From a virus, in IMG/VR virus record IMGVR_UViG_3300034020_000505, positions 1 to 46,679 of that record: a DNA stretch of 46,679 nucleotides; one strand, written 5' to 3'. The notes under the pieces are model-generated. The model did not search any database. It worked only from the letters and a program-made list of their open reading frames with translations, and was not told where the DNA came from. Shown one piece after another: positions 1-46,679 of this stretch. The position numbers and the translations under genes are program-made. Every line of letters begins with the position of its first letter. The first letter of the stretch is position 1.

Positions 1-248
1 CTTGGATTCCGACGCAGGCCGTCCACATCGACGGGGAACTTGTCCGCCAGCATTGGCCAGGCCGACGTGACGCCGGGCGACAGCCGCTCGATCTGCTCGA
101 GCTCGGCCGGGATGCCGCCACGGTCCCAGGCCACCATCAGCAGCGTCAGGTAGTGGCCACGTTCCTCGGCCGTCCAACCGAACGTGCTCGTCAGGAAGTC
201 CCTGACGTACAGCGGCATGTAAACGTCCACTCGCAGCTCGTCGCTCAT
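1..248 (-). CDS. DUF1376 (YdaU-like) replication protein, N-terminal part
   Basis: The first 82 residues are present; the gene runs off the left edge. The segment MPLYVRDFLTSTFGWTAEER, followed by HYLTLLMVAWDRGGIP, is the standard start of DUF1376/YdaU proteins, which sit in phage replication modules near helicase-loader or primase genes. A good ribosome site (AAGGAGG) lies just before the ATG. It is the last gene visible in the leftward early operon, after the ParB-like gene at 318-1196. The family's exact biochemical role is not established; a replication-initiation or loader-associated role is inferred from context. Confidence 0.85.
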   Translation of the reverse strand, partial: MSDELRVDVYMPLYVRDFLTSTFGWTAEERGHYLTLLMVAWDRGGIPAELEQIERLSPGVTSAWPMLADKFPVDVDGLRRNP

Positions 249-317
249 CTTGGCCTCCTTTCCATTCCGCCCCGCCGCGTCGAAGCGGCATCGTGCCTAT
301 CACGAGGGCGGCGTCGA

Positions 318-1196
318 TCAGTCGAGATACCGAAACGGATCGCACTTGGGCGACCGCGATAGCATCGCTCCAGGGGACTTGACCCAGCGGTCAATGCAGG
401 CAAGCCCAATGCGACAGGCCTCGTTGAACGGCTCGAAGCCGGACGAGCCGACGAGCCGAAATCCCTCCATAGCATCCGCGAAGAGCTGGACGCAGTCCTT
501 GTTGCGACCGTCCTTCACTCCGGCGTCATTGACGTAACGAGCGAAGAACTCATTGATCTGGTCGCCGTGCTTCCTGTATGCCAAGAAGTAGCAGCAGATC
601 ACGGTGCCATACGCCTTCGACTTACTCAGGTCGATGGCATCAAGGGCCAGGATTTCCCGGCGGAACTCCTCGACCGAAGCGTATACCGAGCACTGAAGCG
701 ACGAGCCAACCGCGTGCTGCCTGTCGGCACCAGAGGACGCGCCGCACATGTACCCATAGGCAGTCCGCACAGCGTTCGAGAACTTTGCGGTACGAACAAG
801 CGTGCTGTTCGGGGTGATGTCAGCCTCCCGCATCGCGCCGAACAGCCGGTCGGTGGATGTCTCCCCCTCCTCACGGCTATTGAAGTGGCCGTACAGACGC
901 TTGGCGTCATCCTCGCCCGCAACCACATACACGCGAACGTCGATCTGCTCAGGGGCAAGTTCGGGCCGGTCGCTCCACACCTTCGACCGCGTGTGACCCT
1001 CAAGTTTGCAGCGGCCGCCGTTCCACTCGGCCATATGGACGAGAAGATGAGCGGCCTCCAGTTTGTAGAGGTGCTTCGCGTGCATGGCACGCTTCTCGGT
1101 GTCACGCTGCCTCGGGTTGTCAGGCACTTCGGCCCACTCAGCCGGCGTCATCGTGGTCATATAAATCTCGTGCCCAATCGCAGATTGCATTTCCAT
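318..1196 (-). CDS. ParB/DGQHR-like domain protein of the IbrAB-type cluster
   Basis: A 292-aa protein. The ATG at 1196 was chosen because AAAGGAGA precedes it and because an upstream start would run through the gene at 1246-1557. Residues 65-74 (LEGHTRSKVW) resemble the xGHxR core of ParB-type N-terminal domains, followed by a VYVVAGEDDAKRLYGHFNSR segment typical of ParB-like proteins that sense a partner or nucleotide. The C-terminal half has several cysteines and no motif I recognise. It lies two genes downstream of the IbrA-like gene in one operon. A role with IbrA/IbrB is inferred from position only. A DndB-like relationship is possible but not shown. Confidence 0.7.
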   Translation of the reverse strand: MEMQSAIGHEIYMTTMTPAEWAEVPDNPRQRDTEKRAMHAKHLYKLEAAHLLVHMAEWNGGRCKLEGHTRSKVWSDRPELAPEQIDVRVYVVAGEDDAKRLYGHFNSREEGETSTDRLFGAMREADITPNSTLVRTAKFSNAVRTAYGYMCGASSGADRQHAVGSSLQCSVYASVEEFRREILALDAIDLSKSKAYGTVICCYFLAYRKHGDQINEFFARYVNDAGVKDGRNKDCVQLFADAMEGFRLVGSSGFEPFNEACRIGLACIDRWVKSPGAMLSRSPKCDPFRYLD

Positions 1197-1245
1197 GCTC
1201 GTCTCCTTTGCTTTCGCTTCCCTTTCACCATCCTCGGCCGCACGT

Positions 1246-1557
1246 CTACGCTGACGCCGCCGTTGATCGATACACCCGTTCCGGCCGTCCACTCGCTGAC
1301 GGCCTGGTGCTCCCCGTCGTCTCCACTCTGCCGGCGCGTGCAAGCCCGTGCATCCGCCGCGCCACCTGTTGCTCGGTCAGCCCGCAGCGGCTCGCGATCT
1401 CGTCCTTGGTGCCTGGCCCGGCGGCGAGGGCCTCGAGGATTCGCCGCTCGTGGTCGCCCAGGAACTCGCGTGCCGCGTCGCCAGCGATCTGCGACGTGAC
1501 CGGATCGGTGCGGCGGAAGAGCGGGAGGTCGCACTGCGGGTCGAGGTAGACGCTCAT
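1246..1557 (-). CDS. small winged-helix/MarR-like DNA-binding protein
   Basis: A 103-aa protein whose ATG overlaps the stop codon of the IbrA-like gene (ATGA), so translation is probably coupled. Residues about 35-85 read as a winged-helix unit: a DHERRILEALAAGPGTKDEIASRC helix pair, then GLTEQQVARRMHGLARAG as recognition helix and a VETTGSTRP wing. The N-terminus (DLPLFRRTDPVTSQ) resembles small phage proteins that follow replication or recombination genes. Likely a regulator or accessory DNA-binding factor; the specific function is unknown. Confidence 0.8.
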   Translation of the reverse strand: MSVYLDPQCDLPLFRRTDPVTSQIAGDAAREFLGDHERRILEALAAGPGTKDEIASRCGLTEQQVARRMHGLARAGRVETTGSTRPSASGRPERVYRSTAASA

Positions 1558-2831
1558 GCCACGGCCTCCGCGTCAAAGAGTCGCCGCTGCGCCCGCTCTT
1601 GGTTCTTGCGTTCCTGCTCCAGCCGCTTTGCATCGGCCCGCCTTGCGTCACGAAGGCGGATATAGGTGCCGTAGGCTTCAGACTTCGGTTGCGCCTGGCC
1701 GAGCCCCTTGCACCAGTAATCGTTCCGCAAGAGCACCTTGCACATGCGACGCCATGACGGTGCCCAGCATTTGGATTCAAGCTCTGGCGGCGCTTCCTCT
1801 GGAATCGACGTGTAGCCGCGCTGGTGCCAGCCCCAGATGAATTTCTTGAACCGGGCGACGTAGTGGGCGCGAGTTTTTTTGGGCATGGTCTGCAATAGCA
1901 GATTGCAAAACGACTTCCATGTATGCCCTTCGGGCTTCGTGATCTTGTGGTATCCGGTGATGTTGCCTTTCTCTTCGATGTAGAGCGATCCGCTGTTGGC
2001 ACCGTTCACGCGAGCCACGAGCTTGAACCACGTCTGCGGCTCGAGGATGTGATAGAGCCAGAGCCCACGGCGCTGGTCGTCGCCAAACGGCTGGCATAGA
2101 CGTTGCTGCGACAGCTTTACGCCGGCCTGGTTCATCCGGTCGTAGATGCCGTTGTGCGGCTTGTCCGGGTGGCGGGCGTGGTATCTCCAAATGTCCTCGG
2201 TCAGCCAGTCATAAATCGGGTAGACGTTGAACACCCGGTCCACGATGTTCGTCGTCCAGCGACGCCCTCCGAACGTCTTGCCGCGCTTCTCCCAGGTCGC
2301 AATCGCACAGTAACGGTGGAGGCTTTCCTGCGCCCGGATGCCGATGAACCCGGCCGTGAGCTCGCCCTGGCCGTACCACTCGCCAAACAAGACGATGAAC
2401 TCCTCGAACTCCATGCCGGCCACGGCGAACGGGTAGTCGCGCTCGGTCTTGCACCCGAACGGCTTCTCGCGAATCCACGCCTCACGCTTCGTTTCGTCCC
2501 AGCACGTCCACCTGGGCTCATAGTTCGTGACCGCGTTCCGCAGCAGCATCGGCATACAGATCCAGTGCGGGTCGATGTTGTCCCGGTAGAGATCGAACAT
2601 CTCTTCGATGTGGGAAATCGTGTCCGCGTACTGCGCCTCGAAGTCGATAAACATCACGGCGACCGTGCGGCCCCGCTTGATGGCTTCTTCCATCACGAGG
2701 TGCATCATCACGCTGGAATCCTTGCCGCCGCTGAAAGCGACGTAGATCCGAGGGAAGTTGTCAAACGTCTCGGAGATCCGCCGCCGTGCGGCTGTCAAAA
2801 CATCAACGTCGCTGAAGCGCTTCACGCCCAT
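1554..2831 (-). CDS. ibrA: IbrA-like PAPS reductase-family protein (DUF3440)
   Basis: A 425-aa protein of the adenine-nucleotide alpha-hydrolase/PAPS reductase fold. The PP-loop SGGKDSS lies at residues 34-40, followed by a VMFIDFEAQY strand. The long insert and C-terminal region (WTCWDETKREAW, GFIGIRAQESLHRY, NVYPIYDWLTEDIW) match the IbrA branch rather than classical CysH, and I see no CysH-type C-terminal catalytic cysteine motif. Its start codon overlaps the stop of the upstream ParB-like gene (TAATG). In E. coli ECOR-9, IbrA with IbrB activates prophage eib genes; the chemistry is not established. Here it may use ATP/PAPS chemistry on a nucleic acid or act as a regulator (inference). Confidence 0.88.
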   Translation of the reverse strand: MGVKRFSDVDVLTAARRRISETFDNFPRIYVAFSGGKDSSVMMHLVMEEAIKRGRTVAVMFIDFEAQYADTISHIEEMFDLYRDNIDPHWICMPMLLRNAVTNYEPRWTCWDETKREAWIREKPFGCKTERDYPFAVAGMEFEEFIVLFGEWYGQGELTAGFIGIRAQESLHRYCAIATWEKRGKTFGGRRWTTNIVDRVFNVYPIYDWLTEDIWRYHARHPDKPHNGIYDRMNQAGVKLSQQRLCQPFGDDQRRGLWLYHILEPQTWFKLVARVNGANSGSLYIEEKGNITGYHKITKPEGHTWKSFCNLLLQTMPKKTRAHYVARFKKFIWGWHQRGYTSIPEEAPPELESKCWAPSWRRMCKVLLRNDYWCKGLGQAQPKSEAYGTYIRLRDARRADAKRLEQERKNQERAQRRLFDAEAVA

Positions 2832-3967
2832 TAGTAAATCTCCATCTCGCGGTCAGGGGCGGCCGTGTCCATATCCACCGACTTGCGGCCATTTGCCTTG
2901 AGCCACTTATTGAGAGCCGCCAGTGCGGCAGCGTTTGCGGCCTCTTGCTGCTCACTGGTCAGCAGATAGAACCCGCCGCGATAGACGGCTGGAATGCCCA
3001 AGGCGTAGCACGCCGCCGCCTGCCCTAGCCATGCGATGCGGTTCATCGCCGCGTTGGTTAGGTAGTGCTCGCAAGAGTTCTTCCACGTTGTGATTACGCC
3101 CTTCAAGGCTTTCTTGAACGCCGGAAGATCGGCCAGCAAATCACGCATGGCGGTCTCGCACTGGGCCTTGTTCATGCCTTCCTTTGTGGTCGCGTAGAAG
3201 CCGGCCGCGTGGCACTCCCACTTGTCGTAGGTGTGGAAGATGCGGCCATCGTCAGACGTGTTGACGGTGCGGAAGCCTGCCGTCTCGTCCTCGCCGTAGG
3301 TCTGCACTTCGTCGGTCAACTCGCGGAAGTCAGCCTCGGTAACAGAGCCCTCCACGTCCCACGACTTAGAAAACTCTTGGTCCGTGAACAGTTCCGCCAG
3401 GCCGCTGATCTGGCAGAGCCGCAGGATCTCGTCTTGATCCATGCCGAGCTCGCGGGCGATCTTTTCGTCGGACCAGTTGCGGCGCTTGAGCTCGATGACG
3501 ATGTCGCTCATCGCGGACACCGCGTGCTTGCCACGAGCCCGGTTGTGGCGAATCGTGGAAGCGATGCGGTCGCCGCGATCTTCGCGATCAGCATTGATCG
3601 TGGTGAGCGGCAGATATCCACGAATACGCTGACGAACCTCCATGCACTCGCGGCCCACGCGGTTGCGATGGAAGCCGTCCACGACCTCGTGAACGTCGTC
3701 GCGCTTCCAAGAGACGATCGGCTGCGTGTAGCCGTCCTCGAGGATCGACAGCTTGAGCAGCTCCATCTCTGGCGGCGCGACGCTGTTGGGGTTGTAGTCG
3801 TTGGCCTGTATGGATTGCGTGTGAATCCACTCGATGAAATCCACGGGCTCGCGGGCAAACGGCCCGGCTTCGTGCATCAACTTGCGAGCCGCGTTGAGCG
3901 CCGCCACCTGCTCCGCTAGCGGCATAGACTTCAGCCGCTCGCACCACTGTTCAATGAGTTCGACCAT
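2831..3967 (-). CDS. ibrB: IbrB-like ParB-domain protein
   Basis: A 378-aa protein. The ATG at 3967 lies downstream of AAAGGAAGC; a GTG one codon upstream is the alternative start. The ParB N-terminal domain spans about residues 40-150 (NDYNPNSVAP, EDGYTQPIVS, EVVDGFHRNRVGRE, STIRHNRARGKH), followed by a helix-turn-helix (WSDEKIARELGMDQDEILRL). The later region (TWKNSCEHYLTNAAMNRIAWLGQAAA) is typical of IbrB-type proteins rather than plasmid ParB. It is directly coupled to ibrA, as in other ibrAB loci. There is no ParA partner in the window, so partition is unlikely; regulation or guiding IbrA to DNA is an inference. Confidence 0.85.
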   Translation of the reverse strand: MVELIEQWCERLKSMPLAEQVAALNAARKLMHEAGPFAREPVDFIEWIHTQSIQANDYNPNSVAPPEMELLKLSILEDGYTQPIVSWKRDDVHEVVDGFHRNRVGRECMEVRQRIRGYLPLTTINADREDRGDRIASTIRHNRARGKHAVSAMSDIVIELKRRNWSDEKIARELGMDQDEILRLCQISGLAELFTDQEFSKSWDVEGSVTEADFRELTDEVQTYGEDETAGFRTVNTSDDGRIFHTYDKWECHAAGFYATTKEGMNKAQCETAMRDLLADLPAFKKALKGVITTWKNSCEHYLTNAAMNRIAWLGQAAACYALGIPAVYRGGFYLLTSEQQEAANAAALAALNKWLKANGRKSVDMDTAAPDREMEIY

Positions 3968-3988
3968 CACGCTTCCTTTCGTGTATTT

Positions 3989-4005
3989 GCCCGGTTACGC
4001 CGGGC
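3989..4005 (-). other. GC-rich hairpin in the 156-bp gap upstream of ibrB
   Basis: GCCCGG and CCGGGC form a perfect 6-bp stem with a 5-nt loop, 22 bases before the ibrB start. There is no clear U tract, so a full terminator is unlikely. It may modulate read-through from recT into ibrB. The rest of the gap (3968-4123) is GC-rich, and I see no convincing gene or promoter in it. Confidence 0.4.
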
Positions 4006-4123
4006 GGCGGTCGAGTCACCCGGTGGAGTCCGGGCCTCGGCTGCACTGATACGACGCCTCTTGAGTGCGATGGCGGCAGATGCGGCTGATGAGGCCGCTG
4101 CGGCAACTGCGTGCCGGCGAAGA

Positions 4124-4432
4124 TCAAACCTCGTGTGTGGCGTGCTGCAGAAGCCGTTGATGCAACTGATCCAACAGCGTGGCGATACTTGCCGCCGCCG
4201 CCTCGAGCTCGTCGATCGCCGCCTTGACGGCGTCGTTGTGGGAATCACGCCACAGCGGCCCGCCCTCGTAGGGAATCGGGATGTTGCCCGCGCCTGTGTG
4301 GACCCACTGCTCGACACGGTCACGGCCCGGCTTCTCACGCAGCTCGCCGCTTTCGTGGACGGCGAACGGCTGAAACGGGTACAGCGGCATGGCGTAGCGG
4401 GCATAGAGATACACGCGGTGCAGCGTCTTCAC
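4124..4432 (-). CDS. hypothetical protein downstream of RecT
   Basis: A 102-aa protein whose ATG overlaps the recT stop (ATGA). The N-terminal half contains an aromatic-rich stretch (YLYARYAMPLYPFQPF). Residues about 65-100 form a predicted helix or coiled coil (DAVKAAIDELEAAAASIATL). I do not recognise the family. Position directly after recT suggests an accessory role in recombination or early replication, but this is context only. Confidence 0.75.
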   Translation of the reverse strand: MKTLHRVYLYARYAMPLYPFQPFAVHESGELREKPGRDRVEQWVHTGAGNIPIPYEGGPLWRDSHNDAVKAAIDELEAAAASIATLLDQLHQRLLQHATHEV

Positions 4433-5304
4433 GTCGTCACCTCGTGCTGGGCGGCCTCGTGGGCGAACTCCTGTCCACGGTCCTCAGGCACGGCCGACAG
4501 GATGTCGAGCTTGCCGTTGATGAGCAGGAACAACTCGTCGGCCTGCGCCGGCGTGTAGAAGCCGCTCTTGAGCCGCTGCTCGACGATGCCCTGCATTCGC
4601 TCGAGATGCCCGGCCGTGGCCGTCTGGACGTGGTGCCTGGCCTTCTGCATGTCCTCGGCGGTGGCGGTGGTCGCCTGGGCCGCCGTCTGGATCTCGGGCC
4701 GGTGCGTGGCAGGCGCGTCGAACTTGGGCCGCACGACGATGGGCTCCGATGCCGGCTGCGGCGTCGGGTAGTCCTGCGCCTCCTCTGCCGTCACGAGCCC
4801 CTTCAACACGTCAGGGAAGGCGTCACGAAGAGCGAAGCCACGGGCACGCAGCTGGAGCATCCGTTTCGGATATTGCGTCCACGGGCCGCTTTTTCCCCAC
4901 AACCCAGCCCGTTTGGCGTCGGCCACAGAGAACTTCACCACCGTTGCGCTTTCGTAGCCACGGCGCTTCGCGGCACACGCTGCCGTCATTGCGTCGCCAT
5001 CGCCGTCGAGGTCTTCCTTGACGAACTCGCAGACCGGCGAGCCAAGCACCAATGCCAGGGCAGCATCACCCCAGACGCTCGGACGCCCGTTGATTACGGC
5101 GATCGACTGGAGCGACTGCATGGGCGACAGGCCGACTTCTGCGCCGTGCTGGATCGCCAGCAGGCAACTCTCAGGCTTGCCCTTGAAATCCTTCGGCGCG
5201 AACTCCGACGCCGAAACCATCTTCGAGAACCGGAAAGCGTCATCGAACGAGGCGAGGGCCAACCCCCTCGCGGGCGTCGTGTTTGTGCTGATCTCCGTGG
5301 TCAT
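4429..5304 (-). CDS. recT: RecT-family single-strand annealing protein
   Basis: A 291-aa protein. Residues 50-85 (LAIQHGAEVGLSPMQSLQ, then VINGRPSVWGDAALALV) carry the conserved signature of RecT-like phage recombinases, and WTQYPKRMLQLRARGFALRDAFPD matches the second conserved block. RecT proteins coat single-stranded DNA and anneal complementary strands in phage recombination and replication. AAAGGGAC precedes the ATG. The partner exonuclease (RecE/YqaJ type) is not in the window and may lie beyond an end. The C-terminal 100 residues are A/Q/T-rich and probably flexible. Confidence 0.88.
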   Translation of the reverse strand: MTTEISTNTTPARGLALASFDDAFRFSKMVSASEFAPKDFKGKPESCLLAIQHGAEVGLSPMQSLQSIAVINGRPSVWGDAALALVLGSPVCEFVKEDLDGDGDAMTAACAAKRRGYESATVVKFSVADAKRAGLWGKSGPWTQYPKRMLQLRARGFALRDAFPDVLKGLVTAEEAQDYPTPQPASEPIVVRPKFDAPATHRPEIQTAAQATTATAEDMQKARHHVQTATAGHLERMQGIVEQRLKSGFYTPAQADELFLLINGKLDILSAVPEDRGQEFAHEAAQHEVTT

Positions 5305-5438
5305 GTCGCGTCCCTTTCGTTGCGAATGAAATCCCGCCTGGCGTCCTGCTCGGCGGGTGGTGTCCCTTCCTTGGCCTGCGGCTCCATGCCGCTTCCTTCC
5401 GCACCGTCGTCTCCGACGCCGGGCGGTCCTGTGCTCAC
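5301..5438 (-). CDS. 45-aa ORF coupled between mom-like gene and recT
   Basis: A GTG-initiated frame starts inside the stop codon of the Mom-like gene (GTGA) and stops inside the recT start (ATGA). An internal ATG at 5387 has its own strong ribosome site (GGAAGGAAG) and would give a 28-aa product in the same frame. The product is charged and disordered-looking, ending DFIRNERDAT. It may be a real small protein or only a means of coupling translation from mom to recT. The ends at both neighbours support translation, but no family is recognised. Confidence 0.5.
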   Translation of the reverse strand: MSTGPPGVGDDGAEGSGMEPQAKEGTPPAEQDARRDFIRNERDAT

Positions 5439-6193
5439 GCCATGCGTGATCTAAACAACGGCAACTCCGGCTCTTCTCGCCTGGTCGTGATCGGAAACGA
5501 CACCGGCGCGTAGTCAGCGGCCTTTGGGTACGGCATCGCTCGCGGCAGCAGCCTGCGGCGCGCCCAAGGTGTCAGTGGAAACGCATAGCGAAACTGGCGG
5601 AACTCGTGCTTCGTGGCACGATCGCGGCCAGCGGCAAGCCTTGCCGCCTTTGGTCCGCTTCCCCATCCGCGATTGTCTTTGGCGGCTCGCCCGAGCAGCG
5701 ATTTGTGAAACCACTCGCCGTCGAGGTAGTAGAAGGCGGTGACGTGGCTGCCCAGGTAGATGAAGTTTGCTGCCTGATACACCGCGCCGAGCTTGCCACA
5801 ACGCTGGTCTGCAAAGCTCTGCACAACCTGCACAGAAGGTCGCTGGCTGCGAATGACTCGCATCGCCTGCGATATGGCCCACGAAACCACGTTCTTTTCA
5901 TGACCATCGACAAACGCCATGCGATTTAGCTCAACAAGCCCGTCTGGCTTCAGCCCATCAATGACCTTTGCGGTGGCTCGCGGGTTCATTGCCGGGCCAA
6001 ACTGCATGACACCCCACACGAACGCTAGCGAATCGACTAGAGCCAAGTGCGTGTGCGAAGCCCACACGGCGCTGCCGCTGTAGTGGCGCTCGGCAATCCA
6101 GCGATCTGCAAAACGCTTTGTCACTGGTGACAAGGCGTAATGCCGATTTCCGATTGGTGTGTATGCGTTGGTCATTGGTTCGCTCGTGTCCAT
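5435..6193 (-). CDS. Mom-like DNA adenine modification protein (GNAT fold)
   Basis: A 252-aa protein resembling Mom-family adenine modifiers. Residues about 32-45 (RWIAERHYSGSAVWAS) match the RxHYSG block. The core continues with HLALVDSLAFVWGVMQFGPAM, then VELNRMAFVDGHEKNVVSWAIS and VVQSFADQRCGKLGAVYQAANF, the usual core of the family. In phage Mu, Mom converts adenine to N6-carbamoylmethyladenine and blocks host restriction. Here the gene leads the recT-ibrB-ibrA run. No strong ribosome site is seen; the alternative ATG lies 6 codons downstream. Modification of this phage's DNA is inferred, not shown. Confidence 0.75.
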   Translation of the reverse strand: MDTSEPMTNAYTPIGNRHYALSPVTKRFADRWIAERHYSGSAVWASHTHLALVDSLAFVWGVMQFGPAMNPRATAKVIDGLKPDGLVELNRMAFVDGHEKNVVSWAISQAMRVIRSQRPSVQVVQSFADQRCGKLGAVYQAANFIYLGSHVTAFYYLDGEWFHKSLLGRAAKDNRGWGSGPKAARLAAGRDRATKHEFRQFRYAFPLTPWARRRLLPRAMPYPKAADYAPVSFPITTRREEPELPLFRSRMA

Positions 6194-6213
6194 GCGACCC
6201 AGGTTTTGCTCGC

Positions 6214-6489
6214 TCAGAACGGCAGCTTCTGATCCTCGCTGACGTGGTGGTGGACGTTGCCCAGATCGGGCACATGCCGACGAACGTGGTACTGCGTCTC
6301 GGTCAGCACTTCGACGACGACTCCACGCAGGATCTGCCCGCGCTCGTCACGCCACTGGATGCGGTCGCCGACGGCGTAGCTCGAGACGAGGTGGCCGTCG
6401 CGGATGATGCCGGTGCCGCCGTAGGTTTCGGCCATGCCGGCCACGGCACCGAGGTATTCAGCGTCGCCGGGGTTCTTGATCGCGTTCAT
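6214..6489 (-). CDS. hypothetical small protein, possible beta-barrel fold
   Basis: A 91-aa protein preceded by AAAGGAC. The middle (YAVGDRIQWRDERGQILRGVVVEV, then YHVRRHVPD) looks like a small SH3/Tudor-like barrel, with alternating hydrophobic residues and VGDRIQW, as in DUF2945-like folds. It is the first gene after two predicted promoters at 6520-6547 and 6621-6649, so it may head the leftward early operon. Function unknown. Confidence 0.75.
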   Translation of the reverse strand: MNAIKNPGDAEYLGAVAGMAETYGGTGIIRDGHLVSSYAVGDRIQWRDERGQILRGVVVEVLTETQYHVRRHVPDLGNVHHHVSEDQKLPF

Positions 6490-6519
6490 GCGATGAGTCC
6501 TTTCGTGATGGGTTGCGGG

Positions 6520-6547
6520 AATGTACGCCCGTCCAGTAAGGCGTCAA
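6520..6547 (-). promoter_or_regulatory. predicted sigma70-type promoter for the early operon
   Basis: Minus-strand TTGACG, a 16-bp spacer and TACATT place transcription start near 6512, about 25 bases before the ATG at 6489. The match is good for a -35 box and moderate for a -10 box. Confidence 0.55.
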
Positions 6548-6620
6548 GGGGTCAAGTCAACAAAATGAGGGGAGTCGAACTTCTGTACACCTGTCGGGCG
6601 TATAGGCTGGTTGGTGCATA

Positions 6621-6649
6621 TGTATACGCGGGTCATTGCATATCGTCAA
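6621..6649 (-). promoter_or_regulatory. predicted sigma70-type promoter with TGCAA element
   Basis: Minus-strand TTGACG, exactly 17 bases, then TATACA. The spacer begins ATATGCAA, an element also present in the promoters at 7469-7497 and 7897-7924. The -35 box contains the stop codon of the upstream gene (6646-6648). It would transcribe the mom-recT-ibrBA operon. Confidence 0.65.
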
Positions 6650-6879
6650 CGCACGATGCCAAGGGCTGCATCAGCGAGCTCCAGCGTCGCCCGCCCGAAT
6701 TGCCGCAGGCGACCAGGCGGCGCGATGTGCGACGCCTGGTGCTGGGCGATTTGCTGCCCGAGGGCCGCCCGGTGGGCCACGTCGATGGCTGCCAGGTGGC
6801 ATCGCACCTCGATCGCCAACCCGGCACCTATGGTCATGGTCACGATCGCTAGGGCGGCGCGGACGATGTCGCGGATCAT
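6646..6879 (-). CDS. small membrane-anchored protein
   Basis: A 77-aa protein. Residues 5-25 (IVRAALAIVTMTIGAGLAIEV) form one probable membrane helix; the rest is Q/A/R-rich. Its ATG overlaps the stop of the preceding gene (ATGA). Its stop codon lies within the -35 box of the promoter at 6621-6649. No family recognised. Confidence 0.65.
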   Translation of the reverse strand: MIRDIVRAALAIVTMTIGAGLAIEVRCHLAAIDVAHRAALGQQIAQHQASHIAPPGRLRQFGRATLELADAALGIVR

Positions 6880-7055
6880 GCCGTCACCTGCGATTCCGCC
6901 GCCTTGATCTGGGCAAGCATCTGCCGGGCCTCGTCCTTCGTGTCGTAGCTGCCCACGCTCCAGGCGTCGGCACCACGCTGAGCGAGGATCTCGAACCAGT
7001 AGCAGACGCCACGGCTGCGGGGGTCGCTGATTTTCTTGATGCGGTAGGTGGTCAT
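6876..7055 (-). CDS. hypothetical 59-aa protein
   Basis: Starts MTTYRIKKISD, with AAAGGGC just upstream. The compact sequence (GVCYWFEILAQRGADAWSVG, then SYDTKDEARQMLAQIKAAE) reads as strands followed by one amphipathic helix, a common layout of small phage early proteins. It is coupled to the downstream membrane protein. Function unknown. Confidence 0.75.
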   Translation of the reverse strand: MTTYRIKKISDPRSRGVCYWFEILAQRGADAWSVGSYDTKDEARQMLAQIKAAESQVTA

Positions 7056-7075
7056 GGGGTGCCCTTTGCGGTGTT

Positions 7076-7100
7076 GCCCGCCGGCCCTGTGCCGGCGGGC
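7076..7100 (-). other. perfect 10-bp GC hairpin between two small genes
   Basis: GCCCGCCGGC and GCCGGCGGGC pair perfectly around a 5-base loop, in the 56-bp gap between the gene ending at 7112 and the gene starting at 7055. No U tract follows, so it looks more like a processing, attenuation or mRNA-stability element than a classical terminator. Confidence 0.55.
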
Positions 7101-7111
7101 GGGGTGGTTGG

Positions 7112-7417
7112 TCAGAGCGCCGTGATGAACGCCGGGCTCACGCCGCTGATGTTCATGGTGAAGCAGCCGTGCAGCATCGCCGAGTAGCCGCCGACGCCCG
7201 AGCCGTCCGTACCCCACATGCTGCCGCCGCGAGCCTTGACCATCGACAGGATGCCGTAGTACTCGCCGTCGAGCTGCACAAACTCCTCGCGGCTGTTCGG
7301 CGTGAAGTGCTTCACGATCGTCACGACGTTGGTCGATACGTTGGCGTGAACCAGCCAGCCAGCCTCACGAGCGGCGGCGAGGAATTTGGCGGCGGCGGTC
7401 TTGGTTGCGGTCTTCAT
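7112..7417 (-). CDS. conserved-type phage early protein, function unknown
   Basis: A 101-aa protein. The ATG at 7417 has GGGAGACG upstream. An ATG at 7462 in the same frame sits exactly at the expected transcription start of the promoter at 7469-7497 and would give a 116-aa leaderless product. The sequence includes GEYYGILSMVKARGGSMWGTD, then a GCFTMNISGVS segment, a pattern I associate with small phage proteins of unknown role. I assign no function. Confidence 0.75.
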   Translation of the reverse strand: MKTATKTAAAKFLAAAREAGWLVHANVSTNVVTIVKHFTPNSREEFVQLDGEYYGILSMVKARGGSMWGTDGSGVGGYSAMLHGCFTMNISGVSPAFITAL

Positions 7418-7468
7418 CGTTTCGTCTCCCGGTTCGCGTCCGCGAGTCTCATTCGCTCGCATGCCCCA

Positions 7469-7497
7469 ATCATATCGGCAGATCGTTGCATATGCAA
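7469..7497 (-). promoter_or_regulatory. promoter with overlapping palindromic operator
   Basis: Minus-strand TTGCAT, 17 bases, TATGAT. The -35 box is half of the perfect palindrome TTGCATATGCAA (7486-7497), a good candidate for a repressor or Cro-type operator. The sequence from TGCAA through GGGGCATG is spaced identically in the promoter at 7897-7924. Confidence 0.65.
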
Positions 7498-7539
7498 TAG
7501 GGGGAAATGCCGGGGAAAACCTACTTTTCCAAGAATTTT

Positions 7540-7890
7540 TCAGCCGCCCTTGGCCTTCCGCGCTGGCCGGGCTGACTTTTCCGCCCTCTTGGCTGGCTTC
7601 CTGGGCTTGGCCGCGGCGGCCTCGTCCTGCCCGCTACGGTCGCGCCCACGCGGAAACCCGACGTGCGGCGGCCGAGCTGCCTCCTCGGCGACGAACTTTT
7701 CAACGCTCTTCCGCTGGATCATCCAGCCGTGGCCTGGGATCAGCGTCCCTGCCAGCCGCTTGCCCTCGGGGCGCGGCTTGTCCTCGTCATAGACGAGCCT
7801 GGTGACGGTGCTGGGGGCTCGAGCCCCGATTTCGGCCATCACCTGCCGAACGGTCATGTAGCCCGCGAACGGGTTAGCCATTGCGATCAT
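7540..7890 (-). CDS. HTH DNA-binding protein, possible excisionase or repressor
   Basis: A 116-aa protein transcribed divergently from the integrase. Residues about 11-60 (YMTVRQVMAEIGARAPSTVT, a short linker, then GHGWMIQRKSVEKFV) read as a MerR/excisionase-like HTH with a short wing. The last 40 residues are a basic A/K/P-rich tail like those that bind DNA non-specifically. The ATG at 7890 lies at the predicted transcription start; the ATG at 7881 is an alternative, with AGGGG at a better distance. Adjacency to the integrase suggests control of excision or lysogeny, but this is inference. Confidence 0.75.
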   Translation of the reverse strand: MIAMANPFAGYMTVRQVMAEIGARAPSTVTRLVYDEDKPRPEGKRLAGTLIPGHGWMIQRKSVEKFVAEEAARPPHVGFPRGRDRSGQDEAAAAKPRKPAKRAEKSARPARKAKGG

Positions 7891-7896
7891 GCCCCT

Positions 7897-7924
7897 ATCG
7901 TATCGCCGAGTCTTTGCAAATCAA
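7897..7924 (-). promoter_or_regulatory. promoter of the integrase-divergent HTH gene
   Basis: Minus-strand TTGATT, 16 bases, TACGAT. The palindrome TTTGCAAA overlaps the spacer. Downstream of TGCAA the spacing is identical to the promoter at 7469-7497, including CGATAyGAT and GGGGCATG. The predicted transcription start coincides with the ATG at 7890. Confidence 0.55.
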
Positions 7925-8008
7925 ACTGTCCACCGTCCCAAACCACCCAAATCTCCACGCCGCCGCAGACCGGATTCCCGGTGTCAGCGGCCGGCGTAGG
8001 GTTCAATG

Positions 8009-8034
8009 TTCGAGTGGAGGCGAGTCCCCTCGAA
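8009..8034. repeat. inverted repeat upstream of the integrase
   Basis: TTCGAG and CTCGAA flank a 14-base centre in the 188-bp gap between the divergent HTH gene and the integrase. It may be an operator, an integrase arm site or part of attP. Nothing in the sequence decides among these. The rest of the gap shows no gene. Confidence 0.35.
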
Positions 8035-8078
8035 TAAGTGTATACCGATGTACAGTAGGACCACGAAGGGAGGCACCG

Positions 8079-8987
8079 ATGACGCTGGCAGAACTGTTCG
8101 AGCGATACGCAGACCTGCGGAACCTGGACGCTAAGACAACCGCCCTATACGGCATGCTCCTAGATCGCCTGCGTGCGTTCCTGGGGCACGAGCCGACGGT
8201 AGCCGACCTGGATGACCTTACGATCAGTCGCTACCTCAGGGCTCGTGCTACGCAGTCCTGCCGGGGCAAGGTCGTCAGGCCGGCTACGGTGCAGAAGGAC
8301 AAGGTGATGATTCAGGCCGTCTGGAACCTGGCGGCGCGGAAACGGTGGGCGGCCGAGTTCCCAGAACTGCCTCGCATCAAGGTCGCCAAAAGCATCCCGA
8401 CGGGCCGGGCGTACACGTCCGACGACGTGGCAAGGTTGATTCGCCGCGCCCACATGCGATGCGGTCGCACGGGCGGCAAGCCTTCAGGCTGGTGGTGGGC
8501 CACGCTGATCTACATGGCGTACTGCACCGGGGAGCGGGCCACGGCCCTCCTGTCGCTCCGGTGGGGCGAGCTCGACCTCGAGCGTCGCCGGGTGCGATTC
8601 CTGGGCGCGACCCGCAAGAACAGCACGCACGACATCGAGCGTGACTACACGCCAGACCTGGCGGCGATGCTGGCCGCCCAGCGAGGACGACCGGAGGATC
8701 TCGTCTGGCCGTGGGATCGCCACAAGTCGAGCATCTGGACAAGCCTCAAAGTGCTGTGCCGCCTGGCCGGCGTGCAGTATCGGGGCTTCCACGGGCTGCG
8801 TCGTACGCGAGCGTCATACGCCGCCCTGGCTGGCGGAACCGCTGCGGCCACGCAGGTGCTCGATCACAGCGACCCCAAGCTCCAGGAGCGGTACGTCGAT
8901 CCCACGATCTGCCCGACGCAGCAGGCCAGCGTGGACGTGATGCCGCCACTCAACCTGTCCGAACCCCCGACAAATCCTCGGCAGTAG
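8079..8987 (+). CDS. int: tyrosine-family site-specific integrase
   Basis: A 302-aa protein; the ATG follows AAGGGAGG. An N-terminal core-binding domain covers about residues 1-100 (SAM-like). The catalytic domain carries R153 (CTGERATALL), K180 (TRKNS), H238/R241 (FHGLRRTRA), H263 (LDHSD) and the nucleophile Y272 (ERYVDP), so the full set is present. It catalyses recombination between phage and host attachment sites. It is the only confident plus-strand gene in the window and lies beside the putative excisionase/regulator. No attP core could be assigned. The gap 8988-9085 downstream shows no gene. Confidence 0.95.
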   Translation: MTLAELFERYADLRNLDAKTTALYGMLLDRLRAFLGHEPTVADLDDLTISRYLRARATQSCRGKVVRPATVQKDKVMIQAVWNLAARKRWAAEFPELPRIKVAKSIPTGRAYTSDDVARLIRRAHMRCGRTGGKPSGWWWATLIYMAYCTGERATALLSLRWGELDLERRRVRFLGATRKNSTHDIERDYTPDLAAMLAAQRGRPEDLVWPWDRHKSSIWTSLKVLCRLAGVQYRGFHGLRRTRASYAALAGGTAAATQVLDHSDPKLQERYVDPTICPTQQASVDVMPPLNLSEPPTNPRQ

Positions 8988-9085
8988 CCCACAAGTACCG
9001 AGCGAACGTCAGAAGATCGGCCGGCGGCGTGAGCCTGGCACGGCGGGAGACGCCAGCAGGGGAAAGGGAGAAACCCTGCCGCATC

Positions 9086-9301
9086 TCAACCGCCGGCCCG
9101 GCTCACATTCTCTGCGCACGCAGACGCCACCTTGAGCCGTCGCACCTCGCCCAGCAGCCGCATGACGTGGGCCGCGAGCGTGCCGCTCGTGCCCGTGTAG
9201 GCACCCTGGAACCGCCTGGCGTCCTGCTCGCACTCCACGAGGTAAGCGTCGGGCAGCGGCTCGCGCTGGGTCAGAATGTAGGCGTCGCCCGAGCGGCTCA
9301 C
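9086..9301 (-). CDS. hypothetical 71-aa protein
   Basis: A GTG start overlaps the stop codon of the upstream MazG-like gene (GTGA). Residues about 20-55 (LVECEQDARRFQGAY, then LAAHVMRLLGEVRRL) suggest two helices. It is the last gene of the rightmost late operon before the convergent integrase. No family recognised. Confidence 0.7.
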   Translation of the reverse strand: MSRSGDAYILTQREPLPDAYLVECEQDARRFQGAYTGTSGTLAAHVMRLLGEVRRLKVASACAENVSRAGG

Positions 9302-9828
9302 TTGCCTTGCTCCTCCCGGTGCAGCAGCAGGGCCAGCAGCGAGTAGCTGGCCAGGTCGAACAGGTTGTCCTCGAGGCTCTCGTTCTCCAGCCGGCCCGTG
9401 GCGTTGTAGGACGCCAGCCGCGTGACCTTGTCCGAGAGTCTCACCATCGCGCCCTTCCACGACGGGATGCCGACGAACTTCGCCCCGTTGCGAATGTTGG
9501 CCAGCGGGTCTTCGCCACTCGGGCAGCCGTAGTCTCGGCTCTTGCGCCGGTGCATTTCCTTGAGTGAATCGCACAGGTCGAAGAACGCCTGGCTCGTCGG
9601 ATGCACGTCGCTCCCGAGCAGCGAGTCGCCCCGCATCCGCTGCCCTTCGCAGCACGACGTGGCCCGGCTCAACAGGTCGGCAGCACACTGCTCGGCTGGC
9701 TTGCACCCCGCGAGGACCGGCGGCTTGTAGCCGGCGAGCTTCGGGTCGTCGGCCGGCGTCGCGTCGAGCCGGGTCTGCACTGCGGATCGCAGCACGTCGT
9801 TCGCCTGTTGCAGCGTGCTCGTGGTCAT
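9298..9828 (-). CDS. DUF1599/Nmad1-like nucleotide-modification-associated protein
   Basis: A 176-aa protein; GAAAGGGAC precedes the ATG. The conserved part begins at about residue 85: LKEMHRRKSRDYG, DPLANIRNGAKF, WKGAMVRLSDKVTRL, then ENESLEDNLFDLASY. This is the signature of the DUF1599 group, which resembles all-alpha MazG-type nucleotide pyrophosphohydrolases. Such phage proteins are thought to act on nucleotide pools. The N-terminal 80 residues are less conserved and carry several cysteines. Activity here is inferred. Confidence 0.75.
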   Translation of the reverse strand: MTTSTLQQANDVLRSAVQTRLDATPADDPKLAGYKPPVLAGCKPAEQCAADLLSRATSCCEGQRMRGDSLLGSDVHPTSQAFFDLCDSLKEMHRRKSRDYGCPSGEDPLANIRNGAKFVGIPSWKGAMVRLSDKVTRLASYNATGRLENESLEDNLFDLASYSLLALLLHREEQGK

Positions 9829-9882
9829 GTGGTGTCCCTTTCGTGGTTCGCGAATTGCGAAAGCCGCAGCATGAGCCCGGCG

Positions 9883-10881
9883 TCAAGCCGAGCGGACGGT
9901 GCCATCGCTCATCACGCGGTAGTTGTGAACATCGAACGCCCCACGCTCGTGAACCGTCGCTACAGCAAATCCCCAGTTCCAGCGGTTGATCCTGGCGTAT
10001 TCTGGCCGCAGATCGCAGAGGCATCCGGTTGACCAGCAGCCAGTCTCGCGGTGCCACATATCGGATTCAGCGTGGTTGCTAGTCCGGTGCGAATGTCCTA
10101 CCAGCACTGTCGAGAGCGTTCGCAGGAACGCACCTCGAGCGACGTTGACCGGGGCTGCCATGCCTTTCGGCAATTCGTGCCCATGCAGCACCGGCAGCTT
10201 CCCAAGCATCACGGGCCGCATGTCCTCAACGAGCGTGATGTTGTGCTTGTCGAGGTCGAGCCACGCACCGAGCGACATGCGCGGGTCGTCGCTGATTTCG
10301 GGGCCGTGCTGCCACAGCCAATGCGTCCACCGCTCCTCGTGGTTCCCGGCTTTGTAAACGATCGGGATGCCAGGAAACGTCTGCCGCACCCACGCTAAGA
10401 ACTCCCGCACGGCAACGAGCTCGCCCTTGAAGTCACGCTGCGTCGGGTCTTTCATGTACCGGCTGATGGCATAGAAGTCGGCGATATCACCATTGAGCAG
10501 AATCGCAGCGAGATCCTGCCCCTTGAGGAACTCAATCGCCGCAGCGACGGCAACCTCGGAGTGATACGGCACATGCACGTCGGACAAGATGCCGACCGGG
10601 CCGGCGACCTTCATGATGTGCGGCGTCCACGGTTCCGCGTGACTGGGCGGCATCGCATAATTCTCTCCCGCTTTTCTGTGTGGCCGCGGCGACGATGGTT
10701 TCATACGCTTGCGATCCTTGGTGCCATTGACGCCAAACTGCCGTTGGATTCTCTTTCGAGCCTGGTCCAGCGTGATGGCCCCGTTTGAGTCTTTGACGAG
10801 CCGACGGGCGAGCGTGCGCGCCGGCGCGTCTGGGTGCGACTTGGCGAGCCGGCGGGCCATCTCCGTAATGGGATCAGCCAT
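9883..10881 (-). CDS. calcineurin-like metallophosphoesterase
   Basis: A 332-aa protein with a complete metal-binding motif set: D101/H103 (LSDVHVP), D132 (NGDIADF), N180/H181 (AGNHEER), H233 (VLHGHE) and H263/H265 (VGHSHRT). An N-terminal basic segment of about 70 residues includes an HTH-like stretch (GAITLDQARKRIQRQFG). AAGGAG lies at good distance from the ATG. The family hydrolyses phosphomono- or diesters and includes phage lambda phosphatase and DNA-processing nucleases. The basic N-terminus favours a nucleic-acid substrate (inference). Confidence 0.9.
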   Translation of the reverse strand: MADPITEMARRLAKSHPDAPARTLARRLVKDSNGAITLDQARKRIQRQFGVNGTKDRKRMKPSSPRPHRKAGENYAMPPSHAEPWTPHIMKVAGPVGILSDVHVPYHSEVAVAAAIEFLKGQDLAAILLNGDIADFYAISRYMKDPTQRDFKGELVAVREFLAWVRQTFPGIPIVYKAGNHEERWTHWLWQHGPEISDDPRMSLGAWLDLDKHNITLVEDMRPVMLGKLPVLHGHELPKGMAAPVNVARGAFLRTLSTVLVGHSHRTSNHAESDMWHRETGCWSTGCLCDLRPEYARINRWNWGFAVATVHERGAFDVHNYRVMSDGTVRSA

Positions 10882-11167
10882 CGGTCGGCTCCTTGGGCGT
10901 GATGTCGAAGAGCAGCCGCAGCACGCGACGCTGCACCCTGGCCGCCTCGGTCACGGCCTCCTCGCTGATGTTCGGGCCGAGGCTCGCGTGCAGGATCTCG
11001 TGCAGCAGCGTCTCGACCATCGTCCACCCGCGCAGCTGCTCGTCGATAAGGATGCGGGGCCGCGCGGCGTTGTCGAAATACGTCCACCCGGCGGCGTCGC
11101 CCTTCAGTGGCGTGAACCGCAGGAGCCACCGCTTGCCGTCGATCGTGATGTGATGGTCGCTCGGCAT
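10874..11167 (-). CDS. small HExxH zinc metallopeptidase-like protein
   Basis: A 97-aa protein starting MPSDHHITIDG. The segment VETLLHEILHASLG contains the zincin motif HEILH, with a helix after it (EEAVTEAARVQRRVLRLL). Length and layout fit short SprT/zincin-like phage proteins. It overlaps the metallophosphoesterase start and shares one base (TGATG) with the upstream membrane gene. A third zinc ligand is not obvious. The target is unknown. Confidence 0.75.
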   Translation of the reverse strand: MPSDHHITIDGKRWLLRFTPLKGDAAGWTYFDNAARPRILIDEQLRGWTMVETLLHEILHASLGPNISEEAVTEAARVQRRVLRLLFDITPKEPTDG

Positions 11168-11313
11168 CACCGTGTCGCTGCGAGGTAGAGGCCGACGTTG
11201 GCGAACGCATAGCCGACATAGGCGATTGCCAGCCCGGTGCGCCCGTGCCACGCCAGGTCAGCGGCGACGTAGGCGTAGATGCCGCCCGTCAGGATGATGA
11301 GCCAGCCGGCCAT
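11167..11313 (-). CDS. 48-aa two-helix membrane protein
   Basis: A short gene with a strong ribosome site (AAAGGGCT). Its stop overlaps the next start (TGATG). The sequence has two hydrophobic stretches (WLIILTGGIYAYVAADLAW and LAIAYVGYAFANVGLYLA) joined by a short HGRTG turn, a helical hairpin. Similar mini-membrane proteins are common near phage tail and lysis genes. A holin-like role is possible but no lysis gene adjoins it. Confidence 0.75.
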   Translation of the reverse strand: MAGWLIILTGGIYAYVAADLAWHGRTGLAIAYVGYAFANVGLYLAATR

Positions 11314-11349
11314 GCGAGAGCCCTTTCGCTCGTCATGGTGGCCGGCGTG

Positions 11350-11769
11350 TCAAGTCGTACGGCCCCGGCGGCACGCCAGCCGCACGAGTTGTGTCGCCCC
11401 GAAATCCGTCCACGGCAGAATGGTCTGCCCTGCTGCTCGCCGCTTCGCGTGCTCCTCGCGCATGACGTGCAGGATTTCGGCCATGCCAGCATCGCTTTCG
11501 CACCAGTCGGGGCCGAGCGCGTCCATGCGGGCGGACATGCGATTGCAGGAGCACGTCGGAGTCGCCTCGATGCCGAGCCAGTCTTTCAGCAACGTTTTTA
11601 GTTCGGTGCCGGGGCCGCGTGTCTTTCTTGCTCGCGGATAAGCCGCGTGCGTCTCGTCTACGGTCACAGCATCGCCATCCTTCGCAACGATGCACGGACG
11701 TACATCGTCGAGCGTATAGCCACGCTCTCGGCACCGGGCCTCAAGGTGTTTTATGTTGCAGCGGATCAC
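11350..11769 (-). CDS. cysteine-motif protein at the distal end of the tail operon
   Basis: A 139-aa protein; a GTG start overlaps the stop of the preceding gene (GTGA). Basic N-terminus (CNIKHLEARCRERGYTLDDV), then LLKDWLGIEATPTCSCNRM and MDALGPDWCE. The CxC and later cysteine suggest metal binding. This arrangement recurs in phage genomes at the end of structural operons without known function. Its stop codon is part of a TTGACA sequence (11348-11353). Confidence 0.7.
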   Translation of the reverse strand: MIRCNIKHLEARCRERGYTLDDVRPCIVAKDGDAVTVDETHAAYPRARKTRGPGTELKTLLKDWLGIEATPTCSCNRMSARMDALGPDWCESDAGMAEILHVMREEHAKRRAAGQTILPWTDFGATQLVRLACRRGRTT

Positions 11770-12356
11770 GGGCAGGGATTTTCTTCGCCAAAGCACGGAG
11801 AGTCACAGCTTAACTGCGGCCGAAAATCGCCGCCGCACTCTTCCTGGGTAACATTGTCCGTACACACAGCACCGTCGTTGGTGCATCCATAAAACGTTAT
11901 CCCCGGAAGCGACAGGCCATTTCCCCTTCCCGATAGCCCATCAATGTCGCTGAAGTCTTCTGGGTCCCATTCGTAAATAGGCGTCTCGCAAGGGCTTCCG
12001 CAGCATTCCCAACTAACTGTTGCCGGTATTACTGCCCAGCGTGGAGTAGCGAAAATAACCAGCGTTTCACCGACCTGAACATTTGCGTAGCCGTTGTTTT
12101 CCAGTGCAGCCTTGAGTCCGGCAATCCAAGCATCAATCGTCCCCTTGAAGGCATTTGCCTGACCCTGTTCAAAAAAATTCCAGAAGTATTGGATTGGTGG
12201 GGTAGTGAACGTCCAAAAGAACAAACCACCGGCGACTGCTCCTGGGCATTCGCAGCAAGAGCCAAGCGGAGACTGACCGCAGCAGCACGCCTCGCTGGTA
12301 GCGAGGTTGTCGCCGACTCGCACGAGCAGGCCGTCGCGGATATAGAGCGTCGTCAT
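11766..12356 (-). CDS. cysteine-rich virion-region protein
   Basis: A 196-aa protein with about 17 cysteines, including SEACCCGQSPLGSCCECPG at residues 21-39 and further pairs in the C-terminal third. Between them is an aromatic-rich segment (LFFWTFTTPPIQYFWNFF). The amount of cysteine suggests disulfides in the assembled particle or metal binding. It is coupled to the tandem-repeat protein upstream (ATGA). No family recognised; minor tail or tail-tip protein by position. Confidence 0.65.
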   Translation of the reverse strand: MTTLYIRDGLLVRVGDNLATSEACCCGQSPLGSCCECPGAVAGGLFFWTFTTPPIQYFWNFFEQGQANAFKGTIDAWIAGLKAALENNGYANVQVGETLVIFATPRWAVIPATVSWECCGSPCETPIYEWDPEDFSDIDGLSGRGNGLSLPGITFYGCTNDGAVCTDNVTQEECGGDFRPQLSCDSPCFGEENPCP

Positions 12357-13294
12357 TCAGGCTCTGGGCACTCGGTCGTGCCGATGATCGTGGACGTGCT
12401 CATGTTTTCTGAGGCGGCAAGGACATACACGTCTAGGGTAGTCTTAACCAAATCGCCATCCACAAATTCCACATCGGTGACAGTGGACTGCTGAGTTGTG
12501 CTAACAATCGTTGACGTGCTCGGTCCCGAGATGCCAGAAAACATATAGACATCCTCAGTAGTCTTAACCAAATCGCCATCCACAAATTCTACGTCGGTGA
12601 CAATGGTTCGCGCCGCAAGCCGAAACCATCGAGCACAACCCTGTTCATTAACCAGCACCTGAGCGCCATCGCCCTGGCCCTCTAAAATCGCATCGACGCT
12701 AGAGCTGAGGTCCGCCGCGTCATCAAGTTCGGTTGCTGCTGCCTGGGACGTGCAGCCACGACCGGCTTCAATGAGCACCCCGCCGCTACATACGACGCGA
12801 ACCTCTTCGTCAGGCTTTACATGCACTGGGCGGCAAAGGTTTCTTGCGGTAAACGTGCTGGGAGGGTCGAACGGATTGCCGTCTACATCCAGCCGCTCTA
12901 TTGTGGCCTCTTCCCCGATCAGCCAGTCAGAGAATATGCGACCGATGCGAATCTCGCGATCCGTCTCCAGAAGAATCCACTTTCCGCCGACCAGCCCGCT
13001 GGCCACTTTGACCGTATCTGCAGCAGGGACGCGAACAGTAGAAAAGAAGTTAACGGCCGTGAACATTACCGGCGGGTCGAACGGATCTCCGTCCGGTTTG
13101 AGCTTCTCAACCGTAGCCGTTTCGCCGCTAGTCCAGTCCGATGAAATGCGGCCGAGCCTGATCTGCTTCTTGCCAGCCTCAAGCACTGGGCCAAACGTCA
13201 GCGGCCTCGTGCTTCGCGGCTCCTGCTCCACGGCCCGCACGACGCGAGCGACGCGAGCTGCCGAGCCGAGGTCGAACTGCGTGAGGTCAGCCAT
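12353..13294 (-). CDS. tail-region protein with two internal duplications
   Basis: A 313-aa protein. Residues 44-88 and 114-158 repeat with a 70-aa period (IRLGRISSDW/IRIGRIFSDW, GDPFDPP/GNPFDPP, FTAVN/FTARN). Residues 232-246 and 272-286 are identical (VTDVEFVDGDLVKTT), with a 40-aa period. The second pair is almost identical at the DNA level (12438-12483 and 12558-12603), so it is recent. All-beta repeats downstream of the tape measure suggest a distal tail or adhesin component; no named family. Confidence 0.7.
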   Translation of the reverse strand: MADLTQFDLGSAARVARVVRAVEQEPRSTRPLTFGPVLEAGKKQIRLGRISSDWTSGETATVEKLKPDGDPFDPPVMFTAVNFFSTVRVPAADTVKVASGLVGGKWILLETDREIRIGRIFSDWLIGEEATIERLDVDGNPFDPPSTFTARNLCRPVHVKPDEEVRVVCSGGVLIEAGRGCTSQAAATELDDAADLSSSVDAILEGQGDGAQVLVNEQGCARWFRLAARTIVTDVEFVDGDLVKTTEDVYMFSGISGPSTSTIVSTTQQSTVTDVEFVDGDLVKTTLDVYVLAASENMSTSTIIGTTECPEPE

Positions 13295-13297
13295 GGT

Positions 13298-14197
13298 TCA
13301 CCCCGTGGGCAGCGGAGTGGTCGGAGGATTGCCGAACAGCGTCGTGAAGTTCACCACCGGGTTGACTCGACGCACAAGGATGGCCGGAGCCCCGAGCGTC
13401 ATCCCGCCGTTGCCGTCAAGCCCGACGGGGCCAGGACTCGCCACCCATTCTGCGTTCTCGAAATCGAACACCATCGCGCGTCGCTTCTGATTGCTCAGGA
13501 TGAAGTTGAACCCCACGTCGGGCAGCTGCAGGCTGTGTCCGCTCTGGCGATAGTGCAACTCGGCCGTCGCCTTCCAGTAGGCGACCGTTCCGCCGTTGAA
13601 CTCCTCTTGCGTCTGCTGCACGCTAATTTTGTCTAGCTTGACCGAGTGTGCCGGGCAGCCGAAGTACGTTGCGTCATTCACGCACTGGCTCGCGGCGAAC
13701 CAGTTCGTAGGAAACGTTGCGAAGTTGTACGTCACGCGAGCGACTGATAACGCCTCCTGCGTCACCAGTCCAGGGAAGTAGTCGTAGGCACTGTTCGTCA
13801 GCGGATACTTCGTGCTGTTGTCGTTTCCGGCGTAGTAGAAAAGCGCCGGCACCTCGCCCGGCGCGCCATCGAACTCCCACACGCCAGGTCGATCCGTTGG
13901 TGCTTGCAGTTCGTAGGCCAGGATAACGCCGTATTCGTAGAGAATATGAACGTGGTACGGCGAACCTTCAAAACCTTCCGTGATCGTGATCTTGCGACAC
14001 TTGTTGAAGGTATAGAAGGGGTGGGCGGTCCCAATGTTGACGCCCGTAGCCGCGACCAGTTGATTGTCATCTATCGGCGATGATGTTAGCGCGTCATCAC
14101 TGAGGACACACACGAGCTCGCGCGTAAGCGTCCTAGACTTGCCGATCTCGAACACGCCTTTGCGTGCAAGCTCCTTCACGCTGACAACGCTAGCCAT
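13298..14197 (-). CDS. tail-associated structural protein, unrecognised
   Basis: A 299-aa protein directly downstream of the tape measure, where distal tail or baseplate-hub proteins normally lie. It is rich in aromatic and beta-type sequence (FEGSPYHVHILYEYGVILAY, ATAELHYRQSG, DVGFNFILSN). The ribosome site is weak. Position and composition support a distal tail or baseplate role; I cannot name the family. Confidence 0.7.
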   Translation of the reverse strand: MASVVSVKELARKGVFEIGKSRTLTRELVCVLSDDALTSSPIDDNQLVAATGVNIGTAHPFYTFNKCRKITITEGFEGSPYHVHILYEYGVILAYELQAPTDRPGVWEFDGAPGEVPALFYYAGNDNSTKYPLTNSAYDYFPGLVTQEALSVARVTYNFATFPTNWFAASQCVNDATYFGCPAHSVKLDKISVQQTQEEFNGGTVAYWKATAELHYRQSGHSLQLPDVGFNFILSNQKRRAMVFDFENAEWVASPGPVGLDGNGGMTLGAPAILVRRVNPVVNFTTLFGNPPTTPLPTG

Positions 14198-14211
14198 GAG
14201 TCACTCAAGGA

Positions 14212-17200
14212 TCAGGGGAAGATCACGGCCGGGATGCCGATGCGGTTGAGGTTCTGCGTCAAGCCGGTGGCAATCGTCTGCAGAATCTTGTTCGCCTGCC
14301 GTGCCGCAATTAGCCGAGGATCTTGAGCGTTGGCCGCGAGGCCCAGCACCAGGGCGGCACCCTCCTGCGTTCGCACGTCGGCGGTGTTGACCGTGCGCGA
14401 GCCGACGGTGTTGAGTTCGCCGAGACGCTTTTGCTGACGGTCGAACTCGGCGGCTTGGGCCTTTTGGGCCTCTTGCATGATGCGCTGTTGCTCTTGGGCA
14501 ATGGCCTGTTGTTGCTGTTGCTGCGCCTTGGCGGCTTCTTCCTGTTCCTTCAAGTACGCTTGCTGAAAGGCTTCGCGTTGCTTTGCCACGCCGCTAGCAA
14601 TGTCCTCTTCCTTGGCCTTGACTTGATCGAGTTGCTGCAGGCGAAGAGTCGCCGCTTTCTGGGCCTCGGCGTCGCCGGCAGCACGGGCCTTCGCCTGGGC
14701 TTCTTCCGCGCGAGCGATCTCGGCGTTAATCGCCACGAGGTTCTGAGCCGCCGCGATCCGCTCTTGATCGCCGCCGACCATCTGCTGCTGAATTAGGCCG
14801 TTGACGAGTTCTTCTTGCTGGAGGCGCAGTTTCGTCGCCTCCTCGTCGGCCTTTTTTCTTTCGTCCAAAACCCTCTTTTCGTTGGCCATTCGTTGGTCGA
14901 ACAGTTGCTGCTGCCGCGCTACCTCGGCGTCGTATGCGTCCTTGTTGAGAATGCCAACCTCAGCCTGCCGCTGCGCCTCGGCAATCCCTTCTTGGAGTTG
15001 CAAGGCGGCGTCAAACCCTGCCTGCCCGAACTCCTTAGACTTCTCGATCGCAGTCGATACGGCCTTATCGGCACCCTCGAAAGCCTGCTGGAAGCCTTGC
15101 CCGAAGCCCTGCTCGAGCGCCTGCTGCTGCTCCTCGAGCTTGGACTGCAGCGTGTCGAGTTCGGCGATCCTCGCCTGCGCGTCCTCGGCACCAGAGGCTG
15201 CCACCCGCTGGCGCTCGCGCTCCACGGCAGCAAGGTCTTCCGACAACTTGCTTGCCGCGTCGCTCGTCTTGAGCAGGCTCTCGACGCGCTTGCCGTCAGC
15301 CTCGGCCTGCTTCTCGGCCGCATCGGTCGCTTCCTGCCGCAGTTGCTTTTCCTTGGCAAGTTCGGCGTTCAGGTTCTTCATAAACCCGTTCATGATCTGA
15401 ATCTGGCTCGCCGTGAGTTCTCCTTCGGCGGCCATCTTCGAGAACGTCTCTAGCGTTCCCCGCGACTCTTGCAAGAACGTAGACGTGCCGTCAGTCGCAG
15501 TCTTCAGGAACTGGCCGAGGTCTTCGGTCGCCGCTGCCAGATCCGCCTGCACCTTCACCTCTGGTAGCCGGGCGTTTTCAATGCCGGCCCGCAGCCCGCG
15601 AATAAACTTCTGAGCCTCGCCCTCGCCGGCCGCCTCGGCATTGCCGCCGCCGGAAAAGATGCTGTTGAACGTAGTAGCAGCGTTAGCCGCCGCCGCTTCC
15701 ATCTCCGCGGCGTTTTTCTTTGCGGACTCTTCGGACGCGGCGGCAAGGCCCGCTCCGAACTCTTGCAAATCGTCGCTCACCCAACTGCCAATGCCTTCGA
15801 GCAGCCTTCCGAAGCCGATCAGCAGGGCGTCAATGCCAATCTGAATCGTGTTGAATACCGTACGGAATCCTTCCATTCCGCTGACAAGCAACTGGCCACC
15901 GATGCGGAACACCTCGCCAACGTCCGCGAGCGACGTGGAAAGGTCGCCGAAACTCCCCATAAAGCTGTCGAACACGCTCGCGAAATACTCGGCACCCTCC
16001 AACAGCACGTCGGTGATCGCGTTGGCGATGCCCGTGCCGCCCTGGCCCTGCGAGCCCTGCCACTCTTCTACGAACTGCAAGAACTCTTCGGTGACTGCCG
16101 TGACCGCCGGAGCCAGGTTGCCAATCACCTGCCCGACGATGCCCTCGACGGTGGCGCTTACAAGGTCAAAGGCATCGTTCATGTCGCCGACGTTGTTCAC
16201 CTGTGTCTCGCTGACGATGATGCCAAGCCGCTCGGCGCGTGCCTGCAACTCCTCGATGCTCGCGGCACCCTCGCGAAACAGCGGGGCGAGCGCAGCACCC
16301 TGCTTGCCGAATAGTTGCACAGCGGCAGCCGCTCGATCCGCAGCGGTCGGCAACTGCGAAATCGCTTCGCCGATGGCCGAGAACTGCTGCTCCGGTGCCA
16401 GCGCCTTGAGTTCAGCGACGGTCAGTCCGATGCCACGGAGCGACTTGTCGAAGGCGTCTCCTGCATCCGCCTTGCCGATGTTGACCGAGAGCCTTTGGAT
16501 CGCAACGCCGAATGCCTCTGCGTCTACGCCGGCGAGCTTCGCCGCCAGCGAGTAGCCCTGAAGTGCTTCAACACCGATTCCGGTGCGGGCCGAAAAGTCG
16601 TTCAGTCGGTCGATGTTGGCGCTGACGGTGGCAGCGAGCGACGTGACCTGGCTGGATACGCGAGTGAACGCGCTGCTGAGAGCCTGAAACCCGTCGATGA
16701 GCAGCCTGCCAACTTCGATCTTCGTGAGCAGGCTCACGTTCCGGGTAAGTTTGTCGATGTCGCCGCCGGCCTTATCGGCCGCAGCCCCGGCCCGGTCGAG
16801 GTCGGTCTTTGCCCTGGCGGCAGCACGATTGAACTGCTCCTGGCTTAAGCGTCCCTCGTCGAGGTGCCCCTGGAGTTCTTGAATCTGCTGGTCGTACCGC
16901 TCCTGTGGCGTAATGTTCGCCTGGATAATGCGAGCAGCAGCCGCCGCCGCGTCAGCACGAAGTTTCTCCGTCCTGGCCGCCTCGGCGTTCGCACCGCTCG
17001 CTTCGGCCTTCGCTCTAGCGGCGATCTCTTCGGTGATCGCTCCGTCTCTCAGCAAGTCGTCGATTCGCTGAAGCTCGGCCGCCCGCTTTTCTTCGGTGGT
17101 CAAAAACTGGGCCGTCAGCCTCTGCCCTTCTGCGATCGTGGCCGCCCTGTCGGATTCGGCCTTCGCCGCAGCGGCAGTCGCACCGCTCACGTCGTCGATG

Positions 17201-17841
17201 GCGCGACGATACGTCTCTTCGCTAATCAAGCCGGCGGCGCGCTTTTCATTCAGGTCCGCTTCAATGGCCGCTCGCTTCTCGGCATCGGTGCGATACTTCG
17301 CTGTAATCGCCTCGGCCTGTGCGGCCGTAGCCGCCGCTTGCTTTTCAGCGGCAGCGGCCTGGTCGGCCGCTTCTTTCGCAGCAGCCGCGGCGCGAGCGGT
17401 TTCCCCTGTCAGATCGGCTCTGGCGCGGGCGGCTGTCTCCGCACTGATTGCGCCTTGGGTTTCGAGTTTTGCAATCCTATCAATCTCGACGGCAAGTTTT
17501 TCTTCCTCAGTGCGGTACTGCGCCGTTACGCGGGCACCCTCCTGAAACGCCTTCGCCGTCTCGTTCGCGGCTGCAGATAGAGCCTTGAACTCTTCGGTGA
17601 ACGTCTTGGCGTCAATCTGCCCGGTACGGAGGGCCGACTGTAAGAACCCGAGGTCGGTTGCGAACTGCTTCTGGGCATTTGTTGCTCCAGCGGTAGCATC
17701 GCCGAACGTCTTGAATACCTCCGAGACCTTCGCCGCTTCGGAATCCAACTGCTGCAGCGCCCGCTCCACGGGCGAAAGGCTCTGCCGAACGCCCGTAGCG
17801 TCCGCAGAAATCTTCATCGCCAGTGAGAGCACGTTCGCCAT
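14212..17841 (-). CDS. tail tape measure protein
   Basis: A 1209-aa protein, the longest in the window, directly after the tail-assembly chaperones. The start MANVLSLAMKISAD overlaps the upstream stop (TGATG). Residues about 60-350 hold about five degenerate repeats of 63-74 aa (YRTEEEK at 109, YRTDAEK at 183, FLTTEEK at 246, TPQERY at 311), alanine-rich and coiled-coil. Residues about 370-790 contain hydrophobic segments with the VGDMNDAFDLVSATVEG and ALAPLFREGAASIEEL blocks typical of phage tape measures. A second long coiled coil fills the C-terminal 350 residues. It sets tail length and is probably delivered with DNA. Confidence 0.93.
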   Translation of the reverse strand: MANVLSLAMKISADATGVRQSLSPVERALQQLDSEAAKVSEVFKTFGDATAGATNAQKQFATDLGFLQSALRTGQIDAKTFTEEFKALSAAANETAKAFQEGARVTAQYRTEEEKLAVEIDRIAKLETQGAISAETAARARADLTGETARAAAAAKEAADQAAAAEKQAAATAAQAEAITAKYRTDAEKRAAIEADLNEKRAAGLISEETYRRAIDDVSGATAAAAKAESDRAATIAEGQRLTAQFLTTEEKRAAELQRIDDLLRDGAITEEIAARAKAEASGANAEAARTEKLRADAAAAAARIIQANITPQERYDQQIQELQGHLDEGRLSQEQFNRAAARAKTDLDRAGAAADKAGGDIDKLTRNVSLLTKIEVGRLLIDGFQALSSAFTRVSSQVTSLAATVSANIDRLNDFSARTGIGVEALQGYSLAAKLAGVDAEAFGVAIQRLSVNIGKADAGDAFDKSLRGIGLTVAELKALAPEQQFSAIGEAISQLPTAADRAAAAVQLFGKQGAALAPLFREGAASIEELQARAERLGIIVSETQVNNVGDMNDAFDLVSATVEGIVGQVIGNLAPAVTAVTEEFLQFVEEWQGSQGQGGTGIANAITDVLLEGAEYFASVFDSFMGSFGDLSTSLADVGEVFRIGGQLLVSGMEGFRTVFNTIQIGIDALLIGFGRLLEGIGSWVSDDLQEFGAGLAAASEESAKKNAAEMEAAAANAATTFNSIFSGGGNAEAAGEGEAQKFIRGLRAGIENARLPEVKVQADLAAATEDLGQFLKTATDGTSTFLQESRGTLETFSKMAAEGELTASQIQIMNGFMKNLNAELAKEKQLRQEATDAAEKQAEADGKRVESLLKTSDAASKLSEDLAAVERERQRVAASGAEDAQARIAELDTLQSKLEEQQQALEQGFGQGFQQAFEGADKAVSTAIEKSKEFGQAGFDAALQLQEGIAEAQRQAEVGILNKDAYDAEVARQQQLFDQRMANEKRVLDERKKADEEATKLRLQQEELVNGLIQQQMVGGDQERIAAAQNLVAINAEIARAEEAQAKARAAGDAEAQKAATLRLQQLDQVKAKEEDIASGVAKQREAFQQAYLKEQEEAAKAQQQQQQAIAQEQQRIMQEAQKAQAAEFDRQQKRLGELNTVGSRTVNTADVRTQEGAALVLGLAANAQDPRLIAARQANKILQTIATGLTQNLNRIGIPAVIFP

Positions 17842-18152
17842 CAGTCGAATCCAAGCTGTTTCTTCAAGTCCAAAATCACGTCGCGGGCCTGCACCTCGTG
17901 CTGCGGCGGCTCTTCGATCGGATTGAAGTCGCTCGCCCGCGGTGCCTTGCCCTTCTCGCTGTACGGAGCCAGGATCGCCGAGACGGTCAGGCCCGTCTCG
18001 GCCCAACTGTCAGGGATCGCCTGGTAGTACCGCGTAAAAGCCATCCACTCGCCGAGCTCACGCGACGACATGCGCCGCTCGATCTCGCCGACCGTCATTT
18101 TCAAGTGCCCCGCCAAACGAAACAGGAAGCGTCTCGTCGGGCGGATGTTCAG
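17841..18152 (-). CDS. tail assembly chaperone, -1 frameshift extension (GT-type)
   Basis: This frame is reached by -1 slippage at 18152-18158 near the end of the upstream chaperone, giving a 223-aa fusion (120 + 103 residues). The extension reads LNIRPTRRFLFRLAGHLKM, then TVGEIERRMSSRELGEWM and an acidic/proline-rich end. The TVGEIERRMSSRE block is the classic motif of the second chaperone frame ahead of tape measures. Independent starts (TTG 18116, ATG 18098) lack good ribosome sites. The fusion chaperones the tape measure during tail assembly. Its stop overlaps the tape-measure start. Confidence 0.88.
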   Translation of the reverse strand: MNIRPTRRFLFRLAGHLKMTVGEIERRMSSRELGEWMAFTRYYQAIPDSWAETGLTVSAILAPYSEKGKAPRASDFNPIEEPPQHEVQARDVILDLKKQLGFD

Positions 18153-18158
18153 TTTTTT
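18110..18158 (-). promoter_or_regulatory. programmed -1 ribosomal frameshift signal
   Basis: The heptamer A AAA AAC (18152-18158) is in the zero frame of the upstream chaperone, directly before its stop codon. Seven bases further on, CCGCC-C-G-ACGA (18144-18134) can pair with TCGT-T-T-GGCGG (18120-18110), forming a stem of about 10 pairs with one mismatch and one G-U. Slip site, spacer and hairpin fit the standard architecture. Confidence 0.85.
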
Positions 18159-18511
18159 GCCAGTTCCTCCACGTCGCTTTCGCTCATCGCGTTGTGCTTC
18201 ATCGCCTTGTCGAAGAGCTTCGACACGACCTTCGCTGACTTGCCCGCCAGCTCCTCGACCTTCTCGTCGCTGAACAGCCGCTCGCCGGTCTCGGGGTGGC
18301 AGAGGCAGCGGGCGAGGAACTTGGTACGGAAGTTGTCGATGCCCGTCTCACGCTTGCCGATCCACTCCCGCTCGTAGGCGTCACGCTCGCCGACCGTCAT
18401 CACGCGGATGCCGAGCGTCATGTTGCCCCACTCCTTGACCGTGACCTTGAGGATGCCGAGGTCTTCGGCCGCCATGATCTGTGCCGCGAGTTCTTCAACC
18501 GTCAGTGCCAT
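18149..18511 (-). CDS. tail assembly chaperone, zero-frame product (G-type)
   Basis: A 120-aa protein with AGGAGT upstream of the ATG. Acidic and helical (VEELAAQIMAAEDLG, GKRETGIDNFRTKFLARC, ELAGKSAKVVSKLFDKAM), as in phage gpG-type chaperones, and it lies between the tail proteins and the tape measure. Its last codons contain the slippery heptamer that produces the longer fusion. The short form is expected to be in excess. Confidence 0.85.
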   Translation of the reverse strand: MALTVEELAAQIMAAEDLGILKVTVKEWGNMTLGIRVMTVGERDAYEREWIGKRETGIDNFRTKFLARCLCHPETGERLFSDEKVEELAGKSAKVVSKLFDKAMKHNAMSESDVEELAKN

Positions 18512-18516
18512 GCGCT

Positions 18517-18849
18517 TTACTCCTGGACGATGCGAAACACGCCTTTGAGGCGATACACGTCGTTCACCTTCGCACTGATGTCAAGCGTCTGGCAGATGGC
18601 CTTGGTCGTGACAGTGAGGCCGTCGCCGGCGAAGGAGAGCAAGCCCTTGGTGCCGTACTGGCTTAGGCTCATGGTCGAGGTCGAAGCGGCCGTCGAAAGG
18701 CTCGACAGTTCGACCGTGCCGGCGTCAACAGCAAAGAGACTGTTCCGGCCGATAGGCAGCGAGCCGCCCGCATTGATGCGGTACTCCGTCACCTCGCCGA
18801 TGGCGGTGCCGCGCCAGCTAACAGTGACCCCGGTGCAGTAGCCAGCCAT
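18517..18849 (-). CDS. tail protein (tail-tube region)
   Basis: A 110-aa protein; GGAGG precedes the ATG. Beta-rich and S/T-rich (GVTVSWRGTAIGEVTEYRI, MSLSQYGTKGLLSFAG), lying between the putative major tail protein and the chaperones. It could be a second tail-tube protein or a minor tail protein. No named family. Confidence 0.7.
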   Translation of the reverse strand: MAGYCTGVTVSWRGTAIGEVTEYRINAGGSLPIGRNSLFAVDAGTVELSSLSTAASTSTMSLSQYGTKGLLSFAGDGLTVTTKAICQTLDISAKVNDVYRLKGVFRIVQE

Positions 18850-18870
18850 GACGGGCCTCCGTCAAGGCGA

Positions 18871-19260
18871 CTACACGCGGGCGATGCGGATCGTCGCCTG
18901 CCCCCGGATCGCGTCGTTCACAGCCAGCGTCAGCGTGCTGGAGTTGACCGTGTAAGCCACGGCGCTCAGAAGCGCGGTGCCGCCCGTGCTGATCGAGCAA
19001 GTCCCCGTCGATGCGTCGGCGATGATCGAACGCCCGAGGTAATTGAACTGCACCGTGCGGCCCGTGTCGGTCGTGCTGCCCTTGAGGGGGCGGTCGATGG
19101 TCGCCAGTTGCGCACCCGTGGTCAGGCCCAAGTGCGACACGTCGATCTTTTCCTGATCGGCAGTCGGGTCGTTGTAGGTGATGACAACGTTCGTGATGGT
19201 GTAGTTCGTGTTGCCCAGCACGAGCGACGTTCCGACACCATCATGGGGAGTGGCTGACAT
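18871..19260 (-). CDS. probable major tail (tube) protein
   Basis: A 129-aa protein with AGGAGA upstream. The order terminator, this gene, chaperones, tape measure is where the siphovirus tube protein lies. Characteristic segments: VVITYNDPTADQEKIDVSHL, then TVQFNYLGRS and TLTLAVNDAIRGQATIRI, which match small phage tail-tube-like proteins. The neighbour at 18517-18849 is the alternative tube protein. Confidence 0.65.
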   Translation of the reverse strand: MSATPHDGVGTSLVLGNTNYTITNVVITYNDPTADQEKIDVSHLGLTTGAQLATIDRPLKGSTTDTGRTVQFNYLGRSIIADASTGTCSISTGGTALLSAVAYTVNSSTLTLAVNDAIRGQATIRIARV

Positions 19261-19273
19261 TTGGGAGTCTCTC

Positions 19274-19693
19274 CTAGTTCTCGACCCACATCACGGAATA
19301 CGTTTGTGTCACGCTGTAGACCGGCGGCATCTCGCCGCCCGCCAACTGCACGAACCCGTCGGCCTCGTTTTCGAGGCTGACGTTCTTCACTACGGTCGAT
19401 TCTGCCTCGCCGGTGCCGAAGCCATCCAGCACCAGCCGGCACTTGTCGGCCAGGTCCCTTACTGCCTCGTAGGTCGTCGCGTAGCAGTCCACCGTGAGCA
19501 GCACCGTCGGCGTGCCCATCGGCCCGGCGAGGGTGTGTTCCCGCTGGACGCCAGACCGCCGCCAGGTAATGAACGGCAGATCGGCCGTCGCCGGGGCGAT
19601 GACCGGATACACCCTGGTGCCCACCAGGGCCGCCACGGCGGCGTCTGCGACCAGGGCAGACCGGCAGACCTGTTCGGGGCTCTTGAGCGGCAT
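19274..19693 (-). CDS. tail terminator/completion protein (DUF3168-like)
   Basis: A 139-aa protein. VAALVGTRVYPVIAPA, LPFITWRRSG and VDCYATTYEAVRDLADKCR match the DUF3168/HK97 tail-completion pattern of small alpha/beta proteins that cap the tail tube. It follows the HK97 gp10-type gene, which is the expected order. The ribosome site is weak. Confidence 0.75.
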   Translation of the reverse strand: MPLKSPEQVCRSALVADAAVAALVGTRVYPVIAPATADLPFITWRRSGVQREHTLAGPMGTPTVLLTVDCYATTYEAVRDLADKCRLVLDGFGTGEAESTVVKNVSLENEADGFVQLAGGEMPPVYSVTQTYSVMWVEN

Positions 19694-19730
19694 GAGGCAC
19701 TATGCCACGCCCGGCGGGGTGGCTTGCAGG

Positions 19731-20549
19731 CTAGCCGGGGCCGAGGGTGTCGGTGCCGGTGATCGAGCCCGAGTCGCGGACCCGCAGAGCCGCCCACGCC
19801 TCGCCCAGCGACAGGGAAAGTTCCCGCTGGAGGTACTCGGCCACTCTCGACTGCGTGTCGTTGAAGGCGGTCAGGACGGGCGGGCGACCAGAGGTGCCGC
19901 CGGCCGGCATGGGATTGATTGTGAACGGCTTGTTTGACTTTCTGAAAAAAGCGTTTGGTCGGTCAGGCCGCCCGCCTTCCATGCCGAATTCGCCGCGAGT
20001 GTTGTAGCTCGAAGCGATGTACGTCAGCACCTTTTCACTCACGGGATGCAGTACGCCGCGACCGCGCACCGTTTCAGTAATGGCCTCGCCATTGCGAACG
20101 CGGGTGCGAATGAAAGGCGACGTAGGGCTGCGGCGAGTGTATTGCCGGGCTTTCGGGTTGTTGCCTTTTGATCTTTTGCCGGGAACGCTTCGATCTTTTG
20201 TCCCGAACTCCAGCCACCACTGATGAAAGCCGCGATCCGGCCCGACCCTGACGGTTCCAGACGTTGCCTCTCCGGGGTCTTTTGCCGACCGCTGGTAGCC
20301 GACGATGCCGACCGCCACGCCTGTGTTGCGGTACTTCACCACCTTCTGCGCCACCGCCCGCCGGAGGTTGCCCGTCGGGCCGACCGGCGTCACCTCGCGG
20401 AGCCGCTGGTACATCGGGTAGATCGCCTTCTCGATGGCGTCGCCCAGCACGTCGGCGGCGTCGGCCTTCGGAAAAAATGCCTTGATGTTGTCGCGGAGCG
20501 ACCGCAACTCGTCGGTGTTGATGCTCAGTTGGATGCCGGCGACAGCCAT
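19731..20549 (-). CDS. HK97 gp10-like head-tail joining protein
   Basis: A 272-aa protein starting MAVAGIQLSINTDEL, 2 bp after the head-closure gene. An N-terminal helical region (LRSLRDNIKAFFPKADAADV) and RLREVTPVGPTGNLRRAV, then HQWWLEFGTKDR, give the gp10-family signature of a neck/tail-completion protein. At 272 aa it is longer than the usual 130-150 aa; the C-terminal 100 residues (after HPVSEKVLTYIASSY) may be an extra domain. Confidence 0.8.
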   Translation of the reverse strand: MAVAGIQLSINTDELRSLRDNIKAFFPKADAADVLGDAIEKAIYPMYQRLREVTPVGPTGNLRRAVAQKVVKYRNTGVAVGIVGYQRSAKDPGEATSGTVRVGPDRGFHQWWLEFGTKDRSVPGKRSKGNNPKARQYTRRSPTSPFIRTRVRNGEAITETVRGRGVLHPVSEKVLTYIASSYNTRGEFGMEGGRPDRPNAFFRKSNKPFTINPMPAGGTSGRPPVLTAFNDTQSRVAEYLQRELSLSLGEAWAALRVRDSGSITGTDTLGPG

Positions 20550-20551
20550 GG

Positions 20552-20869
20552 CTAGATCGTCTCCTGGCAGAGCAGCTCGTGCTCGCTGCGGTTGGCGTGC
20601 TCGAGGAGCGACACGATCTCCAGCGTGCGGCCACGCCACACGATCCGCATCCGCTGCGTCAGGCCGGTCAAGAATCGCAGCCGCACGCGGTGCGAGATCT
20701 CGGTCTGCTGCTGCCCGGCCAGCAGGAACTCGCGGGCCGTCACGCCCTGCACGCTGGCCCACACTTCCGCAAACGTTTCGTCGTAGACCGGCACCATCTC
20801 GCCCATCGCGTTTTTCGTCTCGCGGTAGGCCAGCACGGTGATCCGCTCGCGGAGGTCGCCGGCCTTCAT
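20552..20869 (-). CDS. head closure (stopper) protein, SPP1 gp16-like
   Basis: A 105-aa protein starting MKAGDLRERITVLAYRET. This opening, followed by a WASVQGVTAREFLLAGQ segment and RMRIVWRGRTLEIVS, is the hallmark of the head-tail joining (DUF/Phage_H_T_join) family, a small beta-barrel that closes the head. Its ATG overlaps the previous stop (TGATG). Confidence 0.85.
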   Translation of the reverse strand: MKAGDLRERITVLAYRETKNAMGEMVPVYDETFAEVWASVQGVTAREFLLAGQQQTEISHRVRLRFLTGLTQRMRIVWRGRTLEIVSLLEHANRSEHELLCQETI

Positions 20870-21315
20870 CAAGTGATGCTCCCCTCACCGACGATGACGA
20901 TTTTGTAGGGAGCCCCAGCGGTCGAGGCGATGAACAAGCTAGAAGCCGTCGTTCCCGCCGCGGTCGGGTCAGTGGCGAGCAGGATGCCGCCCGGAGGGAC
21001 GCTGCCCGAATACGCTCCCGTCACAGTCAGTGTGTGCGTCGCGCCGGTGTTCTCGATATAGAGCACCTTCGCGGCCGTGAACGAAATCGTCACGCTCGCG
21101 CCGTCACGGGTGTCGGCGAGTGCCGACAACTGCAGCGTGTCGGTGCCGCCAGACGTGCGAGAGTCGCTGTAGATCAGTTCGGCCTGGTTGGCCCCGGTGC
21201 CGTCGCCCAAGGCCAGGAAATGCTCGGCCTTCGTCACGCGGGTGTTGCGAGCGATGTCGGCGGTGTCGGTTTCGATGCCGACGATGCGGCAGAGGATCTC
21301 GGCCGAGAGGCTCAT
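20869..21315 (-). CDS. unrecognised head/neck-region protein
   Basis: A 148-aa protein. N-terminal third (LSAEILCRIVGIETDTADIA) helical; the remainder is beta-rich and glycine/threonine-rich (THTLTVTGAYSG, GGILLATDPTAAGTTASSLF), like a virion accessory domain. It lies between the connector and the stopper, and both junctions overlap, so it is co-expressed with them. No family assigned. Confidence 0.65.
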   Translation of the reverse strand: MSLSAEILCRIVGIETDTADIARNTRVTKAEHFLALGDGTGANQAELIYSDSRTSGGTDTLQLSALADTRDGASVTISFTAAKVLYIENTGATHTLTVTGAYSGSVPPGGILLATDPTAAGTTASSLFIASTAGAPYKIVIVGEGSIT

Positions 21316-21893
21316 GTGTACGACCCCCACGAGACGGTATCGAGCAGCCGCTTCGCCGCGTCGGGCATCGCACCGTCGCCACGCTTCTCGTAGAGTTCGT
21401 GAACGCACATGAGGATCGCCGACTTCACCCGCTGCGGCACAGTCGTCGGATCGCCGTAGCCTGCCCACCACGAGACGGTGACTGAGTTCTGGTCGATCAA
21501 GTGGCTCGGCCACGAGCCAGCGTAGAGCGTGCGGATCGCCCCCGGCGTCGAGTCGCGGTCGATGCGGTACTCCGACGCCGCGAGCGTGGACGTGCCGCCA
21601 GCCTCGCCCGTGACGTAGGTGATCGTCACGGCCGTCGCCGTGCCCGAGGCGATCATCGGCGGGCGTGGCAGTTCGATCTCGGCCGGGAAGGCGTCGAGCT
21701 TCATCACGAGTTGCTGCGTCACGAGAGCCCGGTCGATGTAGTCCTCGACCCACTCTCTCGCCGTCGTGATGTAGCCCTGGATCAGAGCGTCGTCAGCGGA
21801 CGCATCGACGCGGCAGTGGGCCTTGGCGTCCGCGAGCGACACGGGCTCCACGACCGGGCCGGTCGTTCGCTTGAGGCTGCGGTAGCGTCTCAT
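21312..21893 (-). CDS. head-tail connector (phiE125 gp8/HK97 gp6-like)
   Basis: A 193-aa protein. VVEPVSLADAKAHCRVD, DDALIQGYITTAREWVEDY and the C-terminal VPQRVKSAILMCVHELYEKR are the helical conserved blocks of the phiE125 gp8-type connector. These proteins form the ring beneath the portal. A beta-rich middle separates the helical parts, as usual in the longer subgroup. Confidence 0.88.
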   Translation of the reverse strand: MRRYRSLKRTTGPVVEPVSLADAKAHCRVDASADDALIQGYITTAREWVEDYIDRALVTQQLVMKLDAFPAEIELPRPPMIASGTATAVTITYVTGEAGGTSTLAASEYRIDRDSTPGAIRTLYAGSWPSHLIDQNSVTVSWWAGYGDPTTVPQRVKSAILMCVHELYEKRGDGAMPDAAKRLLDTVSWGSYT

Positions 21894-22093
21894 TGCCTGC
21901 GTCGCTTTCTCGGTGTCACGTCGGCCGACTCGGCCACCGGCTCCACGCTCGCCGTCTCGATCAGAGACTTCTGGTCGTCACGAACCTCGGTGGCGTATTC
22001 CCACGCGATCAGACTCTGCGCCAAGATGGCGTCTACCTCGATGACCTCGCCGGGCCGGTAGGCTCCGTGCGGCTTCGCCATTCGTATTTTCAT
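21890..22093 (-). CDS. small head-region protein, function unknown
   Basis: A 67-aa protein with ATGA overlaps at both ends. MAKPHGAYRPGEVIEVDA looks like a short barrel-type segment, followed by an acidic region and a basic tail (TPRKRRRQ). No family recognised. Consistently coupled to the glycosyltransferase-like gene upstream. Confidence 0.65.
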   Translation of the reverse strand: MKIRMAKPHGAYRPGEVIEVDAILAQSLIAWEYATEVRDDQKSLIETASVEPVAESADVTPRKRRRQ

Positions 22094-22827
22094 TCTTCCC
22101 CCACGCTCCATGCAGACTTCGGCGGCTTCCGCGTCTCCTGCCACTCGTTGCAGTACTGGAACACCGGCTGACCGAGTTCCTGGCTGGGCCAAGTGATGAC
22201 GTACTCGCCGTGCCCGATGCAGACGCGGGGCGTGATGTAGAGGCGATTGCCGCACGCCTTGAAGCCCTTCCAGAATGAGATGTCAGAATCAATTCTGCCC
22301 GAACCCCAACTGCCTTGCGGATCTGGCTGCTCGTGGAACCACGGCTTCGCCATCCGCCGCAGGGCAGCGGTCGAAAGAATCGTGCACCCGAAGTGGGCGG
22401 TGTCCACTTGTTGAACGGGATGCCCGAACCACTCGCGCGGCACCTGAGTCACGCCGCCCTCGGGCGGATTGTCCAGCGTGTCCAGGAGCGTGAGCATCGG
22501 ACGCCCGTCCTCTCGCTTTGTCTGGATCGGGGCCAGGGCGTCACATTGAAACGTCATCGCCAAGGCGAACAGATGTTCGATGTTCTCCTTCGACACGAAG
22601 CTGTCCATGTCGAGCGTGATGATGTATTCCGTGGTCGGCTCGAACTTCTCCAGCATCCGGGTCAGCACCTGGCTCCAGAACGCACCCTGGCCGAGCGTCG
22701 GGCGAATGTGCAGCGGCATCATCGCTTCGATGAAGCCGAACACGTTAATGAGCGGCCCGAAGCGTGGCCCGCTCAGGATCGCCTCGCACCGCACCTCGAC
22801 CGACGAGCCGCCGACTTGCACGAGCAT
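22090..22827 (-). CDS. glycosyltransferase-like protein beside the capsid genes
   Basis: A 245-aa protein with a GT-A-type core. TEYIITLDMDSFVSKENIEHL holds the DxD-type motif at about residues 73-75, preceded by WSQVLTRMLEKF and followed by a region with HFGCTILSTAALRRM and RIDSDISFWKGFKACG, as in phage glycosyltransferases. It is placed immediately after the capsid terminator and ahead of the connectors, an unusual site for such an enzyme. Modification of the capsid, tail or host glycan is possible; substrate unknown. Confidence 0.75.
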   Translation of the reverse strand: MLVQVGGSSVEVRCEAILSGPRFGPLINVFGFIEAMMPLHIRPTLGQGAFWSQVLTRMLEKFEPTTEYIITLDMDSFVSKENIEHLFALAMTFQCDALAPIQTKREDGRPMLTLLDTLDNPPEGGVTQVPREWFGHPVQQVDTAHFGCTILSTAALRRMAKPWFHEQPDPQGSWGSGRIDSDISFWKGFKACGNRLYITPRVCIGHGEYVITWPSQELGQPVFQYCNEWQETRKPPKSAWSVGEE

Positions 22828-22840
22828 GGATTTGCACCTG

Positions 22841-22884
22841 TGGGAAAACAGAAACGGCGGGGAGGCTCACGCCTTCCCCGCCGT
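22841..22884 (-). terminator. rho-independent terminator after capsid genes
   Basis: Minus strand: ACGGCGGGG with a bulged A, then AGGC, GTGA loop, GCCT and CCCCGCCGT, followed by TTTCTGTTTT. The stem is long and nearly perfect, with a U-rich tail. It would reduce transcription of downstream connector and tail genes relative to the capsid genes. Confidence 0.85.
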
Positions 22885-22910
22885 CTACTGTGCTCGTCGT
22901 GTCAAGCGGA

Positions 22911-23360
22911 TCAGCCGACCGCCTGGGTGTTCACGCCCTTGTCGGACGCTGACACCGGGCCAGCCTCGCCCTTGCTCAGACGGCAGGTCGTGACGACGCC
23001 GCACGTCGAAGCCGGGGTGGCGTAGACGGTGAGATACCGCTTCTTGCCCTTGAGGTCGATGTCGAACCGATGGGCGTAGCCGACGCCAGCGGTGGCCGTC
23101 ACACCGGCAGCGACCGTGAAGTCGGTGCCTCCGACGAACCCGCTGATGTTGGTCTGGCCCGAACCGCTCACGTCGCTCTGGGCAACCCGCAGCACCGTGG
23201 CAGCGGTCGTGGGACCGGTCGCCGAGGTAAACGGGCTGAACAGAACGTCGATCGACGCATGGTTGAAGTTCAGCGTGTCGATCTCGACCGAATGGGTCGC
23301 GTTCAGGGCCACCGAGGTTTCGGCCTTGCTGACGGACTTGCTAGCAGCAACGTGGTTCAT
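22911..23360 (-). CDS. putative capsid decoration/accessory protein
   Basis: A 149-aa protein just after the major capsid gene. AGGAGT lies about 11 bases before the ATG. The sequence is small, beta-rich, S/T/A-rich (SIDVLFSPFTSATGPTT, RFDIDLKGKKRYLTVYA), like a particle-surface protein, and it shares the terminator and likely high expression of the capsid gene. Decoration or head fibre function is inferred from position; the family is not recognised. Confidence 0.65.
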   Translation of the reverse strand: MNHVAASKSVSKAETSVALNATHSVEIDTLNFNHASIDVLFSPFTSATGPTTAATVLRVAQSDVSGSGQTNISGFVGGTDFTVAAGVTATAGVGYAHRFDIDLKGKKRYLTVYATPASTCGVVTTCRLSKGEAGPVSASDKGVNTQAVG

Positions 23361-23392
23361 GGATCAAGAAACTCCTAGGAAGGTGTCAGGTA

Positions 23393-24757
23393 TCAGCCGA
23401 ACTTGAGGGCCACGACCGGGCCGGCCTTGGTGGTCGAACCGAGGTCATGCACGACCATCGCGTTGCGGGTCGTCGCGAAGGTGAGCGTCTGGTCGAGCTC
23501 GATGTACCGCTCGCTCGCGGTGCGGATCGAGATGGCCCGACGCTCGCCGAACGTGGCAGCCTGCGAGAGATCGCCGAAGAGGCAAGCCACGCCGCCGGTC
23601 GTGCCCGTCAGGCGCGACTCCATCGAGTGGACCAGCCGCACCGGATAGCCCAGGAACCGCTCGCCGAACCCGGTCGCCACGTCGCTCGTGCTGTTCCCGC
23701 CAGGGCCGCTCGACCCGCCGGGCAGCATCGCGAGCCGCAGCATCGCCGAGCCCCAGCCGGCCGGGCTGATCATAAACGCAGCGTTCCGGCGGGCGTAGAG
23801 CGGGAGCCGAGCGACCATGTCGGTGAAGTTCCCCATGGTCAGGGCACCGAAGGTCTGGTTGCTCGTCGCCGTCACGACCGACGCGGAGAAGGGCGACTTC
23901 ACGATCTTCGTCGCGATGCCCTCGACGCCGTGGTAGGCCGAGGTGCCGTCGCCGATGAAGCCCGCGTTGTCGAAGGCTTCGGCGTAAGCCTGGGCCACCT
24001 CGACCGCCATGGCGTCGGCCAGGTCGATGATCGAGTCTTCGAGCAGGCTGTTAGGTACCCTGTTTGCGACACCCCAAATTTTTGCGCTCAGTTCGATGTT
24101 GTCGAACGTCACGTCGCTCGCCGACACTTCGACGTTCTCGCCGACCGGGCGAGCGGCGAGGCCACCCGTCCGACGGGCGATCACGAGCGTGTCGCTGTTC
24201 ATGTTGACGCGGCGAGCGTACTGCGGGAACGCGCCGTACTCCTCGACCAGGCGGATGATCTCGTTGCTCATCTCGGGGGAGACGAGCACGCCGCCGAGCG
24301 AGTTGACACCGCCGGCCTGGACGCGGCTCTCGACGCCGTGATCCTTGCACCACCGCCGGGCTTCGGCATCGCCGAACACATGGCCCTTGATGTGCATTCC
24401 AGCACGGTACGCCGTCTCGGCATCCTTGAACGCACGCAGATTGTTGTGCGACTTCGGCACGGCGTACTCTCGCTTCTCCACGGCAGTCTCCTTGACCTCG
24501 GGGGTGTCGATGGCCTTGGCGGGAGCGGAACGCTCCAGCACGGCCCGCAGTTCGGTGTTCTTCGCGGCGACCCGCTGCAGGAACTCAATCCGCTCGCGGA
24601 GCTTGTCGGCACGCTGCTCGAGCGAGCGGAGCGACGCCTCCTGCTCCTCGGTCATGGGCTCGGCGGCGGCATCGCCCTCGGGGGCGTCCTCGCTCATCGT
24701 CTCCATCTCGGCGACGACAGCGGCGAGCTCGTCCAGCAGAGCCTTGATCTTGTCCAC
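23393..24757 (-). CDS. HK97-family major capsid protein with delta domain
   Basis: A 454-aa protein with a GTG start preceded by AGGAGA. Residues 1-110 are a helical, acidic delta/scaffold-like domain (ELAAVVAEMETMSED, LRSLEQRADKLRERIEFLQR). The mature fold follows (GGVNSLGGVLVSPEMSNEII, EEYGAFPQYARRVNM, LEDSIIDLADAMAVEVAQAY, WGSAMLRLAMLPGG), matching HK97 gp5-type proteins. Cleavage of the delta domain by the protease at 25028-26044 would leave about 300 residues. There is no separate scaffold gene. It forms the icosahedral shell. Confidence 0.95.
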   Translation of the reverse strand: MDKIKALLDELAAVVAEMETMSEDAPEGDAAAEPMTEEQEASLRSLEQRADKLRERIEFLQRVAAKNTELRAVLERSAPAKAIDTPEVKETAVEKREYAVPKSHNNLRAFKDAETAYRAGMHIKGHVFGDAEARRWCKDHGVESRVQAGGVNSLGGVLVSPEMSNEIIRLVEEYGAFPQYARRVNMNSDTLVIARRTGGLAARPVGENVEVSASDVTFDNIELSAKIWGVANRVPNSLLEDSIIDLADAMAVEVAQAYAEAFDNAGFIGDGTSAYHGVEGIATKIVKSPFSASVVTATSNQTFGALTMGNFTDMVARLPLYARRNAAFMISPAGWGSAMLRLAMLPGGSSGPGGNSTSDVATGFGERFLGYPVRLVHSMESRLTGTTGGVACLFGDLSQAATFGERRAISIRTASERYIELDQTLTFATTRNAMVVHDLGSTTKAGPVVALKFG

Positions 24758-24867
24758 GGCGGAATCTCCTAGTGCGATTCGTGGCGACGCGGACGCATCG
24801 CCTACGGTCGAAACTAGGGTTCGCGGTGGGCACCCATGCAGATGCACGAGCGCGGGCAGTAAAGAAC

Positions 24868-25038
24868 TCAGCCAGCCTTGACGCGGCGAATCTCAGCCGC
24901 TGGCAAGATGTGTTTGTCGGTGTTGCCGCACCGGCAGCGGAGGTACCGGGTCTGGTAGTCGCCCGACCGCTGGCTCGATGCGACAACGAACTTGCCGCTC
25001 TTGCACAGCGGGCAAGAATCGCCTGACTTAGCGGCCAT
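24868..25038 (-). CDS. 56-aa zinc-ribbon protein
   Basis: A short gene overlapping the protease stop by 11 bases, with GAGG upstream of the ATG. CPLC at residues 9-12 and CRC at 35-37 form a likely zinc site separated by 22 residues. Small zinc ribbons of this type act in transcription activation (Ogr-like) or as virion proteins. Placed between prohead protease and capsid. Function not assigned. The gap 24758-24867 holds only the capsid ribosome site and no clear promoter. Confidence 0.75.
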   Translation of the reverse strand: MAAKSGDSCPLCKSGKFVVASSQRSGDYQTRYLRCRCGNTDKHILPAAEIRRVKAG

Positions 25039-26044
25039 GCTGCCTCAGCACGTCACGGTAGAAAGCCGCACGATTCGCGGCATATTCGCGGGCTTCGTCG
25101 TGCCGACGCTGCTCCTTGCGGAAGTGGTCGAATGACCGCTGTGCCACCGTCACGTCGGCATCGGGATACGCGGGAAACGTGACCGGCCCAACGTCCAGCA
25201 GCGAGTCGATGCGGGTGATCGTCCGCACGCTGCGACCGTCCTCGATCGCCCACGAGTCGCCGCCGCTCGGCACGGTGAAGCTGAACGACGAGCCCTTGAC
25301 GATGCCCGCCCGAATGTTGCTGGCGATGTCCCGACCGTAGGTCGTGTCGGGCACGGGGAACTCATATCGCAGCCCGACCTCGTCCACGCTCATCGACAGC
25401 GTGCCGGGATAGCGGGCGAGCGGATAGTTTGCGTCGTGGTTCCAGAGGGCGCGAGTCTCCAGCGACTTCTTGCGGCCACGCCGCTCGGAGACGATGCCGA
25501 AGGCGTCAGGGTGAATCCGCTCGATGAAGTCGCCCAGGTCGAGCGAGTTGACGCCGAACTTCGCCGCGTAGCCGACGATGTATTCCCGCTCGCTGCCGTC
25601 CTCGGCGCTGCGGCTCTCGACCGCCAGGAGCGGCACCGCCGACTCCACCTCGTCAATCGCCAGACTGCGTCGCTCGATGTTCATCGTCGTGCTCCTTGCG
25701 TTCTCGTCTGCTGCCTCGATCTGCCGCGTCAACTTGCTTGCCCACGCCTGACCAGGGTCGCCACCCCACAGAGCCCACGCGATCCGGCCCGCACTCGGGA
25801 AGCCGTCTTGGTCGGGGCTCCATCCTTCGCCTTGCTTGTCCACCTCGTGCCGGGCGAAGTAGCTCGCCATCCGCTTCGCCGTCTCGGGGCTGATCGTCGT
25901 GCCATTCGACAGGTCGCGGGCGCGAGCCACGCCGACTGCCGTGCCGCCGCGGCCGAACTCGCTTCGCCATGCCAATCCTTTCGCTGCCTCACTCCGAACG
26001 CCCGCCGGGGGCGTGAAGTCGATGTGGTCGTACCTAGCTGCCAC
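25028..26044 (-). CDS. prohead protease with extra N-terminal domain
   Basis: A 338-aa protein; the GTG at 26044 has AAGGGG upstream and overlaps the portal end by 11 bases. The HK97-type prohead protease is residues about 121-338 (REYIVGYAAKFGV, FIERIHPDAFG, TRALWNHDANYPLARY, GIVKGSSFSFTV). The extra N-terminal domain (residues 1-110; PETAKRMASYFARHEVDKQG, GRIAWALWGGD) is often a separate or fused segment in phages. A second start, ATG 25684 with AAGGAG at ideal distance, would yield the 218-aa protease alone. Catalytic H and S lie in the NHD and GSSFSF segments by homology. Confidence 0.88.
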   Translation of the reverse strand: MAARYDHIDFTPPAGVRSEAAKGLAWRSEFGRGGTAVGVARARDLSNGTTISPETAKRMASYFARHEVDKQGEGWSPDQDGFPSAGRIAWALWGGDPGQAWASKLTRQIEAADENARSTTMNIERRSLAIDEVESAVPLLAVESRSAEDGSEREYIVGYAAKFGVNSLDLGDFIERIHPDAFGIVSERRGRKKSLETRALWNHDANYPLARYPGTLSMSVDEVGLRYEFPVPDTTYGRDIASNIRAGIVKGSSFSFTVPSGGDSWAIEDGRSVRTITRIDSLLDVGPVTFPAYPDADVTVAQRSFDHFRKEQRRHDEAREYAANRAAFYRDVLRQHGR

Positions 26045-27899
26045 GTTTTCGCCCCTTCCGCTTCGGCTTGCCGTAGGCGTTCTCCTCGACCGGTGGCGGC
26101 TCGGGAAGCGGGTCGATCTTCGTGAGCGTTGCCACCTTGTGACCGACTTGCGTCTCGGTCGCACGCCACCCGCCGGCCATCTCTTCGTAGACCGTGATAA
26201 GGGCGGCGGGATCTTCCTCGCTCGCCTCAATCTTGAAGTCAGTGCCTGGGATGTCGAGCGTGCCGTAGTCCATCACATGATCGATCCGTCCACGGGCACG
26301 ACCGCCTGACGAATCCCACGAGACGAAGTCGCCTTCCGACACGGTGCCAGGTTTGGCCCGATCTTCGGAGCGATCCGCCGGGGCGGCGGGCACCGGCTCG
26401 GACTGCGGCGACTGCGCAGGGTCCGCTGCTGGTGCGGGCTGACGCTCCACCACCCCGGCAAGGATCGCCGCAATCTGTGCGGCATTCATGCTCGGGAACG
26501 CCGCAGCGACCATCGCAGCCGCACCGTCCTTCGACACCAGCCCATCGACCACCGACTGAATGATCGCAATGAGCCCCGTGATCTGAGCACCGTTCAGCGA
26601 CACGTCGGCGACCTGCGGAGCCTCGGGCTCGACCGGCTCGCCCGGCGTCGCCGGCACCACCGGCTCGCCAGCCGCAGCGGCAAGCCCGCCCTCGACCGCC
26701 TGGCCGTCGATCTCGCTGCCCGGCTGCTGCTGGGCCAGCACATCGGCCTCGCTCGGCTGCTCGCCCAGCGTGCCCATGTTCAACGGGCGGTAGCGAACGT
26801 CGCCGCCTTCGACCGGGTCGAGGTTCTCGGTGGCTCTAATGTCGTTCGTGCTGACGACGCCGATGTCCCACATCGCCCGGTAGTACGCAGACCGGCTGGC
26901 GGCATCGCCACGCAGCAGCCCACGCACGTCGAACTCGATCAGATAGCGGTCGTCTTCCGCGATCAAGTCCCGCATGAACGCCGACTCAAACCTTCGCAGC
27001 CACGGCATGATGCAGTGGGTCACGAACGCGATGTCGCCATCCGGCGTCGCGGGGCCGATGCCAAGCAGATGTCCGGGCACGCGGAACAGACGGGCGATCT
27101 CCTCGAGCTGGTAGCGGCGAAGCTCGATGAACTGGCTGTCGGTATTGCTCGCCTGCGGAATGTCGTAGGGCTTCAATCCGCCGGTCAGCACCGCCGTGTT
27201 GTGGGAATTTGCCACTCCACCGTGACGCCGGTCCCACTGCGACCGCAACGCCTCGCGGGCTTCCGCGTTCAGTTGCCCTTCGGTCGAGAGTACAAACCCG
27301 GGGCGGGCACCGGCCGCGAAGAAGCGTGCCCCGTGCAACTCGCAAGCCCGGGCTAGTGCGATGGCGTCCTTGCACTCCGCGACGACGCTCATTCCGTTCA
27401 CGCCGTCATCAGACGGGCCGCGAATCTGGAGGATCGCATCGTCGGCGTAGACCGTCTCGGTGCCCTTGTCCTCGCGGTACTTGTACCGCAGCTTCCCGTT
27501 CTCAATCCGCTCCACCTTCATCCGGCTCGGATGCAGCGGCACGATCTGCCCGGCTTTCAGTTCATCAAAGGCGTCGCCCCACAGGCCGACATGAAACACC
27601 GACTGCTCACGCCACTCGAAGCTCGTCTGCCATCCGTTGGGCTGCGAGTGCAGTTGCCGATACAGCGGCAGTTCGCGGGCGATCCGCTTCCCGCCCCCAG
27701 CCGTCCGCTCGAGCACATGCAGGGGCAATCCCGCCACCGTCTCCGCAATCACCCGCAGGCAGGCGAACACCGCCGCGACCTGGTGGGCGTTGCTCTCGTC
27801 AATCCGCACGCCAGCGTTCGACCGGCTCGATGGCTCGTCATCCCACATGCGGGATTCGCCGGGGAGCCAGAGGATGCGGTTGTCGGCGGGGGCGATCAT
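26034..27899 (-). CDS. portal protein with C-terminal Tudor-like domain
   Basis: A 621-aa protein. The portal core is about residues 25-390 (HQVAAVFACLRVIAETVAGL, YLIEFDVRGLLRGDAASR, YRAMWDIGVVSTNDIRATEN), HK97/lambdoid type. After a proline/alanine/glutamine-rich linker of about 100 residues, residues about 535-610 (GDFVSWDSSGGRARG, VGHKVATLTKI) form a barrel of the DUF2945/Hva1-Tudor type. The start overlaps the terminase stop (ATGA). The dodecameric portal is the DNA gate. The Tudor-like addition may bind DNA, RNA or another head protein (inference). Confidence 0.93.
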   Translation of the reverse strand: MIAPADNRILWLPGESRMWDDEPSSRSNAGVRIDESNAHQVAAVFACLRVIAETVAGLPLHVLERTAGGGKRIARELPLYRQLHSQPNGWQTSFEWREQSVFHVGLWGDAFDELKAGQIVPLHPSRMKVERIENGKLRYKYREDKGTETVYADDAILQIRGPSDDGVNGMSVVAECKDAIALARACELHGARFFAAGARPGFVLSTEGQLNAEAREALRSQWDRRHGGVANSHNTAVLTGGLKPYDIPQASNTDSQFIELRRYQLEEIARLFRVPGHLLGIGPATPDGDIAFVTHCIMPWLRRFESAFMRDLIAEDDRYLIEFDVRGLLRGDAASRSAYYRAMWDIGVVSTNDIRATENLDPVEGGDVRYRPLNMGTLGEQPSEADVLAQQQPGSEIDGQAVEGGLAAAAGEPVVPATPGEPVEPEAPQVADVSLNGAQITGLIAIIQSVVDGLVSKDGAAAMVAAAFPSMNAAQIAAILAGVVERQPAPAADPAQSPQSEPVPAAPADRSEDRAKPGTVSEGDFVSWDSSGGRARGRIDHVMDYGTLDIPGTDFKIEASEEDPAALITVYEEMAGGWRATETQVGHKVATLTKIDPLPEPPPVEENAYGKPKRKGRKRGS

Positions 27900-29527
27900 A
27901 TGAAGAAGATTTCAGGCGTACCGCTCGGCTGCTGCTCAGCACCCATCCACGCCGCGATTCCTTCGCAGCAGGCCACGATGCCGTCAATTCGCTCCGTGCT
28001 CTTCGCCTTGCTGGGGTAGATGTTGCCGTGCCGGTCCTCGGCCACCGCACAATTCGACGCATTCCACGAAAACACCGGCTGCCCGGCGTGCCGCACCTTG
28101 CCGGCCAGCACGAGGTTTTCCAGCGTCTTCAAGGGGGCCGACATGGCGCGGCCGCCTTGTGGATATCCAACCACGTCTACCCCATCCCCTTGCAGCATGT
28201 TCGCCAGCATCTGCCCGTTGAACTTCAGATCCACGGCCAGGCGACGCACGTTGTACTGGCTGCAAATCTCGGCGATATCACGGTGCAAAACCGTGTAGTC
28301 GGTCACGTTCCCGTCCGTCACGCGAATGTGCCCGTCCCGAATCCACCCGAGGTAGTCCACCTTGTCTCGGTGCGACCGCTCGGCCGCGTTGCTCTCTGGA
28401 ATCCAGAAGAACGGCAGGATGTCCAGCGAGTTGTCTTCCGGGTCGGGGCAGACGAGCACCAGGGCGGTGAGGTCGTATGTGCTGGCCAGGTCGAGCCCCG
28501 CGTACACCGGGCGGTCGCCGAACTCACGCAGCGGGCCGCCGCACGAAGCCCACGCATCCGGCTTGAAGAATCGCGTGTCCTGCGTCGTCCAAACGTTGAG
28601 CCTGTACCGCAAAAACGAGTTCAGCTTCGTCGGGCTCTGCTCGGCCTCGCGGGCATCCGCCGCGAATGACTCTTCCGTGATCGTCTCGCCTAGCGACGGG
28701 TTGGCGATCCGCCAGACCTTCGGAGTCTTCCACGCTCCATCGACCGCACACTCGGGCGGGGCCGCGTAGATGCACCCGTAGAACGTCGGGTCGAACGCCG
28801 GATCGGCGATGCACTTCTCCGCGTAGGCGTGCTGCTCCCAGCAGATGCTTTTGCGGTCGAATCCCGCAGTCGTGATCGACAGAATCAGCGGCTGCCGGCG
28901 GGCCGCGCCACCATACCGCAAGGCATCCCAGAGCCGCCGGTCCCGCTGGGCATGCAGCTCGTCAAAGAGCAGCATGTGGATGTTCAAGCCTTCCGCCCGA
29001 AACGCATCCGCCGACAGCACGCGATAGAACGAGTTCGTCGCCTTGTGAATGATCGTCTTGCGCGAGTCGATCACCTCCAGCACCCGCGACAACGCAGGCG
29101 ACGAGCGGACCATTGCAGCCGCTTCGCGGTAGATGATGCCAGCCTGCTCGCGGTCTGCGGCGGCACCGTAGATCTCGGCACCTTGCTCGCCATCAGCGAC
29201 AAGCCCGTACAAGGCGATGCCGGCGAGGGTCGTGCTTTTGCCCTGCTTTTTGGGCAATTCGATGTAGCCCACCCGAGCCTGTCGAGTCTTGTCGGGTTTC
29301 ACCCGGCCGAAGATGTTGCCGAGCACGTTCTTCTGCCACGGCATCAGCGTAAACGGTTTGCCAGCCGTCTGACCCTTGCTGTGCCGCAAGAGGCTCTCGA
29401 AGAAGTCAAAGACTTGAGCGGCTCGCCCCTCGTCAATCTCGGGGATGACGCCAGCCTTCTCAGCCGCCTTGATGGCGGGCGAAGAAATCTGCCAAGTCGT
29501 CGGCGGGCTTTTCTTGCTTCGTGCCAA
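27896..29527 (-). CDS. terL: terminase large subunit
   Basis: A 543-aa protein. Walker A PKKQGKST (92-99), Walker B LLFDE with D189/E190, and a nuclease domain with acidic residues in YAGLDLAST, AVDLKFNG and STERIDGIVA. It is of the HK97/P27 type, which packages DNA into the head. TTG is the chosen start, with GGGTG upstream; it overlaps the small subunit by 68 bases. Followed directly by portal. The usual length is 450-550 aa. Confidence 0.95.
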   Translation of the reverse strand: MARSKKSPPTTWQISSPAIKAAEKAGVIPEIDEGRAAQVFDFFESLLRHSKGQTAGKPFTLMPWQKNVLGNIFGRVKPDKTRQARVGYIELPKKQGKSTTLAGIALYGLVADGEQGAEIYGAAADREQAGIIYREAAAMVRSSPALSRVLEVIDSRKTIIHKATNSFYRVLSADAFRAEGLNIHMLLFDELHAQRDRRLWDALRYGGAARRQPLILSITTAGFDRKSICWEQHAYAEKCIADPAFDPTFYGCIYAAPPECAVDGAWKTPKVWRIANPSLGETITEESFAADAREAEQSPTKLNSFLRYRLNVWTTQDTRFFKPDAWASCGGPLREFGDRPVYAGLDLASTYDLTALVLVCPDPEDNSLDILPFFWIPESNAAERSHRDKVDYLGWIRDGHIRVTDGNVTDYTVLHRDIAEICSQYNVRRLAVDLKFNGQMLANMLQGDGVDVVGYPQGGRAMSAPLKTLENLVLAGKVRHAGQPVFSWNASNCAVAEDRHGNIYPSKAKSTERIDGIVACCEGIAAWMGAEQQPSGTPEIFFI

Positions 29528-29933
29528 GTCGCACCCTGGATGAAGGCGTCAGCCCGAACTCGGTCATCAGCGACGCTTGCAAGCTGACGAGCCCCTTGTA
29601 GAGCGGGCCTGCCGGATTCGGCTTGATGCCGCCAAGGTCGGTCTTCATGACCGGCCCGCTGGCCCGTAGCTCGAGCAGACACGCCTGGGCCGCAGCGTAC
29701 ACCTCGCATAAAGTCGCAAGGGCTTCGCCGTCTCCGGTCGTCAGCACATTCATGCCGAGCAGTATCGGGGCGAGCTCGTCCCATTTGGCTACGGCGAGCG
29801 GCTCGACCAGAAGTCGCTCTGGCATCGGCGGCGGGCCGGCGGGAGCGGACGGTTCCCGCTTGACTGGCCCGCGTTGCGTGCCTTCGAGGATCTTGATCGC
29901 TGTCGGCTTGGGCTTTCGCCCTCGCGTCGCCAT
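29460..29933 (-). CDS. terS: terminase small subunit, P27 family
   Basis: A 157-aa protein starting MATRGRKPKPTAIKILEGT, an unmistakable P27-family N-terminus, with AGGAAAT upstream. It continues with the acidic/hydrophobic helical core (AKWDELAPILLGMNVLT, ALATLCEVYAAAQ) and ends with a PSSRVRL motif. It recognises packaging DNA and recruits the large subunit. Confidence 0.93.
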   Translation of the reverse strand: MATRGRKPKPTAIKILEGTQRGPVKREPSAPAGPPPMPERLLVEPLAVAKWDELAPILLGMNVLTTGDGEALATLCEVYAAAQACLLELRASGPVMKTDLGGIKPNPAGPLYKGLVSLQASLMTEFGLTPSSRVRLGTKQEKPADDLADFFARHQGG

Positions 29934-30071
29934 GTGCTTATTTCCTGTGCAAAAAACGAACGCCAATTCCGTGCCGCACGTGTGCCCCAACACTTCTGGT
30001 TTTGCTCGTTGGCACTTTGGGCTGCCTACCCCCTACCCGGTCCTGCCGCTTTTCCGCGCACGCAACCGCAA
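29934..30071. other. 138-bp gap between HNH and terS; candidate cos region
   Basis: In phages with this HNH-terS-terL order the cohesive-end site usually lies in this interval. The sequence holds an unusual run reading CCGGGTAGGGGGTAGGCAGC on the minus strand (about 30026-30045). No gene is seen. The assignment rests on gene order only and the cut cannot be read directly. Confidence 0.3.
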
Positions 30072-30380
30072 TCATCGGCTCTCCCGCGTGGTCTTCCGCG
30101 TGTGGCAACCCGCACACAGGCACTGCCCATTCGCCACCTCATAGCGAAGGTCGGGCCGCACCTTCACCGGCACGATGTGGTCAGCGTGGGCCTCACGCTT
30201 CTGCCCACACACCCGCCCGCAGTCGCGGCAGGCGTAGCCATCGCGGAGCAGCACAGCCTCACGCCACGCCTTGTGGCGCTGCGAGCAGTAGCCCCGAGCC
30301 GCAGCGTTGGGCCGAGCCTCCAGGCGTCGCACCTTCGAGGTGCCGCGTGCTGGCTTCCACATCTCGATCCGCTGCGGCAT
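30072..30380 (-). CDS. HNH endonuclease, terminase-associated
   Basis: A 102-aa protein with GAGGAG before the ATG. The HNH core shows CRDCGRVCG, HADHIVPVK and VANGQCLCAGCHTRKT, with two CxxC-type zinc pairs. HNH proteins adjacent to terminase assist cos-type DNA cleavage in HK97-like phages. Not an intron-encoded homing enzyme by position. Confidence 0.92.
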   Translation of the reverse strand: MPQRIEMWKPARGTSKVRRLEARPNAAARGYCSQRHKAWREAVLLRDGYACRDCGRVCGQKREAHADHIVPVKVRPDLRYEVANGQCLCAGCHTRKTTRESR

Positions 30381-30390
30381 CGCTGACTCC

Positions 30391-31358
<968 letters not shown>

Positions 31359-31377
<19 letters not shown>

Positions 31378-32282
31378 TGATTTCTCCACCATTCCACTGT
31401 CTCTCGGATTCCCTCCTCAAGACTCACTTGCGGCGTCCAGCTGAGCAGGCTCGCGGCCCGCGACGCATCGACGGCTCGGCGTGGCTGCCCGTCGGGCTGC
31501 GTGCCGTCCCACTCGATCCGCCCGTCGAACCCGCAGGCGGCGGCGACCCTGCCGGCGAGGCTCTGCATCGTGATCTCGCCGCCGCCGCCCAGGTTGATCG
31601 GCTCGGCGTCGCTGATCGTCTCGCCGGCAGCGACGATGCCGGCCGCAGCGTCATCGACGTGCAGGAACTCACGCGACGCGGAGCCCGTTCCCCAGAGCGT
31701 CACCACGTCGCCTGCCTCGCAGAATTTGCGGATCATCGCCGGGATGACGTGGCTCGACGCCGGGTCGAAGTTGTCGCCGGTGCCATACAGATTCGTCGGG
31801 ATCACGACCGTGCCAGCGATGCCGTACTGCCGGTGATACTGCCGCAGCATCTCGTAGACGGCTCGCTTCGCTACGCCATAGCCGGCGTTCGTCTCCTCTG
31901 GGTAGCCGCTCCAGAGGTCGCTCTCGCTGAATGGAGGCGTGCAGAACTTTGGGTAAGAACACACCGTGCCGACGACGACGACCTTCTCGACGCCGTGAAT
32001 GCGTGCCTGCTCAATGACGTTGAGCCCCATCGCGAGGTTGGCGTAGGTGAATCGCCCTGGCTGGGCCATGTTCGCACCGATGCCGCCGACCTCGGCCGCG
32101 AGGTGGTAGACCACGCGAGGCTTCGCTGCCGCGAAATACCCTGCCGTCTCTGCGGCGTCAGTCAGGTCGCAGCCACAGCGTCGCGGCCGCAGCACGTCGT
32201 GGCCTGCCGCTTCGAGGAGCCGGCAGACTCGACGGCCTAGGAATCCGTTGCCGCCTGTGACGAGGGTTGGCCTATGCGTCAC
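31359..32282 (-). CDS. fcl: GDP-L-fucose synthase
   Basis: A 307-aa SDR epimerase/reductase. TGGNGFLG at residues 9-16; [12 protein letters not shown]106-V-C108 in VGTVCSYP; Y135/K139 in YGVAK; H178 in SSHVIPA; then SREFLHVDD. Compared with E. coli Fcl the catalytic Ser107 is Thr, a conservative change; Cys109, Tyr, Lys and His are kept. It converts the Gmd product to GDP-L-fucose with NADPH. ATGA overlap with the repeat-rich protein upstream. Confidence 0.95.
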
Positions 32283-33517
32283 GCCGTCACCGCGTCGGCG
32301 ATCTGTTGACCCGTACTCGCCACAGTGGCGACGTTCGCCAGCCTGCCCGACGAGAACGCCGACAGCGCCGCCGCACAGCCAGCCTCGATGTCTGCGGAAC
32401 CCACGGCCGCCGTGCCGACAGTTGCGTCTACGGCCACGCCGACCAGCACGCTCGCGGCCCCTGGCACGGCACAGGTGCCGGTGCTGTTGCCGCCGTTATA
32501 AACGACGCCCGAGCGGACATTCGACGCCGCTGGCATCACGTTGCTGGCGTTCGCATCGACAAGCGTTTTCTTCGCCGCTGACGGAACGTAGATCAGGGCG
32601 ACGTTGCTGGTGTTGCTCGTAAACCGGATCGCGCCGCTGGTTGGCGACGCACCGAGGTCACCCCACTCGACCTCCTGGACGCTGACGACACCGTTGCCGG
32701 TCTGCGACACGCCCACTCCGCTCGTTGACGATGCGCCGCCCTTGGCTCGGGTGACGGTATTTGCTCCGCCTGCGCTTGTGGATACAGACATCCCGATCCC
32801 GACGTTGCCAACAGCAGTCCCTGTCAGCGTAGTCGCGCCGGAAGACGCTACAAAGATTCCATGCCCGCTTGCAGTAGTCCCGCCAGTGGCCGTGCCTGTC
32901 ACCGTCGCGGTGCTGCTGCTGGCCGTTGACAAGCCATGCGCTTCCGACGATCCGCCAGTGGCGTTGCCGGTCACGGTCAGCGAACCGCTACTAGAACGCG
33001 ATATGCCGTGCGCTCCAACGGCAGAACCACCGGCAAGGTTGCCGGTGACGACAACCGCTCCAGACGAGGTGGCGCTGATCCCGGCGCAGGACGTGGCACC
33101 GCCGCCAGTCACGTTGCCCGTGACCGTCAGCGTGCCGCTCCCGCTGTGCGTCAGCCCGACAGACGAAGACCCGCCCGCTGGCCCGCCCGTAATGTTGCCA
33201 ACCACCGTCGCACTCGCCGTGCTGGCAAGTGTCGCACACGCCGTACTCGCGGCCGTACCGCTGATGATGTTCGCCGTGAGCGTGATGCCGTTCGACAGCG
33301 AGAACGATCCACCGTTTGTCGCGCCCCCCGTGGTGTCGTTACGCACCTCGCCTGTCGCGCCCAGGTCGGTGGTCACGTTGACGGTGACGGTGAACGAATT
33401 GGCGACCAGCACATCGCCGCTCGCAAATGTCACCGCACCCGCCGCGCCGCTAGGCGTCGTCGCCCAAACGTCGTTCGCGTCGATATTGCCCGCCTTGCGG
33501 GCGTAGTAGGTAGCCAT
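32279..33517 (-). CDS. repeat-rich beta-helix-like tail/adhesin protein
   Basis: A 412-aa protein, serine/threonine/glycine-rich. Residues about 105-240 contain about five repeats of 25-27 aa based on TVTGNxTGG and AHGIS/HGLS (LTVTGNVTGG, VVVTGNLAGG, LTVTGNATGG, ATVTGTATGG), the pattern of a parallel beta-helix. The N-terminus (MATYYARKAG) and C-terminal VSVQEVEWGDLGA segment differ. It lies among tail-fibre genes and directly before fcl, so it could be a fibre, host-recognition protein or glycosylated substrate of the fucose pathway (inference). Confidence 0.75.
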   Translation of the reverse strand: MATYYARKAGNIDANDVWATTPSGAAGAVTFASGDVLVANSFTVTVNVTTDLGATGEVRNDTTGGATNGGSFSLSNGITLTANIISGTAASTACATLASTASATVVGNITGGPAGGSSSVGLTHSGSGTLTVTGNVTGGGATSCAGISATSSGAVVVTGNLAGGSAVGAHGISRSSSGSLTVTGNATGGSSEAHGLSTASSSTATVTGTATGGTTASGHGIFVASSGATTLTGTAVGNVGIGMSVSTSAGGANTVTRAKGGASSTSGVGVSQTGNGVVSVQEVEWGDLGASPTSGAIRFTSNTSNVALIYVPSAAKKTLVDANASNVMPAASNVRSGVVYNGGNSTGTCAVPGAASVLVGVAVDATVGTAAVGSADIEAGCAAALSAFSSGRLANVATVASTGQQIADAVTA

Positions 33518-33520
33518 CTC

Positions 33521-33808
33521 TCACAGCCCCCTGGCGACGAGGTAGCCCACCACTGCCTGCTGCACGGCTGCAAACGCCGCCTGCTCCACGGGGTCGCTGA
33601 TCTCTGTCTCGCTGCCCCGCAGCACCGTCACCGCTGCCGAGTCCAGCGTCGATACCGTGCCGTCGTCCGCGACGCGGGACGGCACGCATCGCAGCGCGAA
33701 CGAGATCGGCTGCGAGCCATCGGCCCGCAGCGTCTGCGAGATGGCGAGCGAAATCTGCCACACCGGGTAGGTCTGGCCGTTGATGGTGACTGGCGTGGTG
33801 GCGTTCAT
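33521..33808 (-). CDS. small tail-fibre-region protein
   Basis: A 95-aa protein. VTINGQTYPVWQISLAISQT and PISFALRCVPSRVADDG indicate a short beta-rich fold. It lies between two fibre-like genes and probably supports fibre assembly. No named family. Confidence 0.65.
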   Translation of the reverse strand: MNATTPVTINGQTYPVWQISLAISQTLRADGSQPISFALRCVPSRVADDGTVSTLDSAAVTVLRGSETEISDPVEQAAFAAVQQAVVGYLVARGL

Positions 33809-33816
33809 GCGTGCTC

Positions 33817-35166
33817 CTACGAATACGAGGCGGTGAGTCGGTCGTCCCATTTGACATTGGCAGCCGTCGCCGTCGTCACCGTACCAGCCGAGGCAACGGT
33901 CGTTCGTCTGATCGTCCACACGCTCGCGCTCGTCGCGCTGCCAGACAAGGCGCGTCCGATGTACGAGACGTTCGACACGGTGTCGCTGCGAACGGCACCG
34001 CCGCCAGCCGCCCAAGTCGGCGCGGCGCTCGCGCCACCGCTCGTCAGTACCGTGCCTGCCGCCCCGAGGGCGAGTTCAACGATCTGCCCCGATGCGTCGC
34101 TATGGAACACCCGCCACGCCGTGGCCGTGTGGTCGCTGCTTGACGTGATCGCGTGGCTGCGGTCGTGGAGCGTCGGCAGTCCGGTCAGCGACGAGTACGC
34201 CCCGTCGAACAGCGTCGGCAGATCGTCGAGGTCGTCATACGATCCGCTGGTCGCCACGGTCGCCAGTCCGGTCACGTTCGCGGCATCAACGCCGCCGGTC
34301 CATGCCGTGGTCTGCGTCGCGAAACTGTCTGTTGCGGGGTCATAAAAATCGAGGCTGTAGAGTTTGAATCCGCCAAACGATCCGGCAATTGTTTCAACGC
34401 GAATCGGGTTTGATAAGTCGAGAGATCGCAAGCACAGGAAGTCGTCTTCGTCGATCGCAAAATATCCGCCAGACAGGGCGGCCGGTACGCCGCTGGTGAT
34501 GTCGCCCCAGTCGTGAGCGTGCGACGTGGCCGCGTAGGCGGTCGAGACTGAGATCACGCCGTCCGTGATGGAGACGCCCGTGCCAATCTTGACGCCGCCC
34601 AGCACCGAGCCAGTCGCAGTCGGCAACGTGTAGCCAGACGAAGCCGAGATCACGCCGTCGCCGTCGATGCTGATGCCGCTCCCAATCCGCACCGCGCCTC
34701 GCGTGTTCGCGGCCGCCAGTGGGAGGCGATCCGCCGAGAGCGTGCCGCTCGTCAGCAGGCTCGCGTTCGTTGTCGGCGGAGCGGCGGCGATGACAGCGGT
34801 CGTGAAGTCAGTGATCTGCGACGCTGTGTGCGTATGGGAGAGCGGCGTCCTGGCGTCGCTCAACCGGGCGTCATTGCCCTGGCAGGCCGTGCCGGCCGTT
34901 GTGCCGTAACTGACGACGAGCGCGCCGCCAACGGTAGAGAGGCCCGCGCCGACAGCCAGGCCGATGTTCGCGGCCGACGACGTGCCGGAGTTCGTGACCG
35001 GCGCAGAGACGGTGACTACCCCGGAAGACCCCGTCGGCCCGAACCCACCGGACACCGCAACGTCCACCGTCGCGGCCGTGCTGCCGGCCGCAACGTCAAT
35101 CTGTGTCTCGCCGACGCTCGCCGTGATCGGGCTTGCGCCGCTGACGCTCGCGCTGATCTGCGACAT
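33817..35166 (-). CDS. tail fibre protein
   Basis: A 449-aa protein. The ATG at 35166 is one codon after a GTG alternative. Its characteristic segment CQGNDARLSDARTPLSHTHT, then ASQITDF, is common in phage tail fibres. Other fibre-like repeats include TLSADRLPLAAANTRG, VRIGSGISIDGDGVIS and VKIGTGVSITDGVIS. The middle (LTGLPTLHDRSHAITSSSDH) also resembles fibre shafts. C-terminal tip not recognised. Receptor binding is inferred. Confidence 0.88.
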   Translation of the reverse strand: MSQISASVSGASPITASVGETQIDVAAGSTAATVDVAVSGGFGPTGSSGVVTVSAPVTNSGTSSAANIGLAVGAGLSTVGGALVVSYGTTAGTACQGNDARLSDARTPLSHTHTASQITDFTTAVIAAAPPTTNASLLTSGTLSADRLPLAAANTRGAVRIGSGISIDGDGVISASSGYTLPTATGSVLGGVKIGTGVSITDGVISVSTAYAATSHAHDWGDITSGVPAALSGGYFAIDEDDFLCLRSLDLSNPIRVETIAGSFGGFKLYSLDFYDPATDSFATQTTAWTGGVDAANVTGLATVATSGSYDDLDDLPTLFDGAYSSLTGLPTLHDRSHAITSSSDHTATAWRVFHSDASGQIVELALGAAGTVLTSGGASAAPTWAAGGGAVRSDTVSNVSYIGRALSGSATSASVWTIRRTTVASAGTVTTATAANVKWDDRLTASYS

Positions 35167-35483
35167 CACAGCACCTCGACGAACCCGGTGAGTGCCGTCC
35201 GCGTGGCGTTGTTCTCCGTCCAGACCATCCGCCAGCCGTAGGTGCCGCGTGGAATCGCGGCCGTCTGGGCATCGGTGAGGGCGATGTTGTATTGCCCGTT
35301 TGATGCGTTGGCGGCCGTGACGGTAAACGCCTGGACGGTGTCGCCGCTAATGAGCGAATAGATGGCCGCCGTGACCGTGTAGCCGGTCATCGTGATCGAG
35401 AAGTCGATCAGCGTCGAGAAGTCGTCGCCGCGGTTGAACGCAAGGCCCAGCGTTCCCGGCGTCTGTTCGTAAGAGGCTGCCAT
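35166..35483 (-). CDS. BppU-like/fibre-attachment protein
   Basis: A 105-aa beta-rich protein (LAFNRGDDFSTLIDFSITM, NIALTDAQTAAIPRGTYGWR, TGFVEVL). The pattern of short strands with a GTYGWRMVWT segment occurs in baseplate upper-protein or fibre N-terminal modules. Coupled to the fibre gene (TGATG). Likely an adaptor to the tail fibre. Confidence 0.7.
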   Translation of the reverse strand: MAASYEQTPGTLGLAFNRGDDFSTLIDFSITMTGYTVTAAIYSLISGDTVQAFTVTAANASNGQYNIALTDAQTAAIPRGTYGWRMVWTENNATRTALTGFVEVL

Positions 35484-35486
35484 TCG

Positions 35487-35732
35487 TCACGGCTCCACTG
35501 TGCTGGTCGTCGCTCGCGGTTGTAACGCATAGAGCAAGCGAGTCTGCTCCGTCAGCGCGTGGGCGAGCTCGCGCTGCGTCTCCCGCACTTCCTTGAGCGT
35601 CAGCCGGTGTTCCTCGAGCAACGGCAGCAGCAAATCCTGCCGGATGAAAAAAGCGAGTGCGAGCGCCACTAGGGTCGGAAAACCCCAGCGCTCGATGATG
35701 CCGAACAGCGTCTCTTTGGTTTCCGCAGTCAC
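35487..35732 (-). CDS. one-helix membrane protein with coiled coil, holin-like candidate
   Basis: An 81-aa protein; GTG start overlaps the previous stop (GTGA). One membrane helix (FPTLVALALAFFIRQDLLL) followed by a long charged coiled-coil (LEEHRLTLKEVRETQRELAH). Layout resembles XhlA/holin-like or inner-membrane spanin-like proteins. Next to other membrane proteins and a peptidase, it is a lysis candidate. Not proven by sequence. Confidence 0.7.
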   Translation of the reverse strand: MTAETKETLFGIIERWGFPTLVALALAFFIRQDLLLPLLEEHRLTLKEVRETQRELAHALTEQTRLLYALQPRATTSTVEP

Positions 35733-36088
35733 CGCGTCGCCTCCTGCTTCCACACCGCGAGCAAGACGCGATTGGCTCGCCGCTCCAGCCACCACTTCAA
35801 AATCAACTGTACGGCTGCCGACGCCACCGCTTGCAGCACCAAGGCCCAGACCATGCCGTACTCTGCCGCCTCGCGTCCGCTCATCACTTGATGCGCCCGC
35901 TTGATGTCCGCCACGATGACGCCGGCCACGATATTGCGTTCCCGCTGCTCTTGCGCGTACTTCAAAAACTCGCCAGCCCAGTTCTCGACCGCGAGTTGCA
36001 CGAAGTCGTCGCACGTCGCCCGGCCCACGAGGAACTTGCGGACGCCGAGCCGTCGCCACACATAAGTCTGAAGGTCAGCAATGGTCAC
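35729..36088 (-). CDS. lysis-region protein with C-terminal membrane helix
   Basis: A 119-aa protein with GTG start coupled to the lipoprotein gene. The N-terminus (TIADLQTYVWRRLGVRKFLV) is soluble; residues about 86-105 (ALVLQAVASAAVQLILKWWL) form a membrane segment. I cannot assign a family. Same cassette as the holin-like and lipoprotein genes. Confidence 0.65.
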   Translation of the reverse strand: MTIADLQTYVWRRLGVRKFLVGRATCDDFVQLAVENWAGEFLKYAQEQRERNIVAGVIVADIKRAHQVMSGREAAEYGMVWALVLQAVASAAVQLILKWWLERRANRVLLAVWKQEATR

Positions 36089-36342
36089 GGCCGCACCTTC
36101 CCTGTGCCGCCACAAGGCTGGCACTGCACCTTGACCGTGCCGTCGCCGACGTACCCTCGGCCGTCGCAGTTCGGGCACCTGTCGCCTGGCCTCGGCCTAG
36201 GTGCCGGCGGGGCCACCTCTTTTCTCAATGCCATCACGGCCCGTGCCGTCTCGACTGCGAGGTCGGCCGACACGGTCGGATCGTCGGGCAGCGTCGCCAC
36301 GCAGCCGGCCATCACGACGACGAACACGAGCAGGAACCTCAC
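36085..36342 (-). CDS. lipoprotein with DnaJ-type cysteine motifs
   Basis: An 85-aa protein with GTG start. Signal peptide MRFLLVFVVVMAGC has a lipobox (MAGC), so Cys14 should be lipidated. After a proline-rich linker (PAPRPRPGD), two CxxCxGxG motifs occur (CPNCDGRGYVG and CQPCGGTGKV), as in DnaJ zinc fingers. In a lysis cassette a lipoprotein recalls an outer-membrane spanin, but spanins do not carry this zinc motif. The combination is unusual. Confidence 0.8.
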   Translation of the reverse strand: MRFLLVFVVVMAGCVATLPDDPTVSADLAVETARAVMALRKEVAPPAPRPRPGDRCPNCDGRGYVGDGTVKVQCQPCGGTGKVRP

Positions 36343-37262
36343 AGCACGTCTCCCGTCCAGTCAGGCAGTTGCGTGGGCTTGAATCCCGAATAGCCCGCGT
36401 AGACGTAGGAGTCACGGCCCGAGAGCATCCGCGTACACACGTCGGCGTCGATGAAGAATGAGCAGTTCCGTACGACGACGGGCATCGTCTCCGGGTAGTG
36501 GCGGCCGACTGTGTTGCTGTCGCCCCAAGAGTTGAGGCAGAGCAGGCCGGGCCGTCGGCCCCACCTCACGCCGGCCAGGGTCATGCAGTGCCACCACACG
36601 CCACCCGGCTTGCAGAAGCCGTCCTCGTCGCGGGCCATCGAAAAGCCCTGGCCGCTGCACACCACGACCGGATACCCGTTCTGGATCGCCGCCGCCGCTT
36701 GCTCGAACGTCGTGGCGAGCGTCGTCTCGCTGCACCGCCGCAGTTTGGCGTAGGGCTCGAGCTCCTCGGGCACGCCCATGCGGCCCCAGGTGCGATCTCG
36801 CTGGGCCTTGTCGGCCTCCGCGATCACCACGCCGCCGTAGTCGATGCCGTAGTGCAGGGCACCGAAGTCGCGGATCGACTTCGCCGCGTGGAACCCTGTC
36901 GACCCGTCGCCGCCGTTGTTCGCCTTTAGCGACCGGGCCTCCACACGCGAAAATCCATAGAGCGAAGCCTCAACGGTGCGAGCTCGCACGACCTCGGGCT
37001 CGTGGCGATGCACAACGTCGCACGCCGCAACGAAGTCCACGGCCAGGCTCGCGCCCCAGCCGACGCAGCTGCCAACGTCGCCCTGCGAACCGCGCCGCCA
37101 GTTGGGCAGGCACTTGAGAAGGGCCGGATAGAGCATCACCTCGCGGCGATCGTCGGCGCGAAAGCCGGGGGCCGCGCTCGCGAGCGTCGGGTGCGGCAGG
37201 GTCGCCACGAACGCCGCCGAGCCCTCGGGATCGGGCAGATAGCCGAACGCATGGCTCGCCAC
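36339..37262 (-). CDS. papain-like (C1A) cysteine peptidase
   Basis: A 307-aa protein with GTG start and GGAGG upstream. Q60 and C66 in the QGDVGSCVGW stretch have exactly the papain oxyanion-hole/nucleophile spacing; H225 lies in GVWWHCMTLAG; N244 in CLNSWG. The NSWG motif is diagnostic of C1A. A flanking insertion (KANNGGDGSTGFHAAKSIRD) precedes the active His. No signal peptide. Possible roles: endolysin-like cleavage, virion maturation or host-protein degradation. Location beside lysis-type membrane genes favours lysis (inference). Confidence 0.88.
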   Translation of the reverse strand: MASHAFGYLPDPEGSAAFVATLPHPTLASAAPGFRADDRREVMLYPALLKCLPNWRRGSQGDVGSCVGWGASLAVDFVAACDVVHRHEPEVVRARTVEASLYGFSRVEARSLKANNGGDGSTGFHAAKSIRDFGALHYGIDYGGVVIAEADKAQRDRTWGRMGVPEELEPYAKLRRCSETTLATTFEQAAAAIQNGYPVVVCSGQGFSMARDEDGFCKPGGVWWHCMTLAGVRWGRRPGLLCLNSWGDSNTVGRHYPETMPVVVRNCSFFIDADVCTRMLSGRDSYVYAGYSGFKPTQLPDWTGDVL

Positions 37263-37265
37263 GGC

Positions 37266-37874
37266 TCACCCTCCAGTGGCCGCCCAAGCAATCGCCCGTG
37301 CCACCTCGGCGTAGCGAGCCCGCACGTCGGGCGTGACGGGCACACTGTCGAGGCCGAGTGCAGACCTCATGGCGGCCTCGACGGCCTCCCTGAGCCCTTC
37401 CACGCTGCCAGGAGCGACGTTGCCGATCCGACGCCATGCGATGTCTAGGGCCGTCACCGTCAGCACCCGCAGACTCGCCGTGTCGGTCAGCACGGCGACG
37501 CTCGTCGCGCCCTCGGCCTCGACCACGAGCGCGGCCTTCGCCCAGGTCGCGGCCCACAGGGCACGCTTGTCGGCCGGCAGGCCGGCGAGGGCGGCCCGCA
37601 CGGGCTCGACAAGCCGCTGGGCCTCGGGGCTGGGCGTCGGCACCGTGACGCTCGGAGCAACCGGGGCGGTGAACTTGGGCATGGGGATCATGCCCCACGC
37701 CGCCGCGATCACGAGGCAGGCTGCGGCGACTCGCCCGATGGTGGCTGCGTGGGCGCGGGCGGCTTCGGTGGCCTGAGCGAGCCAGCCCACGATCCGCTCC
37801 CAGTGCGGGGCGGCCAGCAGAGCAGCCGCCGCCACCACGGCGGCGATGCGAATGACGGTGTCATCGGTGGGCAT
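37266..37874 (-). CDS. membrane protein with two N-terminal helices
   Basis: A 202-aa protein; ATG at 37874 overlaps the upstream stop (TGATG). Hydrophobic segments at about residues 8-25 (VIRIAAVVAAAALLAA) and 45-65 (GRVAAACLVIAAAWGM), followed by a soluble alanine-rich helical domain. It could be a membrane-anchored lysis or superinfection component. No known family. Confidence 0.65.
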   Translation of the reverse strand: MPTDDTVIRIAAVVAAAALLAAPHWERIVGWLAQATEAARAHAATIGRVAAACLVIAAAWGMIPMPKFTAPVAPSVTVPTPSPEAQRLVEPVRAALAGLPADKRALWAATWAKAALVVEAEGATSVAVLTDTASLRVLTVTALDIAWRRIGNVAPGSVEGLREAVEAAMRSALGLDSVPVTPDVRARYAEVARAIAWAATGG

Positions 37875-38173
37875 CACTTCACGCCTACGAACGTCAGTAG
37901 CAACCGCACGAGGTTCTCGCCTTCACGAGTCTTGAGCACGTCGGCCAACGCACGCACCACGGCGTCGTCGGCTGCGGCGTCGGTCTTCGACGCCAGCCAC
38001 TCGGCGGCCTCGCTCACGACGAGCGACTTCGCGTACGGGTCGGCCGTGCCCACGAACTGCTGGGCGTATGTCACGAGTGGGTGCCACGCCTGGAGCAGAC
38101 GCAACGCCTGCCAGATGTTGAGCGTCGCACCGTACTGCTGCTCTTCGGCCGCGGTCATCTCGAACTGGGGCAT
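37874..38173 (-). CDS. hypothetical helical protein
   Basis: A 99-aa protein starting MPQFEMTAAEEQQYG with GGAGG upstream. The first half is W/L-rich (NIWQALRLLQAWHPLVTYAQ), the second an acidic helix (ASKTDAAADDAVVRALADVL). No motif or family recognised. Confidence 0.7.
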   Translation of the reverse strand: MPQFEMTAAEEQQYGATLNIWQALRLLQAWHPLVTYAQQFVGTADPYAKSLVVSEAAEWLASKTDAAADDAVVRALADVLKTREGENLVRLLLTFVGVK

Positions 38174-38192
38174 GGGCGTCGCCTCCGGGGGT

Positions 38193-38444
38193 CTATTCCT
38201 TTTTGGCAGGCGGATCGCCGTCCCTTGCAGATTCGTCGTCATACCCCCCGTTTACGGTGTCATTCAGCCAGTCGTAAATAAAAGCGTAGATGTCCACCAC
38301 CTCGGAGATGGCGTCCGAGCGGTCGAGGCGGAACGGATAGCCGAAGTGATCCTCATCCACGACCTTGCCGTCTCCGTCGCAGCGGTAGACCGAGACGTAC
38401 TTTCTCGACACGTCGATGACGATCTTGCCCTCGGTCGGGTTCAC
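38193..38444 (-). CDS. hypothetical acidic protein
   Basis: An 83-aa protein. The GTG at 38444 makes a GTGA overlap, the usual junction in this genome; an alternative GTG lies 9 bases upstream at 38453. VIDVSRKYVSVYRCDGDGK suggests a beta-hairpin; the rest is strongly acidic (DDESARDGD). No family. Confidence 0.7.
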   Translation of the reverse strand: MNPTEGKIVIDVSRKYVSVYRCDGDGKVVDEDHFGYPFRLDRSDAISEVVDIYAFIYDWLNDTVNGGYDDESARDGDPPAKKE

Positions 38445-38845
38445 CACTGGCACTCGCGGTTGAGGTCGTCAAGCATGTCGCGGGCTTCGTCTGGAGTTTC
38501 GACAGGCCGCACGGAAAACATCTGCGGCTTCGTCACCTGACGCTGGGCACGGACTTCGTCCGTCCACTTGCTGGTGACGCACGTCGTGCGGGCCGCCACC
38601 CACGGCGCGAGGTTCAGACTCGCCTCGCTGGCGGCGATCTCCTCGGGTGACGGCTTGTCGGATGAGCGCGGCGGTCGGAATCGCAGCCGCCGGTCGTGCC
38701 GCAACGGCAGCGGCAACACGTCGCGGAGCCTCACGACTTGGTCGCGGCTGACCGACCAGAACGAACAGATGGCGGCGTAGCTCGAGTGGCTCGCCCACTG
38801 AAGCCTCAGCGTGGCGATGTCGATGCGTGAGGTGTCACCCGCCAC
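38441..38845 (-). CDS. HTH protein, paralogue of the gene at 44344-44676
   Basis: A 134-aa protein; GTG start with GGAAG upstream. Residues about 10-45 form an HTH (LRLQWASHSSYAAICSFWSV, SRDQVVRLRDVLP). The linker and following motif PSPEEIAASEASLNL, then APWV, matches PSPEEDAASGDSLQL-SPWV of the gene at 44344-44676, including position after the HTH. The C-terminus (about 60 residues) is unique. It may regulate the neighbouring glycosyltransferase or structural operon (inference). Confidence 0.75.
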   Translation of the reverse strand: MAGDTSRIDIATLRLQWASHSSYAAICSFWSVSRDQVVRLRDVLPLPLRHDRRLRFRPPRSSDKPSPEEIAASEASLNLAPWVAARTTCVTSKWTDEVRAQRQVTKPQMFSVRPVETPDEARDMLDDLNRECQW

Positions 38846-39710
38846 GTTTCGCTTCCTCGGGAATCCAAAACGACACGCACCGCATTGAAGGATTAAGTGC
38901 CATGCGACCACCGTGCTGCGTGATGCTGGCAGCAAAGGTCACATGTTCACAGTCGAAACCGTCGTACCGACCTTGCAGGAACCGCAGCCCGTCGTAGATC
39001 GCCAACTGCCCGAAGGCAGAATTGACTTCGACCGGCGGCGAGCCCACGGGCGGATGCCAGTGGTGGAACCACTGCTGATCCCGTTGCCGCCAGTGATTCA
39101 GACGGCAGGCGAAAGCGTCGTAATGCACGGGCATCGGCTTCGGCGTGATCGGCGGCCCCCATTCGCCCCACGAGTAGGACGCGAGGGCGTAGAGGCTACG
39201 ATCAGCCTCCATGTGAAAGACTGAATTCGCCACGCCGTCAACGCTCCAGCCGCCGAACGGATCGGTGTCGAACACGATCACGTAGTCGGGCGTCTTGCCG
39301 TGCCGCACGAAGTCCTGGCACGCGGTTCGGTACTCGGCGAGGGCGTGCGTCCGTATGGGGGCGGTCGTGTAGTTCAGGTGCGGGCGACCGTAGTCGTTCA
39401 GTGATGCGTGCCGCTGCTGCCCGTCGCTCCAGGCGGCGAGCACTTCCTTCGTCTCGTCGGCGGAATCGTTTTCGTGGATGTACGCCGACCACTCGCGGAA
39501 CATCGCGCCGGTCTGCTCGACAAGTTCCAGCGTTCGCGGCAGCCAGGGCATCGCTGATCGGCAGATTGCAACTAGGGCGACCGTCTTGGTCTTGGCGATC
39601 TCCCTCCCATCCTGCACAGCCTCGGCGTACGCATCCGCGAACTCCGGGTCGGGCGGGAGCAGCACGTCGGGATGGTGCCGCTCGATCTCGTCAAGCGTGA
39701 TGGTTGCCAT
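38835..39710 (-). CDS. glycosyltransferase-like protein (CAP59-type)
   Basis: A 291-aa protein with a GT-A-like pattern: VALVAICRSAMPWLPRTLEL, YIHENDSADETKEVLAAW, then YVIVFDTDPFGGW with the DxD motif. The overall block order resembles CAP59/mannosyltransferase-like families. Likely transfers a sugar from a nucleotide-sugar donor. First of three adjacent glycosyltransferase-like genes. Confidence 0.82.
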   Translation of the reverse strand: MATITLDEIERHHPDVLLPPDPEFADAYAEAVQDGREIAKTKTVALVAICRSAMPWLPRTLELVEQTGAMFREWSAYIHENDSADETKEVLAAWSDGQQRHASLNDYGRPHLNYTTAPIRTHALAEYRTACQDFVRHGKTPDYVIVFDTDPFGGWSVDGVANSVFHMEADRSLYALASYSWGEWGPPITPKPMPVHYDAFACRLNHWRQRDQQWFHHWHPPVGSPPVEVNSAFGQLAIYDGLRFLQGRYDGFDCEHVTFAASITQHGGRMALNPSMRCVSFWIPEEAKRGG

Positions 39711-39731
39711 GCCGTCATCGTCCCGGCACCG

Positions 39732-40358
39732 TCAAGCCTGCGGCCACTCGTGATGCACCATCTGCCCCGTCACTGCCATCGTCGTCAGTTCGGGATACGC
39801 ATACGTGCCGATCACGCTCATCTCGCCCTCGCCTCGGCCCGTTGACTTGTGGTTGTGCCACGTCCGAATCGACAGGGCCGGGTTGACCACGTCGTAGCCC
39901 GCTTTCATTGCCTCGCCTGCGATCGCGTTGTCGCAGCCGATGTAGCCCAGCGGGATGCGGTCCCCGATCCCGACAAGCTCGCCGCCCACGAACGCCCACA
40001 CGTCCTGCGAGCCGCTGTAGAACCGCTCGTTCTTGTACTGCCCGATCATGCGGGGCGTCGCGGGCGACTCCCACCGGGTCAGCGTCACGAACCGCTTCGG
40101 GTCGCACGCCGCACCTTCCAAGAGCAGAGCCGTGTAGTCGAACTGAATGTCGGCGTTCGCCAGCACGCAGACGCGGCCTGCGAACTGGTCGGCACAGAGC
40201 CGGAACACATGCCCGTACCGCAGCCGCTCGTCTGTATCGAAACTCAGCGGCACGATGGTCTCGAAGATGCCGAGTTCCACATTCGCCTTGAGCGTGCCGT
40301 CGAGTTCGGCGATTCGCTCAGGGTCACTCGGCTTGTAGTGCTCGATGAGCAGAATCAC
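39732..40358 (-). CDS. glycosyltransferase-like protein
   Basis: A 208-aa protein; GTG start overlaps the stop of the neighbouring gene (GTGA). VCVLANADIQFD provides a DxQ/DxD-like motif, and GSQDVWAFVGG is typical of the acceptor side in phage and host glycosyltransferases; GCDNAIAGEAMKAGYDV follows. Acceptor and donor unknown. Its stop TGA is embedded in TTGACG (39730-39735). Confidence 0.78.
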   Translation of the reverse strand: MILLIEHYKPSDPERIAELDGTLKANVELGIFETIVPLSFDTDERLRYGHVFRLCADQFAGRVCVLANADIQFDYTALLLEGAACDPKRFVTLTRWESPATPRMIGQYKNERFYSGSQDVWAFVGGELVGIGDRIPLGYIGCDNAIAGEAMKAGYDVVNPALSIRTWHNHKSTGRGEGEMSVIGTYAYPELTTMAVTGQMVHHEWPQA

Positions 40359-41053
40359 AGTCGCGGCTCCACTTCCACGAAGTCACGGACAATCTCGCTG
40401 CCCAGGTCGTCGGCGGTTTGCGGCACATGGTGGTACTTCGCGTGCCACTCTGGACCGGAGACGTGCGTGCCCTTCTCGGCCCCGATGTTCTGAATCCGGC
40501 TCACAGTCGGAAATGCCTCCCACCTCGTGCGGCGGATGACGTTGTTCACGATGATGTCCCAAGATGGGCCGTCCTTCGATGTCCATCGCGGGGCCATCTC
40601 GACCCAGCGATCCGCCCAAGTGCCCCAGCCCCAGGGCGTGAACCAGCGGCGAGTGCCGCACTCCGGGAGTCGCCCGTTGCTCGCCTGCTGATAGCCCGAG
40701 ATCGTGAACACGTTCGGATCGTGCCGGTACTGGTCGCGTGCCCATGAGAACCAGAGCAAGGCATCGCGGGTCGGCACGGTGTCGTCCTCGAAGTGAAGGT
40801 GGAACTCGCTCTGCATGATCTCGAAGCCGTACCGCATGCACGTATAGATCGCGTCGTTGCAGCCGGCGTGTTCCTCGAACACGAGGCACTCGAAGCCGTA
40901 CTTCGCGGCGATCTCGCGGCTCGCTTCCGTCTCTTCGCACGGGTCGAGCAGCACCGCAACGCGGCAACTCGACACGCCGACGCAACGCGAGACGGCATGA
41001 CAGGTCTGGTCAAGGTACGCGGGGCGGTTGTATCCGCTGATGGTGATGTTCAT
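40355..41053 (-). CDS. GT-A glycosyltransferase (GNT-I-like)
   Basis: A 232-aa protein. NITISGYNRPAYLDQTC, FEEHAGCNDAIYTCM, FHLHFEDDTVP with the acidic metal motif (EDD), then TISGYQQ and FTPWGWGTWADRW match GT-A enzymes of the GNT-I/sugar-transferase group. Coupled to the SAM methyltransferase (ATGA). Could be the enzyme that uses GDP-fucose, but the donor cannot be read from sequence. Confidence 0.83.
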   Translation of the reverse strand: MNITISGYNRPAYLDQTCHAVSRCVGVSSCRVAVLLDPCEETEASREIAAKYGFECLVFEEHAGCNDAIYTCMRYGFEIMQSEFHLHFEDDTVPTRDALLWFSWARDQYRHDPNVFTISGYQQASNGRLPECGTRRWFTPWGWGTWADRWVEMAPRWTSKDGPSWDIIVNNVIRRTRWEAFPTVSRIQNIGAEKGTHVSGPEWHAKYHHVPQTADDLGSEIVRDFVEVEPRL

Positions 41054-41634
41054 GCGGTCTTCTCACACCACGCCACAAGCAGCCCGTTCCAGTACCCGTC
41101 CGCGTCGTTCAGCCGGTCGCTCGGATACACGTTGCGGCTCACGACGTTCATCCTGCCACCGAGGGCAAGCATCCCGGCGTCGCACCCGCGATGCACTTTC
41201 TCCCACGAGTAATCGTCCACGATGTAGACGAACGCATCCGCAAGATGCGGCCACGCAATCGCAAGCTCGCGAGCGTGATGCTCTTCCTCGTGCGGCCCGT
41301 CGTAGAGGTAGACGGTGAACTTCGTGCCGCCGAACGTGTCGGCAGGCAGCGGAGCGAACCAGTCGCGGTCGTGAATCGTCGCCGGTAGGCCGAACCGCTC
41401 GCACGTCGCCTGCAACTCGGCCCGCGTGTCGCCGAACTCGCTGTGATTGTCGATCATGTGAATGCAATCCACGGCGTTGCCGTGGCACATCGCCACGGCG
41501 GTCGAGCCCTTGTAGGAGCCAACCTCGAGGATGCGGGCCTGCGGCACCGTGGCGACGGCTTGATTCAGCAGCCGTCGGTTGGCGGCAGAAGAAAAGCCTG
41601 GGAGGGCGAGAGCGTCTTGCCAGGATGGCGTCAC
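41050..41634 (-). CDS. class I SAM-dependent methyltransferase
   Basis: A 194-aa protein; GTG start overlaps the rusA stop (GTGA). ARILEVGSYKGSTAVAM is motif I, followed by CIHMIDNHSEF (acidic motif II) and LYDGPHEEEHHARELA and YIVDDYSWEKV. Resembles methyltransferases encoded with glycosyltransferases that O-methylate sugars. A DNA target is less likely because no NPPY/DPPY is seen. Confidence 0.82.
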   Translation of the reverse strand: MTPSWQDALALPGFSSAANRRLLNQAVATVPQARILEVGSYKGSTAVAMCHGNAVDCIHMIDNHSEFGDTRAELQATCERFGLPATIHDRDWFAPLPADTFGGTKFTVYLYDGPHEEEHHARELAIAWPHLADAFVYIVDDYSWEKVHRGCDAGMLALGGRMNVVSRNVYPSDRLNDADGYWNGLLVAWCEKTA

Positions 41635-42038
41635 GAGATTCGCACGGTCGTCCGCGCCTCCGTGCCGTATGACTTCTCGACCACAACCCTTCCCAATTGC
41701 GTGTCGTCCACCCACGCAACACCGTTCAGGGCGTCTTCGATGCCCTTCAAGCAGTTCGAGCAATCGGCTCGCGGCAGTTTCGGTGCGTCGGCCTTCAGCC
41801 CGCGCTTCAGGAAATGTGACTTGGGCCGCTCAAAGACGAGATCCACGATAATCGTCAGCGGTGCAGCGTCTGTCGGCGTTGCTCCAGCAGCTCGAGCAGC
41901 TGCAGCAATCGCAGCCCGGTAGGCGTGAATCGGGTGCGACGCCGGCGTGTATGCGTGGCCGTGTTTGCCGCGCGTCGTGATGCGTGGCCTTGGCTGCGGC
42001 ACGGGGTCGCCGACTACCTCGAACGCGATTGGTCGCAT
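41631..42038 (-). CDS. rusA: RusA-family Holliday junction resolvase
   Basis: A 135-aa protein. FEVVGDPVPQPRPRIT is the RusA N-terminus; LPRADCSNCLKGIEDALNG, then VAWVDDTQL contains the conserved acidic catalytic residues (RADCSN, IEDAL, DDTQ). RusA resolves branched recombination intermediates. It is coded apart from recT, in the late operon, and overlaps the end of the secreted protease by 25 bases. Confidence 0.92.
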   Translation of the reverse strand: MRPIAFEVVGDPVPQPRPRITTRGKHGHAYTPASHPIHAYRAAIAAAARAAGATPTDAAPLTIIVDLVFERPKSHFLKRGLKADAPKLPRADCSNCLKGIEDALNGVAWVDDTQLGRVVVEKSYGTEARTTVRIS

Positions 42039-42802
42039 GCCAGGACGCTACACGTCGCGTCAAACTCTTCGCCCATCACCTCGTGATACCAATCGTGGTA
42101 CAGGCTCACCCGCGTGTGGGCGGACTCTTCGCCGGCCCTGCTGCGAGTGCGTGTGCCATCTGCGGTCTTCATCGTGAAGCTGTTGATGCCTGCGAGACGC
42201 TGGTGAACGAAGAGCGGCCCGCCCGAATCGCCAGGTGCGATGCACAGCGGCAGCGGCGATCCGCCACGCATGGCCGGCAACACGATCAGCCCATGCTCAA
42301 AGCGGACGATCTTGCCCGTGCCTGCCCGAAGGGCCCCGTCGCCGTGCGTGTGCCCCGTCGAGAGCCTGCCGGTCAACCCGTAGCCAGCAACGCTGACCGT
42401 GTCTCCTATCGCTTCCTCGCCGCTCGACAGGGGCGGGTATGACCGGAGTCCGAATGGTTCGGCAACCCGCACCAGGGCGATGTCGTGCCACCCGTAGTTG
42501 CCGTCTTGGTACTCGCGGTGGGCGAAGATCCGCTCCACCCGCCGGATGCCGTTGGCCGTGTGAACGATTGCCTTGGCGTAGCCCTCGACGACGTGGGCCG
42601 CCGTCAGGGCCCAGTGATCGGCGATCAGCACGCAGCTGCCGCAGGGCATCGTCCCGTCGGGCAGCGTGCCGATGATGCGGGCCGTGTACGGGGCGAAGTC
42701 TCGGCCGTACTCGAGGTAGCGGGCGTCGGGTATAGCGTCGTCGGTCGTGCCCGCGAAGGCCGACGACGCCCAGCACAAAAGGAAAATTCCCAGTGCCCGC
42801 AT
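42014..42802 (-). CDS. secreted trypsin-like (S1) serine protease
   Basis: A 262-aa protein. Signal peptide MRALGIFLLCWASSAFA (Sec type, cleavage after FAG/TT). Catalytic triad H70 (ALTAAHVV), D107 (WHDIALV) and S193 (APGDSGGP), all present; paired cysteines around residue 54-57. The S1 family is rare in phages. No ribosome site is clear before the ATG. A secreted protease could digest host surface protein or biofilm, or act in lysis; the sequence does not decide. Confidence 0.9.
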   Translation of the reverse strand: MRALGIFLLCWASSAFAGTTDDAIPDARYLEYGRDFAPYTARIIGTLPDGTMPCGSCVLIADHWALTAAHVVEGYAKAIVHTANGIRRVERIFAHREYQDGNYGWHDIALVRVAEPFGLRSYPPLSSGEEAIGDTVSVAGYGLTGRLSTGHTHGDGALRAGTGKIVRFEHGLIVLPAMRGGSPLPLCIAPGDSGGPLFVHQRLAGINSFTMKTADGTRTRSRAGEESAHTRVSLYHDWYHEVMGEEFDATCSVLACDQSRSR

Positions 42803-42848
42803 GCGTGCATGGTGGCACAGCGGGCAAGGAACCTTGCAGGGAGTGTGG

Positions 42849-43052
42849 CTACACGTCCAGCAGTTCCGCCGGGATCATGTTGCGGATCGCCTCGGCTAGC
42901 GTCCGCTGATCTGGCGTCGGCTCGCCGTGCTTCACAAGCGAACGCAGGTGCTGGTCGATGTCCCACAACGTTGAGATCGCCAGCGGCCCGAGGCGTGCGC
43001 GGTCGTATTCGCCCTGGTCGTCGGGCAATGCGAATTCGAGCGTGGCCTTCAT
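42849..43052 (-). CDS. hypothetical small protein
   Basis: A 67-aa protein starting MKATLEFALPDDQGEYDRAR. It reads as a short strand followed by helices (AISTLWDIDQHLRSLVKHG), in the style of small phage proteins with LPDDQGEYDRA motifs near replication genes. The ribosome site is poor; a TTG two codons upstream is an alternative. Function unknown. Confidence 0.7.
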   Translation of the reverse strand: MKATLEFALPDDQGEYDRARLGPLAISTLWDIDQHLRSLVKHGEPTPDQRTLAEAIRNMIPAELLDV

Positions 43053-43090
43053 TTGCAATCGTTAGCAGATGTGATGTTTTTCTTACAGCG

Positions 43091-43339
43091 TTACCGCTGC
43101 CACCTCACGGTGACGTAAGTCCCCGTGAAAGCCCCAGCCGCCAACGGCACGAGGTACAAGATGTTCGTCGAGTAGGTGACGATCCCGTAGGCCAGCAGCC
43201 CGTAGATCACCGCCGACAGCGCCGCAGCCAGCACCGGCCGCCGCTCGCCGACGGCGAGGATATAGGCCGCGTATAGAACGTCGACAGCGACGTAGGTGGC
43301 GAACACCAGCGCGGCGGTGAGAGGCGAAAAGTCGGTCAT
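43091..43339 (-). CDS. three-helix membrane protein
   Basis: An 82-aa protein starting MTDFSPLTAALVF. Three hydrophobic stretches (ALVFATYVAVDVLYAAYI, ALSAVIYGLLAYGIV, ILYLVPLAAGAFTGTYV) are predicted membrane helices. ATGA overlap with the secreted protein upstream. Holin-like or ion/transport unknown. Confidence 0.75.
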   Translation of the reverse strand: MTDFSPLTAALVFATYVAVDVLYAAYILAVGERRPVLAAALSAVIYGLLAYGIVTYSTNILYLVPLAAGAFTGTYVTVRWQR

Positions 43340-43638
43340 CGGTAGCGGATCACCGCGAACCACTGGCGACGCACCGGCGAGTAGGCCACGCCCTCCTCGA
43401 CGATCGGCCGCTTCCCGTAGAAGCAGCACGCCCGCCTCGCGGCCTCCGGCGTCGGGCCGCAGCCGATGCCCTCGACCTGGCCTCCGTTGCGGCCACAGTG
43501 CCGCAAAATGCCCGTGCGGGCCATCTCGTCAGCGTCGGCCTGGGCCGAGCCGAACACGACCTTACGGGCGTAGATCGTCGTGTCGGCCGTGGCCGTGACA
43601 GCGACGCAGGACAACACGAGAGCGAGCAGGAACCTCAT
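43336..43638 (-). CDS. secreted cysteine-containing small protein
   Basis: A 100-aa protein with GGAGG before the ATG. Signal peptide MRFLLALVLSCVAVTATA; mature part has C48, C60, C71 and C72 with a KVVFGSAQADADEMARTG segment. Probably periplasmic. No family recognised. Coupled with the membrane protein downstream. Confidence 0.75.
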   Translation of the reverse strand: MRFLLALVLSCVAVTATADTTIYARKVVFGSAQADADEMARTGILRHCGRNGGQVEGIGCGPTPEAARRACCFYGKRPIVEEGVAYSPVRRQWFAVIRYR

Positions 43639-43700
43639 GGCGAATCCTCCGTGACTCGGCCGCGACGGGCGGCCGCATGTGAATCACGGTAGGTGGGGCG

Positions 43701-44018
43701 TCAAGTTGCCAGCCGTTCCAGCAGCCCCCGCAGCGTGGCGGCGCGCTTGTTCGCTACCGGCACGTTGTGCGGGCCGTCGATCTTGGAAAAAAACCTGACC
43801 GCCTCCCGCTCCTCGTCGGTGAGCGTGAACGGCGTCAGCGTGCAGTAGCGCGTCACGGTGCCGGTGACGTAGGGGCAGGGCTGCGACCGCAGCCGCTCGA
43901 TCTCTCCGGCAGCCGCCTCCAACTGCAATCGCCAGTCCTCGCCTATCCGCTGCACGGCAGCCACGGCGTCGTCGCCGCCGTTGCGGATGCGGATGTCGAG
44001 TTCCTTCATGTATCCCAT
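43701..44018 (-). CDS. coiled-coil small protein
   Basis: A 105-aa protein starting MGYMKELDIRIRNGGDDAV with AAAGGAGA upstream. The first half is a helix (QRIGEDWRLQLEAAAGEIER); the second includes TLTDEEREAVRFFSKID. No family recognised. Its stop TGA lies inside TTGACG (43699-43704). Confidence 0.7.
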   Translation of the reverse strand: MGYMKELDIRIRNGGDDAVAAVQRIGEDWRLQLEAAAGEIERLRSQPCPYVTGTVTRYCTLTPFTLTDEEREAVRFFSKIDGPHNVPVANKRAATLRGLLERLAT

Positions 44019-44343
44019 CGTCTCTCCTTTACGCCCACATAACCACGCGATGCAGCGGGCGGGGCCGATGATCGCTGGCGTTCTCTTACTGAATGGAAAA
44101 ATGCCCCCGTCCCATCGTCGCCGAGCCGTTGTCGGGCTGCGTACGCCTGGAGGCTCCGAGCGGAAGGCCAAACGACTCGTAGGGCGCGAGCCGACCTGCC
44201 GCCGGGTATTCCATTTCGCGATTATTGCCCGTCACGCAATGTGCCCGAAATATGCTACCCTCTCGCCGATCGGCCGCTGTGCTTCGCCATCCGCCGATAT
44301 ACCGTCGGTATATCCAGAGTCGGCGGGCTACAGTCGCTCTCGC
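44019..44343. promoter_or_regulatory. 325-bp non-coding gap with strong palindrome
   Basis: This is the longest gap in the minus-strand gene array. At 44291-44326 lies CCGCCGATATACC-GTC-GGTATA, a 7-base asymmetric bulge, then TCGGCGG: a 13-bp stem. Its core GATATACC/GGTATATC is a perfect 8-bp inverted repeat (44296-44314). It is a candidate operator or structured RNA. The rest of the gap shows no convincing gene, though a 42-codon frame exists without a ribosome site. Confidence 0.6.
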
Positions 44344-44676
44344 TCACCGAACCCATTTTCTCTGCGCGACGACGCGCGTCTCCATGACCTCGACCCCCTG
44401 GGGGGGGCCTTTTTCTCGCAGCTCGTGAATCCGCAGCTCCCGGATTCTCGACTGCACCCACGGCGACAGCTGCAGCGAGTCGCCGCTGGCTGCGTCCTCC
44501 TCTGGCGACGGTGCCTCGGGCTCGTCGTCTCGCTGCGATGCACGCCACGGCAGTTTGCCGGCCGCTTGCATGTTGCGAATGGTGGTCATGCCGACGCCAA
44601 CCCTGCCGGCCAGTGACGACACGCTTTCGCCTGCCAGCCAGCCGGCATGTAGTGCGTCTACGTCGTACGTCTTCAT
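44344..44676 (-). CDS. HTH protein upstream of palindromic gap
   Basis: A 110-aa protein starting MKTYDVDALHAGWLAGESVS, with AAAGGA upstream. HTH at about residues 18-45 (SSLAGRVGVGMTTIRNMQAA). Then PSPEEDAASGDSLQL-SPWV and a charged C-terminal coiled part. Paralogue of the gene at 38441-38845. It lies next to the palindrome at 44291-44326, which may be its operator (inference). A run of eight G bases at 44400-44407 (plus strand) near its end could be a sequencing or phase-variation point. Confidence 0.78.
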   Translation of the reverse strand: MKTYDVDALHAGWLAGESVSSLAGRVGVGMTTIRNMQAAGKLPWRASQRDDEPEAPSPEEDAASGDSLQLSPWVQSRIRELRIHELREKGPPQGVEVMETRVVAQRKWVR

Positions 44677-44680
44677 GGAG

Positions 44681-45781
44681 TCAATCCTTTGCCAGCGGCA
44701 TGATGACGCCCGTGTAGGGCCCGCACTTGAGCAGCACCCGGCTCTGCGGGTCGGTGGCGTACACGTCCACCTGCGGCTCCTCGTCACCGGGGATGTGGGC
44801 GAGGAACTGCGACACATATCGCGGGTCCAGCTTCGTCGCGCTGGTAGTCCCAGCAGCCACGATGTCGCACTTCACCCGGCTCTCGCCGTACTCGCTCGAA
44901 CGGCCCGAGATCGAGACGGCATTGGCCGTCCACTCGAAATCGACGCCCTTCGACTGCTCGCTCGTGACGATGGCGGCCGACTGCACCGCCGACAGGAGCT
45001 CGGCCACGTTGCACACCGTGGGATCGCCAGCCACCTCGCCAAGCACGTCACGCCACCGGGGGAACTTTCCGTCGAGGAGCTTGGCCGTCACGGTCGCGCC
45101 GTCGAGGGTGAACCGCACGTCGCCGCGATTAGCCTCGACCTGGACGCTGCCGTCACCGTTGGCAAGCGAAGCCGCCACAAGAACAGCACGGGCCGGCACG
45201 ATGGTCTGGCTGTCGTCCACCGCCTGGTCCGTCTCCGTCTCCACGCACGACAGACGCCGGCCGTCCGTCGCCACCCAGGTCGGATTGCCCGCCGTCACGT
45301 CGATCAGCACGCCACCCAATGCGAACCGACTCGACTCGCTGTCGCAGGCGTATGCCGTCGCATGCACGGCACGGCGAAACTGATCCGCCGGCAGCCGGCA
45401 CACGGCCTTGAGCTCGCCCGTGGTGTCCGTGGGGAACTCCGCAGCGTCCTCGGTCGGCAGCGTCCACGAGCCCCGGCCCACCTTGACGACGATGGTCGCA
45501 CCCTTCGGCGTGAGCGTCACCTCGTCACCGCTGGCGGCCCTAAGGATCGCCGAGAGCTTGATCGCCGGCAGCAGGATGGCGTCGCCGTGGTAGTCGATCT
45601 CCCGGTCGATCCGCACCTCGAGATCCGTTGCCGAAAGCAGCCCGTCGCCGAGGCGCACGTTCTGCAGCACGGGGCGCGGCGTCTTCGTCGGCACCGCACG
45701 GAGCACATCAACCAGAGCCGCCTTCAGCGTGTCCGCGTCCAGCGTGATACCGCCCGTCTTCGTCTTCGTTGCAGTCGCCAT
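44681..45781 (-). CDS. dnaN: DNA polymerase III beta subunit (sliding clamp)
   Basis: A 366-aa protein starting MATATKTKTGGITLDADTL, GAAAGGAAG upstream. Three clamp domains can be followed: LSAILRAASGDEVTL and the domain-I LLSATDLEVRIDREI; domain II RFALGGVLIDVTAGNPTW, then VATDGRRLS; domain III FPRWRDVLGE, SSEYGESRVKCD and VIMPL at the C-terminus. Length equals bacterial clamps (360-370). A full clamp in a phage implies its own replisome or recruitment of host polymerase. The adjacent replication genes are partly outside the window. Confidence 0.92.
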   Translation of the reverse strand: MATATKTKTGGITLDADTLKAALVDVLRAVPTKTPRPVLQNVRLGDGLLSATDLEVRIDREIDYHGDAILLPAIKLSAILRAASGDEVTLTPKGATIVVKVGRGSWTLPTEDAAEFPTDTTGELKAVCRLPADQFRRAVHATAYACDSESSRFALGGVLIDVTAGNPTWVATDGRRLSCVETETDQAVDDSQTIVPARAVLVAASLANGDGSVQVEANRGDVRFTLDGATVTAKLLDGKFPRWRDVLGEVAGDPTVCNVAELLSAVQSAAIVTSEQSKGVDFEWTANAVSISGRSSEYGESRVKCDIVAAGTTSATKLDPRYVSQFLAHIPGDEEPQVDVYATDPQSRVLLKCGPYTGVIMPLAKD

Positions 45782-45890
45782 GTCGCGCTTCCTTTCGCCT
45801 GAGAGAACAACCAACCAGAATCCCGAGGGCGAACGTCGCCGCCAGGACAATTTCGCCGATTGCGACAAGCACTAGGTCGTGAATCGTCAT
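45708..45890 (-). CDS. 60-aa single-helix membrane protein
   Basis: ATG overlaps the methyltransferase stop (ATGA). Residues 6-27 (LVLVAIGEIVLAATFALGIL) form one membrane helix, followed by a charged tail of about 30 residues. The last 74 bases overlap the dnaN start. It may be translated only because of coupling; function unknown. Confidence 0.6.
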   Translation of the reverse strand: MTIHDLVLVAIGEIVLAATFALGILVGCSLRRKEARHGDCNEDEDGRYHAGRGHAEGGSG

Positions 45891-46679
45891 GCCACGGCTC
45901 CTTCAAAAAGAGCCACGCTCGCCCGTGCGTCTTTGATACGCCGCTCGGCAAGGGCGATGTATTCTGGGTTGAGCTCGCAGCCGATGCCGCTTCGGCCAAG
46001 CTCTGCGGCCACGGCCAGCGTCGTGCCGCTGCCGGCGAATGGGTCGAGCACGGTGCCGGCCACGATGCCCGATGCGGCGCAGTCGCAGGCCGGAGCCCAT
46101 CCAATCGTCCGGACCGACACGACCGGCCCCATGCGAATGTCTGGCGTGCTGTTTGTCTTGCTGGCAGCAAGGTCTTGCTTGCCTTCGATGGCGTTGCCGC
46201 TGCGACCCGATCCAGACTCAAACCGCTTTTGCTTGGCTGTGATTCGCTCGTAGCCTGCCCCACACATGGAGCAACACTGCTCGGGACAGCCCGCCTTGAT
46301 GCACGGCTCCACAAGCGCGGCAGGCATCACCGCAAAGTGAGCGCCGCTGTACGGCTTCGTCGTGACGGTCCAGACGGATCGGCGGTTGCGCGTCGGGCCA
46401 ACTGGCACGCGGCCGCTTCCAGGCTTTTCATTCCCACCAGTTGCCCCGCCAGTCCTAAATGAACGGGCCGCATTTTTTGGACCTGCAAAGTAGCCGGTCT
46501 GACCGGCGTACTTTGCCGCCTCGCTCACCGCTTCCGCGTCGTAGTAGTACCGCTCGCTCTTGGTGAGCAGGAAAACGTATTCGTGGGCCTTGGTGCAGCG
46601 GTCCCGCACGCTCTCGGGCATCGGGTTCGGCTTGTGCCAGATAATGTCCTGACGCAGCCACCAGCCGTCAGCCTGGAGG
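45887..46679 (-). CDS. beta-class DNA methyltransferase, C-terminal part
   Basis: 264 residues are present; the N-terminus lies beyond the right edge. Motif order is characteristic of beta-class enzymes: RQDIIWHKPNPMPES (after motif IV), VRDRCTKAHEYVFLLTKSER, and motif I at the C-terminus as DPFAGSGTTLAVA, followed by GIGCELNPEYIALAERRI. A cysteine-rich insertion (ACDC and CCSMCG) is a usual zinc-binding addition. It methylates adenine or cytosine at N6/N4; the target cannot be read without motif IV. Downstream small membrane gene and clamp are coupled. Confidence 0.92.
   Translation of the reverse strand, partial: LQADGWWLRQDIIWHKPNPMPESVRDRCTKAHEYVFLLTKSERYYYDAEAVSEAAKYAGQTGYFAGPKNAARSFRTGGATGGNEKPGSGRVPVGPTRNRRSVWTVTTKPYSGAHFAVMPAALVEPCIKAGCPEQCCSMCGAGYERITAKQKRFESGSGRSGNAIEGKQDLAASKTNSTPDIRMGPVVSVRTIGWAPACDCAASGIVAGTVLDPFAGSGTTLAVAAELGRSGIGCELNPEYIALAERRIKDARASVALFEGAVA

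Follow-up and report, generated by a model that had tools for sequence, protein, structure and literature searches.

The window, which is the whole viral stretch of 46,679 bases analysed here, carries an integrase gene on the plus strand, and the gene order leading away from this divergent gene is read on the minus strand. From the integrase it runs through promoter P2, the gene of a 116-residue protein (7890-7540), promoter P1, two small genes (7417-7112 and 7055-6876), and promoters P3 and P4 to an early operon on the minus strand, whose genes include a small one at 6489-6214 and those for a Mom-like protein and RecT. Compared with related sequences, the locus appears to be a three-promoter control switch in a family of uncultured phages. 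Its features are listed below.

8079..8987, plus strand: tyrosine integrase, divergent from the regulator (Pfam Phage_integrase, PHROG integrase)
7897..7924, minus strand: P2 promoter, TTGATT-16-TACGAT, predicted leaderless for the regulator (sequence; kept in all relatives; spacing statistics)
7901..7920, minus strand: putative P2 operator TTTGCAAAGACTCGGCGATA (matrix rank 2 in the window)
7540..7890, minus strand: type-A regulator P0001 of 116 aa, with the ATG at the P2 start as its start codon (relatives and AlphaFold model)
7469..7497, minus strand: P1 promoter, TTGCAT-17-TATGAT (sequence; kept in relatives)
7473..7492, minus strand: putative P1 operator TATGCAACGATCTGCCGATA (matrix rank 1 in the window)
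7442..7460, minus strand: hairpin GCGAGCGAATGAGACTCGC, with which the P1 transcript is predicted to begin (86 viral stretches have it exactly; covariation)
7421..7430, minus strand: Shine-Dalgarno segment GGGAGACGAA of the P1 leader (alignment)
7112..7417, minus strand: first of the accessory genes read from P1, 101 aa, with its start at 7417 and not 7462 (alignment, codon test)
6876..7055, minus strand: second small gene in the P1 interval, 59 aa (relatives occupy the same interval)
6621..6649, minus strand: P3 promoter, TTGACG-17-TATACA (sequence; TTGAC-N-TATACA kept in type-A loci)
6623..6642, minus strand: putative P3 operator 1 TATGCAATGACCCGCGTATA (matrix rank 3 in the window; equivalent place in relatives)
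6601..6620, minus strand: putative P3 operator 2 TATGCACCAACCAGCCTATA, over the predicted start region (matrix rank 4; tandem 22-bp pair in relatives)
6520..6547, minus strand: P4 promoter, TTGACG-16-TACATT, with SOS-box-like spacer, upstream of the early operon (sequence; independent of regulator type)
4429..5304, minus strand: early-operon gene for a RecT-like annealing protein, downstream of P3 and P4 (Pfam RecT; same strand in the compared loci)

Relatives were gathered by four routes, with 22 loci found via the regulator protein (intact N-terminus), 57 loci via the integrase, 36 further stretches via the promoter pattern, and 86 viral stretches via the exact leader hairpin.

Two other genes on the minus strand were noted. 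The Mom-like DNA modification protein (5435-6193; Pfam Mom, E 1.4e-52) is almost unique to this phage among the compared loci. A phosphoadenosine phosphosulfate reductase-like protein with DUF3440 (1554-2831) adjoins a ParB-like nuclease; genes of this kind are known in sulfur-based DNA modification and among phage auxiliary genes.

Putative operators at three promoters and their regulator types

A sequence-only reading of this DNA had described look-alike sites at P1 and P2, and the pattern TGCAA-N8-CGATAYGAT-N-GGGGCATG is indeed exact and identically spaced at 7460-7490 and 7888-7918 (minus strand). These are the only two matches in the window, even at three mismatches, with 0.00 expected from 100 shuffles, and the motif core is absent from the remainder of the record. 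The third promoter site proposed there, ATATGCAA at 6621-6649, is present as well. The palindromes pointed out in that reading, TTGCATATGCAA and TTTGCAAA, did not hold as binding elements: they are exact in 10 and 4, respectively, of 26 type-A loci, and short palindromes were rejected as the operator by this low exactness. TGCAA is present at P1 in 17 and at P2 in 9 of the same 26 loci.

The element conserved in P1 and P2 alignments of the relatives is 20 bp long (TATGCAnnGATCnGnCGATA at P1, TTTGCAnnGATnnGnCGATA at P2). It sits in the -35/-10 spacer and reaches two bases into the -10 box. An operator matrix was built from relatives only, with the window excluded from training. The top four matches in the 46.7 kb window were P1, P2, and two sites at P3, with 31.3, 23.6, 16.3, and 16.2 bits, respectively, and the next match had 9.7 bits. 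Top scores in shuffled sequences had a mean of 9.5 and a maximum of 17.6 bits; the two P3 scores fall within this highest single shuffle, and their support is conservation in relatives, not the score alone. The second P3 site (6601-6620), 22 bp from the first, is a fourth operator that had escaped the earlier reading. The triad of P2, P1, and P3 was found in nearly all type-A loci of sufficient length, with the P3 pair 22 bp apart; the few without a P3 match are short or have an altered P3 (e.g., L020 and L087). Operators are single at P1 and P2, and paired at P3 alone.

In the operator symmetry test, inverted symmetry was found for types A (P1), C, D, E, and G, and not clearly for types B and F at P1 and for most P2 operators. 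The symmetry is weak in type A and B operators, and one side of the P2 operator is degenerate in several types. Direct-repeat operators, as for Apl, were rejected, as type-A operators have no excess of direct repeats.

At least seven types of winged-helix regulator (clusters at 50% identity) occupy the same slot in the same layout, each with its own operator, for example TTCTAACGCCGACGCTAGAA in type C, TTTACCGATACCGGTAAA in type D, and AAGTAACGATAACGCTAC in type G. Over seven types, the similarity of P1 and P3 operators was 14.8 within and 7.3 across types (p 0.00015), and that of P1 and P2 operators 9.8 and 5.7, respectively (p 0.0001), with the own-type value on the diagonal the highest in every row. 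The P3 regions entering this comparison were located from P4 and not from the operator, which avoids circularity. When each cluster was reduced to a single representative, p was 0.0007 or lower at 50-70% identity and 0.058 at 40%, where there are just five clusters. The tests comprise seven to fifteen independent regulator types, with family borders drawn by single-linkage clustering.

Because the operators at P1, P2, and P3 match the type of the regulator, the protein at 7540-7890 is tied to these sites; linkage by itself would not make paralogous sites change in step. That one regulator acts on at least three transcripts, and that it is the protein encoded at 7540-7890, had both been suggested before, and both suggestions gain support from this comparison, as operator type changes with regulator type at all three promoters. 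An explanation in which P1 and P2 are alike merely as promoters of the same sigma factor, with no common regulator, is highly improbable. Both do carry -35/-10 elements, and the -10 forms part of the shared motif, but what changes with regulator type at each of the three promoters is the spacer content and not the hexamers, and pairs taken across types, which have the same promoter hexamers, score near background.

The regulator and its operators move together, independently of the integrase: locus L066 has an integrase 96% identical to that of the window, yet a type-B regulator with type-B operators, and type-A regulators are accompanied by integrases from 100% down to 37% identity. The two promoters had also been called a duplicated module. 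Their likeness is real, and origin by duplication is doubtful; since the likeness is confined to operator and -10 and is maintained within each family, co-evolution with one regulator fits better than simple duplication.

Phage immunity specificities are known from a few cultured groups. The more than 80 loci of uncultured phages are a natural exchange experiment, with many regulators and operators in one architecture, from which recognition rules for a poorly understood class of winged-helix regulators can be read in sequence and which predicts mutually excluding phages. Immunity groups of Cluster A mycobacteriophages likewise show joint diversification of repressor and DNA sites with several specificities, but have many dispersed stoperators (PMC6550527), whereas there are four sites at three promoters here.

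Predicted leaderless start at P2 and the slot behind P1

A leaderless ATG had been proposed at both promoters; it is supported for P2 and rejected for P1. At P2, 84 of 87 loci have a gap of 6 or 7 nt between -10 and ATG, no properly spaced Shine-Dalgarno sequence was found upstream of the ATG in any of the 87, and codons 2-3 vary at first and third positions only, as in coding sequence (27 comparable starts). On these grounds P2 is leaderless by every sequence criterion, with a predicted 5' end.

The P1 transcript is predicted to have a 44-nt 5' leader with the hairpin and a Shine-Dalgarno site; after the hairpin comes GGAGACGAAACG-ATG, whose ATG at 7417 is the real start. Of 81 distinct leaders, 31 have no ATG at the P1 start site, and changes within the leader do not follow the pattern of coding sequence, with in-frame stops in several of 33 comparable leaders and no codon-position bias; a leaderless start at P1 was rejected for these reasons. 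In the hairpin stem, compensatory changes were found at four of the five pairs, with covariation of 0.531 against 0.252 after shuffling (0 of 500). The set was anchored without demanding pairing, and the false anchor L031 was excluded. No Rfam match was obtained over the region up to E 1. A few loci (L026, L037, and L062) have P1 but lack the hairpin. A 5'-terminal stem that protects the message is known for ompA, and by analogy the P1 stem may likewise protect its mRNA.

Behind the P1 leader, 78 distinct proteins in 41 families are encoded, and a given accessory gene can be found under different regulator types. The first accessory gene of the window (7112..7417) had no match in a Pfam search. 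Being under the same control, the small unknown genes of this slot are candidates for early takeover or counter-defence functions. In a tentative model, which we consider possible but somewhat less than even in probability, the accessory slot is of a plug-in kind and is placed under a regulator of immunity type. The operator at P1 would be swapped together with the regulator, and the constant 44-nt hairpin leader would be a portable expression signal and a homology joint for the exchange of accessory genes. Early genes and shifting takeover or counter-defence genes would then be silenced together, and the seven or more specificities would be separate immunity groups.

Regulator protein and proposed early control

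In the AlphaFold model of P0001, a winged helix-turn-helix at about residues 11-72 (pLDDT about 90 for 11-70) is followed by a basic tail. The best folds were BldC of Streptomyces (6ama/6amk; Z 6.8) and Pukovnik Xis (Z 6.6), both under 8, with Foldseek E of 0.18-0.28; the structural matches cover about 51-54 residues at 20-22% sequence identity. Relative to BldC and the MerR-family DNA-binding domains, which stand as best structural matches at these Z values, P0001 has no effector domain and a basic tail instead. A Pfam search of P0001 gave no match, HTH_17 included. Among the sister regulators, type-B L043 is over the HTH_17 cut-off (32.6 bits, cut-off 27) and others are below it; type A has diverged from these HTH_17-matching sisters. 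The best reading of the model is a winged helix with an excisionase/BldC-like fold. No HTH_3 or Peptidase_S24 domain, as in CI-type repressors, was found in the record, while control searches matched.

The locus is quite probably a temperate phage's region for early control, of immunity type, in which one small winged-helix protein binds at P2, P1, and P3. Sequence comparison shows that the operators are shared and co-vary with the regulator, gives the gene order, and indicates a leaderless P2 and a transcribed hairpin at P1. We infer binding of the operators, repression rather than activation, and a role in lysogeny. The regulator would be made from the leaderless mRNA at P2 and would bind the 20-bp spacer operators at P2, P1, and P3 (two at P3), where it most likely blocks RNA polymerase. 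When bound, it would limit its own synthesis at P2, an autoregulation weaker than the repression at P1 and P3, and would silence the changing accessory genes downstream of P1 and, downstream of P3, the recT early operon. Once the regulator is lost, the mRNA from P1 would begin with a stable hairpin and a strong site for ribosome binding, and early lytic expression would start from P3. Repression of P3 and P1 is suggested by operators that overlap the -10, by normal spacers, by the P3 pair ahead of recT, and by the best-scoring operator at P1. Overlap with the -10 in a 16-17-bp spacer is the usual position of a repressor site. Points against a one-protein repressor switch are the presence among the fold relatives of excisionases, whose modes of binding are different, the one-sided degeneracy of P2 operators in several types, and the weak symmetry of type A and B operators.

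Placed beside the integrase gene, the protein might be mainly an excisionase (recombination directionality factor) of that integrase, with promoter control as a second job, as in Apl of phage 186. Its closest solved folds include Pukovnik Xis, the GIsul2 excisionase, and RdfS, and other regulator types match HTH_17. This alternative is on the whole unlikely, while retaining some weight. The operator matrix matched type-A loci at the three promoters and not in the putative attP, where sites of such factors can lack a consensus, and the shuffling of regulator type against integrases of 100% to 37% identity is unexpected for a factor serving one integrase. Apl, a dual excisionase and lysis-lysogeny regulator, is also a small excisionase-fold protein at early promoters next to an integrase, but its sites are direct repeats spaced by one helical turn, which it binds with high cooperativity and little specificity (PMC7498355), and RdfS of ICEMlSymR7A has no consensus site (PMC11963761), unlike the discrete, single 20-bp operators with strong type specificity found here. 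XisF4 of Pf4, which works against a separate C repressor (PMC7379572), and RdfS are likewise winged-helix proteins of excisionase type that also control transcription; the P1 leader and the triad are present here and in neither of those systems.

A Cro- or activator-like early regulator, which turns P1 and P3 on in the manner of MerR or acts in lytic growth alone and is no lysogenic repressor, has a still smaller probability. The MerR family is among the fold relatives, and its members bind spacer palindromes and activate. MerR-activated promoters have an over-long spacer of 19-20 bp, whereas the spacers here are 17 (P1), 16 (P2), and 17 bp (P3); the promoters are near consensus and need no activator, and searching the window gave no other repressor of CI type.

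The preferred reading, a repressor of immunity type, resembles lambda CI, which has its own promoter, a leaderless mRNA, operators shared with early promoters, and several swappable specificities in lambdoid phages. The regulator here shares a promoter of its own, a predicted leaderless mRNA, putative operators at its own and early promoters, and swappable specificities. It differs in the winged-helix fold, with no HTH_3/S24 domain found and no Cro partner recognised, in the single operators at P1 and P2 with a pair at P3 only, and in the extra accessory slot with its structured leader.

P4, possible LexA control, and a candidate attachment site

P3, a promoter close to consensus (TTGACA/TATACA-like), precedes the recT operon. 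P4 lies between P3 and the early genes; it is kept under all regulator types and has the SOS-box-like spacer TGAAC-N4-GTACA. As P4 has no operator and also reads into the early operon, the regulator cannot be its sole control. A similar element, CCGAAC-N4-GTACGG or GAACGG (e.g., CCGAACATATGTACGG), stands in putative lexA promoters from the family of G001, the one MAG in which relatives were found, which makes control of P4 by host LexA possible. DNA damage may then open P4 while the phage protein holds P3.

Between P3 and P4 (6560-6590, minus strand), TTCGACTCCCCTCATTTTG resembles a tRNA T-arm with acceptor strand, with GTGTACAGAAG ahead of it; it recurs there at about 16 loci belonging to several types. 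An early candidate for attP, the tRNA-arm-like TTCGACTCCCC downstream of P3, was dropped because a site adjacent to the integrase better matches a tmRNA 3' end. This candidate attP, GGGGACTCGCCTCCAC, lies at 8014-8030 (minus strand), between integrase and P2. In many relatives the corresponding sequence is ACTCCCCTCGCCTCCAC, which forms the end of the tmRNA gene on its 3' side in 18 of 22 matched genomes of the G001 family (one match, that in G001 itself, is phage DNA); other loci have different tRNA-like ends there. Upstream of the integrase (8040-8056, plus strand), GTATACCGATGTACAGT is an element of GTAC-N4-GTAC type like that of P4 and lies over the putative integrase -10.

Among phage isolates, only distant Thermus phages match the integrase. 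In the genome-collection search, relatives were found only in the short-contig MAG Proteobacteria bacterium WB4_3_0938. Two different phages of the group (L118 and L119) lie on its short contigs, and the MAG may be a host or the phages may be co-binned with it.
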